Assembly (NCBI GenBank): GCA_938084675.1
Contig: CALKGM010000026.1
Location: 1-64,000 of the forward strand
DNA length: 64,000 nt
Direction: 5' to 3'
From: Candidatus Poseidoniaceae archaeon
Lineage (GTDB): Archaea > Thermoplasmatota > Poseidoniia > Poseidoniales > Poseidoniaceae
Of the stretch, positions 1 through 64,000 are shown piece by piece. Both the position numbers and the translations under genes were made by a program. The notes under the pieces are model-generated. The model was not told the DNA's origin, searched no databases, and worked only from the letters and a program-made list of their open reading frames with translations. Within the stretch, counting starts at the first letter, position 1. Each line of letters begins with the position of its first letter.

Positions 1-1
1 A

Positions 2-223
2 GATGGAATTCTTGATTCCCTAAGTAAATCTATTGGAGAGAATCCGGTTGGATCCATCTTCGTGGTGATTCTTGTTGCTTTTGGAGTTGGAGTTGGAGTT
101 GGAGTTGCAGTCTTCAGAAGGAGTCGAGAGTTCCACCAGGACATGTTTGCAGTAGACATTCAAGAATTCAATGAACCCTATGAACAGAAATCAGTGGTTG
201 ACATTCCCTCTGAGGAAGAATGA
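2..223 (+). CDS. C-terminal fragment of a membrane-anchored protein (one TM helix, GVGVGVGV, short acidic tail); 5' truncated by window
   Basis: Open frame from base 2 to TGA at 221-223: DGILDSLSKSIGENPVGSIFVVILVAFGVGVGVGVAVFRRSREF... Confidence 0.6.
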   Translation, partial: DGILDSLSKSIGENPVGSIFVVILVAFGVGVGVGVAVFRRSREFHQDMFAVDIQEFNEPYEQKSVVDIPSEEE

Positions 224-645
224 ATCGATGAGCTACTTTGTTCTCCGCAAAGGAGATTTCTGTTGCCCGTATGGGCTTCAGTAGGCTCTTCACAACGTTA
301 CGCAACAAAATGTAATGTTCCAATGAAGTGGATAAAGGAATACTATATGTTCACGAGGGATGATGCTAAACACCCTTGTACACGATTAACTTGTATTCGT
401 GGGTTTGCAGTGGGCCATATTGAACGCTACCCCTGTGAAGATCTCGTAGAGAGGAAAATCCGTCTATGCGGTAGGTTGTGAAACCTTCCTTTTTCGTGAA
501 CATACACATCATGGTCTAAGAAGTGAATGCGAATGCTTCTAAACGATGGAATGACTAAATACGCTCTGACCGTGGAGCAAATATGTTTCAGCATATTGCA
601 TGGAAAAGGCCTCAACAATGGCATCTTGGCTTAAGTTCAAACCGC

Positions 646-1215
646 ATGACTGCGCTTGAGCGTACAATTGCAATCGGGTTTTTCACAGCACTTATTGCCC
701 TTTGCGCTCAATTTGCAATTCTCATCCCACGTATTTCACCGGTTGAATTCACGTTGCAGACTTTTGCAGTCATGGCAACAGGAGTCTATCTAAGGCGTAA
801 CGATGCTTTCGCAGCAGGAAGCCTGTATGTCGCTCTTGGCGCAATTGGCCTACCCGTCTTTGCCGGTGGTGGAGATTACCTTTTCAGCGAAGGCGCTCTG
901 TTTTACAAAGGAGGTTACTTGTTGTCATTTCCCATTGCATCGGCTTTAGTCGCCGAAGGTTTGGACCGCTCAAGAAGAGCCGGACATGCTGATTTGAAAT
1001 CTCAGTTGATCTGTTGGACGCTGGCCATGATCCCCGTGTATGTGTTTGGTACCATGTGGCTTGCCTACTCGCTTGATTGGTCGCTGGAAGCCGCCTTTAA
1101 TGCAGGAACCAAACCGTTTCTGCTATGGGATGGTTTGAAGATTATTGCACTGGCCTTCATTACGACAAAGGTGTGGACATACGCACCACATGATGAAGAG
1201 CAGGCAGACGAGTGA
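646..1215 (+). CDS. bioY: BioY-family biotin transporter substrate-binding (ECF S) component
   Basis: ORF 583-1215; internal start MTALERT; multi-TM; PVEFTLQTFAVMATGVYLRR...LPVFAGGGD...GGYLLSFPIA resembles BioY. Confidence 0.75.
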   Translation: MTALERTIAIGFFTALIALCAQFAILIPRISPVEFTLQTFAVMATGVYLRRNDAFAAGSLYVALGAIGLPVFAGGGDYLFSEGALFYKGGYLLSFPIASALVAEGLDRSRRAGHADLKSQLICWTLAMIPVYVFGTMWLAYSLDWSLEAAFNAGTKPFLLWDGLKIIALAFITTKVWTYAPHDEEQADE

Positions 1216-1243
1216 ACAAACAGAATGTTTCCGCCCAAGTGGA

Positions 1244-2326
1244 TTACTTGGATTGGCGTAATGCCAGAAGTTTAGCTTGAAGGGCAGCCTTTCGGTCATC
1301 AACCGGCTCGTTGCTTGAATTACTTTCTTGGTTCAATCGACGTGCGAAAAGGGCTGAATCCCACACAAGCACTTCCCCATCATCGCATCCAACTGCTGTC
1401 CTTGTGCTCGTACTGGAAATACTTCGAACCCGAGAAAGTGATGTGCTAGCGAGAAGGGACCCGTCAGATGAATCGTGAACAGAGAGGTGGCCGTTGAGTT
1501 CTGAAGCCCGAGCGACCCAGAAAAGACTCCTCTCCTCTGCGATGAAGCCGCTATCTTGTGCAGAAATCGGATCCCCTTTAGATTCCCATTGCAGTGTTCC
1601 GTCGTCATTACGAACAGAAAGATGTCCTGCGTCGGTAGATGCTGCAAACCCCTGTGAAAGCATACTAAGGTGTTCAACTGCTCCTGATTCAGTACTCAAA
1701 ACAGTGGCTTTGTGGTCCACAACCGAACCATCGGTTTGACCGAACAGAAGACGCTCTCGACCCGATACACCGCTCATGACTGGGAACGAAGTAGGAGGCA
1801 AGTGATGTTCAAACGGGGGGGAGTCGGAGAGCGTAAGCCATCCGCAGCGAGGTCTACCAAGGCCTGCATAACGTTGTTTTCCGAGTTCAAGTACGGACCA
1901 AGGCCGTTCATCCATTCGTTCAACCCAAAGACATTCACCATTCGCATCAAACTTCCAAAGGGCAGACTCAATGAAATCGTTATGCTCAATATCATAAACA
2001 GATGATACCGCTAGAATGCTGCCATCCCACCACCGTACATCGTCCGCACTTCCTTCAAGAGCAACCTTCCAATGCTGCTCGCCGGTGTGAGGATCCAATG
2101 CGACAAGATGTAAGCCGCTGGTCACCACAATCGTTTGGTCGCTCACAGCAATAGCGCTGATTCTGTTTCCCGTTTGCGCAGTCCATAGGATGGTCCCTTC
2201 CTCGTCCCAACGAATCAAATGGCCGTCCCATCCTCCGGCAAAAACATCTCCGTTTTCCATGACGTTGACCATTGAAACGCTTTCGCCGAGAGAGCGCACC
2301 ATCCATGTAGCGCCTCTGAGGTCCAT
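1244..2326 (-). CDS. PQQ/WD40-like beta-propeller repeat protein
   Basis: Repeated GGWDGHLIRWDEEGTILW, LVALDPHTGEQHWKV, SVRNDDGTLQWESKG, VGCDDGEVLVWD blades. Confidence 0.7.
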   Translation of the reverse strand: MDLRGATWMVRSLGESVSMVNVMENGDVFAGGWDGHLIRWDEEGTILWTAQTGNRISAIAVSDQTIVVTSGLHLVALDPHTGEQHWKVALEGSADDVRWWDGSILAVSSVYDIEHNDFIESALWKFDANGECLWVERMDERPWSVLELGKQRYAGLGRPRCGWLTLSDSPPFEHHLPPTSFPVMSGVSGRERLLFGQTDGSVVDHKATVLSTESGAVEHLSMLSQGFAASTDAGHLSVRNDDGTLQWESKGDPISAQDSGFIAEERSLFWVARASELNGHLSVHDSSDGSLLASTSLSRVRSISSTSTRTAVGCDDGEVLVWDSALFARRLNQESNSSNEPVDDRKAALQAKLLALRQSK

Positions 2327-2457
2327 GTTTAGAGCCAGAAGTTCTCCGCCATAAGGAGGTCGCTTGATTGATTAGAATAATTGAGATTCCTTCCTAAATG
2401 AAGAACGACGGACAAGAACAAAATGCTACCTGCGTGCGTTGGTGGTTGAGCACCATG

Positions 2458-2952
2458 ACTTCGTTCACCGATCGACTCAGCGATTCCAACGATGCATATG
2501 TCAAATCCTTCGACGCTCATGATGTCCCTGGAAGGGCTGGCGTCCACCTTTTACTGCTGACTTGCATGGACTCTCGCATCGTTCCACATGCTGTTTTGGG
2601 TTTGGAAGTTGGCGATATGAAAGTCATACGAAACGCAGGTGCTCAATTAAACCCCGAAGTTGAACGTGATATCGTCCTTGGAAGCTATCTTCTGGATTGC
2701 GATAACATCGTCATCATGGCCCACACACGCTGCGCCATGGCCAGTTTGAGTGTAACCGATGTCAAGGAAACATTGGAAGGCCTAAGCGGACTTGATTTCT
2801 CGACCTTTGAGCCTAGAATGATTGAAAATCAGGAGGAAAAGTTGCGCGGTGATGTCGCGACTCTGCTCGATAACCCCCTGTTGAAGAATGATGTCAAGGT
2901 ACGAGGGGCAATTTACGATGTTGACACGGGTAAAGTCAACTGGATTTGTTGA
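2458..2952 (+). CDS. beta-class carbonic anhydrase
   Basis: CMDSRI...VIRNAGA...HTRCAM Zn/active-site motifs; likely start MTSFTDRL. Confidence 0.85.
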   Translation, partial: TSFTDRLSDSNDAYVKSFDAHDVPGRAGVHLLLLTCMDSRIVPHAVLGLEVGDMKVIRNAGAQLNPEVERDIVLGSYLLDCDNIVIMAHTRCAMASLSVTDVKETLEGLSGLDFSTFEPRMIENQEEKLRGDVATLLDNPLLKNDVKVRGAIYDVDTGKVNWIC

Positions 2953-2960
2953 GGTCTTAT

Positions 2961-3848
2961 TCAATCGGTCAATGGAATACGTCGCCGTGGGATGGCGAAT
3001 GTGAGTACGAATGCTAACAATCCAAGAATGCAGGCCGAGTAATAGTGGCCCATTGTAAACACGGAAAGGCCAGCAGAGGTCCTCAATAACCCGATGGAGC
3101 CGTTTTTTAGTGCCCAAATGCTGAATCCAGCTGCAATAAGTGCGAGGCCCATGAATCCAAATCCAACCAATACATAGGTTGCAGAAGCACTCGGGTCCAT
3201 CAACGGATGGTCCATTTGTGTCGGCGTCATATCAATTTCCCGAATCTCACAATCAGTCACACCAGGGTCTTCACAGGGCTGATTTGCGAAGGTTTCAGAT
3301 GATGGCACGTTGAATGTGAGGGTGGTAAAACCGATGGGTTCAATCAATGCTGGCGGTGAAAGAAGGACCCGGTTCGAGTAAACATCACGATGGTCGTCTC
3401 GCTCAACGATAATATCAGCACGAATCAGTCCAGGAGTGAGGTTTTCAAACTCAAACCCTCCATTTTCACTCGTTGTGTTTTGGACCGACAACCACGTTTG
3501 AGTTCCTCGGTCAAGCCATGAGAGGTAAACGGTCGCTCCCGATAGCGGTTGGCCTGATTCATCCATGACTGAACCACGGAAGGTAGCGGTTTCAGCCGGC
3601 GCGCTCTGCGCTAAGCGATAGACGAATTCATCGGGACGAATCAACCCGTCATCGGGAGAGGAGAAATCTAAACCGTTGAGAAAACCAAGAGCGCAGATAA
3701 ACAAAAGGAAGATTGCTGTTGCTCGCCCCATAGGGTGCAGATTCGGGTCTTCAATTGTCAACACGGCACCGGAGGAGGCGAACAAAAGCGGCGTCTCTTC
3801 GATCATTTCATCGAGATACGGAGTTTCTTCCTCCGCACCATCCGCCAT
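2961..3848 (-). CDS. Membrane protein with carboxypeptidase-regulatory-like (CarboxypepD_reg) domain
   Basis: TATFRGSVMDESGQPLSGATVYLSW...GGFEFENLTPGLIRADI plus TM segments. Confidence 0.6.
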   Translation of the reverse strand: MADGAEEETPYLDEMIEETPLLFASSGAVLTIEDPNLHPMGRATAIFLLFICALGFLNGLDFSSPDDGLIRPDEFVYRLAQSAPAETATFRGSVMDESGQPLSGATVYLSWLDRGTQTWLSVQNTTSENGGFEFENLTPGLIRADIIVERDDHRDVYSNRVLLSPPALIEPIGFTTLTFNVPSSETFANQPCEDPGVTDCEIREIDMTPTQMDHPLMDPSASATYVLVGFGFMGLALIAAGFSIWALKNGSIGLLRTSAGLSVFTMGHYYSACILGLLAFVLTFAIPRRRIPLTD

Positions 3849-3868
3849 GCTCTACGGTAGAGGTGGCC

Positions 3869-5275
3869 CTACTTGACTTCAATGCGCTCGTTCCAGCGAG
3901 CCTTCAATTTCTCAAGAGCCGCATGAGTGAGCCACACGGTCAGCGAAACCGTTCCATTTGGGTCTCGTTCGTTTGAAGTCACCATGCCTTGGTCGTAAAT
4001 GTCTGATACAATCCGCTCAACAGCATCACCGGTATTGTCCATAGATGGATGAACATGAACCGTTGACGGCGAGCCAAACAAGTGGCGGAGTATGGCTCCT
4101 TTTAGCGTATCAATTCCAACGCCCGAATGTGCTGAAATACCAAGGGCTGGGGGAAAGCCTAGCCCTGCTACAGTTGCGTGTGCTTCGTCAAGCATATGCT
4201 CGTCGGCTTGGTCAATTTTCGTCAAGACTACCTGCATCGAATGGTGATATGGGTCCATGGCATCATTCCATGGAAATTCATCGTCTACCGGTTCACCGTA
4301 GAGCCGTTCAAACACTTCTCGTCGGGTGGTGAGGAGTTTTCGTTCGAGTTCAAGGGGGGAGTCGGAGGCATCAGCCAAAACCAGGGTCAAATCGGCTTCT
4401 AACGCCTCAGCGAGAGTTGCTTTAAATGCCGATAGAGTAGCGTTTGGTATGTTATCAATAAATCCAATGGTATCTGCAAGAAGAACGCGGGGGCTATCCT
4501 CCATACGCCCTACCGTGGTCTCTAATGTGGAAAATAATTGGTCTTCAACGAGGACTTTTTTCCCTGATAAAAGTCGGAAAAGAGACGATTTTCCAGCGTT
4601 TGTATACCCGATCAAACCTACCGTAACCGCTCCACTGCGAACCCGTTGTCGTCGGTGCTCTCGCTGAGCGTTGGTTTGTCTTATTTGCCTTCGTCGCAGG
4701 TTTGCTAACTCTCGGCCAACGTTCGCAAGAACATTTTGAAGTGCCGTTACACCACCACCACCGTATCCTGCTCGCTCTCCGGTAGTTTGCTGATGCATGA
4801 GTTCACGCAGAACGGTTCGGTCGGATTGTAACTGCGCTATTCGAACCTGCGTTCGTGCCTCAACTGAGGACGCATGAGATGTGAAAAGCGACAGCAAGAG
4901 GCGAACTCGGTCCCAAAGTTCAAGCCCAATCGTCTGACTGATGTTGACCAGTTGACGAGGCGTTGCATTGGTGTGAATAAGAACCAAGTCTACCTTGCCC
5001 CAGGGATGTTCTTTAATGGCACTTTTCCGCTCGTCAGCAACGTCCTGAAGACGGCCTTTTCCAAAGTAACTGCGAGGATCCGAACTCCCTTTTTGGTTGA
5101 TTTTCTCCACAACTAAAATACCCATTGTAGCCACTAACGCCTCAAATTCCGACGTGTCTTCTTCTCCCCGAACCAAAAGCAAGGCGTGACGGCCCTCATG
5201 GTTGGTACGAGCCTCCCCCAGAACAACACCGCCGCTTCCGGCGACGACAAAGGGGTCCTCGGGCGGTTGGGCCAT
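3869..5275 (-). CDS. hflX: GTPase HflX
   Basis: GLIGYTNAGKSSLFRLLSG (P-loop), DTIGFI, LTKID; HflX N-domain; start at MAQPPEDP avoids overlap with divergent gene. Confidence 0.88.
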   Translation of the reverse strand: MAQPPEDPFVVAGSGGVVLGEARTNHEGRHALLLVRGEEDTSEFEALVATMGILVVEKINQKGSSDPRSYFGKGRLQDVADERKSAIKEHPWGKVDLVLIHTNATPRQLVNISQTIGLELWDRVRLLLSLFTSHASSVEARTQVRIAQLQSDRTVLRELMHQQTTGERAGYGGGGVTALQNVLANVGRELANLRRRQIRQTNAQREHRRQRVRSGAVTVGLIGYTNAGKSSLFRLLSGKKVLVEDQLFSTLETTVGRMEDSPRVLLADTIGFIDNIPNATLSAFKATLAEALEADLTLVLADASDSPLELERKLLTTRREVFERLYGEPVDDEFPWNDAMDPYHHSMQVVLTKIDQADEHMLDEAHATVAGLGFPPALGISAHSGVGIDTLKGAILRHLFGSPSTVHVHPSMDNTGDAVERIVSDIYDQGMVTSNERDPNGTVSLTVWLTHAALEKLKARWNERIEVK

Positions 5276-5323
5276 GAACAGTGGGGGGATTAGCCTCATA
5301 TCAGCCCACCCCAAGACCTTGTT

Positions 5324-5545
5324 ATGGCGGAACGCCACGAAATGACCCTCACTTGGACCGGGGACCTTGAAACCGCTCACCGCTTGGTTGAATTAGCTCG
5401 CCCGCATTCATGTGAAATCAAGCCTAACGAGGAACACGATTCGGTTATCCTTACGGTAGTCGTTGTGGACCAAGATTTGCAACAATTGCGTGATACGGTT
5501 GATGCCTTACTTGTGTCCTTTGACACCGTTGAAAGCGAGGATTGA
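5324..5545 (+). CDS. KEOPS complex Pcc1-like subunit
   Basis: 73-aa MTLTWTGDLETAHRLVELARPHSC...VVVVDQDLQQLRDTVDALL resembles archaeal Pcc1. Confidence 0.55.
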   Translation: MAERHEMTLTWTGDLETAHRLVELARPHSCEIKPNEEHDSVILTVVVVDQDLQQLRDTVDALLVSFDTVESED

Positions 5546-5558
5546 CGAGGCGGTAGAT

Positions 5559-5909
5559 GTGGCGGATGTCCTCTTGATTGATGCCCACTGTGTCCTTTGT
5601 AACCGTCTCGCTAAATTCCTTAATAAACGCCGTTCAAAGAAGAGCCAACTGCACATTTATGGCATAGATTCGGAAGAAGGTATGAGATTCGTTGAGGGTT
5701 TTTCCGAATCGATCAGAGAAGCCGATTCAATGTATCTTATCCGGGCAGGTCAACCTTTCATTCGCTCAGCAGCAAGCATCCGATTGTTACTCTACATGCG
5801 CTGGTATTACACAATCTGGTATCCACTGGCATGGCTCTTTCCGCTACCACTACGAGACGGTGTGTATCGCCTGGTATCGAGGTACCGTCACCGAATGTCA
5901 AACCAATGA
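5559..5909 (+). CDS. DCC-family thiol-disulfide oxidoreductase-like (DUF393)
   Basis: VLLIDAHCVLCNRLAKFLNKR...SMYLIRAGQPFIRSAASIRLL; in-frame GTG at 5559. Confidence 0.7.
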   Translation: MADVLLIDAHCVLCNRLAKFLNKRRSKKSQLHIYGIDSEEGMRFVEGFSESIREADSMYLIRAGQPFIRSAASIRLLLYMRWYYTIWYPLAWLFPLPLRDGVYRLVSRYRHRMSNQ

Positions 5910-5914
5910 GTTGT

Positions 5915-6694
5915 TCAAAACTCCAAGTCCAAAACAACGGGCGCATGGTCGGAGACGTCAATTCCCCCTTGGCGAACGATGAAGCAATCTTTCAAGGCTC
6001 GGGTTGCTGACTCATTCAAGAGGAAATAATCAATTCGCCATCCGCGGTCTTTGGCCCTTGCTTGACCACGGTTTGACCACCACGAGTAGAGTTTGTTGCC
6101 TTCGCCGGCGATGTGTCGAAACGCATCAGTCCAACCATCGTTGAGTAATTCCGTAAACCATGCACGTTCATGGGGAAGAAATCCAGAGGATTTCGCATTG
6201 CCCTTTGGGTTCCAAATGTCATCTTCCGTATGGGCTATATTGAGGTCGCCACAGACAATGACTGGGCGGTCGTCTTCAAGATACGGGCGGAGAAATGTTC
6301 GCCATTCCGCCATCCATTCTTCTTTGAAGCGTTGGCGCTCTTCCTTGTTAGAGCCGCTAGGAAGATAGGTGTTAATGCAAATGATCCCATTGACTTCGCA
6401 GACCAGCACGCGCCCTTCTGTGTCAAGGGGGTCCTGACTACCGCCATGCCCGGTTTGGAGAACGGTATGGGGCTGCTTCGTGGCCGTTGCAACTCCTGAA
6501 TACCCCTTCTTTTCTGCTGGATGAAGGGTCACCTGCCATCCTGTTGGCCAGCTCCAATTCTTTGGGAGTTGTTCCTCTAACGTCCTTGTTTCTTGGAACA
6601 TCGTGACGTCTGCATCAAGTTCTTCAAAGTATGAATCAATTCCTTTACGAATAGCTGCACGTAGTCCGTTCACGTTCCAAGAAACAAAGCGCAT
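5915..6694 (-). CDS. xth: Exodeoxyribonuclease III / AP endonuclease (Xth)
   Basis: MRFVSWNVNGLRAA...FQETR...VVCGDLNIAHTEDD...WRIDYFLLNES...SDHAPVVLDL. Confidence 0.92.
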   Translation of the reverse strand: MRFVSWNVNGLRAAIRKGIDSYFEELDADVTMFQETRTLEEQLPKNWSWPTGWQVTLHPAEKKGYSGVATATKQPHTVLQTGHGGSQDPLDTEGRVLVCEVNGIICINTYLPSGSNKEERQRFKEEWMAEWRTFLRPYLEDDRPVIVCGDLNIAHTEDDIWNPKGNAKSSGFLPHERAWFTELLNDGWTDAFRHIAGEGNKLYSWWSNRGQARAKDRGWRIDYFLLNESATRALKDCFIVRQGGIDVSDHAPVVLDLEF

Positions 6695-6727
6695 GAATCA
6701 ATCGTAGGGCCGAGAGTGAATAAGGAT

Positions 6728-7828
6728 TCAATCAAGTGCGGATGAGATGTTCTGGCCTGCCTCTTTGGCCGTGTAGGCTGCGGCATCTGCTAAGGCGTAG
6801 TTACTGGCTACCCACTCACCTGCGAGTAGGATTCCTTTGGAACTCAGCGTGTCATATGCAGGTTTTTCTCCGGTGGTTTGTATGGTAATTGTTCGTTGTT
6901 GGCGCTCATGGATGAGGTGGTTTCGCCATCCTGGGGCATGATGATCGAGTGCTTCATTTAGACGCTGAAGACGGGTTTCATGTGACTCTCCTTCTCGTTC
7001 AAAGGCCACCGAAGAGAGAAAGGCTCCATCCAACTTCATCCGTGGTTGGATGTTAGCATAATCCAAAATAACGACACCGCCTTCTTCGTCAATAATTCCA
7101 TGTCGCTGCGATAAAGGGCGAGAAGAAAGAGCGGCATCAACGGTACTTGCTCGGATTGGTTGGAGGTCTGGTTCTTCTCCTAGCCAGTGCGGGGAGAGTA
7201 ACTTTTTTGCTCGCTTCCAACCGCATGCTACAATGATTACATCGCATTCTAATTCACGCTTGTCAGCGAGATGGACGGTTCCGTTCTGAATTGAAACTAC
7301 GTCGCAACCTGCTTCGATGAGCACGCCAACTTCATCCAGCGCCGAGGCCATTCGGCCGACAACGCCGGACCATCCTTCACCGACCACGCACAGTTTTCCG
7401 TTTTGTAACGCTTTGAAACGAGATATATCCTCCTTCAAAGCGCCCATATCAGCCAGGAGGCGCGCTCCGCTAACAGCAGGATGTGTTCGGTCGTTTGCTC
7501 TCAGTACCCTCCGTAGAAGCGATGCTTGCTTGACATTCCCCCGAGGCCGAAGTGGCCCTACACCGGATACATGCAGGCGGTCAATACGCAATGTGCCAAG
7601 CACCATTTTCAAGCGGCTGACCTTCTTTGTAACCTTGGCTAGTGGGCCGTTTGCTTGTAATAAATGTGGGCCAAATCCAAATGGAATTCCATCAAGAGAT
7701 TCCGAGGTACCGCGCCCACCAAGATGTTCTCCGCGGTCTAGAATCACAACATGATGGCCCGCCGTTGTAGCGTAAAGGGCGGCAGTCAGTCCTGAAAGGC
7801 CCGCACCAATCACCGTCACTCGAGCCAT
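6728..7828 (-). CDS. NAD(P)/FAD-dependent amine-oxidase/phytoene-desaturase-like oxidoreductase
   Basis: VTVIGAGLSGLTAALYATTAGHHVVILDRGEHLGGRGTSE FAD motif; GILLAGEWVAS near C-terminus. Confidence 0.75.
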   Translation of the reverse strand: MARVTVIGAGLSGLTAALYATTAGHHVVILDRGEHLGGRGTSESLDGIPFGFGPHLLQANGPLAKVTKKVSRLKMVLGTLRIDRLHVSGVGPLRPRGNVKQASLLRRVLRANDRTHPAVSGARLLADMGALKEDISRFKALQNGKLCVVGEGWSGVVGRMASALDEVGVLIEAGCDVVSIQNGTVHLADKRELECDVIIVACGWKRAKKLLSPHWLGEEPDLQPIRASTVDAALSSRPLSQRHGIIDEEGGVVILDYANIQPRMKLDGAFLSSVAFEREGESHETRLQRLNEALDHHAPGWRNHLIHERQQRTITIQTTGEKPAYDTLSSKGILLAGEWVASNYALADAAAYTAKEAGQNISSALD

Positions 7829-7849
7829 ACCATCGCCTCAGGGTCGTCG

Positions 7850-8848
7850 GTGAAAAGATGTGCGTTCAAGGGTTGGCTTGAAGTGAAGGTTCGCATTCCG
7901 TCATTCATGGCCGATGAGCAACCTGTGCCTCATGACCGCGGACACGAACTGTGGACAGTAGAAGGCGGAGCAAGTCGTAAATTGCTAGCAAGCATTGACC
8001 GCTGGGTTAGTGCTATGGTCGGGGATGACGGCATCGATATGCCTCTTTCAAGTCGCTCAGAACAAGTTGATGCTACAATCGTTGCACGCCAAGATGGTTT
8101 GATTGTCGGTTGTGCTGCTGTAGATTACATGCTCCAAATATGGGCGCCATCCGTCCGTATCTCATGGTTTGCAGGCGATGGTAAACGGGTATCGGAAGGC
8201 GATGAAATCGCCAGTTTGTCCGGAGACCGAGACAGTCTTCTCATCATTGAACGGCCAATTCTCAACATGTTGGGACAGCTTTCGGGAATTGCAACCAATG
8301 CGAAGCGTTGGTCCGCCATCGCGCCAAAACAGATTGCTTGTACACGCAAAACGGTTTGGGGCCTCTTGGACAAATGGGCAGTACACATGGGCGGTGGCCT
8401 ATCACATCGGCTCTCCAAAACAGACGCCCTCATGGTCAAAGAAAACGACCTTGCCAGCATGCACCAAGAGTTGGATTCACATGAACATCGGCTTGTCGCC
8501 TTTTTGCAAACCGTAGATATGTCCGAGGTTGGGGCTTTTCTAGAGGTTGAGGTTCGTACTGAAAAAGAGGCGATGATGGCCGCTATGGTCTGGTCGGGAA
8601 GAAAGGCCGACGGTGTTGACCGTCTCGTCATCATGCTTGACAACTTTACTCCAGACGCTTGCAAATCTGTTTCAGAACAAATGATTGAGCAAGAAATTCG
8701 CCAACATGTCGTCTTAGAAGCAAGCGGTGGAATTACCTTCGAAGGTCTCGATGAATGGCGCGAATGTGGGCTTGATGTGGTCTCGACCAGTGCGATCAAC
8801 CGGGGTGTCAAACCGATGGACCTCAGTATGCTTGCTCAGGGCTTGTAA
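7850..8848 (+). CDS. nadC: Nicotinate-nucleotide pyrophosphorylase (carboxylating)
   Basis: ERPILNMLGQLSGIAT...CTRKTVWGLLDKWAVHMGGGLSHRLSKTDALMVKENDL...LDNF; start may be 7907. Confidence 0.85.
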   Translation: MKRCAFKGWLEVKVRIPSFMADEQPVPHDRGHELWTVEGGASRKLLASIDRWVSAMVGDDGIDMPLSSRSEQVDATIVARQDGLIVGCAAVDYMLQIWAPSVRISWFAGDGKRVSEGDEIASLSGDRDSLLIIERPILNMLGQLSGIATNAKRWSAIAPKQIACTRKTVWGLLDKWAVHMGGGLSHRLSKTDALMVKENDLASMHQELDSHEHRLVAFLQTVDMSEVGAFLEVEVRTEKEAMMAAMVWSGRKADGVDRLVIMLDNFTPDACKSVSEQMIEQEIRQHVVLEASGGITFEGLDEWRECGLDVVSTSAINRGVKPMDLSMLAQGL

Positions 8849-8857
8849 GGTGATGAT

Positions 8858-9607
8858 ATGGGTGAAATCGCTGCAGACCCTAGTCATCCGCGTTACGCCT
8901 CATTATTGATGAGGCACCGATTAGAAGAAGCCGAAAAGAAAGGGATGCTTGCCGCCAGTGCTATGATTGCACACGGCCGTGGAGAAGCGTTTGACTATCT
9001 CCTTGGTGAAGTGACCATCCCGAGTGCCCTTGACGCTACCCGCCATGCTCTTGCTTCAATGATTCAAGGGGAGCGAACTGTTCTCAGTGTCAACGGAAAC
9101 GTTGCGGCACTTGCTAGTGATGAGATGTTGATCCTGGCCTCTGCACTTGGATGCCCATTGGAAGTCAATATTTTTTACAGAACCCCTGAGCGTATGAAGG
9201 CTATACTCGGACATATTTCAGAGAGAATGAACATCCTTGGATTGGATGTTGAAGTCCTCGGTCATGCGCCAAATGCATTCATACCTGGACTCAAAGGTCC
9301 GAGGGCAGCCTGCCACAAAGAAGGCATCTTAGACAGCGATGTAATTCTTGTTCCCCTTGAGGACGGGGACCGATGCAGAGCCTTGATGGAAATGGGAAAA
9401 ACAGTCATTGTGATTGACTTGAACCCTAGGTCACGGTCCGCTCGCGAGGGAACCATTACCATCGTTGACGAATTATCAAGGACGTTGAAGAACATGGTCG
9501 CTATGCTGGAAGAAAAGGCCTCAATTGTCATGGATGCTGATTATGATAACGATGCAACGCTAGACCGTGCATTGGAATGGATGCTCAATACACTCAAAGA
9601 TGAGTGA
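8858..9607 (+). CDS. Archaeal 4-phosphopantoate--beta-alanine ligase (phosphopantothenate synthetase)
   Basis: HPRYASLLMRHRLEEAEKKGMLAASAMIAHGRGEAFDYLLGE signature; LNPRSRSAREGTITIVDELSR. Confidence 0.85.
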   Translation: MGEIAADPSHPRYASLLMRHRLEEAEKKGMLAASAMIAHGRGEAFDYLLGEVTIPSALDATRHALASMIQGERTVLSVNGNVAALASDEMLILASALGCPLEVNIFYRTPERMKAILGHISERMNILGLDVEVLGHAPNAFIPGLKGPRAACHKEGILDSDVILVPLEDGDRCRALMEMGKTVIVIDLNPRSRSAREGTITIVDELSRTLKNMVAMLEEKASIVMDADYDNDATLDRALEWMLNTLKDE

Positions 9608-9621
9608 ATGTTGTTTCTAAA

Positions 9622-10806
9622 TCAGAAACGCTCGCTCAACTTGTGAGCCAAACGATCTGCGATAGCCGTCCCGACGTCGGAACAAGATGCGCTTCCACCG
9701 ATATCGTATGTGACGAGCTTTCCTTCTCGGAGGTGGTCTGCAACGCTATCATCGATCAGGCGGGCAACTTCAATCAATTCATCTTCGCCGTTTTTACGGC
9801 CAAGGTAGTCCATCATCATCTGAATGGAATTGATGGAAGCGATTGGGTTGACCTTGTTGAGGCCTGCGTGCTTGGGGGCTGAGCCGTGAACGGGTTCGAA
9901 GAATGCATGTTGGTCACCAATGTTACCGGATGCCGCCATGCCCATTCCTCCTTGCAGAACTGCACCCAAGTCTGTTGAGATATCTCCAAACATGTTGGAT
10001 GTTACGACGACGTCGTAGTGTTCAGGTGAGCGGGTGAGCCACTGCATGAATGCGTCAATGTAGCCGTAATCCGCTTCTGTATCTGGGTGCTTTCCTGCAA
10101 TGGATTCGAATGTTTTCCTGAACAATTGACAACCACGGGTAACGTTTGATTTGTCAATGCATGAGACACGGCGTTGTCCATCGATCGGGGCGCCGTTTCG
10201 AGTGGCTGCAACCTCAAAGCCCATCTCAATCAATCGTTGAGAACCAGCTCGTGAAATTGGTCGTGGGTCGTAGGCCACTTCGCCCTCTAGACCGGGGAAG
10301 GTCATGGGTTCTGGCTCGTATTCTGGGCGTCCTTGGGCGCGGTCTGCACTGCGGCGGAGAAGGGCGTGATACAGGCCTTCTGTGTTTTCCCGAAGGATGG
10401 TCATGTCGACCATTCCAGGCTCCCAAATTTGTCGGAAGCCTCCGTGGATTTTGTGCGGTACCCCTTCGTAGAGTTTGATTGGACGAACATTGGCATACAA
10501 ATCCAAGCCGCTGCGAAGACCGAGGATAACTGACCCTCCTGCGAGGTCCCCGTTCGGCAAACGAGCGCCGGGTTGTCCAATGGCACCAAGGAAGATCGCG
10601 TCCGTTTCATCACGGCAAAATTCAAATGAACCTGGGGCCCATTCTTCACCGGTCGAAAGGTAGTGCTGTCCGCCACACGGAATGACCGTTTGGTCGAAAC
10701 CATGATTCGTATTTGCTTGAATTGTATCAAGAATCCGTTGGGCCTCCAAGGCAACTTCGCGCCCTGTTCCATCGCCCGGCAGTACTGTAATGCGGTGGTC
10801 ACCCAT
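9622..10806 (-). CDS. Isocitrate/isopropylmalate dehydrogenase family protein
   Basis: ITVLPGDGTGREV...RENTEGLY...SNMFGDISTDLGAVLQGGMGMAASGNIGD...FEPVHGSAP. Confidence 0.85.
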   Translation of the reverse strand: MGDHRITVLPGDGTGREVALEAQRILDTIQANTNHGFDQTVIPCGGQHYLSTGEEWAPGSFEFCRDETDAIFLGAIGQPGARLPNGDLAGGSVILGLRSGLDLYANVRPIKLYEGVPHKIHGGFRQIWEPGMVDMTILRENTEGLYHALLRRSADRAQGRPEYEPEPMTFPGLEGEVAYDPRPISRAGSQRLIEMGFEVAATRNGAPIDGQRRVSCIDKSNVTRGCQLFRKTFESIAGKHPDTEADYGYIDAFMQWLTRSPEHYDVVVTSNMFGDISTDLGAVLQGGMGMAASGNIGDQHAFFEPVHGSAPKHAGLNKVNPIASINSIQMMMDYLGRKNGEDELIEVARLIDDSVADHLREGKLVTYDIGGSASCSDVGTAIADRLAHKLSERF

Positions 10807-11004
10807 GATGTCGGGACAGGGCGCCCATACATGAACGAAACCCTCGTGATAAAAAGGCGAAGCGCCGCGCGGCCAAACGCTTACCTTTCTTTCCTGTGGC
10901 GCACTAATTTACTGCGATTGCCGAGGCTGTAAACGGTCTCCATCGGAAATTATGGTTCTTCGGGAGGGGCATGCTTCATAGGCTGTCATCGCTCAAGCAC
11001 TGTC

Positions 11005-11658
11005 ATGGCGGATGAGGGACAAAAGGAACAGGAAACCCGTGTCTCTCTTGATGACATGCCCCTTGAGGTTCGTCAATTAGCAGATGTGATGCTCGGCGTC
11101 AATCCGGATTGGAACGTCCATGATTGGCTTGTTAAGCAAGCCACCAATGCCATGGATCTCTTGAGTGTGGATTTACTGCATGAAAAATTAGCCATTGAGC
11201 AACGACTTCAACGATTGGACGACCTTGGCCGTAGGATTGAAGGCGTTACTCGGAAGGAACATGCAGATGACCCATACCAAAGAAATTTGTTTGACTGCTT
11301 TGACATCAACGAAGAACACCCGTTACGAGGTCTAGGGCAACGAGCAGTTGAACCAAGTCGGGCGGCTGAGCCAGTAAATCTTGGACAAGAGCCGCACCCC
11401 TCGAGTGTTTTCATTGACCTCATGCCGAATGACAATACTGACGACCCACTTCTTGCCATTGCATGTCAGACCGTACTGATCACCGTAGAGGCTGAACTTG
11501 CGAGTGGTGAACCGGTTGCAACCCTTGAAGCGATTTTCAAAGGAACACGTTCATACAACATTGATGATGATGAGACCGATGAAGCTCTGGACCATCTTCT
11601 CTCCATTGGCGGATTGATTGAAGTCGATGATAACTGCTTCATTTTATTCCCTCAATGA
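11005..11658 (+). CDS. Hypothetical acidic protein
   Basis: Uninterrupted 217-aa ORF between consistent neighbours; family not recognised. Confidence 0.55.
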   Translation: MADEGQKEQETRVSLDDMPLEVRQLADVMLGVNPDWNVHDWLVKQATNAMDLLSVDLLHEKLAIEQRLQRLDDLGRRIEGVTRKEHADDPYQRNLFDCFDINEEHPLRGLGQRAVEPSRAAEPVNLGQEPHPSSVFIDLMPNDNTDDPLLAIACQTVLITVEAELASGEPVATLEAIFKGTRSYNIDDDETDEALDHLLSIGGLIEVDDNCFILFPQ

Positions 11659-11717
11659 GCGGGGTCCCGCATAAGTCCCAAGGCATCCTCTTTATGTTCG
11701 GGGACTGAGTATATTGT

Positions 11718-12344
11718 ATGGGAATACTACGCTCACTCTCCATCGCAACGCTGACATGGTTCACCGCTACTGCCTTCTTATTCCATCCTCAACTTGCTTT
11801 AGCCCTCTCCATTCTGATGGCTTTTTTTTCTGAGGCTACACATCATCATAGCGAAATGCGAACCATGCAACGCCACCATCGAGAAATGGTGGGGCACCTT
11901 AGAGAAGCAAACGCCCACATCGAAGGTTTGGAAGCGGCCCTCACACGCCGTCACATAGAACTCAACACCGCCATTGAAGAACTTCAACGGCGAGATGCGG
12001 TCGGCAGTCCAGCGGCTAGAGAACTCCTCAAGCGACAGGAAGAGGCTATGGAGGCTGCTTCACGCGCCCTTGACAGCCGTCAAGAACGTAGCAACATTGT
12101 TCTTGAAAGCATGGAGCGGCTGCTGTCATTCCAGGCAGAACAAACCGCCAACATGCAGCAAACCATGGGAGACCTTCTCGCTCAAATTGCGTTGCAGCCA
12201 AGAGGGAATGTCACCATGCAAGATAGTGTACTTGTCCAAGACATGAACGCCCGACCCTCCGCGGTAAGAACCCAACATACAGGTTCTGAGGCGCTCAAGG
12301 AAATCAACGAATGGCTCAAACGAGAAGCGGTATCTTCACCTTGA
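11718..12344 (+). CDS. Hypothetical protein: N-terminal TM, His-rich linker, long coiled coil
   Basis: TM then SEATHHHSEMRTMQRHHREMVGHLREANAHIEGLEAAL; heptad-like region. Confidence 0.55.
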   Translation: MGILRSLSIATLTWFTATAFLFHPQLALALSILMAFFSEATHHHSEMRTMQRHHREMVGHLREANAHIEGLEAALTRRHIELNTAIEELQRRDAVGSPAARELLKRQEEAMEAASRALDSRQERSNIVLESMERLLSFQAEQTANMQQTMGDLLAQIALQPRGNVTMQDSVLVQDMNARPSAVRTQHTGSEALKEINEWLKREAVSSP

Positions 12345-12363
12345 ACAGCGGTTTGGCTTAGAC

Positions 12364-12681
12364 ATGGCGGCCATGACGAAGAAGGAAGGAGCGCGTCGAA
12401 TTCTTGACGCCACAGCCTCATACTCTCGGATGAAAAACCGAGCAGTTGTTGCCGGCATCACAGGGGTCGCCCTTTCTTTGGGCATTATGGGGCTCACCAG
12501 ATGGGAGTTTGGCCTTGCAGCTTTCCTTTTATTTGGACTCTTGATGCAGTTCTCAGTGGAACGAATGACCACGAGTATTCGTTCAAGCCAACTTCAGGGG
12601 CTCAAGGCACTCGGATGGAAGGAAGATACCGAACTTGACGATGCCTGTATGGAGCGGCTAAAGAATCTCTTGGACTTGTGA
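12364..12681 (+). CDS. Hypothetical two-TM membrane protein
   Basis: 105-aa ORF, GITGVALSLGIMGLTRWEFGLAAFLLFGLLMQF. Confidence 0.5.
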   Translation: MAAMTKKEGARRILDATASYSRMKNRAVVAGITGVALSLGIMGLTRWEFGLAAFLLFGLLMQFSVERMTTSIRSSQLQGLKALGWKEDTELDDACMERLKNLLDL

Positions 12682-12690
12682 GGGTTTGAT

Positions 12691-13377
12691 TTGGCCGGTG
12701 AACTTAACCCGTTTTCGGATTACTTCGCTGATGAAAGCACCTCTCTATTTCGATGGAAAGCGAGTAATTTTCTTCTTGGAACATTTTGTGTTTTACTGTT
12801 CTTTCCTCCACCTCTGCAATACTTCGGTGTCATCTCAACAGCAATCACGTTAGCGAGTGAAGGATTGCGGCGTAATCATCGTTCTAAGAGCGAAGAACGT
12901 CTGCTGAAATTTATTGACGCCATTGAATTTGATTGGGATGTGCTCTCTCAGTTGAATGTTGATGACGCGTCCATGGAGCGACTCCATCAGGCCTTTATCG
13001 CTGCCAAATTTTCGGGCATGGAACGCACAAACTACGAGCAAAAAAGAGGCCGTGGTGGTGATGAAAAGGGCCCAGCACTCTCCGACCAAATGGATGCATT
13101 CAACAAAGAACGGAAGCGTGTAGACCCCGCCATTCATGAAAAAGAATACGAAGGGCTGGAAGGACCTCTGCGACAAAGTGAACATCTTTTGCGAGATGCT
13201 GACCTCATGTATGCAAAACAAGCAGAGGAACGATGGAAAAGGTCTGAAGCAGATGATGCGGACCTCATTGAAGCGGGTGTTGAGCGCTTAGGAGACTTGG
13301 TGACGACGGAATGGTTTGAGAAAAACGCCAAAGACGGTGCCGTTTCTGACGTGATGAAATCTGACGATCCTCAATAG
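12691..13377 (+). CDS. Hypothetical membrane protein with charged cytosolic region
   Basis: 228-aa ORF, TTG start; TM then long Glu/Arg-rich region. Confidence 0.5.
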   Translation: MAGELNPFSDYFADESTSLFRWKASNFLLGTFCVLLFFPPPLQYFGVISTAITLASEGLRRNHRSKSEERLLKFIDAIEFDWDVLSQLNVDDASMERLHQAFIAAKFSGMERTNYEQKRGRGGDEKGPALSDQMDAFNKERKRVDPAIHEKEYEGLEGPLRQSEHLLRDADLMYAKQAEERWKRSEADDADLIEAGVERLGDLVTTEWFEKNAKDGAVSDVMKSDDPQ

Positions 13378-13422
13378 ACAGGGTGGGGCAGTTTCAATAC
13401 AGGGTCGCCTCGTGGTATCTCC

Positions 13423-14169
13423 ATGGAGGTTAAGGCCATTCTTATCGCCGGAGGCCACGGAAGTCGCCTCTACCCCTTCACTGACTACGTACAAAAGACG
13501 ATGCTTCCATTGTATGAACGCCCTGTTATCGATTATGCTCTCGGGACGATTCGTCGTGCTGGAATTAAGGACATCACCATCGTTTCAAACCAATTTATCG
13601 GGCAAATCACCCGCCACGTTGGTCAAGGACTTGAAGGAGAGCGGATTCATTACGTCATTGAAGAAGAGCCTCGCGGCGTTGCTGAAGCGCTGAAACTTGC
13701 TCGCCCCTACAACGACCAAGTTCGTTTGTTAATCTATTTCTCAGATAACATCACTACTATGGAATTGAAGGAAATCGTTGCAGACTTCTCCAATGCTGAA
13801 ACACCACCTGGTTGCATTTTGATGGCGAGAGAAGAAGAACATCCAGAAGCCTTTGGCGTTGGTGTAATCGATGGAGATGGGAATGTGGTTGATATCGTTG
13901 AGAAGCCCGAAAACCCTCCCTCAAATCTTGCTATTGGTGGGATTTATCTTTTTGATGAACGGTTTTGGTCGTATTTGGACCGAGCAGAAGCCATCCATGG
14001 TGCCAACACATCGATTTCTGACGTGAACCGTATCTATGTTAGTGACAAAGAGGCTGAATTGATTTCTGTTGGCGAAGAAACATGGGTAGATTGTGGCACT
14101 CCTGATACATTGCTGAAAGCCTCTTTGATGGCTAAAGAAGGCAAGTTGGACCCGACCCCGCACCGATAA
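13423..14169 (+). CDS. Sugar-phosphate nucleotidyltransferase (glucose-1-phosphate thymidylyltransferase-like)
   Basis: KAILIAGGHGSRLYPFTDYVQKTMLPLYERPVIDYAL... Confidence 0.85.
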   Translation: MEVKAILIAGGHGSRLYPFTDYVQKTMLPLYERPVIDYALGTIRRAGIKDITIVSNQFIGQITRHVGQGLEGERIHYVIEEEPRGVAEALKLARPYNDQVRLLIYFSDNITTMELKEIVADFSNAETPPGCILMAREEEHPEAFGVGVIDGDGNVVDIVEKPENPPSNLAIGGIYLFDERFWSYLDRAEAIHGANTSISDVNRIYVSDKEAELISVGEETWVDCGTPDTLLKASLMAKEGKLDPTPHR

Positions 14170-14181
14170 GGAGGAGATGTT

Positions 14182-15006
14182 GTGAAAATTGGAATTATTG
14201 GAGCAGGCATGGTCGGAGGCGCTATTGAGCATTGCTTTTCAGATGCCCATCAACTCTTCGTCCACGACCCTGCACGAGGGACTTCGCTTGAGGATGTTAT
14301 TGGCCATGTTGATTTCGCATACATCGCTGTTCCAACGCCCCCACACCCCGAAACAGGGGCTTGTGATACTCGGATTGTTGAGGAAGTCCTTGACGCCCTC
14401 CCCGAAGGATTCACTGCTGTTATCAAGAGCACAGTTGTTCCAGGAACAACGCAGCTCTATCACGAGCGTTATCCACACCTGAAGATTGCTTATTCACCGG
14501 AATTCTTGGTTGAACGTCAGCGTTTGGAGGATTTTGCAAATCAAGATGTTTTGGTTGTTGGCTCCCATCATGAAGACGTTGTAAAGCGAGTGTTTGAACA
14601 ACACAAGGAAGCCGGTGTCCTACGTAGAGAACAATTGTTTCATGTAACGCCAACTCAGGCGGAATTGGTGAAATATACCAAAAATACATTCTATGCAGTG
14701 AAGGTAACCTTCGCCAACCAACTCTACGATATTTGCGAAGCCATGGGTGAAGACTGGTATGGAATTCGTGACATCATTACGGCAGAGCAGGCTCAACCCA
14801 TCGGCCCTTCACACCTGGACCCTATTTTCGGACTCAGCCGGGGCTTTGGTGGCAAGTGCTTACCAAAAGACAGTCTGGCACTTGGAGTGTTAGCTGAAGA
14901 ATTGGGGGTTAAATACGCGTTCATGGATGCGATTCAAGATGACAATGCACATTTGCGCGGCATCCTTACTGGCAAACCAAGTGATGTTGTCACCAACGAC
15001 GATTGA
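14182..15006 (+). CDS. UDP-glucose/GDP-mannose dehydrogenase family protein
   Basis: [51 protein letters not shown]. Confidence 0.85.
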
Positions 15007-15007
15007 T

Positions 15008-15445
15008 ATGGCCGAGGCATCCGTTTTAACCCGCTTTGCACCTCGGGGATCCTTGCTTCGATTTGGAATTGCGGGCAGCTTCAACAGTCTTGCATTTTTT
15101 ATTGCATGGGAGGTGTTTTTGTGGTCGTTTACAGACACGGATGTTCGTATCTTGTGGGGAATTGCTTGGGGCGTAACTGGAGTTATGGCACATTTCGTTC
15201 ATCGCGCCTATACATTTGACGCAAGAAAGCCCGTTAAGTGGACCTTTGCAACCTCAATTCCCACCTATGTATTCAGCCTCGTTGGCTCCAGCTATACCAT
15301 CGGGGCTCTTTCCGAGATGTATCCGAATCAATTGAGGGTGTTGTCGGTCGTCAACATGCTGGCTTGGGGCTTCGTGGTGTGGCTCACCATGCGAGTCTTG
15401 GTGTTTCAATACAAAGATGAAGACCCGGATGATCAGACTGCATGA
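15008..15445 (+). CDS. GtrA-like family membrane protein
   Basis: LLRFGIAGSFNSLAFFIAWEVFL...HFVHRAYTFDARK. Confidence 0.7.
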   Translation: MAEASVLTRFAPRGSLLRFGIAGSFNSLAFFIAWEVFLWSFTDTDVRILWGIAWGVTGVMAHFVHRAYTFDARKPVKWTFATSIPTYVFSLVGSSYTIGALSEMYPNQLRVLSVVNMLAWGFVVWLTMRVLVFQYKDEDPDDQTA

Positions 15446-15825
15446 GTCTCAAGAACCCCAAGTGGAATAATCTTGAGGGCATGCTCGTGGGTTGCTTCTA
15501 AATCAAGAGGGCATGCTTGTCCAGCATTAACAGCATCAAGCCATGTTCGAGCACAAACGCACCATGAGTCGCCTGGCTTTAGCCCCGGGAAGTTAAATTC
15601 AGGGACAGGTGTAATCAAATCATTTCCTTGCCCTTTTGCGAATTGAAGGAAATTTTCGTTGAGAACGCAGCAGACTGTGTGTGAGCCTCGGTCGTTAGAG
15701 TCGGTGTTGCAACAGCCATCTCGATACCAGCCGGTTAGAGGGTCGCTTGAACAGGTTTGGAGAGGCCCTCCAAGCACGTTGATACTAGGGTCCATGGTCA
15801 AAGAGAATGTTTCAAAGTCTTTCAA
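15433..15825 (-). CDS. DUF2237 family protein
   Basis: NVLGGPLQTCSSDPLTGWYRDGCCNTDSNDRGSHTVCCVLNENFLQFAKGQGNDL. Confidence 0.8.
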   Translation of the reverse strand: MKDFETFSLTMDPSINVLGGPLQTCSSDPLTGWYRDGCCNTDSNDRGSHTVCCVLNENFLQFAKGQGNDLITPVPEFNFPGLKPGDSWCVCARTWLDAVNAGQACPLDLEATHEHALKIIPLGVLETHAV

Positions 15826-15840
15826 GACTTGCTTTGGATG

Positions 15841-16179
15841 CTAACCCAATCCTGCCCACGAGCGAAACCTCTGCCACGCCGATCGTTCGGGAAGTGAATC
15901 TGATAGTCCAAGCATTACGTCCAATTCTCCGGACCTTTCAAGAATCAGAAGATGGTCAAAACCACCGACTAATGTCCCATCTATAAGGATCTGAGGGACT
16001 GTTTTTGCACCTCGTGAAGCCATGCTAAAGGCGCGTTGAATCGGCGGAGAGTTCTTCAGCCGTCGTTCGGTTACTTCGACCTGCTTGTTCTCAAACAACT
16101 GCTTTGCACGAACACAAGCGCCACAACCCTTGTTCGTCCAAATGACGACGTTTGGCTTGGCCTTCCCACCCACAGGCAT
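15841..16179 (-). CDS. Glutaredoxin-like protein
   Basis: VVIWTNKGCGACVRAKQLFENKQVEV...AKTVPQILIDGTLVGGFDHL; CGAC active site. Confidence 0.85.
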   Translation of the reverse strand: MPVGGKAKPNVVIWTNKGCGACVRAKQLFENKQVEVTERRLKNSPPIQRAFSMASRGAKTVPQILIDGTLVGGFDHLLILERSGELDVMLGLSDSLPERSAWQRFRSWAGLG

Positions 16180-16267
16180 CGGTGATGGCTATGAGGTTTG
16201 AAGATAGCCCTCACGCAGGGGTTTCCAACCGTTGAGTTCTTGTGGAAGAAGCGTTCGTAAGAGTCCG

Positions 16268-16699
16268 ATGCTACCTGATACGGTTCACAAATTGCCCCGA
16301 GAAGAACGGTTCGCCTATGCGCGACTTCTCGCTTACATGGCTCGAATTGATGACGAATTGACCATTGACGAGATGGCGATGTTTGAACAACGGCTTGGAA
16401 CAGCCCTGCTTTCGCCCAATCAGCGACAAATGATTCGGGATGAGTTGAAAAATCCGCCATCTCTTGAAGAGTGTATGGAGAATTTGTCCGGATTAGCCGG
16501 TCGTCTTGCCCTGCGTGACGCCGTCATGATGGCGGCAGCAGATGGGAATGTTGACGAGGATGAGCGTGATGCACTCGAGGATATTTCTGAACTTCTAGGG
16601 CTCAAAGAAGACGCCGTCGACCAACTGCTTCAATGGACCGTTGCTGGCTATAGGTGGATGAAAGAAGGCTACGACATTTTGGACAACCTTGAGGAATGA
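16268..16699 (+). CDS. TerB-like acidic helical protein (copy 1)
   Basis: LAYMARIDDELTIDEMAMFEQRL...AADGNVDEDERDALEDISELLGL. Confidence 0.55.
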   Translation: MLPDTVHKLPREERFAYARLLAYMARIDDELTIDEMAMFEQRLGTALLSPNQRQMIRDELKNPPSLEECMENLSGLAGRLALRDAVMMAAADGNVDEDERDALEDISELLGLKEDAVDQLLQWTVAGYRWMKEGYDILDNLEE

Positions 16700-16702
16700 A
16701 CC

Positions 16703-17119
16703 ATGTTCCCTGATGGTTTGAGCCATCGTTCACCACAGGAATTGCGCAGATATGCCGAAGTTTTGGTTTACATTGCTGCAGCTGACGGCGAACTCGTTCG
16801 GGAAGAAATCGCAGTGATTGAAGCGATGATGGGCCGTTGTATGATTCATCCGGAAGTTCGGGTGGACATCCGTTCGGGGTTTGAGCATCCCGTCCCCCTT
16901 GAACAATCTCTAATTGATTTAGAACAGGGTTTGATTCGTTTCATTCTAAGAGATGCTGCGTTTGTCGCCGCTATTGATGGGAGTTATGACCCGAAAGAAA
17001 TCAAAGCACTGAAGGCAATTGCCAAGGCTGGAGACATCAGTAAAGAAGAGCTTTCATCTCTTCTTGATTGGGTGGGAGACGGTTGGAATTGGTATCAAGA
17101 CTTTTCCAAAATTCTCTGA
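16703..17119 (+). CDS. TerB-like acidic helical protein (copy 2)
   Basis: LVYIAAADGELVREEIAVIEAMMGR...AAIDGSYDPKEIKALKAIAKAGDI; parallels preceding ORF. Confidence 0.55.
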   Translation: MFPDGLSHRSPQELRRYAEVLVYIAAADGELVREEIAVIEAMMGRCMIHPEVRVDIRSGFEHPVPLEQSLIDLEQGLIRFILRDAAFVAAIDGSYDPKEIKALKAIAKAGDISKEELSSLLDWVGDGWNWYQDFSKIL

Positions 17120-17186
17120 GCAAACGACAAATTTTGAGCCTTGCGGGAAGAGTCACATTCAAAGATAGAAAGCCGACCCGCTTGGA

Positions 17187-19193
17187 GTGGTGGGGATGAT
17201 GCAAAACGGAGTCAGCGGATGGTATGCGCGCCTGGATCGATGTCTTGCTGACCGCAACAAACAGATTGATATCTGGCTCAGCACATGGGAGCAGTCCCTC
17301 AAATCCTTCCAGCCAATCGCCGCGCTCCTTCCTGAAGATTGGCCAACACTTCCGGCGAATCTTCTCACCGACCCGGGGCATGTGCTCGACCATCTTTTGG
17401 CTCGGCACGATGCCGAGTCCGACGGTCGCTCTCCTCGCGGCGCCCACCCAACTCCACCTCGTTTGGCCGACGCCGTCATTGCGTCCGAAATGCGTGAAAC
17501 TCTCATCAATCCCAAAAAGCCTGTTCAGCAATCAAATTTCCTCATGAGCAATCTTCCTCCTGGCTTCAGACAACATGTCGAGCAACTGAACCTACCCGTG
17601 GCTTCGCAAGAAAATGAGGTAGACAACGAAGCTGAAGCGGCAGCGGTCGAAGAAGGCCGACGCACCTTGAGCGGCATCCCCCTCCCTGTTGCTGATACTG
17701 CAACCGGCGGTGGCTTGTTCCATGCTCGCCTCATTCGCCGTCACGCTGACGCCCACGATGAGGCCGATGCTGAAATTAAGAAAGAGGATACTCGTCGTTT
17801 CTTCAGTAACATGCAACTTCTTGATATCGATCCTTTGGTGGTTCAAAGCACAAAGGCACGACTACTTCTCGAATCCATCCGACACGAACTGGTCAGTTTC
17901 GGTCCGGAAACTCCCGGAAAAATTTCACGAAAAGAAATGGAAGCCCTACTTGACGAAGGCGTTCAGCAGGGTGACGCACTCCAAGGTGAATGGCCGTGGT
18001 CACAGCAACCACGATTGGTCCTCACCAATCCTCCTTGGCTCCGAATCAAAGACCGCTTCCGCGGGATGGAAGACGGAAGTCGTCTTCGCAAGGAGCTTGG
18101 AGAACAACTTCGCGCCCTTCAAGACGACAGCAAGCCGCGTTTCTCAACCATGCGAGGCAACGTCAACCTCTACCGCCTGTTCATTGAACGCAGTTTGCAG
18201 ATACTGGATGAAGGTGGACGATTGCGGATGGTTGCGCCAGATAGTTTGTTGCGTGAACAATCTTCTCATCCTCTCCGAGAACTTCTGGTCAAGGAACATG
18301 CTTGGACACAGGTATGGTCTATTGAAGAAGCAAACTTGCTCTTCCCGGGGATGACACAAGGCGTTGTCGTTTTGGGCATCACAGCCAATGGCGACAGAAC
18401 CAATCTCATGATCCACGGGCCAATTACACGGTCCGACCTACGCCGAGATGGTGAAGGACTTTCCAGTCGTGTCCCGGTCTTTGAATTGAAAGATGAGCGA
18501 TGGACCTCTTGGGCCCGTGACACATGGGCTGTTCCACGGCTCCCAAGGGACCGTATTGAACGCAAGTATACTCTTGAGGTTCTGGACCGATTGGCCTTGC
18601 TCCCTCGCTTGAGCGATGAAACTCACCCACTTACAACCAACGAACGACAAGTTCGTGTTCGAGTCGGTGAAATTGACCAAACTGCTCATGCGAAATTCAT
18701 AGAAACATGGGTCAAAGGGAAGCGCAGTCGCCCGTTCATTCGTGGTGTGCACTTTTCGGAAAATGAAGATGGAGAGGTCTTTATCCGCCATCCTGCCTTT
18801 AGAACCGACATCCCTTCTCGCGCCAGTGAACGGCAACTCGCCATGTGGATTGGAGATCATCACCCTCGCTTTGGCCCCAGACTGGCCTGCCAGGCTATTG
18901 TCAACGCTCACCAAGAGCGACGACTCCGATGGGCAGTAATCCCTGAAGGAAGTGTGCTGGGCAACAGTGTCAACCACATTGAGCTTCATCAAGAAATACA
19001 AGATCGTCTCGTTTCAGAGCATGAAAACCTTGAATCCGGCCTCAATTGGTTGTGTGAGCACCTCAATAACGATGACCTCGACGAGTGGGCTCGTGCTTGG
19101 GCTGCAAACAATAACGTTAACAATTACGAACTGGAGATGCTTCCGCTGGAATTGCCTGAGGCTTTTCCGCAAATCAGCACTGTCGCCAATTGA
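17187..19193 (+). CDS. N6-adenine DNA methyltransferase-like protein (Type I/IIG-like fold)
   Basis: Motif I-like VADTATGGGLFHARLI, LLDIDPLVVQSTKARLLL, QGDALQ, catalytic LTNPPWLRIKDRF, GGRLRMVAPDSLL. Confidence 0.7.
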   Translation: MVGMMQNGVSGWYARLDRCLADRNKQIDIWLSTWEQSLKSFQPIAALLPEDWPTLPANLLTDPGHVLDHLLARHDAESDGRSPRGAHPTPPRLADAVIASEMRETLINPKKPVQQSNFLMSNLPPGFRQHVEQLNLPVASQENEVDNEAEAAAVEEGRRTLSGIPLPVADTATGGGLFHARLIRRHADAHDEADAEIKKEDTRRFFSNMQLLDIDPLVVQSTKARLLLESIRHELVSFGPETPGKISRKEMEALLDEGVQQGDALQGEWPWSQQPRLVLTNPPWLRIKDRFRGMEDGSRLRKELGEQLRALQDDSKPRFSTMRGNVNLYRLFIERSLQILDEGGRLRMVAPDSLLREQSSHPLRELLVKEHAWTQVWSIEEANLLFPGMTQGVVVLGITANGDRTNLMIHGPITRSDLRRDGEGLSSRVPVFELKDERWTSWARDTWAVPRLPRDRIERKYTLEVLDRLALLPRLSDETHPLTTNERQVRVRVGEIDQTAHAKFIETWVKGKRSRPFIRGVHFSENEDGEVFIRHPAFRTDIPSRASERQLAMWIGDHHPRFGPRLACQAIVNAHQERRLRWAVIPEGSVLGNSVNHIELHQEIQDRLVSEHENLESGLNWLCEHLNNDDLDEWARAWAANNNVNNYELEMLPLELPEAFPQISTVAN

Positions 19194-19303
19194 TTGTATG
19201 ATTTCGCGAATTTAATTTCCGATATCACACCTTCGTAGCCCTAGATTTTATATCACATAACCCGTTGGAAAAGGTTGTACGACTTTTCGGAGGACGCAAT
19301 TCA

Positions 19304-19885
19304 ATGGGCATTCATCCAAAAATCGGAATCACGGGCTTGCCTCGTAGTGGAAAGTCCGCAGTCATGGAAAAAGTTCTCAAAATGCTCGTAGATGAGCGCA
19401 CGCGAGAAATAAAAATGCGTGGAGGCACCGTTGAAAAACCAATATTGGGCGGTCTTCGAACTGAACCACTCCTCGAAAACGGAGAGCGGCTAGGATACAA
19501 AATCATTGATGTTGTTACGGGAGAAGAGGGCATCATCGCGCACAAGAGCATTGATTCTCGCCTACGGGTTCTTGGATACGGCATAGATATTGACGAATTG
19601 AACAGGGTTGCCATTCCAGCGATTGATTACGCCCAGCATAACTGTGAGGTCCTCGTCATCGACGAAATTGGTAAGTTCTCAGTTGAATCAGAGGCTTTCG
19701 TTAGTGCGGTGCGCAGTGCTCTAGAAGTTGATATGCCTACCTTACTAACCCTTCACAAGAAGAGCCGTCACCCACTCTTGCAAGACATTCGTCGTCGTGA
19801 CGACGGTCGTATACTCGAGGTCACTCCGGTTAATCGGGCATTATTGCCGTATAAGATTCACAAGTTGATGCGAGAAACCTACTGA
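19304..19885 (+). CDS. THEP1-type archaeal nucleoside-triphosphatase
   Basis: IGITGLPRSGKSAVMEKV P-loop, GGLRTEP, VLVIDEIGKF. Confidence 0.85.
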   Translation: MGIHPKIGITGLPRSGKSAVMEKVLKMLVDERTREIKMRGGTVEKPILGGLRTEPLLENGERLGYKIIDVVTGEEGIIAHKSIDSRLRVLGYGIDIDELNRVAIPAIDYAQHNCEVLVIDEIGKFSVESEAFVSAVRSALEVDMPTLLTLHKKSRHPLLQDIRRRDDGRILEVTPVNRALLPYKIHKLMRETY

Positions 19886-19936
19886 GCATGTCAGGCTCAT
19901 CGGTTGATTCATCCGTAAGAAGTTCTTGGAACGTTC

Positions 19937-20278
19937 ATGCACCCTCCTGCAGTTGCAGTTTCCCGACTCCTTATGGGGACTGGCATGGGGTTGCTCCTCG
20001 GCGTTGGTTTTGCTATGCAAGATCAACGTTCATCGTTGGATTCAATCAACGCAATCCATGGTTTTGCAATTGTTGCTTTGGTGTGCTTGGTCCTCGGTTG
20101 GCAGCTTTCTAATGGAAAAGGTCCTCTGGCTTCACAATTTTCCAATGAAACCGATGAAGTAATGGCTGCCCGAGTGAAGGATGATATCGAGGATGTACAA
20201 CGGTCAGAAGACGTTAACAATGCCTGGGCTCAACTTGAATCCAAGGTGTTGACCAGCGAATTGAATGAAGAAGAATAA
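19937..20278 (+). CDS. Hypothetical two-TM membrane protein
   Basis: 113-aa ORF with hydrophobic N-terminal hairpin. Confidence 0.5.
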   Translation: MHPPAVAVSRLLMGTGMGLLLGVGFAMQDQRSSLDSINAIHGFAIVALVCLVLGWQLSNGKGPLASQFSNETDEVMAARVKDDIEDVQRSEDVNNAWAQLESKVLTSELNEEE

Positions 20279-20338
20279 CGAAGCCGAAAATCGGTGCATT
20301 CATGAGGGGCCTCCTCATCAGCAAATTGAGGCAGCACT

Positions 20339-20722
20339 ATGAGTGAAATCCCAGAAGACTTGTACTACACCAAAGAACACGAATGGTTGAAACTTGATGG
20401 AGACACCGTCACCATTGGAATTACCGACCACGCTCAAGAAATGCTGACTGATATTGTCTACATTGAACTCCCTGCAGAAGGTGACGTTATGGACGTCATG
20501 GGCGAATTCGCTGTGGTGGAATCTGTCAAATCCGCATCACCGATTTTCGCACCGCTTGCTGGAACCATTACAGCGGTCAACATGGACCTTGATGACACTC
20601 CTGAATTGATGAACACCTCTCCCTATGGCGAGGGTTGGATTGTCAAAATGACACTCGACAACCCGGAAGGTGTTTCCGAACTCATGGACGCTGCTGGTTA
20701 CAAGGCTGAAATCGGCGAGTGA
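20339..20722 (+). CDS. gcvH: Glycine cleavage system H protein
   Basis: YYTKEHEWLKLDGDTVTIGITDHAQEMLTDIVYIELP...VVESVKSASPIFAPLAG lipoyl site. Confidence 0.95.
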   Translation: MSEIPEDLYYTKEHEWLKLDGDTVTIGITDHAQEMLTDIVYIELPAEGDVMDVMGEFAVVESVKSASPIFAPLAGTITAVNMDLDDTPELMNTSPYGEGWIVKMTLDNPEGVSELMDAAGYKAEIGE

Positions 20723-21267
20723 GCCGTTTGAGCACATCTCCCTTTTGGAGCCTCTATGTTGATGGCTCTTGTCTTGGGAATCAAAATGTCGACGCACAAA
20801 CACCTGCAGCCTGGGCCTTAGTGGCTGTCAAAGGCGACTCCGGGTTAGGTCGGGGAACCGGTGAAATTGTTGAGGAGACCTCTGGACGAGTAATCACTGA
20901 CCCTGATGGTGAGGGATTCATTGGTGCTGAAGTAGGCTCAAACAACACAGCAGAGTTGTGTGGGTTTGCAGCGGCTCTCCGTTGGCTTCTCGTAGAAGGG
21001 GGCGAAGAGTCCGCTGTGATTCGTGCCGACTCCCAATATGCAGGCAACCTTGCTAGTGGAGCATGGAAAGCCAAAGCCAACAAAGAGTTGGTTCGCCAAG
21101 TGCAATTGCTTTGGAGAGAAGTTGCAGGTTTACGGCCGCTAACATGGTCGCATGTGAAAGCACACCGAGGTCACCGCTGGAACGAACGTGCTGACCATCT
21201 CGCTCTGCGCAGAGCACAGGGCGAACAACCCGAGCCGCTCACCTTTTGGAAGCCAGGGCAGCGTTAA
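20719..21267 (+). CDS. Ribonuclease HI family protein
   Basis: LYVDGSCLGN...NNTAELCGFAAAL...IRADSQYAGN...WSHVKAHRGHRWNERAD. Confidence 0.85.
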   Translation: MSRLSTSPFWSLYVDGSCLGNQNVDAQTPAAWALVAVKGDSGLGRGTGEIVEETSGRVITDPDGEGFIGAEVGSNNTAELCGFAAALRWLLVEGGEESAVIRADSQYAGNLASGAWKAKANKELVRQVQLLWREVAGLRPLTWSHVKAHRGHRWNERADHLALRRAQGEQPEPLTFWKPGQR

Positions 21268-22127
21268 TCGTTCAAACGCTCTTGAAGCCAGTTGAGCATA
21301 GCTTCCGAATATTCTGGCCGGCGTAGTGCATGGTCAACTTGGGCCTTAAGCCACGAAAGTGGAGCGCCTGAATCATACCATTGCATTTTATCCAGAAGAA
21401 CGCCATGGAGCGTTCCTTCATTCATCCAATGCTCTTGTAGGGCAATGGTTTGTAAATCCCCACACCGTTCAAAAGAATACTCTTCCAACAGGGCTTCGGT
21501 TGTGTCTGGAAATACGTATCGACCGCACAATGCCATACGACTTGGTGCGGTAGCCAGAGTTGGTTTCTCAACCATTCCAGTGATGGTGTCCTCAGTCATG
21601 GAAACAATCCCATAGAGGCTCACTTGGTCCTCTGGAACTTCCATCAATCCAACGGTGGCTTGACCGTGCTGATTGAATTGTTCAACCAACTGCTTTGAAG
21701 CAGTAGAGGGGGTGAACGCCGTTGTTGGGCTGTGGGTGTCCATGAGAACATTATCCCCAAGCAAAACCAGCATGGGCCCTTCAACAGCATGAAGAGCACA
21801 CTGTAGTGCATTTCCAATGCCCTTGGCTTCATGCTGAATGTGAGTGAACACCTCAATGTCTTTGGTGATGTTGAAGAGCGTTTCATCAAGTTCGGGTCTC
21901 ATTGATGCTAGGTCAGAACGATCGGCAAGAAAACCTCCGAGGTTTTTTCGGGGAGAGAGGATGATGTGAAGGCGAGTTGCTCCAGCATTCTTGGCTTCCA
22001 TAACCAAATGGGTGAGCAATGGGACATCAATAAGTGGAAGCGTTTCCTTGGGTTGAATTGCACTTACTGGGAACATCCGAGTGCCTAATCCCCCAGCTAC
22101 AATCACGGCGTCACGAACTTGCTGCAT
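21264..22127 (-). CDS. galU: UTP--glucose-1-phosphate uridylyltransferase
   Basis: DAVIVAGGLGTRMFPVSAIQPKETLPLIDVPLLTHLVMEAKNAG; start MQQVRDAV rather than longer ORF. Confidence 0.85.
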   Translation of the reverse strand: MQQVRDAVIVAGGLGTRMFPVSAIQPKETLPLIDVPLLTHLVMEAKNAGATRLHIILSPRKNLGGFLADRSDLASMRPELDETLFNITKDIEVFTHIQHEAKGIGNALQCALHAVEGPMLVLLGDNVLMDTHSPTTAFTPSTASKQLVEQFNQHGQATVGLMEVPEDQVSLYGIVSMTEDTITGMVEKPTLATAPSRMALCGRYVFPDTTEALLEEYSFERCGDLQTIALQEHWMNEGTLHGVLLDKMQWYDSGAPLSWLKAQVDHALRRPEYSEAMLNWLQERLND

Positions 22128-22179
22128 AGTACTGCGACAAAGGCACAGGCTTTCAAGCGTGGCCCACCACGCAGGAAGC

Positions 22180-22599
22180 ATGGAGGCAAAAGCCGTCTCA
22201 ATTTCCCTTGCGGTGGTAGGAGCGGTACTTGTGGTACAGACCTTCTTCAATGTTGCACCTTCAGGGCCGTGGGATTCCGCATCATTTAGCCGCGGTGTTC
22301 TCGGATTAGCGGGTCTTTCCTGTTTGTATCTTGCTTGGTATGAGCGCACATTTGGCCGATTTGGGATTGCGCCGACTGTTAACAGATGGGAGAATCCCGA
22401 AGACACATGGTTGTCAGTCGTTGTTTTCGGCCTGGCTTGTCTGGTCATGACTCGCTTGCTCTCGTTATTTGATGCGGATGGAGTTGCTCCAGAGCCAGCT
22501 GGATTGATTCTTGCCCTCATAGGGTCACTTGCGCTGTTTAACGGATGTTATGTTTGGTCGATTACCAAAGGACCTCTTGCTCTTGATGAAGAAGAGTAA
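22180..22599 (+). CDS. Hypothetical multi-TM membrane protein
   Basis: MEAKAVSISLAVVGAVLVVQTFF...; 4 hydrophobic segments. Confidence 0.5.
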   Translation: MEAKAVSISLAVVGAVLVVQTFFNVAPSGPWDSASFSRGVLGLAGLSCLYLAWYERTFGRFGIAPTVNRWENPEDTWLSVVVFGLACLVMTRLLSLFDADGVAPEPAGLILALIGSLALFNGCYVWSITKGPLALDEEE

Positions 22600-24087
22600 T
22601 CAGTCAAGGAAGCCAAGTTCTTGGTCAAGGAAATCAAGTGCATCTCCTAATTCAGGGAGCTCTCCCGGCTCTTCCAATGTTGACTGGGGAAGAGGCTTCT
22701 GTATTGTGGTTGGATGTGAGCCGCCTTCGGACAGCCATGTCTTCCATGATTCGCAACGCTCTGGGCGACGGAGAGTAAGGATTTCCCAAAGCGGTTCAAG
22801 GTCAGCGTTTTGCTCGTGAAGTCCTGTTATTCGCTGGGCAAATTGTTCGGAATCAACCTCTTCCATACGGATGAGTAGTTCTCGTAGTCGGGTTCGGACG
22901 ACTTCGTCACCGTCACACCAAAGTTGGTGAAGAAGTCCTCGAGCATCGGTCGAGTCATACTCGATGTACTCCCGAAGGTTTGGAACGAGATTCCTTCGAA
23001 CAACAGCCAATGGGTGGTGTGCAAGTGATGCTAAACGGTCTGCCCATTGTGCCTTGTCAAGATACTTCAAATCTCCAACAGTTGCACTTGCTGCGGCCAA
23101 TACACTCTCATCTTCGGAGTCGAGCATGTCATTGAGAAACGGGATGGCGTCTTCACCAAGTCGGCGGAATAATCGGGTCAACACGTCGGCTAAACCGCGC
23201 TGAACCAATGGCTCATCTCTAGCATGAAGTCGTTGGGTGAGTTCAAGGCCAAAGTCGCGGTCGGCTTCAACGGATTTTGCAAGACAAAGCGTTACTTGGG
23301 CTGCGATTTCAGGGTCTTCATCTGCTGCCCGCCTCAGTAGAATTTCCTTGAGGCCTAACGGTTCAATCAGGGGTTTTCGTTCCATCAACAGCCGAATCCA
23401 TTGCATCAAAAGCAGGCGGCGTGGGGAATCGCTGTTTTCCAGACGTTCAAGAAGCCAAACTGCCGCCTCAACACCTTGTGTGTGAGCCACGACGACCGTT
23501 GACATTCGCGGGACAACTGCGGTAGGATTCCAATCCATGTGCTGCGGTCCAGCGTCGGGCTGAGTATGCCATGTCCCTGGGCGCTCGGCGAGTGCGATGG
23601 ATTCTACGAGGTGGTATCCTTGGTGAACCGGTTGACCGTGAGGTACCGTTGAAAGCCCGTTAAGCAAAGCGATACTAAGCCACCAGCGGTCCGTATTTGG
23701 TGCATGCGGGTCAAACGCTTGAGCCAGCCAGTCGGTAGCGATGCAAAACAAAAGACGGTTTGATACTTCGCTCATACGACGTTTTAGCCACCGCTCGTGA
23801 ATCTCGAAAGGATCATCACTGAGGTTCATTCTGTGGGGTACGATCAGGTCTACTACGGAATTAAGATGACGGTCAAACATGCCCCGGTCAACGTTGAGGA
23901 TTCCAAGTCCTTGTTCAAACAACACATGAGGCGATGTTGGGGCAAGAGCCGGGAAGTCTGGGTCGCTCATTGGCGGAGAAGGAAGGGGCCAAGCAATGGT
24001 GCCCCGTTCCAGTGCTTCAACCAAACCGGTTGCCACAAGTTCAAACGCTTCGTTTGAAATCTTCTTACGAATCTTGCTCACGCACAA
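22600..24087 (-). CDS. HEAT-repeat-like helical protein
   Basis: Repeated EDPEIAAQVTLCLAKSVE / DSEDESVLAAASATVGDLKYL / HHPLAVVRRNLVPNLREY helices. Confidence 0.55.
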   Translation of the reverse strand: MCVSKIRKKISNEAFELVATGLVEALERGTIAWPLPSPPMSDPDFPALAPTSPHVLFEQGLGILNVDRGMFDRHLNSVVDLIVPHRMNLSDDPFEIHERWLKRRMSEVSNRLLFCIATDWLAQAFDPHAPNTDRWWLSIALLNGLSTVPHGQPVHQGYHLVESIALAERPGTWHTQPDAGPQHMDWNPTAVVPRMSTVVVAHTQGVEAAVWLLERLENSDSPRRLLLMQWIRLLMERKPLIEPLGLKEILLRRAADEDPEIAAQVTLCLAKSVEADRDFGLELTQRLHARDEPLVQRGLADVLTRLFRRLGEDAIPFLNDMLDSEDESVLAAASATVGDLKYLDKAQWADRLASLAHHPLAVVRRNLVPNLREYIEYDSTDARGLLHQLWCDGDEVVRTRLRELLIRMEEVDSEQFAQRITGLHEQNADLEPLWEILTLRRPERCESWKTWLSEGGSHPTTIQKPLPQSTLEEPGELPELGDALDFLDQELGFLD

Positions 24088-24120
24088 CCCCTCCTAACAC
24101 GGTTCCAAAGGATGCAACCC

Positions 24121-25056
24121 TCAAATGTCAAGCTCAATGTTGAGGTTTTGAATGAGTTCTTTGTATCGGTTACGAATGGTGACTTCTGTAACTCCAGCAA
24201 CTTCAGCGACTTCACGTTGAGTTCTGCGCTTTCCACACAAAACTGATGCGATGTAGATAATGGATGCTGCAATTCCTGTCGGCCCTCGGCCACTGGTCAA
24301 TTCTTTTTCTTGAGCCGCCTTGATGAGTTCGTATGCTTTGGCCTCAACTTCTGCATCCAAACCAAGTCCTGAACAGAATCGGGAAATATAATCTTCAGGT
24401 CCTGTTGGCATGATTTTCATCTTGAGTTCTCGGACCATGAATCGGTATGTTCGGCCAATTTCTTTTCGGCCAGTACGAGATGCTTGTCCAATCTCATCGA
24501 GTGTTCGTGGGACTCCACATTGTCGGCAAGCTGCGTAGAGCGATGCTGCTGCAACCCCTTCGATAGAACGGCCCCGAATCAAACGCTTGTCAACTGCTTT
24601 CTTGTAGTTAACAGCCGCAGCCTCACGAACGGATTTCGGAAGTTCAAGACGGCTAGCCATTCGGTCCAATTCTGCAAGAGCCATAGCCAAGTTGCGCTCT
24701 GTAGCGTTGCTGACTCTGCTTCGCTTCTGCCACTTTCGCATGCGGTAAAATTGAGAGCGGTAACGGGAATTGATCGTCTTTCCAGAATAATCCTTGTTTT
24801 GCCAGTCAATGTCTGTTGAGAGACCTTTGTCGTGGAGCATAACCGTCATTGGCGCACCGGTACGAGCACGCTGGTCGCCTTGCTCGGGTGAAAAGACACG
24901 CCATTCTGCACCTTGGTCGATAACGTTGTCTTCCAACACCAATCCACAGTCGTCGCAAACAACTTCGCCACGTGTTTCGTCTCTCGATAGTGAACGACTT
25001 CCGCAGTCGCTGCACTTGACAATATCTTCTACTTGCTGATCATCCATATGTTCCAC
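24121..25056 (-). CDS. tfb: Transcription initiation factor IIB
   Basis: Zn ribbon [42 protein letters not shown] plus two cyclin repeats. Confidence 0.95.
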
Positions 25057-25223
25057 TCCAACCCACTAAACTAGTGAATCTATATAAGGCCTTTTGGGTT
25101 TCGTATTTAAATTTTATGGAATGGAATCTCTTCCCTTTTTGGGCTTGTCAAATTATTAGAGCCGAAAGTTCTGATTATTAACGATTCAATAACGGTTATC
25201 ATCTACACCGCTGTGGGGAAAAC

Positions 25224-25382
25224 ATGAACCGAAGAACCTCTCAAAATCAGAGAAAAGTTCGACTGCCAAATATACTTCGCCGCCAGCCTAAGAAAGCCGT
25301 CGCGGAAGAAAACACCCAAGAGGTCGCTGCTAAAGCTGATGACCCTTCTTGCCAGACACGTGGCTGCGGCTGTGGAAATTGA
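25224..25382 (+). CDS. Small basic protein with Cys-rich C-terminus (52 aa)
   Basis: MNRRTSQNQRKVRLPNILRRQPKKAVAEENTQEVAAKADDPSCQTRGCGCGN; not in supplied ORF track; divergent from tfb. Confidence 0.45.
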   Translation: MNRRTSQNQRKVRLPNILRRQPKKAVAEENTQEVAAKADDPSCQTRGCGCGN

Positions 25383-25504
25383 GGGCGAACTCAATCTTCA
25401 TTCGCTCAATGTGAGCACTCGGAAGACCCATTGCTACCGTTTCCACGCGCCCTGATACAGTGGGAATACAGGTGGCCGATACAGACGCTACTGTCGCGGA
25501 TGAG

Positions 25505-27655
25505 TCAGGAATGCACGGCTCGTAATCGGACGTAATGAACTCCAGAGGCGCCCCCATGCCCGTATTCTGAGGGGCTAAATGTGAACGATTCGTCCACAGT
25601 GGCTGGCAGTCCATCCTTATCAGCCAAAGGGCCGCTATGGGCAAACGAGGTTCCATTCCATGAAGCTGCATAGAATCTGTCGTCCGCCCTGAGGTCTTCG
25701 ATTGTTCCGTATTCCAGGTCAATTGCAGCATCTGGCCAAGCGTCAAATCTGAACACTGCGATATCGATTTCAATCGAAGTTGCATTCAATAAAGAAGGAC
25801 TCAGTGTTACATTATCATCATAGTGTCTTACCACTAAGAGGTCGTTGCGAATAAGGTCCGTTGTACCAACTTTATGCCCGTGCCATTGGTCGTTAACGGT
25901 GACAAAGGGTTCAATCAAAAGATCGCTCGGCTGGTACTCACCCGCAGTATCGTCAAACTCCCAAAGCACCATCCATCCTGTCGCCTCACTTAATCCGATA
26001 ACAGGAACCAACCAGGGTGCTTCAATGCACAACGTGACGTCTCGGGCACAGGGTTCTGGACTTCCACGATTTCTTGTGATGATGTGGCTTACCTCACGGT
26101 CACTCATCCAAGAACGAAGAGCGTCCAATGCATGAGGTGGTTCCTTCGAGTCTTCTTTGCTAAGCCATTTTATTTGGAGGTCTTTTGACGATGCAACAAG
26201 CGTTGCATCCTCTGGTACTTCATCCGCGATTGAGCGTAGCATGTCCACCCATTCATACGTCCTAGAGTGATAGTCATCGGTCTCGATAAGATGATTCGCA
26301 AATGGCGCAACCATTGTCAACACGACTACCAGCACACATAATGCCGGGCGGGCTGCTGAATCAAAACGAGTTTTCGTGGCATCTATCACCGTTGGTTTAT
26401 CTCCATCTCTTTCCGATGCGCCAATACTAAATTCGGGTTGTGGGTTAATCAATTGGCTCGTCCAAGTTATGAACGGGTCAAACGAACGGGCTGCAAGTGC
26501 ACAGAACAACGGAATCACCAAAATCATGTATCGCGCCTCTCCGTATCCGAGAAGCAAACTGTAGATCATGATGTGAGGGATGGTGATGGCTGAAACTACA
26601 GCAAGTTGGCTCCATTTTTTATCCCGAATGAGCAGGATAACACCTAACAGAGCAAGGAACCAAATTCCCTCTGAAAGAAGGTCGAATCGAAAATCTAAAT
26701 ATCCGAAAACAGAAAAGTTCTCTGCCGACCATCCAACGCCTTCAACCGGGTCCAGTGCACGGTCGACGGGCGCATTGATTTGTGGCCGCAACGATGCCAA
26801 TAGGTCACCTGTTTCCATCCAATCATTGAGCATGAAGGGAAGTACGGCAAATGACCAAGCAAGAATGAACCATATCATTGGCTTTATTTTTCGAGCCATT
26901 AATCCTGTAAATCCAAGAACGCCCAACAGATACGTGAATGAATATCTCGCCAAGGCCACTCCTCCCGATGAAAAACCAATGAAGAGCATCAAGATTGCTG
27001 AAGGCTTTTTCCAGTCAATATGCAATAAGAGATTCATGGCTGTAGTTGCCAGCATAGCCGCGAAAATTCCATGATAATATTTTGGGCCCCAGTCAATCAC
27101 AATGGGTGAAGTAATCGCTGCAACTGCAAATAGCGTAGCTGGCACTGTTGAAGCCCCGAGTCGTTTACCTAGAACGTAAGTCTGTAAGCCAAAAAGCAAC
27201 ACGATGCCTCGCATCAAAACCAGTGATAGTGACCCACCTTCATCAAAAGCAAGCGTTGAACTGAGCAAGACTGGCAATAATGGTGGCCTGAAAATGCGGT
27301 TACTGAAGGCCTCAAAATCCAAAATATCCGCATAGGTCGAAGCCTGTACAATATGGTACGCGCCGTCGTAGTGTACGGGATAACTTGTTGCAGGTCGAAG
27401 AAGCTCACAGAGAACGGTGATGGCAACAAGGGTAAGAAGCACCAAGTGAGAAGAGGTTGACTTGCTTGATGCTCCTGGAGCGAACCGTTGTGTGATGGAG
27501 TAACTAAGCGGCAACAAGAGCAGACAAGAAAGAATCGATGATTTGTACCCAAGGAGAATGAGATTCAGTTGCAACCATCCGAAAATCAGCACCACTATTG
27601 GGGCAAACAGAAACCACCGCTCAAAAGCGTCAACATCAATTGACTCCTTCTCCAT
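25505..27655 (-). CDS. Multi-TM glycosyltransferase-like protein (GT39/dolichyl-P-mannose mannosyltransferase-like)
   Basis: ~10+ TM helices, VHYDGAYHIVQASTYADILDFEAFSNRIFRPPLLPVLLS resembles GT-C first loop. Confidence 0.6.
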   Translation of the reverse strand: MEKESIDVDAFERWFLFAPIVVLIFGWLQLNLILLGYKSSILSCLLLLPLSYSITQRFAPGASSKSTSSHLVLLTLVAITVLCELLRPATSYPVHYDGAYHIVQASTYADILDFEAFSNRIFRPPLLPVLLSSTLAFDEGGSLSLVLMRGIVLLFGLQTYVLGKRLGASTVPATLFAVAAITSPIVIDWGPKYYHGIFAAMLATTAMNLLLHIDWKKPSAILMLFIGFSSGGVALARYSFTYLLGVLGFTGLMARKIKPMIWFILAWSFAVLPFMLNDWMETGDLLASLRPQINAPVDRALDPVEGVGWSAENFSVFGYLDFRFDLLSEGIWFLALLGVILLIRDKKWSQLAVVSAITIPHIMIYSLLLGYGEARYMILVIPLFCALAARSFDPFITWTSQLINPQPEFSIGASERDGDKPTVIDATKTRFDSAARPALCVLVVVLTMVAPFANHLIETDDYHSRTYEWVDMLRSIADEVPEDATLVASSKDLQIKWLSKEDSKEPPHALDALRSWMSDREVSHIITRNRGSPEPCARDVTLCIEAPWLVPVIGLSEATGWMVLWEFDDTAGEYQPSDLLIEPFVTVNDQWHGHKVGTTDLIRNDLLVVRHYDDNVTLSPSLLNATSIEIDIAVFRFDAWPDAAIDLEYGTIEDLRADDRFYAASWNGTSFAHSGPLADKDGLPATVDESFTFSPSEYGHGGASGVHYVRLRAVHS

Positions 27656-27870
27656 GATTGACAAGGCATTGAAGTGGGGTTGTTGTTCTTGTGGTTCTAA
27701 ACGCAAACAAGGTAACCTTTCAGTCCACACCTTGGCTGCTCAATGCAGTTCATTCCCAAACCGATTCATGACATGTCTGTGGGAACCCATTCCAATGTGA
27801 TAGTTCAGCCACGACTTGGTGTCGTGCCGGCAACTGCCTCGTTTATGACTGCCCCGAGGGTGGATAGGCC

Positions 27871-28305
27871 ATGGACTGGAAAAAACATATTCGCACGGGC
27901 TCAAAAGCAGCAGGGGCTATGGCAGCCATCAATCTCCTGATTCTTGGATTTTTGATGGTTATTGGCTACACCACCACCCCACTTGACCCAAGAGGAGTTG
28001 AGATCCCAATTGTTGCTTTTGCAATTGCAACGGTGATCGGCGGAGGAATCGTTCCTGGCCTGGTTGGTACAGTGACTTGGGTGAAGGTTAACGAACGCTG
28101 GAGTGAGCAATCACGAATTCTGTTTACACTTCTTGCACTTGCACTTGCTTCATTCAGGACGCTTCCATTCACAAATCCGAGAGTCCCAACAGGTGATGCA
28201 TATGTTTTGACTGCTGTACTCCATTTCTCCACAGCAATCCTTGGGAGTTGGTTTATTCCTTCCTTCTCAAATGCTGAAACGTCCACCGGGGACGAAGGAT
28301 TTTGA
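27871..28305 (+). CDS. Hypothetical multi-TM membrane protein
   Basis: 144-aa ORF with 4 hydrophobic segments. Confidence 0.5.
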   Translation: MDWKKHIRTGSKAAGAMAAINLLILGFLMVIGYTTTPLDPRGVEIPIVAFAIATVIGGGIVPGLVGTVTWVKVNERWSEQSRILFTLLALALASFRTLPFTNPRVPTGDAYVLTAVLHFSTAILGSWFIPSFSNAETSTGDEGF

Positions 28306-28359
28306 GACAGCGGCTTCGTTCCGATGGTTCGCTTCAGTTGCTGACTTTCAACACCCGAC

Positions 28360-29370
28360 TTAGGAAACGATAGGAAGGTGTTTCACAGAAGGGGCTATTC
28401 CCAAGTCGTCTGGGAAGAACATGGTTGGTTCTGGTACAGGAATTGGAGATATTTCTCGTCCAACCAGAGCGACACGGCTAGGGCGGGAGTCAGAAAGAAC
28501 CTCGCGGTTTGTAAGTGGGGCGATTTTGTTAGAGAAGTCCATGATATCGTCGTGGCTCGGCATGTTCTCCATCGACAAATTTTCCCGACTGTGTCCGACG
28601 AAGACGTAGCCTTTGTTTTCAATAAAGTCCGGGTCAGCACGATTGTCCAATGCGGCAAATTGGGAGATGTGTTCATCGCTCATATTGATCCCTTTCATCA
28701 GCGTGTGGCGGCATACGATTCGCGTGTCCAGAGAGGGGAGTAAGTCGATGGTCTTCTCGAATTGTTCCCATGCGCCGTGGTTGTATTTTGGTCGGCAAAC
28801 ATCGTCAAACACCTGCTTGTTTGGAGCATCAACCGAAACATAGAGTTGGGTTGGGAGGGTATCTAATTTTTCAAGAACCTTCGGCAGGGTTCCATTGGTT
28901 ACCAGCATGGTTGTCATTCCATGTTTGTGGCACAAATCCATATATTCTGAAAGGCGGGTGTAAAGGGTTGGCTCTCCATTAAGTGAAATTGCAACGTGTT
29001 TTGGGTTTTGGGCATCAAGCCACTTTTCACGAGGCACTTTTGGATTACCTCCAAAGCCAGAAAGAAGGCGACGCTGGGCGCGTACGGATTCGTAGAGCAA
29101 ATCAAGAGGGTCTTGGTCTGTGAGTTCGAGCGTGTCCATGTGGGGTTCTCGCCAACAGTACGTGCAAGCGAGATTGCACTGGTCGACAACTGGAGACATT
29201 TGCATGCAATTATGGCTTTCAACACCGTAGAATTTTCCCTTGTAACACTGTCGGTCACGAAGCAGAGATTCTTTGGTCCAGTGGCAGGTTTTCACACCGC
29301 CATGTTCGCCAACAATGTGGTAGCGTTGTTTCTGTAATTTGGCCTTGAGTTGTGGGTCCATTCCTGCCAT
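28360..29370 (-). CDS. taw1: tRNA 4-demethylwyosine synthase (TYW1/Taw1), radical SAM
   Basis: CNLACTYCWREP radical SAM CxxxCxxC; CHWTKESLLRDRQCYKGKFYGVESHNCMQMSP. Confidence 0.92.
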   Translation of the reverse strand: MAGMDPQLKAKLQKQRYHIVGEHGGVKTCHWTKESLLRDRQCYKGKFYGVESHNCMQMSPVVDQCNLACTYCWREPHMDTLELTDQDPLDLLYESVRAQRRLLSGFGGNPKVPREKWLDAQNPKHVAISLNGEPTLYTRLSEYMDLCHKHGMTTMLVTNGTLPKVLEKLDTLPTQLYVSVDAPNKQVFDDVCRPKYNHGAWEQFEKTIDLLPSLDTRIVCRHTLMKGINMSDEHISQFAALDNRADPDFIENKGYVFVGHSRENLSMENMPSHDDIMDFSNKIAPLTNREVLSDSRPSRVALVGREISPIPVPEPTMFFPDDLGIAPSVKHLPIVS

Positions 29371-29507
29371 GCAATCACACCCTTAGCCGTAATCCTCTGT
29401 TGGGCATTTGCCCGGTAGGGAGCGGCTCGGATGATGACTCGTCAGGTTTCAATGATATCAAAGCCTCGTTGAGATAATGACTTTAATTTGGGCCTCTGTG
29501 GAGAACT

Positions 29508-30014
29508 ATGGGGTTGTTTGATTCAAAGGGGTCCACCCTGAAGTTTTTGCTTCAATACCTCATCGGTTTCCTTGCGTTTTGGGGAGGATTAGCTGCTGTC
29601 TTCCTCTTCTTCAACAACTCAGATTCAGTTGTCATAAACGCTGACGGGGAAGTTCACCTTGGAGCGCCAGAGACCTATTTCCAAATCATGTATGTCATTG
29701 GACCAGCAATACTTTGCATTAGTATGATTCTTAGTTCAATACTGGTTGGTTTAATGACTGGGGTTCGGAAGGGTGCTGAAGCCATGTTCATCGGAATTGC
29801 CTGTACGCTTCTCGTTGGTTTTTTTGTGACCAGCATGATCTCTGGTGCGCTGGACAACAATTTCTACGACGCCACGGGAACATTCGGCCTGATTGAAATT
29901 CCCTCTGAAGCAACATATGCATCCAACCTCTTCATAGGAAACCTCATGCTTTGGGCTAATTTTCTATTAGAAGTTATTCGCTTTAAACCCGAGAAGGTGT
30001 TAGTGGAATTGTGA
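29508..30014 (+). CDS. Hypothetical multi-TM membrane protein
   Basis: 168-aa ORF with 4 hydrophobic segments. Confidence 0.5.
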   Translation: MGLFDSKGSTLKFLLQYLIGFLAFWGGLAAVFLFFNNSDSVVINADGEVHLGAPETYFQIMYVIGPAILCISMILSSILVGLMTGVRKGAEAMFIGIACTLLVGFFVTSMISGALDNNFYDATGTFGLIEIPSEATYASNLFIGNLMLWANFLLEVIRFKPEKVLVEL

Positions 30015-30108
30015 AATACGCTCTACTTTGGAGCATTGAACAACCCGTTCTTGAAGATTTAACGCTCCAAACTATGTCGGAAATAAATCATTGGCCTTTT
30101 CCCGAAGT

Positions 30109-32235
30109 TCACTTGCTAAGAAGTGGGATAAATGCATTTGCAGCCTTTTCGCAAGCATTGGCAACGTCATCAAGGCGTTGCAAAACCCGGTACATGTGCA
30201 TGGCTGCAAGCGGTGAATCGTCCCCGTTGCTGAACACATACCTTGCTGCTTCTGCCTCAACTGTATCTGCCTCGTGCTCCATGAGATTCACTTCTTTGAT
30301 CTGCTTTGCAAGTTCATCTCGAGCTGCTTTGGTTTCCCCACTGATGGTAAACTCCCTCAGTGCGTTGACGGTGTCTTCGTAAGTAGCAACCGTTGCTGCA
30401 ACCGCTTCAGCCATTTTCTTGAGGTTGATTTTCGCTTCATCATCGTCAAAGAGGTCTCGGAATGCAAGCTGTTCAGCAACGTTCTGAGCATAGTCAGCGA
30501 TTCGGTCTTGACGTGAGACCATATGAAGGAAATCATCCATGCCAACCTGGACGCCAAACCTCATGTCGTCACTCACCATTTTACGAAGTTCTGCCTTCAC
30601 GTTGTCAGCTTCTAACTCAGCCTCGATTGTGGCCTTTATCGCTTGGGATGGGTCATTTCCATCACATGCATCGTTTACTGCCTTGAGCATGTGATTCACG
30701 GTTACTTCGACCGTTTGAGCGTGCTCGTGGAATTTGTGGAATGGAGATACAATCAACCTGTCTTGACTGGCGTCGGACAGCGCGTCTTCGATGTGGATTT
30801 CTCCGCCACTTTTCCAAATTGCGTATCCGACGGCAATGAATGAAATCGGTAGAATCACGATCATGTTCAACACGGAGCCGCCCGAACCAACAAAGAGAAC
30901 AATGGCTCCAAATGCTGCTACTGGGACACTCGCTACCCAGGAGGCTGCAATTTTGCCAAACACTCGGAAATCTACGGCTTTTGCACCGCCAGCAAGCCCT
31001 ACACCAACAACGGCACCGACCAATGTATGGGTTGTTGACACTGGAACGGCAAGGAAAGGCATTGAAAAGATGAGAATTGTCGTCGCTGCTCCGAATTCAG
31101 CTGCAAAACCACGGGTTGGTGTAATGTCGGTGATTTTCTTACCGATGGTTTCCATAACCCGCCAACCCCATGTCATGACACCGATTGCGATACCAACAGA
31201 GCCGAGGAGAACGAGCCAAAGCGGGATCGGGGCTTGCTCAGCCAACTGAAGTTCGGGGTTAGAGAACACGTCCCAAACGGCGGCCATTGGTCCAATAGCA
31301 TTCGACCGGTCGTTCGCTCCGTGTGCGAAAGCGACGTATGCTGCAGTAATGATTTGCAACCAAACAAAGATTCGTTCTACACCCTTGAATCCCCGCACTT
31401 CTTCCTCGATGTCAACTCTGCGAAGAACGAAGTAGAGGATAAGGCTTGCAATTGCGCCAATCATGGCTGCAAGAAACAAAGCGTTGAGTGGAAGCCATGC
31501 ATTTTCTGCGTAGGGATTGAAGACGCCATTTTCCTTTGCAGGTAACCAGTTGGATTTGTCAATCCAACCGTTTGAATCTGCTCTTGAAATAAAACCCTTG
31601 AGGGCTTTGAATTGTAGAGCGAGACCCAGGACAAAAAATGTGGGGAAGGCAAGGATAGGAGCGAGCCACTTTGACCGAGATACGGGGTCGTCGTTATCCA
31701 ATACGGTTTTCTTGATAATCATGTACGAAAAGAAGGCGATGAGGGCGCCCATCAACGGGCTTGCAACCCAAGACATGACAACTTGGCCAACTTTCTCCCA
31801 GTTGATGAGTTCCATTTCCCACTTGACTTCAAGGACCAATCCAACACCGATGATTCCACCAATAATCGAGTGAGTCGTAGACACGGGGAGCCCCATTCGT
31901 GTCGCGATGGTCAGCCATGTAGCGGCCGCCATCATTGCTGCAATGAATCCCAGGGCGATGTCTTGAGACAAGAGTGTGTCGACAACAACTCCATCATCAT
32001 TGAACGGCACGACAAGAATACCCTTTCGGACCGTATCGGTCACGGCGTCTCCAGCGAAAAAGGCTCCAGCGAATTCAAAGATTGCAGCAATGATCACCGC
32101 TTGTTTGAGTGTTAGCGCTCGTGAACCAACAGAGGTCCCCATAGCGTTTGCGACATCGTTTGCTCCAATGTTCCATGCCATGTAGGCACAGACGACAATT
32201 GACAGACCGATTAAAATGAGAATAAGAGGCTCCAT
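30109..32235 (-). CDS. PiT-family phosphate permease fused to C-terminal PhoU-like DUF47 domain
   Basis: NIGANDVANAMGTSVGSRALT and FAHGANDRSNAIGP duplicated PiT motifs; C-terminal helical DUF47-like region. Confidence 0.85.
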   Translation of the reverse strand: MEPLILILIGLSIVVCAYMAWNIGANDVANAMGTSVGSRALTLKQAVIIAAIFEFAGAFFAGDAVTDTVRKGILVVPFNDDGVVVDTLLSQDIALGFIAAMMAAATWLTIATRMGLPVSTTHSIIGGIIGVGLVLEVKWEMELINWEKVGQVVMSWVASPLMGALIAFFSYMIIKKTVLDNDDPVSRSKWLAPILAFPTFFVLGLALQFKALKGFISRADSNGWIDKSNWLPAKENGVFNPYAENAWLPLNALFLAAMIGAIASLILYFVLRRVDIEEEVRGFKGVERIFVWLQIITAAYVAFAHGANDRSNAIGPMAAVWDVFSNPELQLAEQAPIPLWLVLLGSVGIAIGVMTWGWRVMETIGKKITDITPTRGFAAEFGAATTILIFSMPFLAVPVSTTHTLVGAVVGVGLAGGAKAVDFRVFGKIAASWVASVPVAAFGAIVLFVGSGGSVLNMIVILPISFIAVGYAIWKSGGEIHIEDALSDASQDRLIVSPFHKFHEHAQTVEVTVNHMLKAVNDACDGNDPSQAIKATIEAELEADNVKAELRKMVSDDMRFGVQVGMDDFLHMVSRQDRIADYAQNVAEQLAFRDLFDDDEAKINLKKMAEAVAATVATYEDTVNALREFTISGETKAARDELAKQIKEVNLMEHEADTVEAEAARYVFSNGDDSPLAAMHMYRVLQRLDDVANACEKAANAFIPLLSK

Positions 32236-32267
32236 GTTACCCTCCATAGAATATTGGTACTTATACG

Positions 32268-32290
32268 AGATTATGTATAATCTATATAGA
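32268..32290. promoter_or_regulatory. Two adjacent palindromes between divergent phosphate genes
   Basis: AGATTAT-GT-ATAATCT (32268-32283) overlapping TCTATATAGA (32281-32290). Confidence 0.5.
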
Positions 32291-32310
32291 GGTATATTGG
32301 AGCGTACGTT

Positions 32311-33363
32311 ATGGCTCTTGGACCGGGTGACCACGAAGTGCGGAAATTACAGTCAACGGGTGGCAGTACGTTCACGTTGAGCCTTCCAAAGCCCTGGATC
32401 CTCGAGCAGCAGTTGAAATCTCGTGATTCACTCCGAATTGATTGGAGACCTAGTGGTGCATTAAGAGTCACTCCTCTGGACATGGCAACATCTCTTGAGA
32501 AGCACGTATACTTCAATTTTGATACCCTTCCGGAAAACAGTCTTCATGACCATTTGATGGGCGCATACATCTCCGGTGCTGACCTGATAACCATTGAATT
32601 TGAGGAAGGGGGTCGTCAATCATTAAATCATCCAATTCGGCGGTTTCTGCGAGCAACGCGGGGTTTTGAAATAATAGATGAAAGAGAAACACGTATTGAC
32701 TTGCGCTGCCTTCTAAATGCGGGAGACATGCCCCTCCATTCGAGTCTCAACCGTATGTATCTCCAAGTAACATCACTGATGAGAGACGTCATTAGTGTAT
32801 TTGAGGGAGGAGATAAGGAATTTTTCAGCGATGCGGAAGAACGAGAAAGTGAAGTCGACGCATTGCTGTATTTGATTGAACGGCAAGTTCGGATCTTGTT
32901 AGATTCTCACATGGTGGCGACAAAACTGAACCTTACACGAACTCAGGCTCTTGAATATGCCAATCTAGCCCGATGTCTAGAGCGTATGATGGACCACGCA
33001 TTTACCATGACGCAATTCGTTGTTGAATACCCACATCTCATCAACCCACATACCAGAGAAAGTCCGATTTACCATGTGCCGGAATGGCAGTCAGCATTGA
33101 AGGAATTGATGATTAACATACGGACGAGAGATTCAACGCGAATTGAAGAGGCCCGTCATCAATTGAAAGCTCTCCAAGAAACGCTTCTCGCCTATGAGCA
33201 CACATTACTGAGCAAAAAGGGAACCAACCAGTGGATGGCGCAAAACTTGAGCCTGTCGGAATCTGTGCGTCGTCTGTGCGCATATTCTCGCGATTTCGGA
33301 GAAATCCTCCTCAATATGAAGATTTCAACCGAAATGATGCGGGTTCGTGAAGTGGTGTTGTAA
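32311..33363 (+). CDS. Archaeal PhoU-type phosphate regulator (AbrB-like N-terminus + PhoU helices)
   Basis: VRKLQSTGGSTFTLSLPKPWILEQQLKSRDSLRI then PhoU-like helical repeats. Confidence 0.82.
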   Translation: MALGPGDHEVRKLQSTGGSTFTLSLPKPWILEQQLKSRDSLRIDWRPSGALRVTPLDMATSLEKHVYFNFDTLPENSLHDHLMGAYISGADLITIEFEEGGRQSLNHPIRRFLRATRGFEIIDERETRIDLRCLLNAGDMPLHSSLNRMYLQVTSLMRDVISVFEGGDKEFFSDAEERESEVDALLYLIERQVRILLDSHMVATKLNLTRTQALEYANLARCLERMMDHAFTMTQFVVEYPHLINPHTRESPIYHVPEWQSALKELMINIRTRDSTRIEEARHQLKALQETLLAYEHTLLSKKGTNQWMAQNLSLSESVRRLCAYSRDFGEILLNMKISTEMMRVREVVL

Positions 33364-33461
33364 AATACAGTTGGTTTATTTTAAACACCTATGTGTTGGC
33401 GAATTCACCGCTGATTGATATAGGGCGGAGTGCAACTATAACATGAGAAACAACTCAGAAG

Positions 33462-33635
33462 ATGAGCACTATGGACAAAGAATTGGAAACCTACGTAGAA
33501 TTGACGATGACGAGCCAAAAATACCGAAGCGGTATCTTTGGTTCAATGCTTGACCGCCTTGCAACAGCCATTGCATTTTATCGCAGTGGCGTTGACAATC
33601 GTGGAGTTTACCACGCACGGAAGGGGGCGTACTGA
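33462..33635 (+). CDS. Microprotein A of a duplicated pair (57 aa)
   Basis: MSTMDKELETYVELTMTSQKYRSGIFGSMLDRLATAIAFYRSGVDNRGVYHARKGAY; colinear with next ORF. Confidence 0.5.
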   Translation: MSTMDKELETYVELTMTSQKYRSGIFGSMLDRLATAIAFYRSGVDNRGVYHARKGAY

Positions 33636-33752
33636 ATGGACGACTATCTCGAGTCCTACGTTGATCAGGCCATGAATGCCCAAGTGCTTCGCAACGGTAT
33701 CTTCCGTTCTTCACCACTTTCCTGGGTCAAGGGCCTTTTCTCTAAGAAGTAA
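33636..33752 (+). CDS. Microprotein B of a duplicated pair (38 aa)
   Basis: MDDYLESYVDQAMNAQVLRNGIFRSSPLSWVKGLFSKK; starts immediately after stop of microprotein A. Confidence 0.5.
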   Translation: MDDYLESYVDQAMNAQVLRNGIFRSSPLSWVKGLFSKK

Positions 33753-33790
33753 GGATAGGTTTTACAAGAACCGTCAGATTGTTTTTATCG

Positions 33791-34741
33791 ATGAGATGGC
33801 GATGGTTCCCTCACCTCTCGGGTCTCATAACCCCGCTAGTATCACTTGTTGGGCTTTGGCTTGGAGGTTGGTGGATGGGTTTAACACTCATCCTACTGTT
33901 AGCCATATATCCGCTGCTTGATACGCTTCTTGGATTTGATGAGCAAACCGATCCGCTTCAAGAAGGGTTACCTTACAACGTCATTCTTCACCTTCATGGA
34001 GTCCTCGTTCCGTTGACGGTTTGCGTACTTTTATGGCGTATCTCTGTTGATGGTTTGACGTCATTTACTGGGCTTGGAATCCTTTCAGTGGGCCTCAGCA
34101 GTGGTGCATCGGGGATCGTTTCTGCACACGAGCTTGGACACCGTAAACCCCGTTCTGGAAGTTGGTGGCTGGCTCGACTCAGTTTGTTTTCTGTTCTTTA
34201 TTTGCACTTCACAACCGAACACAACCATACCCATCACAAGCATTGGGCAAAGAAAATCGACCCCACCTCGTCTCCATTAGGAAGAAGTGTATACCGGCAT
34301 TTCATTACCACCATACCGCTTCAAGTCCGAGGTGCTTATCGTGCACGACCAGTAGATACACGACGGTCGTTGATGCTTGAAATCGTGTTCCTTGTTGCAC
34401 TCTATGCTGTCAATCCTGAATGGTTGGTAGCCTTCGTTGGTCAAGCCTTCATCGCCGTGTTCCTTCTTGAGTTTGTGAACTACCTTCAGCACCATGGGTT
34501 ATTGCGCGAAGACGGGGAGCGCGCTGGTGCGCAACATGCCTGGGAAAGCCGTCACCGTTTGTCCCGTTGGACGTTGCTTGAATTACCGTTACACCCGGCC
34601 CATCATATGAAGTCCAGCACTCCGTACCATCATCTCAAAACTCATGATGATGCTCCACAACTTCCCCACGGATACTATGTTATGTTCCTGCTGGCGCTGG
34701 TCCCACCATTGTTCAATCGGGCCCTCAGAAACCGCGTTTGA
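33791..34741 (+). CDS. AlkB-type integral-membrane alkane monooxygenase/fatty acid hydroxylase-like protein
   Basis: SAHELGHRK, TEHNHTHHKHWAKK, NYLQHHGL, LPLHPAHHMKSSTPYHHL His motifs between TM helices. Confidence 0.8.
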   Translation: MRWRWFPHLSGLITPLVSLVGLWLGGWWMGLTLILLLAIYPLLDTLLGFDEQTDPLQEGLPYNVILHLHGVLVPLTVCVLLWRISVDGLTSFTGLGILSVGLSSGASGIVSAHELGHRKPRSGSWWLARLSLFSVLYLHFTTEHNHTHHKHWAKKIDPTSSPLGRSVYRHFITTIPLQVRGAYRARPVDTRRSLMLEIVFLVALYAVNPEWLVAFVGQAFIAVFLLEFVNYLQHHGLLREDGERAGAQHAWESRHRLSRWTLLELPLHPAHHMKSSTPYHHLKTHDDAPQLPHGYYVMFLLALVPPLFNRALRNRV

Positions 34742-34824
34742 CCCTGATTTTACCGGGGCCAACAAAAAATATGGCCCGAACCGATTATCAACAGTTGGCC
34801 CTTGAACAAAGTTGAGGGGGAGCG

Positions 34825-36813
34825 ATGCGAGACAACTGGCCACCTAAAAAAGTCGCTTTATCGCCGGGAAAGCGCGTCTTATTCCTTACAAAGGATCTCG
34901 AACTCATCAAGCAACAACTCTACGAGGGGTTGGACCTTAAGATGGAGGATTTGAAGATTGAAGACCTCCTTGACGACATCAATACCGACGTAATGACTCC
35001 TGCATGGGTTTGTTTTGATCACGACCCCGCTGAAATTGCAAAGAATGCTTACGCGGGACTGATGCACAACGGGCTCCGCGTGTTTCGGGAAAACGCATTG
35101 AAGAACGGAGATTTTGAAGTCATCGTTTCGGGCCAGCGCAAAGGTACGGGTTCAAGCCGAGAAACAGCCGCTCAATGCGAGCGATGGGCTGGAATCAATA
35201 TTGTCATCGCTGCCTCATTTGCGCCAATTCACGAGCGTAACAACATCAACCTCGGCCAACTCATGGCGGGACACGATGTATTGAAGCGGTTGCAAGAAGG
35301 AGAGGAAATCTCACTTGAAGAATTCACTGGAGCATACGACCCTGTCACCCAACTCATCATTGAGAAAGGTGGATTGTTTCCTTTTGCAAAGGCACTTCAA
35401 GCAAATGAATTGGAACTCGCGCCGCTTAACACTCCATCCAAACCGATGACAATGGCGGAGCACATCATCAGCCGAAACTTGGTAGGGCAGCCTGAAGGGC
35501 AGTGTGTCAAGCCTGGCGACCCAGTCATTGCTCAAGTTCAGGGAGGGTATTCTCACGAATTCACAACGGCTCAAGTTCACACGTTCCTTCAAGAAGAATA
35601 CGGGATGGATTACTCGCTTCCGAACCCGAGTAAATTTGCAGTCTTTGAAGACCATCTTCTCTACGCACACCACAATCCAAAGTTTGTTCCATTCATGCAT
35701 AAAGTGCAAACCTTACGCGACCTTCAGGTCGCCTTCCAACAGCATGCTGGCGTCCGAGATTATTCTGCAATCGACGGCGTCTCCCCTGGGATTTGTCACC
35801 AAGTTGCACGAGAGGAGTTTATTGAAGTCGGAGATTTCATCCAAGCAACAGATTCTCACACCTGCATGGGTGGAGCGTCAAACGCCCTAACATGGGGTGT
35901 AGGTGCCACAGAATATGCGAACCTTGTAAGCGCTGGATTCACCTTTGTCAAGGTGCCTGAATCAATTCGATTTGAACTCGTTGGTGAACTCCACAACGGT
36001 TGCACTGCAAAGGATGTTATTCTCGCAATTCTCGCTGACCACGCTCGTGAAGAATTAACCCTGAACCGTAGCATGGAATTTGGAGGCCCTGGCCTTACAT
36101 CGCTCTCTATTGACGAACGAGCAACTCTGTGCAATATGGCTACAGAGTGCTCGGGCAGAACGGGTATTTGTGAAGCCGATGATGCTCTTTACGATTGGAT
36201 GGTATCAGCTCAACCTCACCTGACAGTTGAAGGGCAGAAAGCGCGTTCGGTTCACCCTGACCCTGGCGCACATTATGACGGTGGCGTCCACGTCATTGAC
36301 CTCTCAACGATTGTCCCCATGGTCGCCCACCCGGGCAATCCGGACGAAGGCGTTCCAAGTGACCCAACCAATGGAGCAAACATCAGCGACATCGGACAAG
36401 TTCGTATCGACATCGCATACGGAGGCTCCTGTACTGCAGGGAAAGAAGATGATATCGCCTACTACGCTGAAGTTTGTGAGGCTGCTCAACAAGCCGGCCT
36501 CAAGGTCAAGGAGGGTGTTGAATTCTTCATCCAATATGGATCGGGGCAAGTCAAACAACTCGCTGAAAACAAAGGATGGCATGAGCTCTTCCAAAGCGTT
36601 GGCGTCAACCTGATCAACCCCGGATGTGGAGCCTGCATTGGCGCTGGCCCAGGAGTTTCAATTACTCCAGACCAAGTTACGGTCTCTGCGATTAATCGCA
36701 ATTTCCAAGGGCGTTCTGGGCCAGGGAAATTGTATCTTGCAAGCCCATTGACCGTCGCTGCATCTGCATTCACTGGCGTCATTTCCTCGTGGCATCCGGA
36801 ACTCTTTGTTTGA
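34825..36813 (+). CDS. Aconitase/3-isopropylmalate dehydratase family; N-terminal swivel (LeuD-like) fused to LeuC-like catalytic domain
   Basis: SGQRKGTGSSRETAAQCERWAGINIVIAASFAPIHERNNIN precedes ATDSHTCMGGA...SCTAGKEDDI...NPGCGACIGAGPG. Confidence 0.85.
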   Translation: MRDNWPPKKVALSPGKRVLFLTKDLELIKQQLYEGLDLKMEDLKIEDLLDDINTDVMTPAWVCFDHDPAEIAKNAYAGLMHNGLRVFRENALKNGDFEVIVSGQRKGTGSSRETAAQCERWAGINIVIAASFAPIHERNNINLGQLMAGHDVLKRLQEGEEISLEEFTGAYDPVTQLIIEKGGLFPFAKALQANELELAPLNTPSKPMTMAEHIISRNLVGQPEGQCVKPGDPVIAQVQGGYSHEFTTAQVHTFLQEEYGMDYSLPNPSKFAVFEDHLLYAHHNPKFVPFMHKVQTLRDLQVAFQQHAGVRDYSAIDGVSPGICHQVAREEFIEVGDFIQATDSHTCMGGASNALTWGVGATEYANLVSAGFTFVKVPESIRFELVGELHNGCTAKDVILAILADHAREELTLNRSMEFGGPGLTSLSIDERATLCNMATECSGRTGICEADDALYDWMVSAQPHLTVEGQKARSVHPDPGAHYDGGVHVIDLSTIVPMVAHPGNPDEGVPSDPTNGANISDIGQVRIDIAYGGSCTAGKEDDIAYYAEVCEAAQQAGLKVKEGVEFFIQYGSGQVKQLAENKGWHELFQSVGVNLINPGCGACIGAGPGVSITPDQVTVSAINRNFQGRSGPGKLYLASPLTVAASAFTGVISSWHPELFV

Positions 36814-36950
36814 TTTCCGCGTCGGTTTTTGGCCCCGAAATGGATAGGCTTCATCCCAATCTTACTGCTTTGTATATGTACCCTCAAACAAGCGGGTAAG
36901 CCATCTGTCGGCCCGACGTCATCAAGACGAAGGAGGACCGGTAGGGTGGT

Positions 36951-39011
36951 GTGCGCATGTCAGGAACTGCAGAACGAATGGCCAAAAACCAGAAGCAAGT
37001 CGCAATTTCGGAATTTTTTGAGAAAAACAAGCACTTCTTAGGATTTGATTCGCTCACCCGTTCTCTTATCACAGCAGTAAAAGAGGCTGTGGACAACTCA
37101 TTGGATGCGTGCGAAGAAGCCCGTATCCTTCCAAAAATACGTGTTCAAATCACAAAAATCGATGATAAAAAGAACATTATTGAACTCAAATCCGAAGATA
37201 ATGGACCGGGCATTCCGCAACGAAGTATTGAGAAAGTGTTTGGACAGTTGTTGTTCGGTTCTCGCTTCCATGCAATTCGCCAATCAAGAGGGCAACAGGG
37301 AATTGGAATTACCGGAGTGGTCATGTACAGTCAACTCACAACGGGTAGGAAAACCCATGTGCGTTCAAAAATCGCTACTGAGGCATCGGCTGCTATCGTT
37401 GATATCGGCCTTGATACAAGAAAGAATAAGGCCACAAAATCCAACGAAAGCCGAGAGATTTGGGAAAACCCAGATGGCTCCTTCAAAGAGCACGGGCTTG
37501 AAGTCACCACCCGTATGAAAGCGAAATACCAGAAGGGGCGGCAAAGCGTCTATCAGTACCTTCGCATGACCAGTATCGTCAATCCTCACGCAGATATTAC
37601 CTTCATTGACCCAGAAGGGGAGACTCACCACTGGCCTCGTGTAACTGAACGCCTACCAACAAAAGTTGAGAGCATCAAACCACACCCACACGGCATTCAC
37701 CTTGGGACGCTGCAACGCATGTGTACCGAATCCACCGATTCACGCATGACTGTTTTTCTTAGAAACAATTTTTCTGGTATGTCAACCCGTGCTGCCAAGG
37801 AATTGTTAGAAGTCGCTGAAATTAGCGAAAAGGCAAAACCCAAATCCCTCAAACCAGAGCAATATAGAGCGCTTCTAGAGGCTTTTCAAGGAGAAAGGAC
37901 ATTGAACAACAAGCCCGTTAAACTTCTCAATCCACCGACAAATTGTCTTTCTCCAATTGAAGAACTTCTCATCAAGAAAGGATTGTCAAAGACCATTGAC
38001 TCTCGTTTCGTTACCACCATGACTCGTTCTCCAACGGTAACACAAGGAAACCCGTACCAGGTTGAGGTTGGACTTATCTTTGGGGATGGAATGCTAGCGG
38101 ACAAGCCTGTTGAAGTTCTTCGGTTTGCAAACCGTGTGCCCCTAATGTATCAACAAGGTGGTTGTTTGTTGACCAAAGCAATTGAATCAGTAGATTGGCG
38201 GCAGTACGGATTAGATCAAGCCGGAGGAAGGGGGGTTCCAAAGGGTCCTGCGGCCATACTTGTTCATCTTGCAAGCACTAACGTTCAATTCACATCTGAA
38301 GCAAAAGAAGCACTGGCTGATAACAGCGAAGTATTGGATGAGACTCGAAAAGCTCTCCTTGAGATGGGACGAGGGTTGCGAAAGCATCTTGAAAAGAAGA
38401 AAAAGATGGCGAAAACCCAAGAAAAATTCGAGTTGGTAAATGATATTATACCCGCCATTGCAGAAAAATCTGCACAAATACTTGGCCGGCCTGTTCCCGA
38501 ATTAGCAGGGTCCATTACCAAAATCATGAGCGCAGTTATCGCAGAAGAAGAGACCGTATGGAACAAGGAAACCAAGAAAACCGACGTATCGATTACACTG
38601 TTCAACTATACCTCTCGTGCGCGCTCTTACACACTTTTGGCGTCATGGCCAGAGCGTGATGGTGCTGTGATGGAGAACAACAACACGGGTGGAAGAAAAG
38701 AGGCTACTGGCGTTTGGGCTTGGAAGCTTGATACGCTTGAGCCAGGACAAACTTACGTCATCAAATATACTCTATCTGGATTGGAAAAAGGAGATTGGAC
38801 CGATACGGATGTATTTTTCCGAGGAAGTCAGGACGTCATCGGTGCAACGAAGATGGACGAAAAACTGTTAGAAGAAATCCGAAGGCAAGAGGCTGTTGGA
38901 ACTTCCAAAGAAGAGGAATCTTCGGATGAATCAGATGATGTTGAGCCGTTAGCCGAACCTGAAGTTCCCCCGCCCACTGGGCAGCAAACCCTGTTTGGAG
39001 GTGGTGAATGA
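36951..39011 (+). CDS. top6B: DNA topoisomerase VI subunit B
   Basis: GHKL ATPase: AVKEAVDNSLDAC...EDNGPGIP...SRGQQGIGITGVVMYSQLTTG. Confidence 0.95.
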   Translation: MRMSGTAERMAKNQKQVAISEFFEKNKHFLGFDSLTRSLITAVKEAVDNSLDACEEARILPKIRVQITKIDDKKNIIELKSEDNGPGIPQRSIEKVFGQLLFGSRFHAIRQSRGQQGIGITGVVMYSQLTTGRKTHVRSKIATEASAAIVDIGLDTRKNKATKSNESREIWENPDGSFKEHGLEVTTRMKAKYQKGRQSVYQYLRMTSIVNPHADITFIDPEGETHHWPRVTERLPTKVESIKPHPHGIHLGTLQRMCTESTDSRMTVFLRNNFSGMSTRAAKELLEVAEISEKAKPKSLKPEQYRALLEAFQGERTLNNKPVKLLNPPTNCLSPIEELLIKKGLSKTIDSRFVTTMTRSPTVTQGNPYQVEVGLIFGDGMLADKPVEVLRFANRVPLMYQQGGCLLTKAIESVDWRQYGLDQAGGRGVPKGPAAILVHLASTNVQFTSEAKEALADNSEVLDETRKALLEMGRGLRKHLEKKKKMAKTQEKFELVNDIIPAIAEKSAQILGRPVPELAGSITKIMSAVIAEEETVWNKETKKTDVSITLFNYTSRARSYTLLASWPERDGAVMENNNTGGRKEATGVWAWKLDTLEPGQTYVIKYTLSGLEKGDWTDTDVFFRGSQDVIGATKMDEKLLEEIRRQEAVGTSKEEESSDESDDVEPLAEPEVPPPTGQQTLFGGGE

Positions 39012-40108
39012 TGTCAAGAACTCATACGAACGATGAAACAAAGATTGCCCTGCATGAAGTAGTCGCTGAAATGTACGATAAAATTGTCAAGGGCGAAGCG
39101 CCTACAATGACGCTTCCCGTTCGGACCAAAACCAACATTGCTTTTGATGATAAATTGGGGGTGTACAAGTATGGGAAAAAGCGTTCAACTCGTGACGCTA
39201 CCAGCCTTGGTTCTGCGAAGCAACTTCTTCGAGCCCTGCATGTTGTTGAATTTATTGAGGAAATGATCGATGCCGGAAAGTCGTCAACGCTGAGAGAAAT
39301 GTACTACATTTCGGAGGCTTGGGGGTTAGGAAAGTTCGGTTCACAAAATGAATCAAACAACCTAGCAGAAGATTTGGAAGTCGTTACCAAATGCCTGCGT
39401 GAAGATTTCAAACTCCGTCCAGAAGAAGACGGCGCTCGTATGATTGGAAACCTTACCTTACGGGAACGAAACCGAAGAGGAGAATGGATGAGAATCAATG
39501 CCCGTGACGATGTTGGAGATTCAGGTTATGGCGTACCATACAATGTTGAACTCGAAAAGATTGAGTTGCTTGAGCATGACATTAAATTCATCATGGCCAT
39601 AGAGACCGGTGGTATGTTTGACCGATTGATTGAAAATGGATTTGATGAAGATTTCAACTGTGGTCTTTTGCATCTTAAAGGACAGCCTGCTCGGTCAACA
39701 CGACGCATACTCAAGCGAATGAGCGAAGAGTGGGATTTGCCTGTTGTTGTCTTCCTTGACGGCGACCCGTGGTCATTCCGAATCTTTGCATCTATTGCAT
39801 ACGGTGCGATCAAGACCGCTCACATTTCTGAATATTTGGCCACGCCCAGCGCCACCTATCTCGGAATCACTGCTGACGATATCATGGCATATGACCTCCC
39901 GAATGACGACCTTTCGCCACGGGATGTTGAGGCACTCAAGGCCGAACTTTCCGACCCGCGATTCGCTGACCCATGGTGGCAGGAACAAATCAACATGATG
40001 TTGGAACTTGGAAAGAAGGCTGAACAGCAATCTCTTGCAAAATACGGACTTGATTTCGTTACCGACACATATCTCCCAGAGAAATTAGCTGAACTCGGTT
40101 TGGCCTGA
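39008..40108 (+). CDS. top6A: DNA topoisomerase VI subunit A (Spo11-like)
   Basis: STLREMYYISEAWG active-site Tyr; VFLDGDPWSFRIFASIAYGAIK Toprim. Confidence 0.95.
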   Translation: MMSRTHTNDETKIALHEVVAEMYDKIVKGEAPTMTLPVRTKTNIAFDDKLGVYKYGKKRSTRDATSLGSAKQLLRALHVVEFIEEMIDAGKSSTLREMYYISEAWGLGKFGSQNESNNLAEDLEVVTKCLREDFKLRPEEDGARMIGNLTLRERNRRGEWMRINARDDVGDSGYGVPYNVELEKIELLEHDIKFIMAIETGGMFDRLIENGFDEDFNCGLLHLKGQPARSTRRILKRMSEEWDLPVVVFLDGDPWSFRIFASIAYGAIKTAHISEYLATPSATYLGITADDIMAYDLPNDDLSPRDVEALKAELSDPRFADPWWQEQINMMLELGKKAEQQSLAKYGLDFVTDTYLPEKLAELGLA

Positions 40109-40126
40109 GGCCCATGAGCGAGCCTT

Positions 40127-41203
40127 ATGGGGGAAGAGGGTGTGGAAAGCACCATGCAAGCCCCGCCGAAGAAGAAGGCTTCACCCTGGCCCATGCGCCT
40201 TATCGCTGTTGGTGGGGCGATGATTCTTGTTGGGATGGTCTTACTCATGAGTCAATCCTCCCATGTGTCTGAGGCATTTGACCCAAGAGAAAACAATCAT
40301 GCAGAGTACACCGGAACCGGTAGTTTCCCTACCGGGGCTGTTGAAGATACATGCTATCGGTTCTACCAAATCGAGGGAGACGAGAAAATGACGGTTGAAC
40401 TGAAGCGAGTTGTTGGTGCAGCGCCAGTTGGCGACCCTATTGCTGAAGCAAACTGTAACCTTGATTTCGAGGCAATGTCGGGAGATAACACAGATTTTGT
40501 TACTGTTGCTTCATGGAAACTGAATGCGACGGAAAAGTACGTTATTGACATTCAATGTGATGAAGACTGCAGTGAAACCGTTGGGTGGTTTGTTTCAATT
40601 GACTCGTTTCAAAGCGAGTTCTTTTCTTCAACATGGCTCATTGCTGGAGGAGCGATTTGCTGCTTTGGCGTGTTGATTACACCGATAGCCCTCATCGTTT
40701 ACCTCGCCTCAAAACCAAACGGTGGGCCCAGGGTTATGATGATCAACGCTGATGGTTCCATGATTCCCGTGACGGATTTCACCCCCGACCAAACCGTAGA
40801 GTTCACGCAGAACACCGGTACTCCCTCTAACATTGATGAAAGCGTTGCTCCACCCTTTGCAGACACAACTGCAAAGAGCCCACAGAGTGAAGATTTTGTT
40901 GATGGGAAAACAGATGTTGCAGCAGGAAACCTCCTCACGACTGAACAGGTTTTTGCCTTAATGAAAGGTGATGTTGAAGCGGCACAAGAACATGCGCGAA
41001 CCGACCGCTATCAAGGGGAACAACCCGAGCGAGTTGAGGCTGAGGCTGCTAACGCAGCGGCTATCTACTCCTGGGATGAGGGTGTTGTGGCGAACGAAGC
41101 AGTTTCCGAGAAAAAGAAGGAAAGACCCACTGCAAGAACTTCTACCAACACTTCTACCTCGGCTGAAAAGAATAACGGTTGGAAGGACTGGGATGAACAA
41201 TAA
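40127..41203 (+). CDS. Hypothetical membrane protein with two TM segments
   Basis: 358-aa ORF; extracellular domain between TMs. Confidence 0.5.
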   Translation: MGEEGVESTMQAPPKKKASPWPMRLIAVGGAMILVGMVLLMSQSSHVSEAFDPRENNHAEYTGTGSFPTGAVEDTCYRFYQIEGDEKMTVELKRVVGAAPVGDPIAEANCNLDFEAMSGDNTDFVTVASWKLNATEKYVIDIQCDEDCSETVGWFVSIDSFQSEFFSSTWLIAGGAICCFGVLITPIALIVYLASKPNGGPRVMMINADGSMIPVTDFTPDQTVEFTQNTGTPSNIDESVAPPFADTTAKSPQSEDFVDGKTDVAAGNLLTTEQVFALMKGDVEAAQEHARTDRYQGEQPERVEAEAANAAAIYSWDEGVVANEAVSEKKKERPTARTSTNTSTSAEKNNGWKDWDEQ

Positions 41204-41257
41204 CCAAATCGGTGAGTTCATAGAGGTCTGAGCACTACCCAACCATAGGTTGAGAAG

Positions 41258-42004
41258 ATGACGGACCTCGATACGGCACTTTACTTGCTTCAAAATAAGA
41301 TACGTCGCCATATTGTAGAGCGATTGGTTCGAGAGCCGCATTACGCCATGCAGCTTGCCCAACTCATCGGGGTAAGTCAGCCTGCTGTCGTTAAACACCT
41401 CACTGAATTGGAAAAGGGCGGATTGGTTTCCAAGGCTAAGGTTCCTTCGGAAAAAGGCGGGCCGCCGCGAACTGTATACAGCGTGGACAGGGCTTTCTCA
41501 GTCCACATCGACCTCGGCCCAGACCTCTTTCGTTGTGAAACGCGTAAACTGCCTAAAGGCGGACCTATGCGCCTTTCTCCAAAATTACCGAAGGCCTCCG
41601 TGCCGATTGCAGAGTCGTTGAGCGGTAGGAAAAAAATAGCCGTTGCAGAAGGATTGGCCCACCTACGAACACTTGCCCAGGTGATGGATGACTTGGATGC
41701 ACAACGCGATGCATTGGTCTCACTCCATCAACACATCCGTCAGCGCGTATCTGCTGGAGTCGAAGCCGACTTTACCCAGTATGAAGAGCGCACCATCGTA
41801 CAGTCGATGGTTGAAGCCAGTGGAGATAGGCTTGACATAACCTCTCTTATTCGAAATGAATTGGTCGGAGAAGCCAACGTGAGTGAAATGATTGAAACCA
41901 TCCGTTCTCAACTTGAACGTCAAATCGCCCGCCGTTCAGGTCACATCATAGCGGCTCCGCTCAACACAGAGTTGCGCTGGTACCTTGGACCAGGTTCAAA
42001 CTAA
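41258..42004 (+). CDS. ArsR-like winged-helix transcriptional regulator
   Basis: LLQNKIRRHIVERLVREPHYAMQLAQLIGVSQPAVVKHLTELEKGGLV. Confidence 0.8.
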   Translation: MTDLDTALYLLQNKIRRHIVERLVREPHYAMQLAQLIGVSQPAVVKHLTELEKGGLVSKAKVPSEKGGPPRTVYSVDRAFSVHIDLGPDLFRCETRKLPKGGPMRLSPKLPKASVPIAESLSGRKKIAVAEGLAHLRTLAQVMDDLDAQRDALVSLHQHIRQRVSAGVEADFTQYEERTIVQSMVEASGDRLDITSLIRNELVGEANVSEMIETIRSQLERQIARRSGHIIAAPLNTELRWYLGPGSN

Positions 42005-42024
42005 GCCCGAAGGCTGTTTGATCC

Positions 42025-45000
42025 TTAGACGTCTTCTTCGGAAAGAACCGAGACAAGCGACGACTGTTCTGCAAGACGCTTGTTGACATCGTCACGGCGG
42101 CCTTTACCAACAAGGTAAACCACGCCGAGCAGAGCGACGGTAAGAACGATCACTGCAAACGGCAGCGCTGTCTTTCCAATCACTTCACCAGCCACGTCGA
42201 AGAACGGGCTGTCAGATTCAAGAGCTTCTCCAACGGCTTTCACGTTGTCACGTTCATCAGACTCTACGATTTCGTTCATTGGGTCAACCACAACATAGAC
42301 ACCTTTGCTTCCTGCACTAACAGGGTAAAGGAGGTAAAGTTCGATTTCCTTTGCATCTTCGGTAGCATCTGGGGCTAAGAGTGCTCCAACAACTTGGCGC
42401 ATGACGATGCGTTCTTCATCACAGCCGTTCTTGCGAATTTCCTTGATGGTGTCTTGGTCGTTGACCTTGTCGTACTCACAGAGAACAATTTCAATGTTCG
42501 TTGCGTGGACGTTACCGGTGTTCTGCAAAATGATACCAATCGGGATGGTGGAGTCAACTTCGCTGCTGTAAGATGGCGGAGTAATGATTTCCTTGATTTC
42601 CAAATTTGGAGCACGTAGACGAAGTGTGACAATGAATTCGTTGGTGTCAAAGTCATCTCCGCTCCATTCTGGGGAATCATCATGGTCACCGTTGTTCTCC
42701 ATGTCTCCGTGCATTGAAACCACCTTCAAACCGAGGTTTCGGGTGTCAAGTTTCGCATTTGTTCCGATGGACACAGCAGCAACCACTGAAGCAACTTCAT
42801 ATGGAGCCATCTCAGGGAGACGGTACTCGTTTAAGTCAGTCAAGTAGACGCAGGAGTCTTCAGGGAATGAGGAGGCAGTCGATACTTCCTCTACACATGC
42901 TTCCTCAATAACGACATCAGCACTGATTTGCTTGAGCATGTACCACTCAACACTCCACCCATCAAGCATGTTCATGCCTGGAAGGGTCTGCCAGACCAAT
43001 TCATCACCGTCACGTTGTGCAGTGTGGTTGTTCATGGATGGGACGTCGGGGACGTTTCCGTTGTTGGTGACATTGAACGTGTATCGGACAATCTTTCCTG
43101 GTGCAGATGTCTTGACTGCGTTGTCTACCCTCGGGTCCATTGAGATTTGCATGTCATGGAATTCGTTCACGGTGACAGACATTTCAATGGTATCACGAAG
43201 ACGGGTTTCTCGTCCGCTTGAGTCAGGATAGGCTTCTTCTGAATATGCTTGGAGGATGACCGTATATTCGCCGGCGTCAACCTTGTTTGGAACGTTCATG
43301 AGGACGTCAAACGCCTGGTAGGTATCGGGCGAAAGTTCCATCAAACCATCGCGAGGGATGTCAATGTCCCAGATAACATCAACGCCAAAGGCATCGGTCA
43401 CACGGGCAAGGCGGAAATCAAATCGGTCCGGCCCGTTTCCATCGTTTGCAACAGTGATCGGTAAAGTGATTTGGTCGCCGGGGTTAACATCAATTTCTAA
43501 CCCGATATCTGGGTCAATGCCAGCATCTAGAACATATTCATGGATGACGTTCGTGGATAAGATGACGGAATCCGAAATACGGGGGTACCCTTCCAGGTAA
43601 GCCTTGACCGTAACTGCTGGCCCAAGGCCTGCTGTTGCATTGGTTGGAGCGCACACATCCACACTAACGGACTTTGTCACAGATTCATCTCCGCCTGAGA
43701 TGGTCCAAGGAAGAGGTACTCCAAGAGCTGCGTCTGGATTGTTTGAGGCATCCGAGAAGTCGACACCAACAACCCAGTTCTCAATGGTCCATGCATCCAT
43801 GTTAATGCCGTCTGGCTTTACTTCGGGTGCGCCGGGTGTCACGAAGACAAGGTCGCCAGAATCGAAATTCTTGGTAACATCAATTTCGTATGTTGCGCAT
43901 TCCCCAGGCAAGACATATGTGCTTGTATCATCGATTTCAAATTCAATATTTCCAGTTGAACGTATGGATACAAAGACACTCAATTCAAGAATATCGTAGG
44001 TTCCTTTCTCTACTGACTTAATCGGCTCGCCTTCAGACCAGCCCTTGACATAAACCACGAATGCCCCCGGGTCTTCAGTGGTTGGAACGGTGATTTGCAA
44101 ATTCTTGGTTACAGACTGTCCCGGGTCAAGTTCTACCCGTGTTGGGAAATTAATCTGCCATCCGAACGGCAAGAGCCATTCTTGCTGCCCTTCCAAACTG
44201 TTCGAATCCCAAAACACGAAAGCGTCATTGACGTTTCCGGTGTTGGTAATCGTGATTGAGAAGATTGCCGTTTGGCCCTGTTCAATATCAGCCATACTGT
44301 GTGATGTATCCAGGTCTATTCCGTGAACCACGTCCATCAAGGTAAGAGTGGTGATGTCGTTCTGAATTGCTGGGTCCTTGTAGGATTGCGCGGTGACCTT
44401 AATCTCACCAAGTTCGTCTCCATTTGCCTGGTAGATCGACGGGGCTTGCACACGCATGTAGAAGCGGATGTCCTCTCCACCTTCGAGGAAAATTGGAGTA
44501 TCTGGGAAGATGCTTGAATGGTTGGAAGCGAAGTAGAGGTTGGCGGTCCAGTTCAATGGAACACCGGAAATGTTCAATCCGTAGGTATCTGCAACCAAGT
44601 CCTTGGGCCCAGGTGTAGAATTGTTCATCGTCATGTTGTAAATGGTTTGCTCACCAGGTTCAATCACATGATAGAAGGTCTCGCCTTCTTCGTAGTCAAG
44701 GTCTACTTGACCTGTAAGTACGTGAGAATAACAAATCGTGAATCGGTTGTTGTTTCCGTCAGCACCACACTTGTTCGTATCGGACCAAGCAATGTGTGCT
44801 CCACTTCCCAAATCGTTGGAAAAGGCTGGAGGCATTCCAATGCTCGGCTGACGCCCACTATTAGGTCCCAATTTATTCGAATTCCAAGAGGTTACTGGTA
44901 TAGCCTCCCAAGGGTCAAGAGCTGTAAGGCCGTCCCCAGTCAAATCCGTTTGATTAAGACGTACATACATTATTTCCTCATTCGCTGAGGTGTTTCCTGA

Positions 45001-47046
45001 ATCAACCCAAGCGATGTGGACATTGTTCTGATCATCGGTAAGTAATGATGGGAAGACTGAATTTCCTGCATAAGGAGATGCTGGCGGGAGGCCGTTCTTT
45101 CCTTCAACGTTGGAGATAGCGATATCGTTAATCTTCTTGATGGCGTAGGTGGACAATCCTTCTTCAGCACCGTCCCAGATACCAGCACCCTGAAGTCGCA
45201 GCTTTGTGTAGTAAACTTCGTAATTGGTATCCTTCTCGAATCCGTAATCACGTCCGTCCATCCAAGCGATGTGCGTGTTTCCTTGCATGTCTACGCCAAT
45301 GGAGGGGTGGAAGGAGTATGCGTCGTCAATGGTAACACGCGTATCATTCACGACAACCAAGTGTCCGTCTGCAGCGGGGCCTGTGTCTTCGATGTAGGAT
45401 TGCCCGCTAACGGAGTGGCCTGATGCTCCCGGAACGAATGAAGGGTCGTTGTTCATCTTTGCATAGGGGTCAAGCACTGTCATGTAGATTTCACGAGAGT
45501 TGTTGGTAGAAATGTAGACCATGGCTTCAACGAGAAGTGCCATTTGGTTGGTACCGCTTCCTGAAGGGAACTCGTATGCTTGGCCGCCTGAATCGGTGTT
45601 GGCAAGTGTGTTTCCTGGGCAGTTACGAGTGTTCGTGGAGACAATGCCGTTTGGACACTGAACCAAGTCCATGAAGTGAGACTGGATGTTACCCGCTCCA
45701 CCGTATCCTTGTCCGTAAAGACCGACAGGGATGACGCCTGCAAGAAGACAGTTGTCGTGTGCTTCTTGAATCGCAGCTTTGTCATCGGCTTGTTGGGACG
45801 GGTCTCCGTCCTTTGGTCCTTCATCGGAAACTGGGATTACGATCTTTGTCGCGTTTGGGTTCCAACGGTGGTCGTCACCGGTTGGAGGGTTTCCTGGAAC
45901 GTTTCCTTGAGCGTCTTTCCAAGAGAGGCAGGCCCAGTTTGAACCTGGACCCCAATCTTCTCCAGAATATCCAGAGTAAGTGTTGCCATTGTAAACCGTA
46001 CCCGGAAGTTTGCGAATACCACCGGAATCATCACCGGGGTTTAGGCCAAGAGGGGTTGTTCGTGGGCCTGCATTTTGGTTGTAACCTTGACAGTTTCCTG
46101 AGCTAGCTGCACCAGGTAGAGTGTTGCCGAGGCCGTAGATGGTTTCGTAAACGGTCATGTTTGCTACTTCAAGCATAGGCTTGATACCTTGGAAGTAACT
46201 TCCAGAGGCAAAGTTGCCTCCGTAAACGACCGTGCAGATATCTGCCCACTCGGTGTACATTGACCCCGAGGTGTCAACGATGAAAGCAAGTTCGACTTTA
46301 CCTCCGCGAGTATCATCCCAGGCGATTTGGACATAGTCGTTGGCGTCTACGACGACGTCTGGATGTCCTTTGTGTCCGATGATGGGCGTGAGTAGTGTGT
46401 CATCAAACAACGTGACGATAGCACCGGATGCAATAACAGGTTGAATCATTGAGTAGTAAATTTGTGGTTGGTTGAAGAATTTACCAAGTTGGTCATAGTT
46501 GTCTTCCCAGACGATGTGAATGTTGTTTTGGCTGTCGATATCTAGGGCTGGCCAATCACGATTTTGAGAGCGGCGTTCAATGATGGTATCATCAATTGCG
46601 GTGAGGGTTCCATCATCAGATGCGGAACCGTCCATTGGCGTAGTCCATGGATTAAGGGCTGTGTACATGATGGCGTGTTGGCCCGACTTGTCGGCCCACA
46701 CAACGTGAACTCGGTCAAGATCATCCACCTTCATGTCCGGATGCCAAATCTTGTGTAGGCCCGGGTTGGTTATTTGTGTGGCATCGATGAGCGTTTCTCC
46801 ACGAGGCGAGAGCATCGAATAGTAGAGGTGTTGATTGTTTCGAGTCCAAACGACGTGAACGTTTCCTGAACTGTCAGAACCTACCGATGCTTGTGCATCG
46901 GACGAGGTCCCTCCGTCAACAATTTGGACGGCTTCGGTAATGACGACTGTGCTTGCTGCGACGCTGACGCTTGCCATAAGCAAGCCGGACATGACGGATA
47001 ATACCATGAGGGATGCAAGGCTGATTGACTTTGTTTTTTGATTCAT
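42025..47046 (-). CDS. Giant secreted/membrane-anchored surface protein (1673 aa): beta-propeller repeats, inserted vWA domain, CARDB/NEW3-like repeats, C-terminal TM
   Basis: Signal peptide; HIVWED/HIAWMD repeats; VELAFIVDTSGSMYTEW MIDAS; TNTGNVNDAF-like repeats; C-terminal ALPFAVIVLTVALLGVVYLVGKGRR. Confidence 0.8.
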   Translation of the reverse strand: MNQKTKSISLASLMVLSVMSGLLMASVSVAASTVVITEAVQIVDGGTSSDAQASVGSDSSGNVHVVWTRNNQHLYYSMLSPRGETLIDATQITNPGLHKIWHPDMKVDDLDRVHVVWADKSGQHAIMYTALNPWTTPMDGSASDDGTLTAIDDTIIERRSQNRDWPALDIDSQNNIHIVWEDNYDQLGKFFNQPQIYYSMIQPVIASGAIVTLFDDTLLTPIIGHKGHPDVVVDANDYVQIAWDDTRGGKVELAFIVDTSGSMYTEWADICTVVYGGNFASGSYFQGIKPMLEVANMTVYETIYGLGNTLPGAASSGNCQGYNQNAGPRTTPLGLNPGDDSGGIRKLPGTVYNGNTYSGYSGEDWGPGSNWACLSWKDAQGNVPGNPPTGDDHRWNPNATKIVIPVSDEGPKDGDPSQQADDKAAIQEAHDNCLLAGVIPVGLYGQGYGGAGNIQSHFMDLVQCPNGIVSTNTRNCPGNTLANTDSGGQAYEFPSGSGTNQMALLVEAMVYISTNNSREIYMTVLDPYAKMNNDPSFVPGASGHSVSGQSYIEDTGPAADGHLVVVNDTRVTIDDAYSFHPSIGVDMQGNTHIAWMDGRDYGFEKDTNYEVYYTKLRLQGAGIWDGAEEGLSTYAIKKINDIAISNVEGKNGLPPASPYAGNSVFPSLLTDDQNNVHIAWVDSGNTSANEEIMYVRLNQTDLTGDGLTALDPWEAIPVTSWNSNKLGPNSGRQPSIGMPPAFSNDLGSGAHIAWSDTNKCGADGNNNRFTICYSHVLTGQVDLDYEEGETFYHVIEPGEQTIYNMTMNNSTPGPKDLVADTYGLNISGVPLNWTANLYFASNHSSIFPDTPIFLEGGEDIRFYMRVQAPSIYQANGDELGEIKVTAQSYKDPAIQNDITTLTLMDVVHGIDLDTSHSMADIEQGQTAIFSITITNTGNVNDAFVFWDSNSLEGQQEWLLPFGWQINFPTRVELDPGQSVTKNLQITVPTTEDPGAFVVYVKGWSEGEPIKSVEKGTYDILELSVFVSIRSTGNIEFEIDDTSTYVLPGECATYEIDVTKNFDSGDLVFVTPGAPEVKPDGINMDAWTIENWVVGVDFSDASNNPDAALGVPLPWTISGGDESVTKSVSVDVCAPTNATAGLGPAVTVKAYLEGYPRISDSVILSTNVIHEYVLDAGIDPDIGLEIDVNPGDQITLPITVANDGNGPDRFDFRLARVTDAFGVDVIWDIDIPRDGLMELSPDTYQAFDVLMNVPNKVDAGEYTVILQAYSEEAYPDSSGRETRLRDTIEMSVTVNEFHDMQISMDPRVDNAVKTSAPGKIVRYTFNVTNNGNVPDVPSMNNHTAQRDGDELVWQTLPGMNMLDGWSVEWYMLKQISADVVIEEACVEEVSTASSFPEDSCVYLTDLNEYRLPEMAPYEVASVVAAVSIGTNAKLDTRNLGLKVVSMHGDMENNGDHDDSPEWSGDDFDTNEFIVTLRLRAPNLEIKEIITPPSYSSEVDSTIPIGIILQNTGNVHATNIEIVLCEYDKVNDQDTIKEIRKNGCDEERIVMRQVVGALLAPDATEDAKEIELYLLYPVSAGSKGVYVVVDPMNEIVESDERDNVKAVGEALESDSPFFDVAGEVIGKTALPFAVIVLTVALLGVVYLVGKGRRDDVNKRLAEQSSLVSVLSEEDV

Positions 47047-47179
47047 ATGGTCACCTCTAGTGAAAGAACAGTCAAACGGTGTGTGTCTTCCTACTTAACC
47101 GCGTCCCCTTTCGGTCTTATTTATCAAAGCCCAGTGACCCGTTTTCAGGCGAGAAAGAACCGCATAGGGGCTGAACGAA

Positions 47180-47815
47180 TCAAGCCCATTCTGAAGGGTC
47201 AAATCCTGAACCAAATGACATCTTCTCATCGTATTCCACTTGTGGCGTGTTCGTTTCACTGACATCCATTGGAGGCTGATTTTGTCCGCTTTTAGCCTTC
47301 TTCCAATCGTCTACGGGACCCGGTTTTCCAACACCTGGGCCGTAAGAATACTTGATTTCGTGAATAAGGGCTAGTTTCGCGAGCCAAAGTTTGCGTAGAC
47401 TGTTCATGAACTCGTTCTTGCTTAACCCGTCAAACCAAATAGGTAAGCTCACGTTGAAAGCCTGCATTGGACCTGGTTTCTTCTCTTCTTGATGTCCCAT
47501 GTGAACCACCCAATCAACGCCAGAGCGAATCAAATGAAGTCTGCTTTCATGAATCCATTCACTCCAGTCACTTTCTTCATCATCCATGTGTTCCTTCATT
47601 TCTTTTTGTTGGCCCTCATCGACTCGAGTCATGCTTGATACGGCGACAAGGTCTCTGCCTTTTGGAATCACTACGGCGAACATGTGCCCTTGCTTTCCAC
47701 CAGGATACCGAACCAGAAAGTGAGCGTTGGCTCTTGGATCGTTTTGTGCCTTTGCAGTTAGGCGCTCTTCAGTAAACCACTGCTTGAGTTGGTCGGATAC
47801 TTCTTCTGGCGTCAT
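47180..47815 (-). CDS. Hypothetical protein
   Basis: 211-aa uninterrupted ORF; HFLVRYPGGKQGHMFAVVIPKGRDLVAVSS. Confidence 0.5.
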   Translation of the reverse strand: MTPEEVSDQLKQWFTEERLTAKAQNDPRANAHFLVRYPGGKQGHMFAVVIPKGRDLVAVSSMTRVDEGQQKEMKEHMDDEESDWSEWIHESRLHLIRSGVDWVVHMGHQEEKKPGPMQAFNVSLPIWFDGLSKNEFMNSLRKLWLAKLALIHEIKYSYGPGVGKPGPVDDWKKAKSGQNQPPMDVSETNTPQVEYDEKMSFGSGFDPSEWA

Positions 47816-47853
47816 GGAACATCCGAGGACTTCCTCCCGTTTGAACCGAACCC

Positions 47854-49473
47854 TTAGGAATTCGTCACGGTTTCATTTGCCTCAAGGAGGTTTTTCAATA
47901 GCCGAGTAAGGTTTTGTCGGTCGTCGTCCTTCATCCATCGTCGTCGCCATGCTTTACGGGAGTCTACGTAATCATCCCACGTCCACGAGAATGTTTTGCC
48001 ACTGAACCAAAATACCGGGAAAAGGGCAAGATACGCCAGGCTTGCTGCAACAAAACGAAGCATACCCGATTCGCCAAGAGCAATTCGCCAATCAAATCCT
48101 ACAAGTGAGGTGAGAGATTCATGGAACATGAATGCCGCCCCAAGCCATAATGCTGCAATCAGGGGCCAAACGAGGAGTGACCCGAAGAATGCTGCCAGGA
48201 ACTGATAACTCGTCCGAGCATCCAGCCCTTCGTCGGTTGAATCGCCAAGAAGGCGGCCCAAGGCAACCTGGAATCCCAACGAGGTTACGGAAAATGGCAG
48301 GAACGTCAAAAAGAGAAGGGTTCGTAGAAACACTGGCACTATGTGAAGTGGATTTGCCCGGCGCAATCCATTGCCCGCTGAATTGAGGTCTCGCCCGTCC
48401 AACCCTTGGTTCTCTAAAATTTCGGCAGCTTCGGTTGCATCAGCAATGCGCACGCCTTCCAAGGGTAGCGGAGGAAGTGCATTTGAGGGAGTTCTCATTT
48501 TATTTTTTACGACACGTGCAGCGTGAACTTCATCCTGCCATGTAGCAAGCGGGGTATTGTTCATTCTGGCCTCCACATGGGCAAGAAGGTGAACTCCTCG
48601 ATGCTCCTCCCATGAGTCAGTATGAGCGGTATATTCCGGTAATTTTTCTTGGAGTTTGTCACGGACTGCAAACACCATTTCTGCAGGAGGTTCCACCCAA
48701 CTGCCTTTGGCGACTGCCTCTACTAACTCATCGGGTATGCTTTCTTCAGGTAGAGCAAGGGGTTCTCCAAACTCAATGTATTTGTCGGTTCGGAAATATT
48801 CACGACGACGGTAATGCAATCCTACAGGCAGAAGCGTTGGCATGGGGAGGTTGTTTGCTTTTGCGAGGGCTGCGGCTGCTAGAACAGTTCGAAACGGTCC
48901 GGTTCGGAACCGTATCATGTGCGAGTTGTCGTGGCTCGTTCCTTCGGGGAAGAGGACGCAGCCAAACCCGTGAGTGATTCCACTGGCAAGGGCGAGAAGC
49001 GACCGGCCGTTGATGTGCTGTGCTTCATCTTCCGTGCATCCACCTCGGAGCAATTCTGCTTTACGCACAACTGGCTGTACGGCAAGTTTTCGTGTCCACC
49101 AACCCAGAAGAGGTCGAGTCACTAGATCGTGCCTTCCGCCAACAACAAATTCTTTCGGATGGTGAAGAAAAACCCCAAGTGGGTCCATGAGACCGTTGGT
49201 ATGCCAAGCGCAACACATTGAGCCGCCGCCGCCTTGTTCCAATGGTGCTTCACGGGTAGATGATGTGGTCCTGAATTGGATGGCTGCAACCCGCCTGCAC
49301 ATCCAAAACGCCACCTTAGTCCAGAAATACGAACCTGGAATTGTTGAATCATATGTTGGAAGGGGCGTAGCAAGGAGTTTGTCCATTCGCATGTTTTTAG
49401 CCGAAGAAGAAAGGATGGGGAGTGTTTCCCCATTGTGTACCAACTCTTCCTCTTCAGTGACAATCGTGGCCAT
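47854..49473 (-). CDS. Acyltransferase (PlsC/glycerol-phosphate acyltransferase-like) with C-terminal TM helices
   Basis: HTNGLMDPLG, GCVLFPEGTSHDNSHMIRFRTGPFR, LLPVGLHYR; start MATIVTEEEEL. Confidence 0.7.
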   Translation of the reverse strand: MATIVTEEEELVHNGETLPILSSSAKNMRMDKLLATPLPTYDSTIPGSYFWTKVAFWMCRRVAAIQFRTTSSTREAPLEQGGGGSMCCAWHTNGLMDPLGVFLHHPKEFVVGGRHDLVTRPLLGWWTRKLAVQPVVRKAELLRGGCTEDEAQHINGRSLLALASGITHGFGCVLFPEGTSHDNSHMIRFRTGPFRTVLAAAALAKANNLPMPTLLPVGLHYRRREYFRTDKYIEFGEPLALPEESIPDELVEAVAKGSWVEPPAEMVFAVRDKLQEKLPEYTAHTDSWEEHRGVHLLAHVEARMNNTPLATWQDEVHAARVVKNKMRTPSNALPPLPLEGVRIADATEAAEILENQGLDGRDLNSAGNGLRRANPLHIVPVFLRTLLFLTFLPFSVTSLGFQVALGRLLGDSTDEGLDARTSYQFLAAFFGSLLVWPLIAALWLGAAFMFHESLTSLVGFDWRIALGESGMLRFVAASLAYLALFPVFWFSGKTFSWTWDDYVDSRKAWRRRWMKDDDRQNLTRLLKNLLEANETVTNS

Positions 49474-49901
49474 TACTTGCCTCCTCCTTGTAAATCGGAA
49501 GATAGGCGTGCGAGTTCCGAGTGGTTTGGTTCTCCTGCGCTTTGTGGGGGCCACATAGCCATCAAAGTCGCCCCGCCGTCGCCCTCTGTACGAGGGATGA
49601 CGTGAATGTGAACGTGGGGGACTTCTTGTCCCGCCAGTGGGCCGTCGTGGATGCAAACGGTGAAGTCAGAAGTGGAAAAATGCCGCCCGAGGATCTGTTG
49701 CACCTCAGCAACCCCTTCCATCAATGCCCCGCGTTCGTCCGAATTCAATTCACTTAGCCGTTGAACTCCGCGGCGTGGGATGACCAAAGTATGCCCGGAC
49801 CGCCGAGGAAATATATCAAGAAAGGCAAACCAGTGTTCACCTTCTGAGACAAAGTGAGATGGGATTTCACCCCGCAGAATATTATCAAAGAGGGTCACCA
49901 T
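49473..49901 (-). CDS. HIT-family hydrolase
   Basis: FAFLDIFPRRSGHTLVIPRRG...VPHVHIHVIPR HIT triad. Confidence 0.9.
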   Translation of the reverse strand: MVTLFDNILRGEIPSHFVSEGEHWFAFLDIFPRRSGHTLVIPRRGVQRLSELNSDERGALMEGVAEVQQILGRHFSTSDFTVCIHDGPLAGQEVPHVHIHVIPRTEGDGGATLMAMWPPQSAGEPNHSELARLSSDLQGGGK

Positions 49902-49931
49902 TGTCTCAAGCGAGAACTACGATGTCTTTCT

Positions 49932-51551
49932 TCATTGTGGAGGAAGTACCCAGTGCCCACCCTCTCCTTTCTTGAGAGCAAGGGTTCCAATTGACCCAAG
50001 GTGGTCTACCGTGTTGTGATGAAGAAGGTCTTCATTTGATGATTCAAAATCGCTACGCTGGAATGTTCCTCGTGACTCTTTGCGGGCCATTCCCGATTGA
50101 GTTGATGCGATGAGCATTCGTACCGATGCTTGTGTTCTGAAAATTTCCAAGAGGTTCGTATTAGCGATGAGCGAAGCCTGGTCGAGATGTATCGACTCTG
50201 CTGCGACCGAAGCAGATTCAAGTTTGGTCAAAAGATTGCTAAGGGAATCATGCGTGTAATCCGAAGTTGCGGCAAGTGCTGCACGAACTGAGGACATTAC
50301 GGTCCCACAACGAACAACATGTGTCCCTTCTCCATCCCCGAGCATTGCTGAAAGGTCTGCAGATGATTGTTCAAGAGAAGATGTCAGTGCATCTGGGGAG
50401 CCAAAGGTGCGACCTTTGACCCATTGGCCAGCGTGGGCCCCCGCTGCAAGTCCAGAGCATAACCCGTCAAGCATCCTGTTACCCGGCAGGGCGGCTGCCC
50501 CATGCATTCCCGTACAGGCTGCGTCGCCAGCTGCGTAAAGCCCAGTGAACCAGCGAGCCCAAGTGTTGACAACACATCGGCCGTTAAGGTCTACAGGCAA
50601 TCCACCAATTGTATGGCCCGCTACAGGCTCAAGTGCAACGGTTTGACGATTCATGTCAATGCCTGTTCGTTGCTTGACAAGACGGAAGATTGACCCCCAC
50701 CATGCGGCGTTGGAACCCATTTCCCTTGCATCAAGAACGGGTTGGACTGCCGCTTCAATGGCTGCGCAAGCCTCAACCGGGCTCATCGAGTTAACTTCAA
50801 TCGGGGCGCCGCTTCCTTCGTGGATTCGTGCTCCGTCAGACAGAAGGTCGAGTGGAAGGAAGAGGTTGGTCCCCTTGATGACGAGGGGGTGCTTCATGAC
50901 GAACTCCATGTCTCGCAGTGGGACGCCGGCCCTGAAGGCCATGTCCATACCCAAGCCGGAAATTCCGCTTGTATATGCGCCTTCAAAGCCTTCATCAGCG
51001 ATGATGACGGCTTTGGATTGTAAGCCAATGACGCGCCCGTTTACCATGTCAAGGGCGATTATCCCGGTTACGGTTTGGTTGTTGTGAACCAGCGTGAGGG
51101 GGATTTGGTCGCCTCTGCGTATGACGCCATGGCGCATGCATTGTTCTTCGCTAATTTGCTGCAATTCACGAGCGGTGGTACTTCCTGCACCAACGTTTCT
51201 TGGTTGTGAATGCCCAAGGGCTTTCCGAACCATAGGGAGACCTTGTGCGTCTCTGCGGAAATTCAAGCCTCGGCGCTCAAGCAAGTCGACGATCTTAACC
51301 GCCTTTGCTGTAGTTGTTGACACCATGTCTTGGTCGGAAAGGAATTCACCACAACGGATAGTATCCTCGCGATGACTGCGGTTATTGGACTCTTGAAGTG
51401 AGGCTGAAAGTCCAGTAAGCGGAGCCATTCCAGGTTCTCCGAGCCCTGTCGCTGACATCAACAACGTGTTGGCTCCTTCTTTCGCAGCTTCGGCAGCAGC
51501 ATGCAATGCTGCCGGGCCGTCTCCCAAAACGATGACATCCCATGCTTCCAT
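49932..51551 (-). CDS. FAD-dependent fumarate reductase/succinate dehydrogenase/L-aspartate oxidase-like flavoprotein
   Basis: DVIVLGDGPAALHAAAEAAKEGANTLLM; GHTIGGLPVDLNGRC; GLYAAGDAACTGMHGAAALPGNRMLDGL. Confidence 0.78.
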   Translation of the reverse strand: MEAWDVIVLGDGPAALHAAAEAAKEGANTLLMSATGLGEPGMAPLTGLSASLQESNNRSHREDTIRCGEFLSDQDMVSTTTAKAVKIVDLLERRGLNFRRDAQGLPMVRKALGHSQPRNVGAGSTTARELQQISEEQCMRHGVIRRGDQIPLTLVHNNQTVTGIIALDMVNGRVIGLQSKAVIIADEGFEGAYTSGISGLGMDMAFRAGVPLRDMEFVMKHPLVIKGTNLFLPLDLLSDGARIHEGSGAPIEVNSMSPVEACAAIEAAVQPVLDAREMGSNAAWWGSIFRLVKQRTGIDMNRQTVALEPVAGHTIGGLPVDLNGRCVVNTWARWFTGLYAAGDAACTGMHGAAALPGNRMLDGLCSGLAAGAHAGQWVKGRTFGSPDALTSSLEQSSADLSAMLGDGEGTHVVRCGTVMSSVRAALAATSDYTHDSLSNLLTKLESASVAAESIHLDQASLIANTNLLEIFRTQASVRMLIASTQSGMARKESRGTFQRSDFESSNEDLLHHNTVDHLGSIGTLALKKGEGGHWVLPPQ

Positions 51552-51649
51552 GACTTCACTTCCGACATTTTTGCCGAAGTGTCGGCCCGCCATAAGGAGC
51601 GCGCTTCTTTTGTCTGCAACAAACAGTAATTTTTACTGTCGCTTTTTGT

Positions 51650-53218
51650 TCACAAATGGGTTTTAGGAAGCGGTTTTGAGGACCAGGAACGCGCTTGTTC
51701 CAACTTCTTGTTCTTCTGCCTGTAATGACTGCTGTTACGGTTTTTCACGATGGTTCGTAAGACGCGAGATTCTATCACGACGCCTTCGTCGTCCCGAAGA
51801 ATAACTTGTACGTAGCGCTCACCCTGTAATTTCCCGCCCCAGGCCACTCCAAGCCATAGAACAACACCTTTTTGCAGGTATCGCGGGACCCAATCCAGAG
51901 CATCGTCTTCACCTGTGGCGTTGAGTTGAACCGAGTGACGTGGAGGGGGGCAAGGTTGGAGTTCAAAGCGGTGGTCGCGAACGACCGGTTCGCCTCCCGG
52001 GCAAACAACTTCTATTCGTGCGACCGTGGATTTGAAGGATTGGTTATTTAGAGCGATGAAAAGGTGACCTGTTCCTTCCTCACATTCAGAATCCAAGGCG
52101 ACGTCCATTCTCCAAGGTGAGCGAAGAAGCATGGGCGAGCCTGATAACAAATCAAGTTGAAGCCGCTCAAGAAGCCTGAACGCACTAGGCTGCCAAACTC
52201 GGGCGTGTTCTAGAAGGCGTTGAAGAGAGCGCCAGTTGAATTTGGAGGATTCGTCGAGTAAAATTTCACTTAATGCATCAGGCCGAATAAATTCTGTTAG
52301 TTCAACCATTGCTTTCTCATCGTCAAGCTCATCATTTGCATGGAGATGAAGAATGTACAATACTCGCTCCCATGACTGATCTTTATCGTAGCCTGGGAGG
52401 ATGCTGTCTCTAAATTCGTTGAGCCATTCAAGCCATTCCAAGTAAAGGTCGGGGTCGAGATGGAGGACGATGAGTTCTCCCAAGATAGAACCGAGTTGGG
52501 TTGGGTGGTGAGTTGGTGCATGGTGCACCAAACAGGGCATTTTGTCGCCTTGTTGGCGTACTGCGTCGGTGGTGAAATAGGAGTGAAATGTATGGGCAAA
52601 ACCAAGCGTCATTGCTACAAGGAAAGACAGGTTCCAAACCAACGAATCTTCTGTAATCACCGTCCCAAGGCCAAGTAAAAATACAGCACTGAACGCCAGT
52701 AACGCATTGACTGAATTATGGCGGCGGACATCTGTTAACCCTTCCAAAATTCGGTCCATTCCAGGTTGAGAGCGCAATGAGAGTTTTCCGCCAATGGCTT
52801 CATCGTCAATTTCTCTGAGAGAGATTCTCGCTTGAATGGACTGCCACATTGCTTCTCCTGCGAGAAGTGGGGGGAGGATGCACAGTGAAAGGGGCGCTAG
52901 CCAGAACAAAATCACATAGCCCGGATTTGGTGGCGCAGTTTCTGGAAAGAGGACGGAAACGAGAGCAACAATAGCAACACTCAGCCCCAATAATAACCGA
53001 AGTAATAGAAGAAGGCGCTTGCGGGCAAAGGTGCCAACTTTCATACGAAGTTCTTCTTGCCGTTGCCACTTCTCAACGGTTCGCTGAAGCGGATTTTCGG
53101 TTCGGTCAAATCCATGCCCGTAAGGGTCTGGCAGGGCTGCGGCGAGTTCAACCTCTTCTCCCGCTTTCACTTCGCCACCGTACCTGCGTATACATTGTTG
53201 AATATGGCTCTTGTCCAA
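51650..53218 (-). CDS. Hypothetical multi-TM protein with large soluble C-terminal domain
   Basis: 522-aa ORF with 4 hydrophobic segments. Confidence 0.55.
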   Translation of the reverse strand: MDKSHIQQCIRRYGGEVKAGEEVELAAALPDPYGHGFDRTENPLQRTVEKWQRQEELRMKVGTFARKRLLLLLRLLLGLSVAIVALVSVLFPETAPPNPGYVILFWLAPLSLCILPPLLAGEAMWQSIQARISLREIDDEAIGGKLSLRSQPGMDRILEGLTDVRRHNSVNALLAFSAVFLLGLGTVITEDSLVWNLSFLVAMTLGFAHTFHSYFTTDAVRQQGDKMPCLVHHAPTHHPTQLGSILGELIVLHLDPDLYLEWLEWLNEFRDSILPGYDKDQSWERVLYILHLHANDELDDEKAMVELTEFIRPDALSEILLDESSKFNWRSLQRLLEHARVWQPSAFRLLERLQLDLLSGSPMLLRSPWRMDVALDSECEEGTGHLFIALNNQSFKSTVARIEVVCPGGEPVVRDHRFELQPCPPPRHSVQLNATGEDDALDWVPRYLQKGVVLWLGVAWGGKLQGERYVQVILRDDEGVVIESRVLRTIVKNRNSSHYRQKNKKLEQARSWSSKPLPKTHL

Positions 53219-53227
53219 ATAAAAAAG

Positions 53228-53301
53228 CGGGCGTGGCAGGATTCGAACCCGCGATCTCCGGCTTAGGAGGCCGGTGCATTATCCAGCTGTGCTACACGCC
53301 C
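53228..53301 (-). tRNA. tRNA-Arg(CCT)
   Basis: Acceptor GGGCGTG/CACGCCC, T-arm GCGGGTTCGAATCCTGC, anticodon loop CTCCTAA; no encoded CCA. Confidence 0.9.
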
Positions 53302-53342
53302 AATCCAATGTGATGGACAATGTTTCAAGATGCTTCCGATGG

Positions 53343-54476
53343 TTATTGCTCTGCGTGCTCTACGCCGATTTCAGCAACTCGGTGTAAGAACGCTTCAAGT
53401 TGAATACGCCCTTGTGCAGAGCGTTGCAGAGACATATCGCAAAGTGACAGGGCGTTCAAGAGTGCCGTTAGCAACTTGGGGTCAAAGTGAGAGCGACCCG
53501 CCGTCAAAAATCGATGAAAGCGATCGACGACCTCTCTTGAATCCATATCATGTGCATTCATCATTTGGTCCAAAGCCCCCATGGCCCCTTTCAATACTCG
53601 GCTGTTCTTCTCACCCTTCTTTTCCCATCGCCAATCATGGACTCGTCCTCGAAGAGCCTCCTCAAGAATGAGCTGAACTTCGCGAAGTGAGGTGTTAGCC
53701 ATGAGCGTTTGTACATTTTTACGGTCGTTCAACAAATCCCGTTGTGCGAGCAGTTGAATCATGAAGATGGCCTTCCTGAGATTCCCATTGGCTACGTGGG
53801 CTACATCGCCAACCAAGCCTAACGCTGCATCGTGCCCTTCTTTTCCAAGGATTGTGTTCAGTCGTTGCTCAATCATTACCCGTGAAAGAGTGGGAATGCG
53901 GACATGCTGGACTCTGCTGCGTAGTGCCTCAATCATTCTTGAGGGGGTATGTGTTGTGAAGATGAATCGTGCACTTCGGCTGCTTTCTTCCATCATTCTT
54001 CGCAAGTACGATTGGCGTGCATGACCGAGATAGTCGGCGTCTTCAATAACGATAATTCGTGACACTGGAGCTCGTCCGGATGATGGGTCGCGTGGTGATT
54101 CTTGTCCGGATGGAGGTGGAGTTCCATCGCCTGTGAGGCTCATGGAGTGGTCAAAGGCATCAAGACTCGTTCGGCCAGCAAGCGTATCTTCTGACCCTGA
54201 ACCCTCTGGACGTAAGAAAGCCTCAAACTTGGCCATTGCTCCAGCAGTTTTCGCGAGATCTCGTGCTTGAAGAACGTGTGTTGTCGACGACCAAGCCGGG
54301 CCGAGAACCTGTCTACAGACGAGGCGGTAAGCAGCAGTTTTTCCACAGCCTGGCGGGCCCGAAAGGAGGAGATGAGGGGGGTTGGAGCCAACGGCAGCCC
54401 TCTCAAGAGTTTGAATCAAACCTTCTGGAGCGACGAGTTCCGAAAAAAAGCGTGGCTGGTATTGCTCAAGCCACAT
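53343..54476 (-). CDS. rfcS: Replication factor C small subunit (clamp loader ATPase)
   Basis: MWLEQYQPRFFSELVAP...LLLSGPPGCGKTAAYRL...IIVIEDADYLGHARQSYLRRMMEESSRSARFIFTTH. Confidence 0.88.
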   Translation of the reverse strand: MWLEQYQPRFFSELVAPEGLIQTLERAAVGSNPPHLLLSGPPGCGKTAAYRLVCRQVLGPAWSSTTHVLQARDLAKTAGAMAKFEAFLRPEGSGSEDTLAGRTSLDAFDHSMSLTGDGTPPPSGQESPRDPSSGRAPVSRIIVIEDADYLGHARQSYLRRMMEESSRSARFIFTTHTPSRMIEALRSRVQHVRIPTLSRVMIEQRLNTILGKEGHDAALGLVGDVAHVANGNLRKAIFMIQLLAQRDLLNDRKNVQTLMANTSLREVQLILEEALRGRVHDWRWEKKGEKNSRVLKGAMGALDQMMNAHDMDSREVVDRFHRFLTAGRSHFDPKLLTALLNALSLCDMSLQRSAQGRIQLEAFLHRVAEIGVEHAEQ

Positions 54477-54532
54477 CGTCATACTAACAGCAAATTGACC
54501 AAGGTCTTTCAACTCTGCGAGAAGATAAAATC

Positions 54533-54682
54533 TCACTCAGCGTTAATGCGCTTGGTGCCGTGACGGCGGAGTTTCATGAAAATACGGGAACCGCAAGCCT
54601 TGCAGCTGATTCCGTTTCGCTCTCGATGGAACGATTCCAGGCTTCCACAGTCTGCGCATTTGTAATCTACGAGTTCAACCAT
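54533..54682 (-). CDS. rpoP: DNA-directed RNA polymerase subunit P (Rpb12-like zinc ribbon)
   Basis: MVELVDYKCADCGSLESFHRERNGISCKACGSRIFMKLRRHGTKRINAE; absent from supplied ORF track (<60 aa). Confidence 0.75.
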   Translation of the reverse strand: MVELVDYKCADCGSLESFHRERNGISCKACGSRIFMKLRRHGTKRINAE

Positions 54683-54697
54683 AATGTCTCTCTCCAT

Positions 54698-54946
54698 TCA
54701 CCGCGACCGTGCATCCCGTTTTGAACCTGTTTGTCGCGAACGCCCACGAATAAGTTCGTCAAGAGTTGCAGGAGCCATCACATAAAGTCTACCAGTCTCG
54801 TAAAGATAGGCGATTCGAGAACGTACGGCAGAAGCCGTGCGTTGATGCAAACGTGCTATTTCATTCAGACAGCATTGGCTCTCAAGATTTTCAATAAGAT
54901 CATCATCTTCTGAACCAGACCAAGTATGGCCGCTACGGGGTGACAT
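54698..54946 (-). CDS. Small Myb/SANT-like helix-turn-helix protein
   Basis: GHTWSGSEDDDLIENLESQCCLNEIARLHQRTASAVRSRIAYLYETGRLYV. Confidence 0.6.
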   Translation of the reverse strand: MSPRSGHTWSGSEDDDLIENLESQCCLNEIARLHQRTASAVRSRIAYLYETGRLYVMAPATLDELIRGRSRQTGSKRDARSR

Positions 54947-54953
54947 GTATGCC

Positions 54954-55379
54954 TCAGCAGTGGTTGCCACCAACCAAGCCGGGCATGAGGCGGATGCGGC
55001 TGCCTGCGTCAATGTTCATGTCGGCCACGTCAGCGGTACTGACGAGTTGGTCGTTAACGAACACCCAGGTTCCTGGGGCGCTTTGAGCCTTGTCTGCGAT
55101 TTCAGCTTGGGTCATGACCACTTCGGAGTGACCGGACTTGTCTGCGATTTCGACGTTGAAGGTTGGGGCGTTGCCACCAACCAAGCCGGGCATGAGGCGG
55201 ATGCGGCTGCCTGCGTCAATGTTCATGTCGGCCACGTCAGCGGTACTGACGAGTTGGTCGTTAACGAACACCCAGGTTCCTGGGGCGCTTGCGGCCTTCT
55301 CAACGATTTGTTCTTGGGTCATCTGAACCACACTGTGGCCAGATTTGTCTGCGATTTCTACTTCAAATGTATTGTCCAT
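54954..55379 (-). CDS. Tandem two-repeat ubiquitin-like (beta-grasp) protein with internal and near-terminal GG
   Basis: Two ~69-aa repeats FxVEIADKSGHS..VMTQ.....A.SAPGTWVFVNDQLVSTADVADMNIDAGSRIRLMPGLVGGN; SD-like AGGTGG upstream of ATG at 55379; TATA-like TTTATATG further upstream. Confidence 0.7.
   Translation of the reverse strand: MDNTFEVEIADKSGHSVVQMTQEQIVEKAASAPGTWVFVNDQLVSTADVADMNIDAGSRIRLMPGLVGGNAPTFNVEIADKSGHSEVVMTQAEIADKAQSAPGTWVFVNDQLVSTADVADMNIDAGSRIRLMPGLVGGNHC
54963..55083. repeat. 121-bp perfect direct repeat, copy 1
   Basis: Identical to 55170-55290, offset 207 bp (69 codons). Confidence 0.95.
55170..55290. repeat. 121-bp perfect direct repeat, copy 2
   Basis: Identical to 54963-55083. 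Confidence 0.95.
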
Positions 55380-55503
55380 GGTTTCCACCTTTGAGAAGAA
55401 GAAACTCCGACCACATATAAACCTCGGAAAAAACCAAGATTGTTTCTGTCACGGTGTTCATTTCAACTCCACAGAAGTTGAGGCCTCTAACCGGATATAA
55501 ACA

Positions 55504-56934
55504 TCAAAGTTTGAGGTTGGCTTGCCGACTCAAGAGATGGATTTGCATGCTGTGCTCAAGGATAGCAGCATTAGCCCATGCTTGGTCAAAATCTGCACCA
55601 ACTGCGTAGGCGCCGTTGCCACGGACAACAACACAACGCATGTTTCCTTGAGTAAGTGCTTCTCGAACTTGGCGAAGATAATCATCGGGCTGCTCGTCAT
55701 CGGGGTCTACAATGATGATTTTTCCGATGTGATGTTTACCGACTTCATCGATTGGATTGAGTAATACAAGGTCCTTTTCACAACTGGCAGTGGTTGTGTG
55801 AGGCGCATGCATGTGAATGACTGCTGCAGGCCCACCAGTTACCACCGATACCGACGCAAGAATGACCTCCATTACGTGCCAATCGGTAGGGGAGCCTCGT
55901 GGCGAAGTTCCCCCAAGTTGACCGGCACACAAACTTCGTTCGTTCATTCTAGGAAGCATAGCCATATGACGACTTGATACCATAATGTTAGGTTGATCGG
56001 GAGAAATCATAGCCAAACTTCCCATTGTGGCTCGAATCAAATGTTCTCGGTCAAGTTGCCTCCCCATGCGTACAAAGTCAGAAACGACGTGAGCGGGGAT
56101 GACAATGTTATTTTCCACAAGAGGGGGCATGGGCGGCTCCTCCAACTGCTCAATGACCTCAGTTGCTCCAACAACAGATTGGCGCAGGCGGGCATTTTCC
56201 ATGTGAAGCCTTTCAAGCTCCGCCTCTTTTTCCGCCAGTGCGTTGAGCATGGCCTCTGAGGGTTCTGCGGATGGAGGAATGACTTCAACGGGTTTTCCGG
56301 AATTCTCCTCATTTTTTGCGGTTGGTTCTTCAGATTCTTTAGGCTGAGGCTCTGGCATTGGCTCTGGTTCGCTCGCTGGCATAGATTCAGTGACGGTGGG
56401 GTCTTCTTCTGGCTCGGCGGTGGTTTCGTCCACGATTGCAGAAGGTTCCATCTCTGTTGTTTCTTCAACGCTAGGAAGTTCGGTTGGGACTTCCTCTGGC
56501 TCCTCGGAAGACGTTGAGTTAGATGGAGGGTCGGATGGAGGGCCGCTGGGTGGGCCGGATGGAGGACCGCTAGGGGGGCCGGATGGAGGGCCGCTGGGTG
56601 GACCGGATGGAGGGCCGCTGGGTGGGCCGGATGGAGGACCGCTGGGTGGACCGGATGGAGGGCCGCTGGGTGGGCCGGATGGAGGGCTAGAAGGAGTTGG
56701 TTCTGTTGGTTCATCATCAGACGTTGATGGCAGGGGTGAATCCTCTGCTGCTTCGCCTACGGCTGTTTGGCCTTCCTCAGGAGCCTCATCCTTTGTTTGA
56801 ACGGGTTTTGTTTCCTCATCAGGCTGTTGTTCGAGCTCGGATATGTCTCCAAAAGCTCCGCCTAGCATATTCTCTAATTGGTTATTTTCAGCTTCTTCTC
56901 GTGCGATTTCTGCTGATGTTTTCGGTTTCGCCAT
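55504..56934 (-). CDS. Acidic/Pro-rich low-complexity protein (SGPP repeats) with coiled coil and C-terminal class II aldolase/adducin-like domain
   Basis: (SGPP)n, EKEAELERLHMENARLRQ, VIHMHAPHTTTAS...VVRGNGAYAVGADFDQAWANAAILEHS. Confidence 0.7.
   Translation of the reverse strand: MAKPKTSAEIAREEAENNQLENMLGGAFGDISELEQQPDEETKPVQTKDEAPEEGQTAVGEAAEDSPLPSTSDDEPTEPTPSSPPSGPPSGPPSGPPSGPPSGPPSGPPSGPPSGPPSGPPSGPPSGPPSGPPSDPPSNSTSSEEPEEVPTELPSVEETTEMEPSAIVDETTAEPEEDPTVTESMPASEPEPMPEPQPKESEEPTAKNEENSGKPVEVIPPSAEPSEAMLNALAEKEAELERLHMENARLRQSVVGATEVIEQLEEPPMPPLVENNIVIPAHVVSDFVRMGRQLDREHLIRATMGSLAMISPDQPNIMVSSRHMAMLPRMNERSLCAGQLGGTSPRGSPTDWHVMEVILASVSVVTGGPAAVIHMHAPHTTTASCEKDLVLLNPIDEVGKHHIGKIIIVDPDDEQPDDYLRQVREALTQGNMRCVVVRGNGAYAVGADFDQAWANAAILEHSMQIHLLSRQANLKL
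56533..56688. repeat. Tandem ~24-bp (12-bp half-unit) in-frame repeat encoding SGPP
   Basis: Repeated ggatggagggccgctgggtgggcc with few substitutions. Confidence 0.85.
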
Positions 56935-57000
56935 GGTAGCACCCAATTCCCCCACATGGCGCGGCTTAAATAGCGGTTGCGCCCCCGACGGGTTAAATCT

Positions 57001-57072
57001 GCCCGCTTGGTGTAGAGGTTATCATGCAGGATTGTCATTCCTGCGACCCGGGTTCAATTCCCGGAGTGGGCG
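57001..57072 (+). tRNA. tRNA-Asp(GTC)
   Basis: Acceptor GCCCGCT/AGTGGGC, anticodon loop TTGTCAT, T-arm CCGGGTTCAATTCCCGG. Confidence 0.93.
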
Positions 57073-57074
57073 CC

Positions 57075-57965
57075 TCACTCTTCTTCAAGGAGAGTTTCGT
57101 ATGTCTTTTTTTCACGGTTAATAGGACGTGCAGGCAGAAAATACCACATCAAGGGTAAGACGAGAAGGGAGTCTAAATTCTTCCCGAGCTCGATGTTAAA
57201 GGTTGATTCAAACGCAACAAATGATTTCCCTCCCGTCTCGTTTTCCTCTGGCGGCTCAGCGATTACACCTGCTCGGTCTTCCTCATCAACCAAGCCAAGA
57301 TCGTAACCTGAGAAGTCGGCTTGGAGTTCAATCCCAATCCAAATCGGTTTGAGTCCAAATGAGTCCTCTGTATGAACAAAGGATTGAGTCTCAAGTTCTG
57401 CACCTGGCGCACTGCCTGCCTTTGACCCCTCATCGTCACCATCTCCCAAACTCGCAACATAGCACAATGGGAACGCAGTAAAGGCCACGAGAGTCAATGC
57501 GAAGGCAAATGCGCGAAGGTAATGGCGCCACTTCCACGAAGCCATCATGATAAGTTCGCTCAAAACAAGAATGACAAGGGATATTTTGATGAAATCACGC
57601 CCTAATTTGAGCCAATCTCTCTCGTTTCCTTTTGATTCAGAATCCTCTGTATTTGTTGATTCATCGGCAACCGTAGCGTTGTCGCTATCGCTTGAATTTA
57701 CTGGTACAGTAGCGCTGTCATCACGTTGTAGGGTGTACAGAAAGAATGAGGTTGCTCTCTCAATACGAACATCGATGAGCGTCTGTTCATTATCAATCGC
57801 CACCAGCGAATGAAACTCGGTTGGTGCTGGTCGCCCTTCTGTGTAGGATGCTTCAACGGTTGCAACCAACCATGCTGAAATGAATACATGGACTGCAAGC
57901 AACGCAGTGATGGCCAAACGCACGACGCCTGAGCCAGCGAAAGCGCGTGGACGGGGCGGCCTCAT
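57075..57965 (-). CDS. Hypothetical membrane protein
   Basis: 296-aa ORF with TM segments. Confidence 0.5.
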   Translation of the reverse strand: MRPPRPRAFAGSGVVRLAITALLAVHVFISAWLVATVEASYTEGRPAPTEFHSLVAIDNEQTLIDVRIERATSFFLYTLQRDDSATVPVNSSDSDNATVADESTNTEDSESKGNERDWLKLGRDFIKISLVILVLSELIMMASWKWRHYLRAFAFALTLVAFTAFPLCYVASLGDGDDEGSKAGSAPGAELETQSFVHTEDSFGLKPIWIGIELQADFSGYDLGLVDEEDRAGVIAEPPEENETGGKSFVAFESTFNIELGKNLDSLLVLPLMWYFLPARPINREKKTYETLLEEE

Positions 57966-57995
57966 GGAAGCCGCCTAGCGTTCGTGCCTTTTGAG

Positions 57996-60806
57996 TCACT
58001 CGTTGTTTTCACGACGGCGGTTGCTGCCAGCAAGGGCTGCAATACCAACCATAGCCAACACAGAAAGTGGAGAGAGGAATGGAAGAAGTCCTGCATCTTC
58101 TGCAACATCTTCTGCAGTATCTGGTACTACGGTTCCATCTCCGCCATCTCCGTCGTTACCGACTTCATCGAGGCCAAGTTCCGAGACATCGGCACCAGCC
58201 TGCTCCAGTGCGTCTTCGAGAGCGGAGAGGTCATGGTTTTCAACATCAACAATATCACCGAGGTCTTCAAAGTCGGCCATCTCTGTTTGTGCTTCTTCGG
58301 CGGGAGCTCCGGTCAAGTAACGAATGGACATGAAGGTCATAGGCAAGTCTTGACTGTATCCAGTTGTTGCTGGTCCAGCGATGACGTACTTTTCCCCATC
58401 GTCATCCATAGCGTAAAGTCCAACGCCGATGATTGTAGCATGCTCACTACTCCACAACGGAGCCCACATACCATCAGAGTAAGGGAATTCAGGAATTTCG
58501 TTTTCTTCAAGGTCTTCAAAAGTAGTACTAAGATGGTCGGCAAAGTCTTGAGCAACATTTTCGAGGCTGGATTCACTGAATGCTTCCAAAATCGCCATGA
58601 GGCGGTCACTTGGTTCGCCTTCAGTACTCACTTCTTCACATCTCTCTATGGTGTCAAAGGCTTCGGTCTCTCCTGTTTCAACAAGCATCATAACGACGCA
58701 ATAGTCGCCCTCGTTGGAAACATCAAATTCGTCGCCAACCGTTTCGTATTGCGTCTCCTCATCGTCAAGCGATACGGTCGTTGAAGATACTTCAGTGCCA
58801 CTGTCATCTTGCACGCTAATAACGAGATCAACACCCTCGCTTGTGCCGTAGACTTCTCCTTCGTAGTAGAGGGTCATTCCTTCGCTCCATACGTCCATGT
58901 ATAGGCTCGGACCGATCCACTCTTCTTTGCACTCTGCGCCCATTTCCGACACCGTGGCCCCTGAAGCAGTCTTCATGGCGGCGTTGCTGCAGAAGGTATT
59001 CTCTCCAAGGGAAGGGGAAGTTATCATGAACGAACCGTAAATGTAGGAGTCATCGGAGGAATAATCACAAACGTCCCAATGCACAGAATCGCAGACAGTG
59101 AACTCTTCAAGGCCCATCACTGTGCCTTCGTCGTTGCTTACTGAAATCTCAAGACGGTAAAATTCGACTGCTCCTTCGTCTTCCATTTCTGAACAATCAC
59201 CTGTTCCGTCATTGATGTTGTCCCATGAAATATCCGTTCCATCCTTGCAGGTGAACATGTGGGTTCCGTCTTGGTTTTGTTCATCTTCGCCACCGCTGCA
59301 ATCGTTTTCTCCGTTGTTGACATCCTGCCATTCAAGTTCATTAGAATCGTCACAGGTGAACATACTCGTTTCACCGTCGAGGTTAAACTCCATTACGTCA
59401 ATATTTCCATAGTAATTTAATTCGTCGTTTTGGAAGTAGGTGTTGATGTAAACTTCTTGCTCGTCAGAGCCATCCTGGCAGTGTTCATACCCATCGTTAA
59501 CATACCATTGGTAAATCCAAGACCCATCGTCACACTGCCATTGATTTTCATAAGGGTCCCAGCCCGAGTCATCCGTTCCTTCAGCCAAACTGCCAGCCCA
59601 TTCGTCAAAGATGGTATCAACAATAGAATCCTCGAAACTCGCCTGAAGGTCTTCAGCGATTTCTTCACCGAAAGATAGGGTGCTCTGTGCAAGAACATTG
59701 CCTACCATGGTAAACATTACCGGATTCCCTGGGGGGCAATCCACACAAGCGAGAGCTTCAACGGTTTCACCGTTTCCGAGGTCGACCTCATATTCGTTTC
59801 CTTCCAAATCACCTTCCATTGAGAAGTATGCATTTCCTTCAAAGGCCCCATCGTAGGTGCCCGAGTGCGCGAATGCATCGGAAACCGTCAAATCAAATTC
59901 ACCAGAGTCAAGTCCAAATTCTTCGGTTGGGAGTCCTGTGAAGTAAATTTCATAATCGGCTGCGCCAGTGTAGGTTCCATCTATTTCTCCGCAAAGGTCA
60001 GCAACCTCAGCTTGGCCCCAATCGTCCCAAACTCCGTAATCATCCTCGTCATCGGTGCAATACCAATCTGTCTCGTCATTGTCGGAAGCCTCGATGTAAA
60101 TTGGGCTTTCAGCGTCAAGGCGCCAGACCGCATCGGTTGATTCCATGCTGTACCCAAAGCTGATTCCTGTAGCAAAGTCAACAGCGAGTTCTTCTCCGCC
60201 GCCTTCCAGTGCAATATCAACATCAAGCGACATGTCAGCACTCACAGTCATGTCAAGATCCATGTCGGCGCCTACAAGATTGTAGTCATCAGTGAGGTAC
60301 TCTGTGTAAAGAATGTCCACGGTGAGAACGTTCTCAAACTGGCTGATCACGTCGATGTCAATGGAATTCGCATCGCCACCAAATGATGCTGCTTCGTCCC
60401 AGTCAGTTAGGAGAACCCCGTCAAAGAGAATACCGTGTCGTAGAACAACATCGCTGGTTCGACTCCACACTTCGATATCATCTCCGTTACTGTCTTGGAT
60501 GGTTTGCATGGTGATGTCTTCTGTTTGGTGAACATAGACGTTAGAAGAGCCGGTAGTTAATTGCCCAACATCCAAGTTGAATCCAGCATCATCGGCATCA
60601 GCCATAATTTCGATGAGGAGTTCGTCGATGTTTAAGCCGCTCAAGTTGGAAAAATCGTCGTCAAGGCTGGACCAATCGTATTCAACCCCATAATAGAATT
60701 CTGAGGGCGATGCGGGTTGGGCTTGGACCATGGTAATTGGAGCAAGTGCAGTCAGCATCAGGAGGGTCACAAGTAGGCCGGATTGGGAGCGTCGTTTAAC
60801 GGACAT
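57996..60806 (-). CDS. Large secreted acidic surface protein with reduced LDLa-like motifs and C-terminal hydrophobic anchor + RRR tail
   Basis: Signal peptide MSVKRRSQSGLLVTLLMLTALAPITMVQAQP; three CxDG...(V/I)N(D/N)G..(H/D)C..(G/M)(S/E)DE motifs; LPFLSPLSVLAMVGIAALAGSNRRR. Confidence 0.72.
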   Translation of the reverse strand: MSVKRRSQSGLLVTLLMLTALAPITMVQAQPASPSEFYYGVEYDWSSLDDDFSNLSGLNIDELLIEIMADADDAGFNLDVGQLTTGSSNVYVHQTEDITMQTIQDSNGDDIEVWSRTSDVVLRHGILFDGVLLTDWDEAASFGGDANSIDIDVISQFENVLTVDILYTEYLTDDYNLVGADMDLDMTVSADMSLDVDIALEGGGEELAVDFATGISFGYSMESTDAVWRLDAESPIYIEASDNDETDWYCTDDEDDYGVWDDWGQAEVADLCGEIDGTYTGAADYEIYFTGLPTEEFGLDSGEFDLTVSDAFAHSGTYDGAFEGNAYFSMEGDLEGNEYEVDLGNGETVEALACVDCPPGNPVMFTMVGNVLAQSTLSFGEEIAEDLQASFEDSIVDTIFDEWAGSLAEGTDDSGWDPYENQWQCDDGSWIYQWYVNDGYEHCQDGSDEQEVYINTYFQNDELNYYGNIDVMEFNLDGETSMFTCDDSNELEWQDVNNGENDCSGGEDEQNQDGTHMFTCKDGTDISWDNINDGTGDCSEMEDEGAVEFYRLEISVSNDEGTVMGLEEFTVCDSVHWDVCDYSSDDSYIYGSFMITSPSLGENTFCSNAAMKTASGATVSEMGAECKEEWIGPSLYMDVWSEGMTLYYEGEVYGTSEGVDLVISVQDDSGTEVSSTTVSLDDEETQYETVGDEFDVSNEGDYCVVMMLVETGETEAFDTIERCEEVSTEGEPSDRLMAILEAFSESSLENVAQDFADHLSTTFEDLEENEIPEFPYSDGMWAPLWSSEHATIIGVGLYAMDDDGEKYVIAGPATTGYSQDLPMTFMSIRYLTGAPAEEAQTEMADFEDLGDIVDVENHDLSALEDALEQAGADVSELGLDEVGNDGDGGDGTVVPDTAEDVAEDAGLLPFLSPLSVLAMVGIAALAGSNRRRENNE

Positions 60807-60858
60807 TGATTTGGGGCGGTTTTTAGTCCATATTAAGCCTATTGATGAGGGAGGGGGG

Positions 60859-61467
60859 TTATTTTTGCCGGTTTTTCTTGTTTTCCTTGCAGACTCGGAC
60901 AAAATTTTCAAACATCTCTTTGCCGAATTCAGAATCGTTCACCTCGGGGTGGAACTGGAGCCCAAAACGGTTACCTGCCTCGTTTTCCATGCCTTGAACC
61001 CTACAGGATGGGCTGCTTGCAGTGATGAAAAAGCCCTCAGGTACTTCATGCACTTCGTCATTGTGAGACTCCCAGACCGTCTGAGTTTGTTCAGTGCCGG
61101 CGAATATCTTCCCACCCTCTCGCTCAAGATTGATTTCCATTGCTCCAAATTCAGGTTCTGGCGACTCCCGGGCATCTCCTCCATAATGCCGAGCCATAAA
61201 TTGATGGCCGGCGCATATGCCGAGAATCGGAATGTCAAGTTCCAAGAATGCCGCACAATTACCCAACTCTCCCGTCAAACCGACTCGTGCAGCTCCTCCA
61301 GAAAGGATGAGCCCGTCAAGTTCCCGCATTTCACTAACCGGCGTCGTGTTTTCAATGATTTTTGTATCCACTTTGAGGTAGCGCAACATACGCCACTCTC
61401 GGTGAGTCCATTGCCCTCCGTTGTCAACAACATCAATCACAAGAGGTTTTTCTGACATCAACGCCAC
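60859..61467 (-). CDS. guaA: GMP synthase glutamine amidotransferase subunit
   Basis: VIDVVDNGGQWTHREWRMLRYL...GLILSGGAARVG...PILGICAGHQFMA...FGLQFHPEV. Confidence 0.88.
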   Translation of the reverse strand: MALMSEKPLVIDVVDNGGQWTHREWRMLRYLKVDTKIIENTTPVSEMRELDGLILSGGAARVGLTGELGNCAAFLELDIPILGICAGHQFMARHYGGDARESPEPEFGAMEINLEREGGKIFAGTEQTQTVWESHNDEVHEVPEGFFITASSPSCRVQGMENEAGNRFGLQFHPEVNDSEFGKEMFENFVRVCKENKKNRQK

Positions 61468-61542
61468 CTTACTTCCTTGGCGGTAGAGGGACGACCTTGA
61501 ACATGCCGATGCAACAAAGAGGGGAGGGGGTTTCGCTAAGTC

Positions 61543-62583
61543 ATGCGCAGGAGTCTCATGATAGGCGTGATTCTCTCTCTAATGATTGCAACGTTGCCGC
61601 CAACAATGGCCTGCGAAACTGAAGTGGAGCGGGCGCTCAACGGTGGATTCCCCGCCCCAACGGGCATATCTCCAAACAAAGATGAATCCATTCGTGAATC
61701 TGTGCGGTTGGCCAGCATTGGACAAAACGTAGCTCGAGAAATGCTCTGGCAGGTACTTATGGGGGCTGAACTTAGTGAACGCACCATCGCTGATGAAATT
61801 GACAGGGCCATGATCGAGAACGGTTCCAATCCCGATTGGCCTTCCTTTTCCACAATTGTCGCATCAGGTGCAAATGGGGCCATCCCCCATGGCGATCCAG
61901 AACATGATGGGGCGGGCCCAAAACAAGTACAGGTTGGCGATGTTGTTGTCGTTGACCTTGGGGCAAGAGTCAACGATTGGGTCAGTGATGTTACAAGAAG
62001 TTACGTGGTTGGAGGAACCACAAATGAAACCATCATCAAGGCATACATGGCTGTTTACGACGCGCAGAACCTCACCTTCCCGCTGATTGAAGCGGGTACG
62101 CCTGCTTGGGCATTGGACGATATTGCCCGCGCCCACATCGAAGAGCAAGGGTTTGGTGACAACTTCATCCATTCACTCGGCCATGGATTTGGAGTCTGTG
62201 TCCATGAACCGCCCCTACTCTCCGGCGGAAGCGACGACCCGCTGTTCGGACTTTCGTACAATCAGCAGCCCCTTGCACCTTATGACGCCATCACGATTGA
62301 ACCAGGCATATATCTGGAAGGGTGGTTTGGAATACGAATTGAGGACGATTTTTTGGTCAACCAAGAAGACCATGAATTCTTGACGGCCGACTTGCCTCGT
62401 GACCTGGATTGGTTTCTGATTGAACCTGATGCTTACGATATTTCAATGGCGTTTAATCCTCCTGCTGAGGAAGAAATCGAATCAAAGCAATTTTTGCCCA
62501 TGCCAGTCGGGCTTGTTGAAATTATGTGCTTGGTCGGACTGGCAGGATTGCGCCAAGACCGAACTGAAGAACACGATGAATGA
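61543..62583 (+). CDS. Exported M24-family metallopeptidase (Xaa-Pro/Met aminopeptidase-like)
   Basis: Signal peptide ...LPPTMAC; metal ligands VVVDLGARVNDWVSDVTRSYV, HSLGHGFGVCVHEPP, ITIEPGIY, IRIEDDFLV. Confidence 0.82.
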   Translation: MRRSLMIGVILSLMIATLPPTMACETEVERALNGGFPAPTGISPNKDESIRESVRLASIGQNVAREMLWQVLMGAELSERTIADEIDRAMIENGSNPDWPSFSTIVASGANGAIPHGDPEHDGAGPKQVQVGDVVVVDLGARVNDWVSDVTRSYVVGGTTNETIIKAYMAVYDAQNLTFPLIEAGTPAWALDDIARAHIEEQGFGDNFIHSLGHGFGVCVHEPPLLSGGSDDPLFGLSYNQQPLAPYDAITIEPGIYLEGWFGIRIEDDFLVNQEDHEFLTADLPRDLDWFLIEPDAYDISMAFNPPAEEEIESKQFLPMPVGLVEIMCLVGLAGLRQDRTEEHDE

Positions 62584-62584
62584 A

Positions 62585-62710
62585 TCAGCGGCGGTGGTGG
62601 AGCGTTACGGTTCCGCAAACTCGGCACCAAACCTTGGTTCCGTCCTTACGAGGTGTTGCACCGGCGATGTCAATGCTTGCTCCGCATTCGCACTTCACGA
62701 TGTTGTCCAT
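62585..62710 (-). CDS. Small zinc-ribbon protein (41 aa)
   Basis: MDNIVKCECGASIDIAGATPRKDGTKVWCRVCGTVTLHHRR; CxC...CxxC; not in supplied ORF track. Confidence 0.5.
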   Translation of the reverse strand: MDNIVKCECGASIDIAGATPRKDGTKVWCRVCGTVTLHHRR

Positions 62711-62752
62711 GATACGCCGAGACGGGCGGGCTTCATGAAGTGAACGCTTGGT

Positions 62753-63847
62753 TCATAATGTAAAATCGCATTCAAATGCGACAAAGCACTTTGACGTAGA
62801 GAACCCTTTGATTTCAGCGAGGTCAACCTTGATGTCTATCGCACCATGGTCGTGAAGAAGACGTTTCAGGTTGTCTGTATCGTCGGCAAGGTGTTCACGT
62901 TCGCGAATGGCCCAACCACGAATCAAAACAGGGTCTCCTCGTCGTAATAGCGGCAGTAAACCAGGTAAGTGTTCAAGGCTGTTGTGGGGTAAATTGACCA
63001 GCAGAACATCGGCTTGGCCAAGAAGTGAGGGTGTTTCGCTCCATTGGAGAGCATTGGCGCAAATGGCTTCTACCTGCTTCAATGGGCCATCTGGCCGCCT
63101 TGATTGCCAATATTCAATGTTCAATCGCAAAAGGTCAACGGCATCGGGATTCAAATCGCCTGCCAAACAACCCTCGATCAAGCCGGGTTCTGCAAAAAGT
63201 AGAGGAAAGGCGGGGCCAACTCCTGCATACGGGTCGGCGATAACAAGGGGGCGGTCAAGACGCATGCGGAGGTTCTGAACAGAAGTCAATGTCTTTTCTC
63301 GCTCGCTGGAAAGCCGTGTTGAAAAATAGGCTTTTGCAGGATCAACCCAAACAAAATGACCGTGTTCTCGTACTCTTGTCCGAGTATGCTCTGTCCCATC
63401 TCGAGTTGTAATGATGGCCAAATCACGAACGCGGAAATCTCCCTTTACACCTTCATCCGCGCATATGACTCGGATGTTCGGCAACTGCTCCAACATGGCC
63501 TCAGCAATGCTTTCTCCATAAACTGCCGCCCCCCCCTCAAGTTTGACAATAAGGACGTCGCCTTGTATTTCATAGGCTGATGGCCATGTTTCTGGAGGGA
63601 GTTCTTGCAAGGCTTCTGGTAAGCGCTCCGTCCAATGCACGGGCCCCTTGCCCTTTCCTTCGGATTCAATGTGCAAATGTCCCTTCCAACAAGCGTCCGT
63701 CTCATCGGGTGCATCCTCCATAAGGGGAATTCCTCTGAAGCCTCCATCTAAGCGAACAACTCCCGATGTGGTAACCAGCCAGTGAGACGAGCGGCACAAG
63801 GCCAGCCAATCTTGAGTTTCCGCACTCGGCACTCTCAAATGACGCAT
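62753..63847 (-). CDS. Trm5/Tyw2-like class I tRNA methyltransferase (Met-10+ family)
   Basis: VIADPYAGVGPAFPLLFA SAM motif; LLVNLPHNSLEHL matches NLP motif. Confidence 0.78.
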   Translation of the reverse strand: MRHLRVPSAETQDWLALCRSSHWLVTTSGVVRLDGGFRGIPLMEDAPDETDACWKGHLHIESEGKGKGPVHWTERLPEALQELPPETWPSAYEIQGDVLIVKLEGGAAVYGESIAEAMLEQLPNIRVICADEGVKGDFRVRDLAIITTRDGTEHTRTRVREHGHFVWVDPAKAYFSTRLSSEREKTLTSVQNLRMRLDRPLVIADPYAGVGPAFPLLFAEPGLIEGCLAGDLNPDAVDLLRLNIEYWQSRRPDGPLKQVEAICANALQWSETPSLLGQADVLLVNLPHNSLEHLPGLLPLLRRGDPVLIRGWAIREREHLADDTDNLKRLLHDHGAIDIKVDLAEIKGFSTSKCFVAFECDFTL

Positions 63848-63884
63848 GGCCTTCGCTCAAGCCAAGCGAACGGGAGGTTTGAGC

Positions 63885-64000
63885 ATGGCGGAGGGTTCTA
63901 CAACATCACAAAACCTTCCGTTGACCGGTCTTCTGCTGGTTGGAATGGGGCCGGGGAGCGTTGGAGCCATGACCATTGAGGCCGTAGAAGCAGCCACTGC
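63885..64000 (+). CDS. N-terminus of tetrapyrrole-methylase-fold protein (3' truncated by window)
   Basis: MAEGSTTSQNLPLTGLLLVGMGPGSVGAMTIEAVEAAT; GMGPGS loop. Confidence 0.5.
   Translation, partial: MAEGSTTSQNLPLTGLLLVGMGPGSVGAMTIEAVEAAT

Follow-up and report, generated by a model that had tools for sequence, protein, structure and literature searches.

A tandem ubiquitin-like precursor of Poseidoniales archaea with dedicated E1 and JAMM partners and a related gene set on virus contigs

A gene of Candidatus Poseidoniales (Marine Group II), the order to which the DNA was assigned by way of named loci, probably encodes the precursor of a ubiquitin-like modifier (Ubl) that is matured by a JAMM protease, activated by an E1-like enzyme and conjugated to proteins, conjugation being a step that we infer. 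The gene lies in a 64,000-nucleotide stretch of archaeal DNA (hereafter the window). The reading as a polyubiquitin-like precursor, first put forward in a first-pass annotation made from the sequence, found support in the predicted fold, in the conservation of the terminal GG, in a repeat period of 69-70 residues, and in the linkage to E1 and JAMM genes, including fusions within one open reading frame (ORF).

Table 1. Features of the window and of associated loci (positions in the window or, where a locus is named, in that locus)
Feature	Position	Strand	Remarks
di-Ubl precursor gene	54954..55379	minus	ATG-to-stop ORF, 141 aa, MDNTFE...LVGGNHC
Ubl unit 1	55173..55379	minus	69 aa, PGLVGG end
Ubl unit 2	54966..55172	minus	69 aa, PGLVGG end, no spacer after unit 1
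C-terminal tail NHC + stop	54954..54965	minus	3 residues beyond last GG
SANT/Myb-like HTH protein	54698..54946	minus	82 aa, 7 bp downstream of the Ubl gene
Dedicated E1 of the own genome	L044 6679-7308		ThiF only, no rhodanese
JAMM of the own genome	L044 6131-6682		183 aa, full motif, start overlapped by E1
Small gene of the own genome	L044 5898-6128		76 aa, after JAMM
Ubl-Ubl-E1 single-ORF fusions	L108 5789-7063; L112; L113 6181-7422
E1-JAMM single-ORF fusions	L117, L120, L121
E1-HTH fusions	L110, L122
Ubl-Cys domain single-ORF fusion	L115

The coordinates given in the first-pass annotation are exact for the ORF from its ATG to its stop codon, which lies on the minus strand (Table 1; an alternative GTG start lies at 55388), and that annotation had described two head-to-tail repeats of ~69 residues, in agreement with the 69-residue units and with the single 207-bp period, in 1.9 copies, reported by TRF. 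The protein consists of MDNTFEVEIADKSGHSVVQMTQEQIVEKAASAPGTWVFVNDQLVSTADVADMNIDAGSRIRLMPGLVGG, then NAPTFNVEIADKSGHSEVVMTQAEIADKAQSAPGTWVFVNDQLVSTADVADMNIDAGSRIRLMPGLVGG, then NHC; both units end in LMPGLVGG, and their 207-bp coding repeats differ at 32 positions, the final 118 bp being identical. The 11 identities that had been counted between a unit and residues 44-76 of human ubiquitin, over 33 ungapped residues, proved exact residue by residue, and shuffling gave an expectation of 2.15, with none of 20,000 shuffles reaching 11. Aligned as a whole with human ubiquitin, the unit scores 51 by Smith-Waterman, shuffled sequences averaging 22.5 (z 6.8, p 0.0002), and the shuffle tests thus rule out a chance resemblance. 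The tails that follow the last GG in the own genus often end in cysteine (NHC, NLC, RAC, SVC, QC, LAC).

An AlphaFold2 model of unit 1, computed from an alignment of 25 units (those of the window and of named Poseidoniales loci), has a mean pLDDT of 84.9 and a pTM of 0.70, and its elements (E4-11, E14-21, H22-31, E36-39, E42-44, H46-51, E60-63) follow the strand-strand-helix-strand-strand-helix-strand order of the beta-grasp topology. Among its Foldseek matches in the PDB, ubiquitin-like domains prevail (E 0.008-0.08, probability up to 0.99), including Mth1743, the UBL of ubiquilin and other UBL domains, SUMO, the Haloferax SAMP HVO_2177, 1wgk and ThiS; nothing in the PDB fell under 1e-3, and the best Ubl match, at 0.008, is modest. 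In a PDB profile search polyubiquitin was reached only through summed repeats, single ubiquitin standing at E 0.1-1. Direct membership in a Pfam family, raised beforehand for PF00240, PF14452 and PF02597, did not materialize: at E<=10 there was no Pfam match to ubiquitin (PF00240) or Multi_ubiq (PF14452), and the curated cut-offs were missed for ThiS/MoaD (PF02597; ThiS 21.0 bits against 22.5), Urm1 (16.4 against 21.8) and SAMP1 (18.7 against 60). Since the matches are mainly to ubiquitin-like folds and those in Pfam and NCBIfam are sub-threshold, the fold is supported and the family is none of the named ones. The beta-grasp fold proposed at the outset is therefore also that of the model and of the structure search, with no confident prediction of another fold, and the GG, the second feature on which the proposal hung, is kept by the homologs.

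Ubl matches at E up to 1 occur in 56 of 97 relatives; once the weak matches had been sorted, 55 were counted as carriers, and among 393 genomes across the phylum the family is confined to Poseidoniales. One, two, three or four units were found in 30, 26, 10 and 1 genes, respectively, the exact copy number being uncertain in short-read MAGs; the period is mostly 69-70 residues, with no spacer. GG closes 98 of the 103 distinct full cellular units (AG the other five), it is C-terminal in single-unit genes as well, and one to four residues follow the last GG in most cellular genes. Many units of other genera are only 28-49% identical to the window unit, and some Ubls (L142_7, L115) carry further domains in the same protein. 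Locus L142 holds a three-unit Ubl gene (5220-5801) followed by an ORF (4527-5153) in which a fourth unit runs into an unknown domain.

Within the two-unit genes of the own genus (n=13), units 1 and 2 of one gene share 99.1% of their C-terminal 35 residues, as compared with 83% between species; over the preceding 25 residues, identity is 66% inside a gene, 65% for the same unit between species and 52% for different units between species. At third codon positions of the C half, identity is 71-100% within genes versus 62% between species. The pattern points to gene conversion in the C half, the N halves staying unit-specific; we treat this apparent concerted evolution as a lead because short-read assembly could influence it. 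That the duplication itself is an artefact of assembly is unlikely, since many genomes, among them the single-contig genome G040 (L026, two units), have multi-unit genes whose units differ.

The HTH gene that follows the Ubl gene is probably co-transcribed with it; the two are neighbours in about 20 genomes of the own genus, and the HTH protein of the window is homologous to the HTH at the C-terminus of the E1 in L122 and L124. Other genes nearby, all on the minus strand, are recorded here in their own right. The 483-aa ORF at 55504-56955, upstream of the Ubl gene as also in L142, has a class II aldolase/adducin domain and contains a GPPS(x) tandem repeat of 12/24 bp (56522-56687); an RNA polymerase subunit P-like zinc ribbon and an RFC-like AAA protein (53343-54682) are conserved beside the Ubl in L162; and a predicted secreted protein of 971 aa (57996-60911) matches LDL-receptor class A at 24.3 bits (cut-off 24.1), which is unusual in an archaeon.

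As had been stated from the sequence, the window contains neither an E1 nor a JAMM gene, and the partner gene is absent from it too. That the system is therefore missing from the genome was considered and rejected, both genes having been found side by side on another contig, C17. Two E1-like proteins of this genome exceed the cut-off: a UbaA with a rhodanese domain (C18) and a bare ThiF protein of 209 aa (C17), the dedicated E1 of Table 1. The E1 scores 63 bits against ThiF (PF00899; cut-off 28.1) and conserves G.GGIG and SCQ, the latter present in 65/65 viral and 104/112 other E1s; its profile matches MccB, UBA3, Uba1, Uba4, ThiF and MoeB. In a PADLOC comparison with CBASS/Bil-type defence, the E1 matches the E1-E2 models over the E1 domain only, and Ubl, JAMM and the Cys protein discussed below are without match. 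The JAMM protein has the catalytic E and the HxHPx(n)SxxD motif of JAMM/MPN+ proteases, the motif HxHPx(5,6)SxxD being intact in 95 of 96 cellular and in all 63 viral proteins, and the best PDB matches of its profile are the AMSH-like protease (AMSH-LP), Sst2, STAM-binding protein and a 26S-Rpn11-like protein. The own-genome copy misses the Pfam Prok-JAB cut-off (12.6 bits against 25), so that its membership rests on motif and profile search. A second JAMM-like protein, of 275 aa (HTHPNAPAIPSGPD), is encoded at 14348-15175 of L044, ~8 kb from the E1-JAMM pair. Genes for a 20S proteasome are present in the genome, and tagged proteins might consequently be degraded, a putative fate.

In the own genus the Ubl gene does not adjoin the E1-JAMM pair; in other genera, Ubl, a 210-aa ThiF/E1, JAMM and a small helical protein form one operon, and the first three share a contig within a few kb in genera g2, g5, g6, g9, g13, g15, g16 and g19. 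Judged by sequence, the link among Ubl, E1 and JAMM gains support from the Ubl-Ubl-E1 and E1-JAMM fusions. Of the 97 genomes, 51 carry the full set of Ubl, E1, JAMM and Cys partner, 35 carry none of the four, and 11 have part of the set, these last being mostly fragmented or incomplete. Ubl and E1 occur together in 52 genomes, Ubl only in 3, E1 only in 3 and neither in 39 (27, 1, 0 and 38 outside the own genus); pairwise Fisher tests, in which phylogeny is ignored, give p ~1e-19 to 1e-21, and 1e-14 to 1e-17 outside the own genus.

Is there an enzyme that could take the place of an E2? No canonical E2 was found in the own genome with PF00179 (UBC) or PF14461 (Prok-E2_B). A domain with a cysteine that is invariant in 23/23 aligned copies adjoins Ubl or E1 in many operons and occurs in the own genome in proteins of 790 and 257 aa on other contigs; its operon position, its fusion to a Ubl and its co-occurrence combine a catalytic-type cysteine with linkage to E1, as would be expected of an E2-type protein. 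Seen by eye, the order of alpha helix, strands, Cys and alpha helix is UBC-like, yet identification as an E2 was rejected: the protein matches no Pfam family, PDB profile searches return no E2, and the best Foldseek match of its model (pLDDT 83.8) has an E of 0.42 and is not an E2. Because E2 is missing from these matches, the domain is called here the conserved-Cys partner; that it stands in for an E2 is hypothetical. On a contig of Candidatus Methanoperedens BLZ2 (L273, 2761-6071), a distant E1 stands beside a protein of 712 aa with an end resembling the Cys partner; a protein of 166 aa with a GKGG terminus comes next, and helicase genes adjoin. A mobile element may carry a related system here.

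Searched with the E1 alignment, IMG/VR yielded 307 contig stretches that encode relatives. Among the best 80 of these, JAMM lies within ~8 kb in 75, the Cys protein in 62 and a Ubl in 55, and 41/41 distinct viral Ubls end in GG plus 0-2 residues. GroEL, a TFB-like factor, ribonucleotide reductase and ATP-dependent DNA ligase are neighbours on these contigs, and magrovirus genes include GroEL/GroES, TFB and ligase (PMC10768690); by gene content the contigs thus match magroviruses, viruses of Poseidoniales, which makes the link to these hosts likely. In the E1 tree, viral E1s stand apart from cellular ones with support of 98/99 at a point where long branches meet. INPHARED phages, searched with one viral E1 and one viral Ubl, gave no match. 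In the available part of the RaFAH study, MoeB/ThiF is a prevalent auxiliary gene of archaeal viruses and is tied to ubiquitination (PMC8276007); it is probably the same gene as the viral E1 described here, and that part of the account, unlike the gene set reported here, does not mention Ubl, JAMM or Cys partner. A contig filed under Maricaulis sp. (L271, NZMJ01000151) falls in the viral E1 group, carries a TFB-like gene, E1, HTH, JAMM and an archaeal-type DNA ligase, and is probably a mis-binned virus contig; five loci filed as bacteria (L231, L245, L251, L262, L268) look like mis-binned Poseidoniales.

How might these proteins work together? In the mechanism we propose, JAMM would cleave behind every GG, which would free the units from one another and trim off the short tail. 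The dedicated E1 would adenylate the exposed GG and may load the Ubl onto its invariant SCQ cysteine; directly or by way of the conserved-Cys partner, the E1 would pass the Ubl on to lysines of target proteins, and JAMM would also strip it from its targets again. In Caldiarchaeum, Rpn11/JAMM was shown to cleave pro-ubiquitin and thereby to enable activation by E1 (PMC5654768), and by this analogy maturation of the chain is the most likely task of the Poseidoniales JAMM, with removal of the modifier a possible second one. The HTH protein may tie the system to DNA or transcription, and the viral version presumably tags or untags host or viral proteins. Taken one step further, the genes could tentatively form a separate and complete conjugation system. 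Its precursor would be polyubiquitin-like, JAMM would act as both maturase and deconjugase, the E1 would be minimal, and transfer would fall to a Cys protein unlike the E2 fold. Poseidoniales cells and the magroviruses infecting them would each have their own version, the two having long been separate; we hold this fuller account to be less probable than its rejection.

Bacterial operons of Ubl, E1 and JAMM (JAB) genes also serve sulfur carriers, and the Ubl could accordingly be a JAMM-processed carrier whose E1-activated GG becomes a thiocarboxylate that hands sulfur to a tRNA or metabolite. ThiS, Urm1 and SAMP1 are indeed its best sub-threshold families, and its E1 belongs to the ThiF superfamily. 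We nevertheless regard a sulfur carrier as unlikely, given that the dedicated E1 is devoid of rhodanese, that the operons inspected showed no recognisable sulfur-transfer gene, and that tandem units and a viral version would be unexpected; protein conjugation is favoured because the genome has, besides its UbaA-rhodanese E1, a separate MoaD-like protein with GG as its very last residues, because the units come in tandem, and because JAMM is nearest to deubiquitinases in the PDB. The same UbaA-rhodanese and MoaD-like pair, which appears to handle sulfur chemistry in this genome, lowers further the odds of a Ubl that both carries sulfur and modifies proteins, a combination with which Ubl, E1 and JAMM would be consistent and which is known from Haloferax SAMPs and Urm1 (PMC7911844); we consider such a dual function improbable. 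Least credible of all is an unprocessed structural or binding repeat of ubiquitin-like fold, with GG a feature of the fold or of a linker: the few units ending in AG and the fused Ubls of L142_7 and L115 would suit it, whereas the C-terminal GG of single-unit genes and of all 41 viral proteins speaks against it, as do the strict co-occurrence with E1 and JAMM and the fusions to them.

The proposed JAMM-matured precursor has relatives of several kinds, and the literature agrees with the first-pass annotation that archaeal SAMPs (PMC4443979), Caldiarchaeum ubiquitin (PMC5654768) and bacterial multi-ubiquitin systems (PMC1779556) exist. Eukaryotic polyubiquitin (UBB/UBC) likewise has spacerless head-to-tail units, GG in each, a short final tail and partial within-gene homogenisation; by contrast, Poseidoniales units diverge widely between genera, in the own genus only the C-terminal half is homogenised, maturation is likely to be by JAMM, and no E2 was identified. 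The operon of Caldiarchaeum subterraneum (PMC5654768) shares an archaeal Ubl with a tail past its GG and nearby E1 and Rpn11/JAMM genes, a likeness echoed by the 26S-Rpn11-like structure among the matches of the Poseidoniales JAMM profile; it differs from Poseidoniales, where no canonical E2 was found, the E1 is a bare ThiF, the units are in tandem, and Ubl-E1 and E1-JAMM fusions occur. Tandem Ubls with E1 and JAB are also found in bacterial Ubl/E1/E2/JAB operons, and were compared to polyubiquitin there already (Iyer et al. 2006, PMC1779556), whereas the Poseidoniales family matches neither Pfam multi-ubiquitin nor the prokaryotic E2 family tested, is limited to one archaeal order and has viral copies. 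Haloferax SAMP/UbaA/HvJAMM1 (PMC4443979, PMC4895103) similarly joins an archaeal Ubl, an E1-like protein and a JAMM deconjugase, but SAMPs are single-unit and UbaA is unlike the dedicated short E1. Archaeal Ubl-E1 and Jab-E1 fusions were known before (PMC2948915). A literature search, with many journals outside its reach, found the Ubl system undescribed in Poseidoniales or magroviruses and no paper pairing magrovirus with ubiquitin, which points to an undescribed version of ubiquitin tagging whose kind is itself known.

Poseidoniales are among the commonest archaea of the surface ocean. A polyubiquitin-like precursor served by a dedicated E1 and JAMM, with counterparts in viruses, would extend the history of ubiquitin signalling by an independent branch, and the system would be small enough to be rebuilt in vitro; the Cys partner is a candidate substitute for E2. 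It would also suggest that marine archaea and their viruses contend with, or control, each other through protein tagging.
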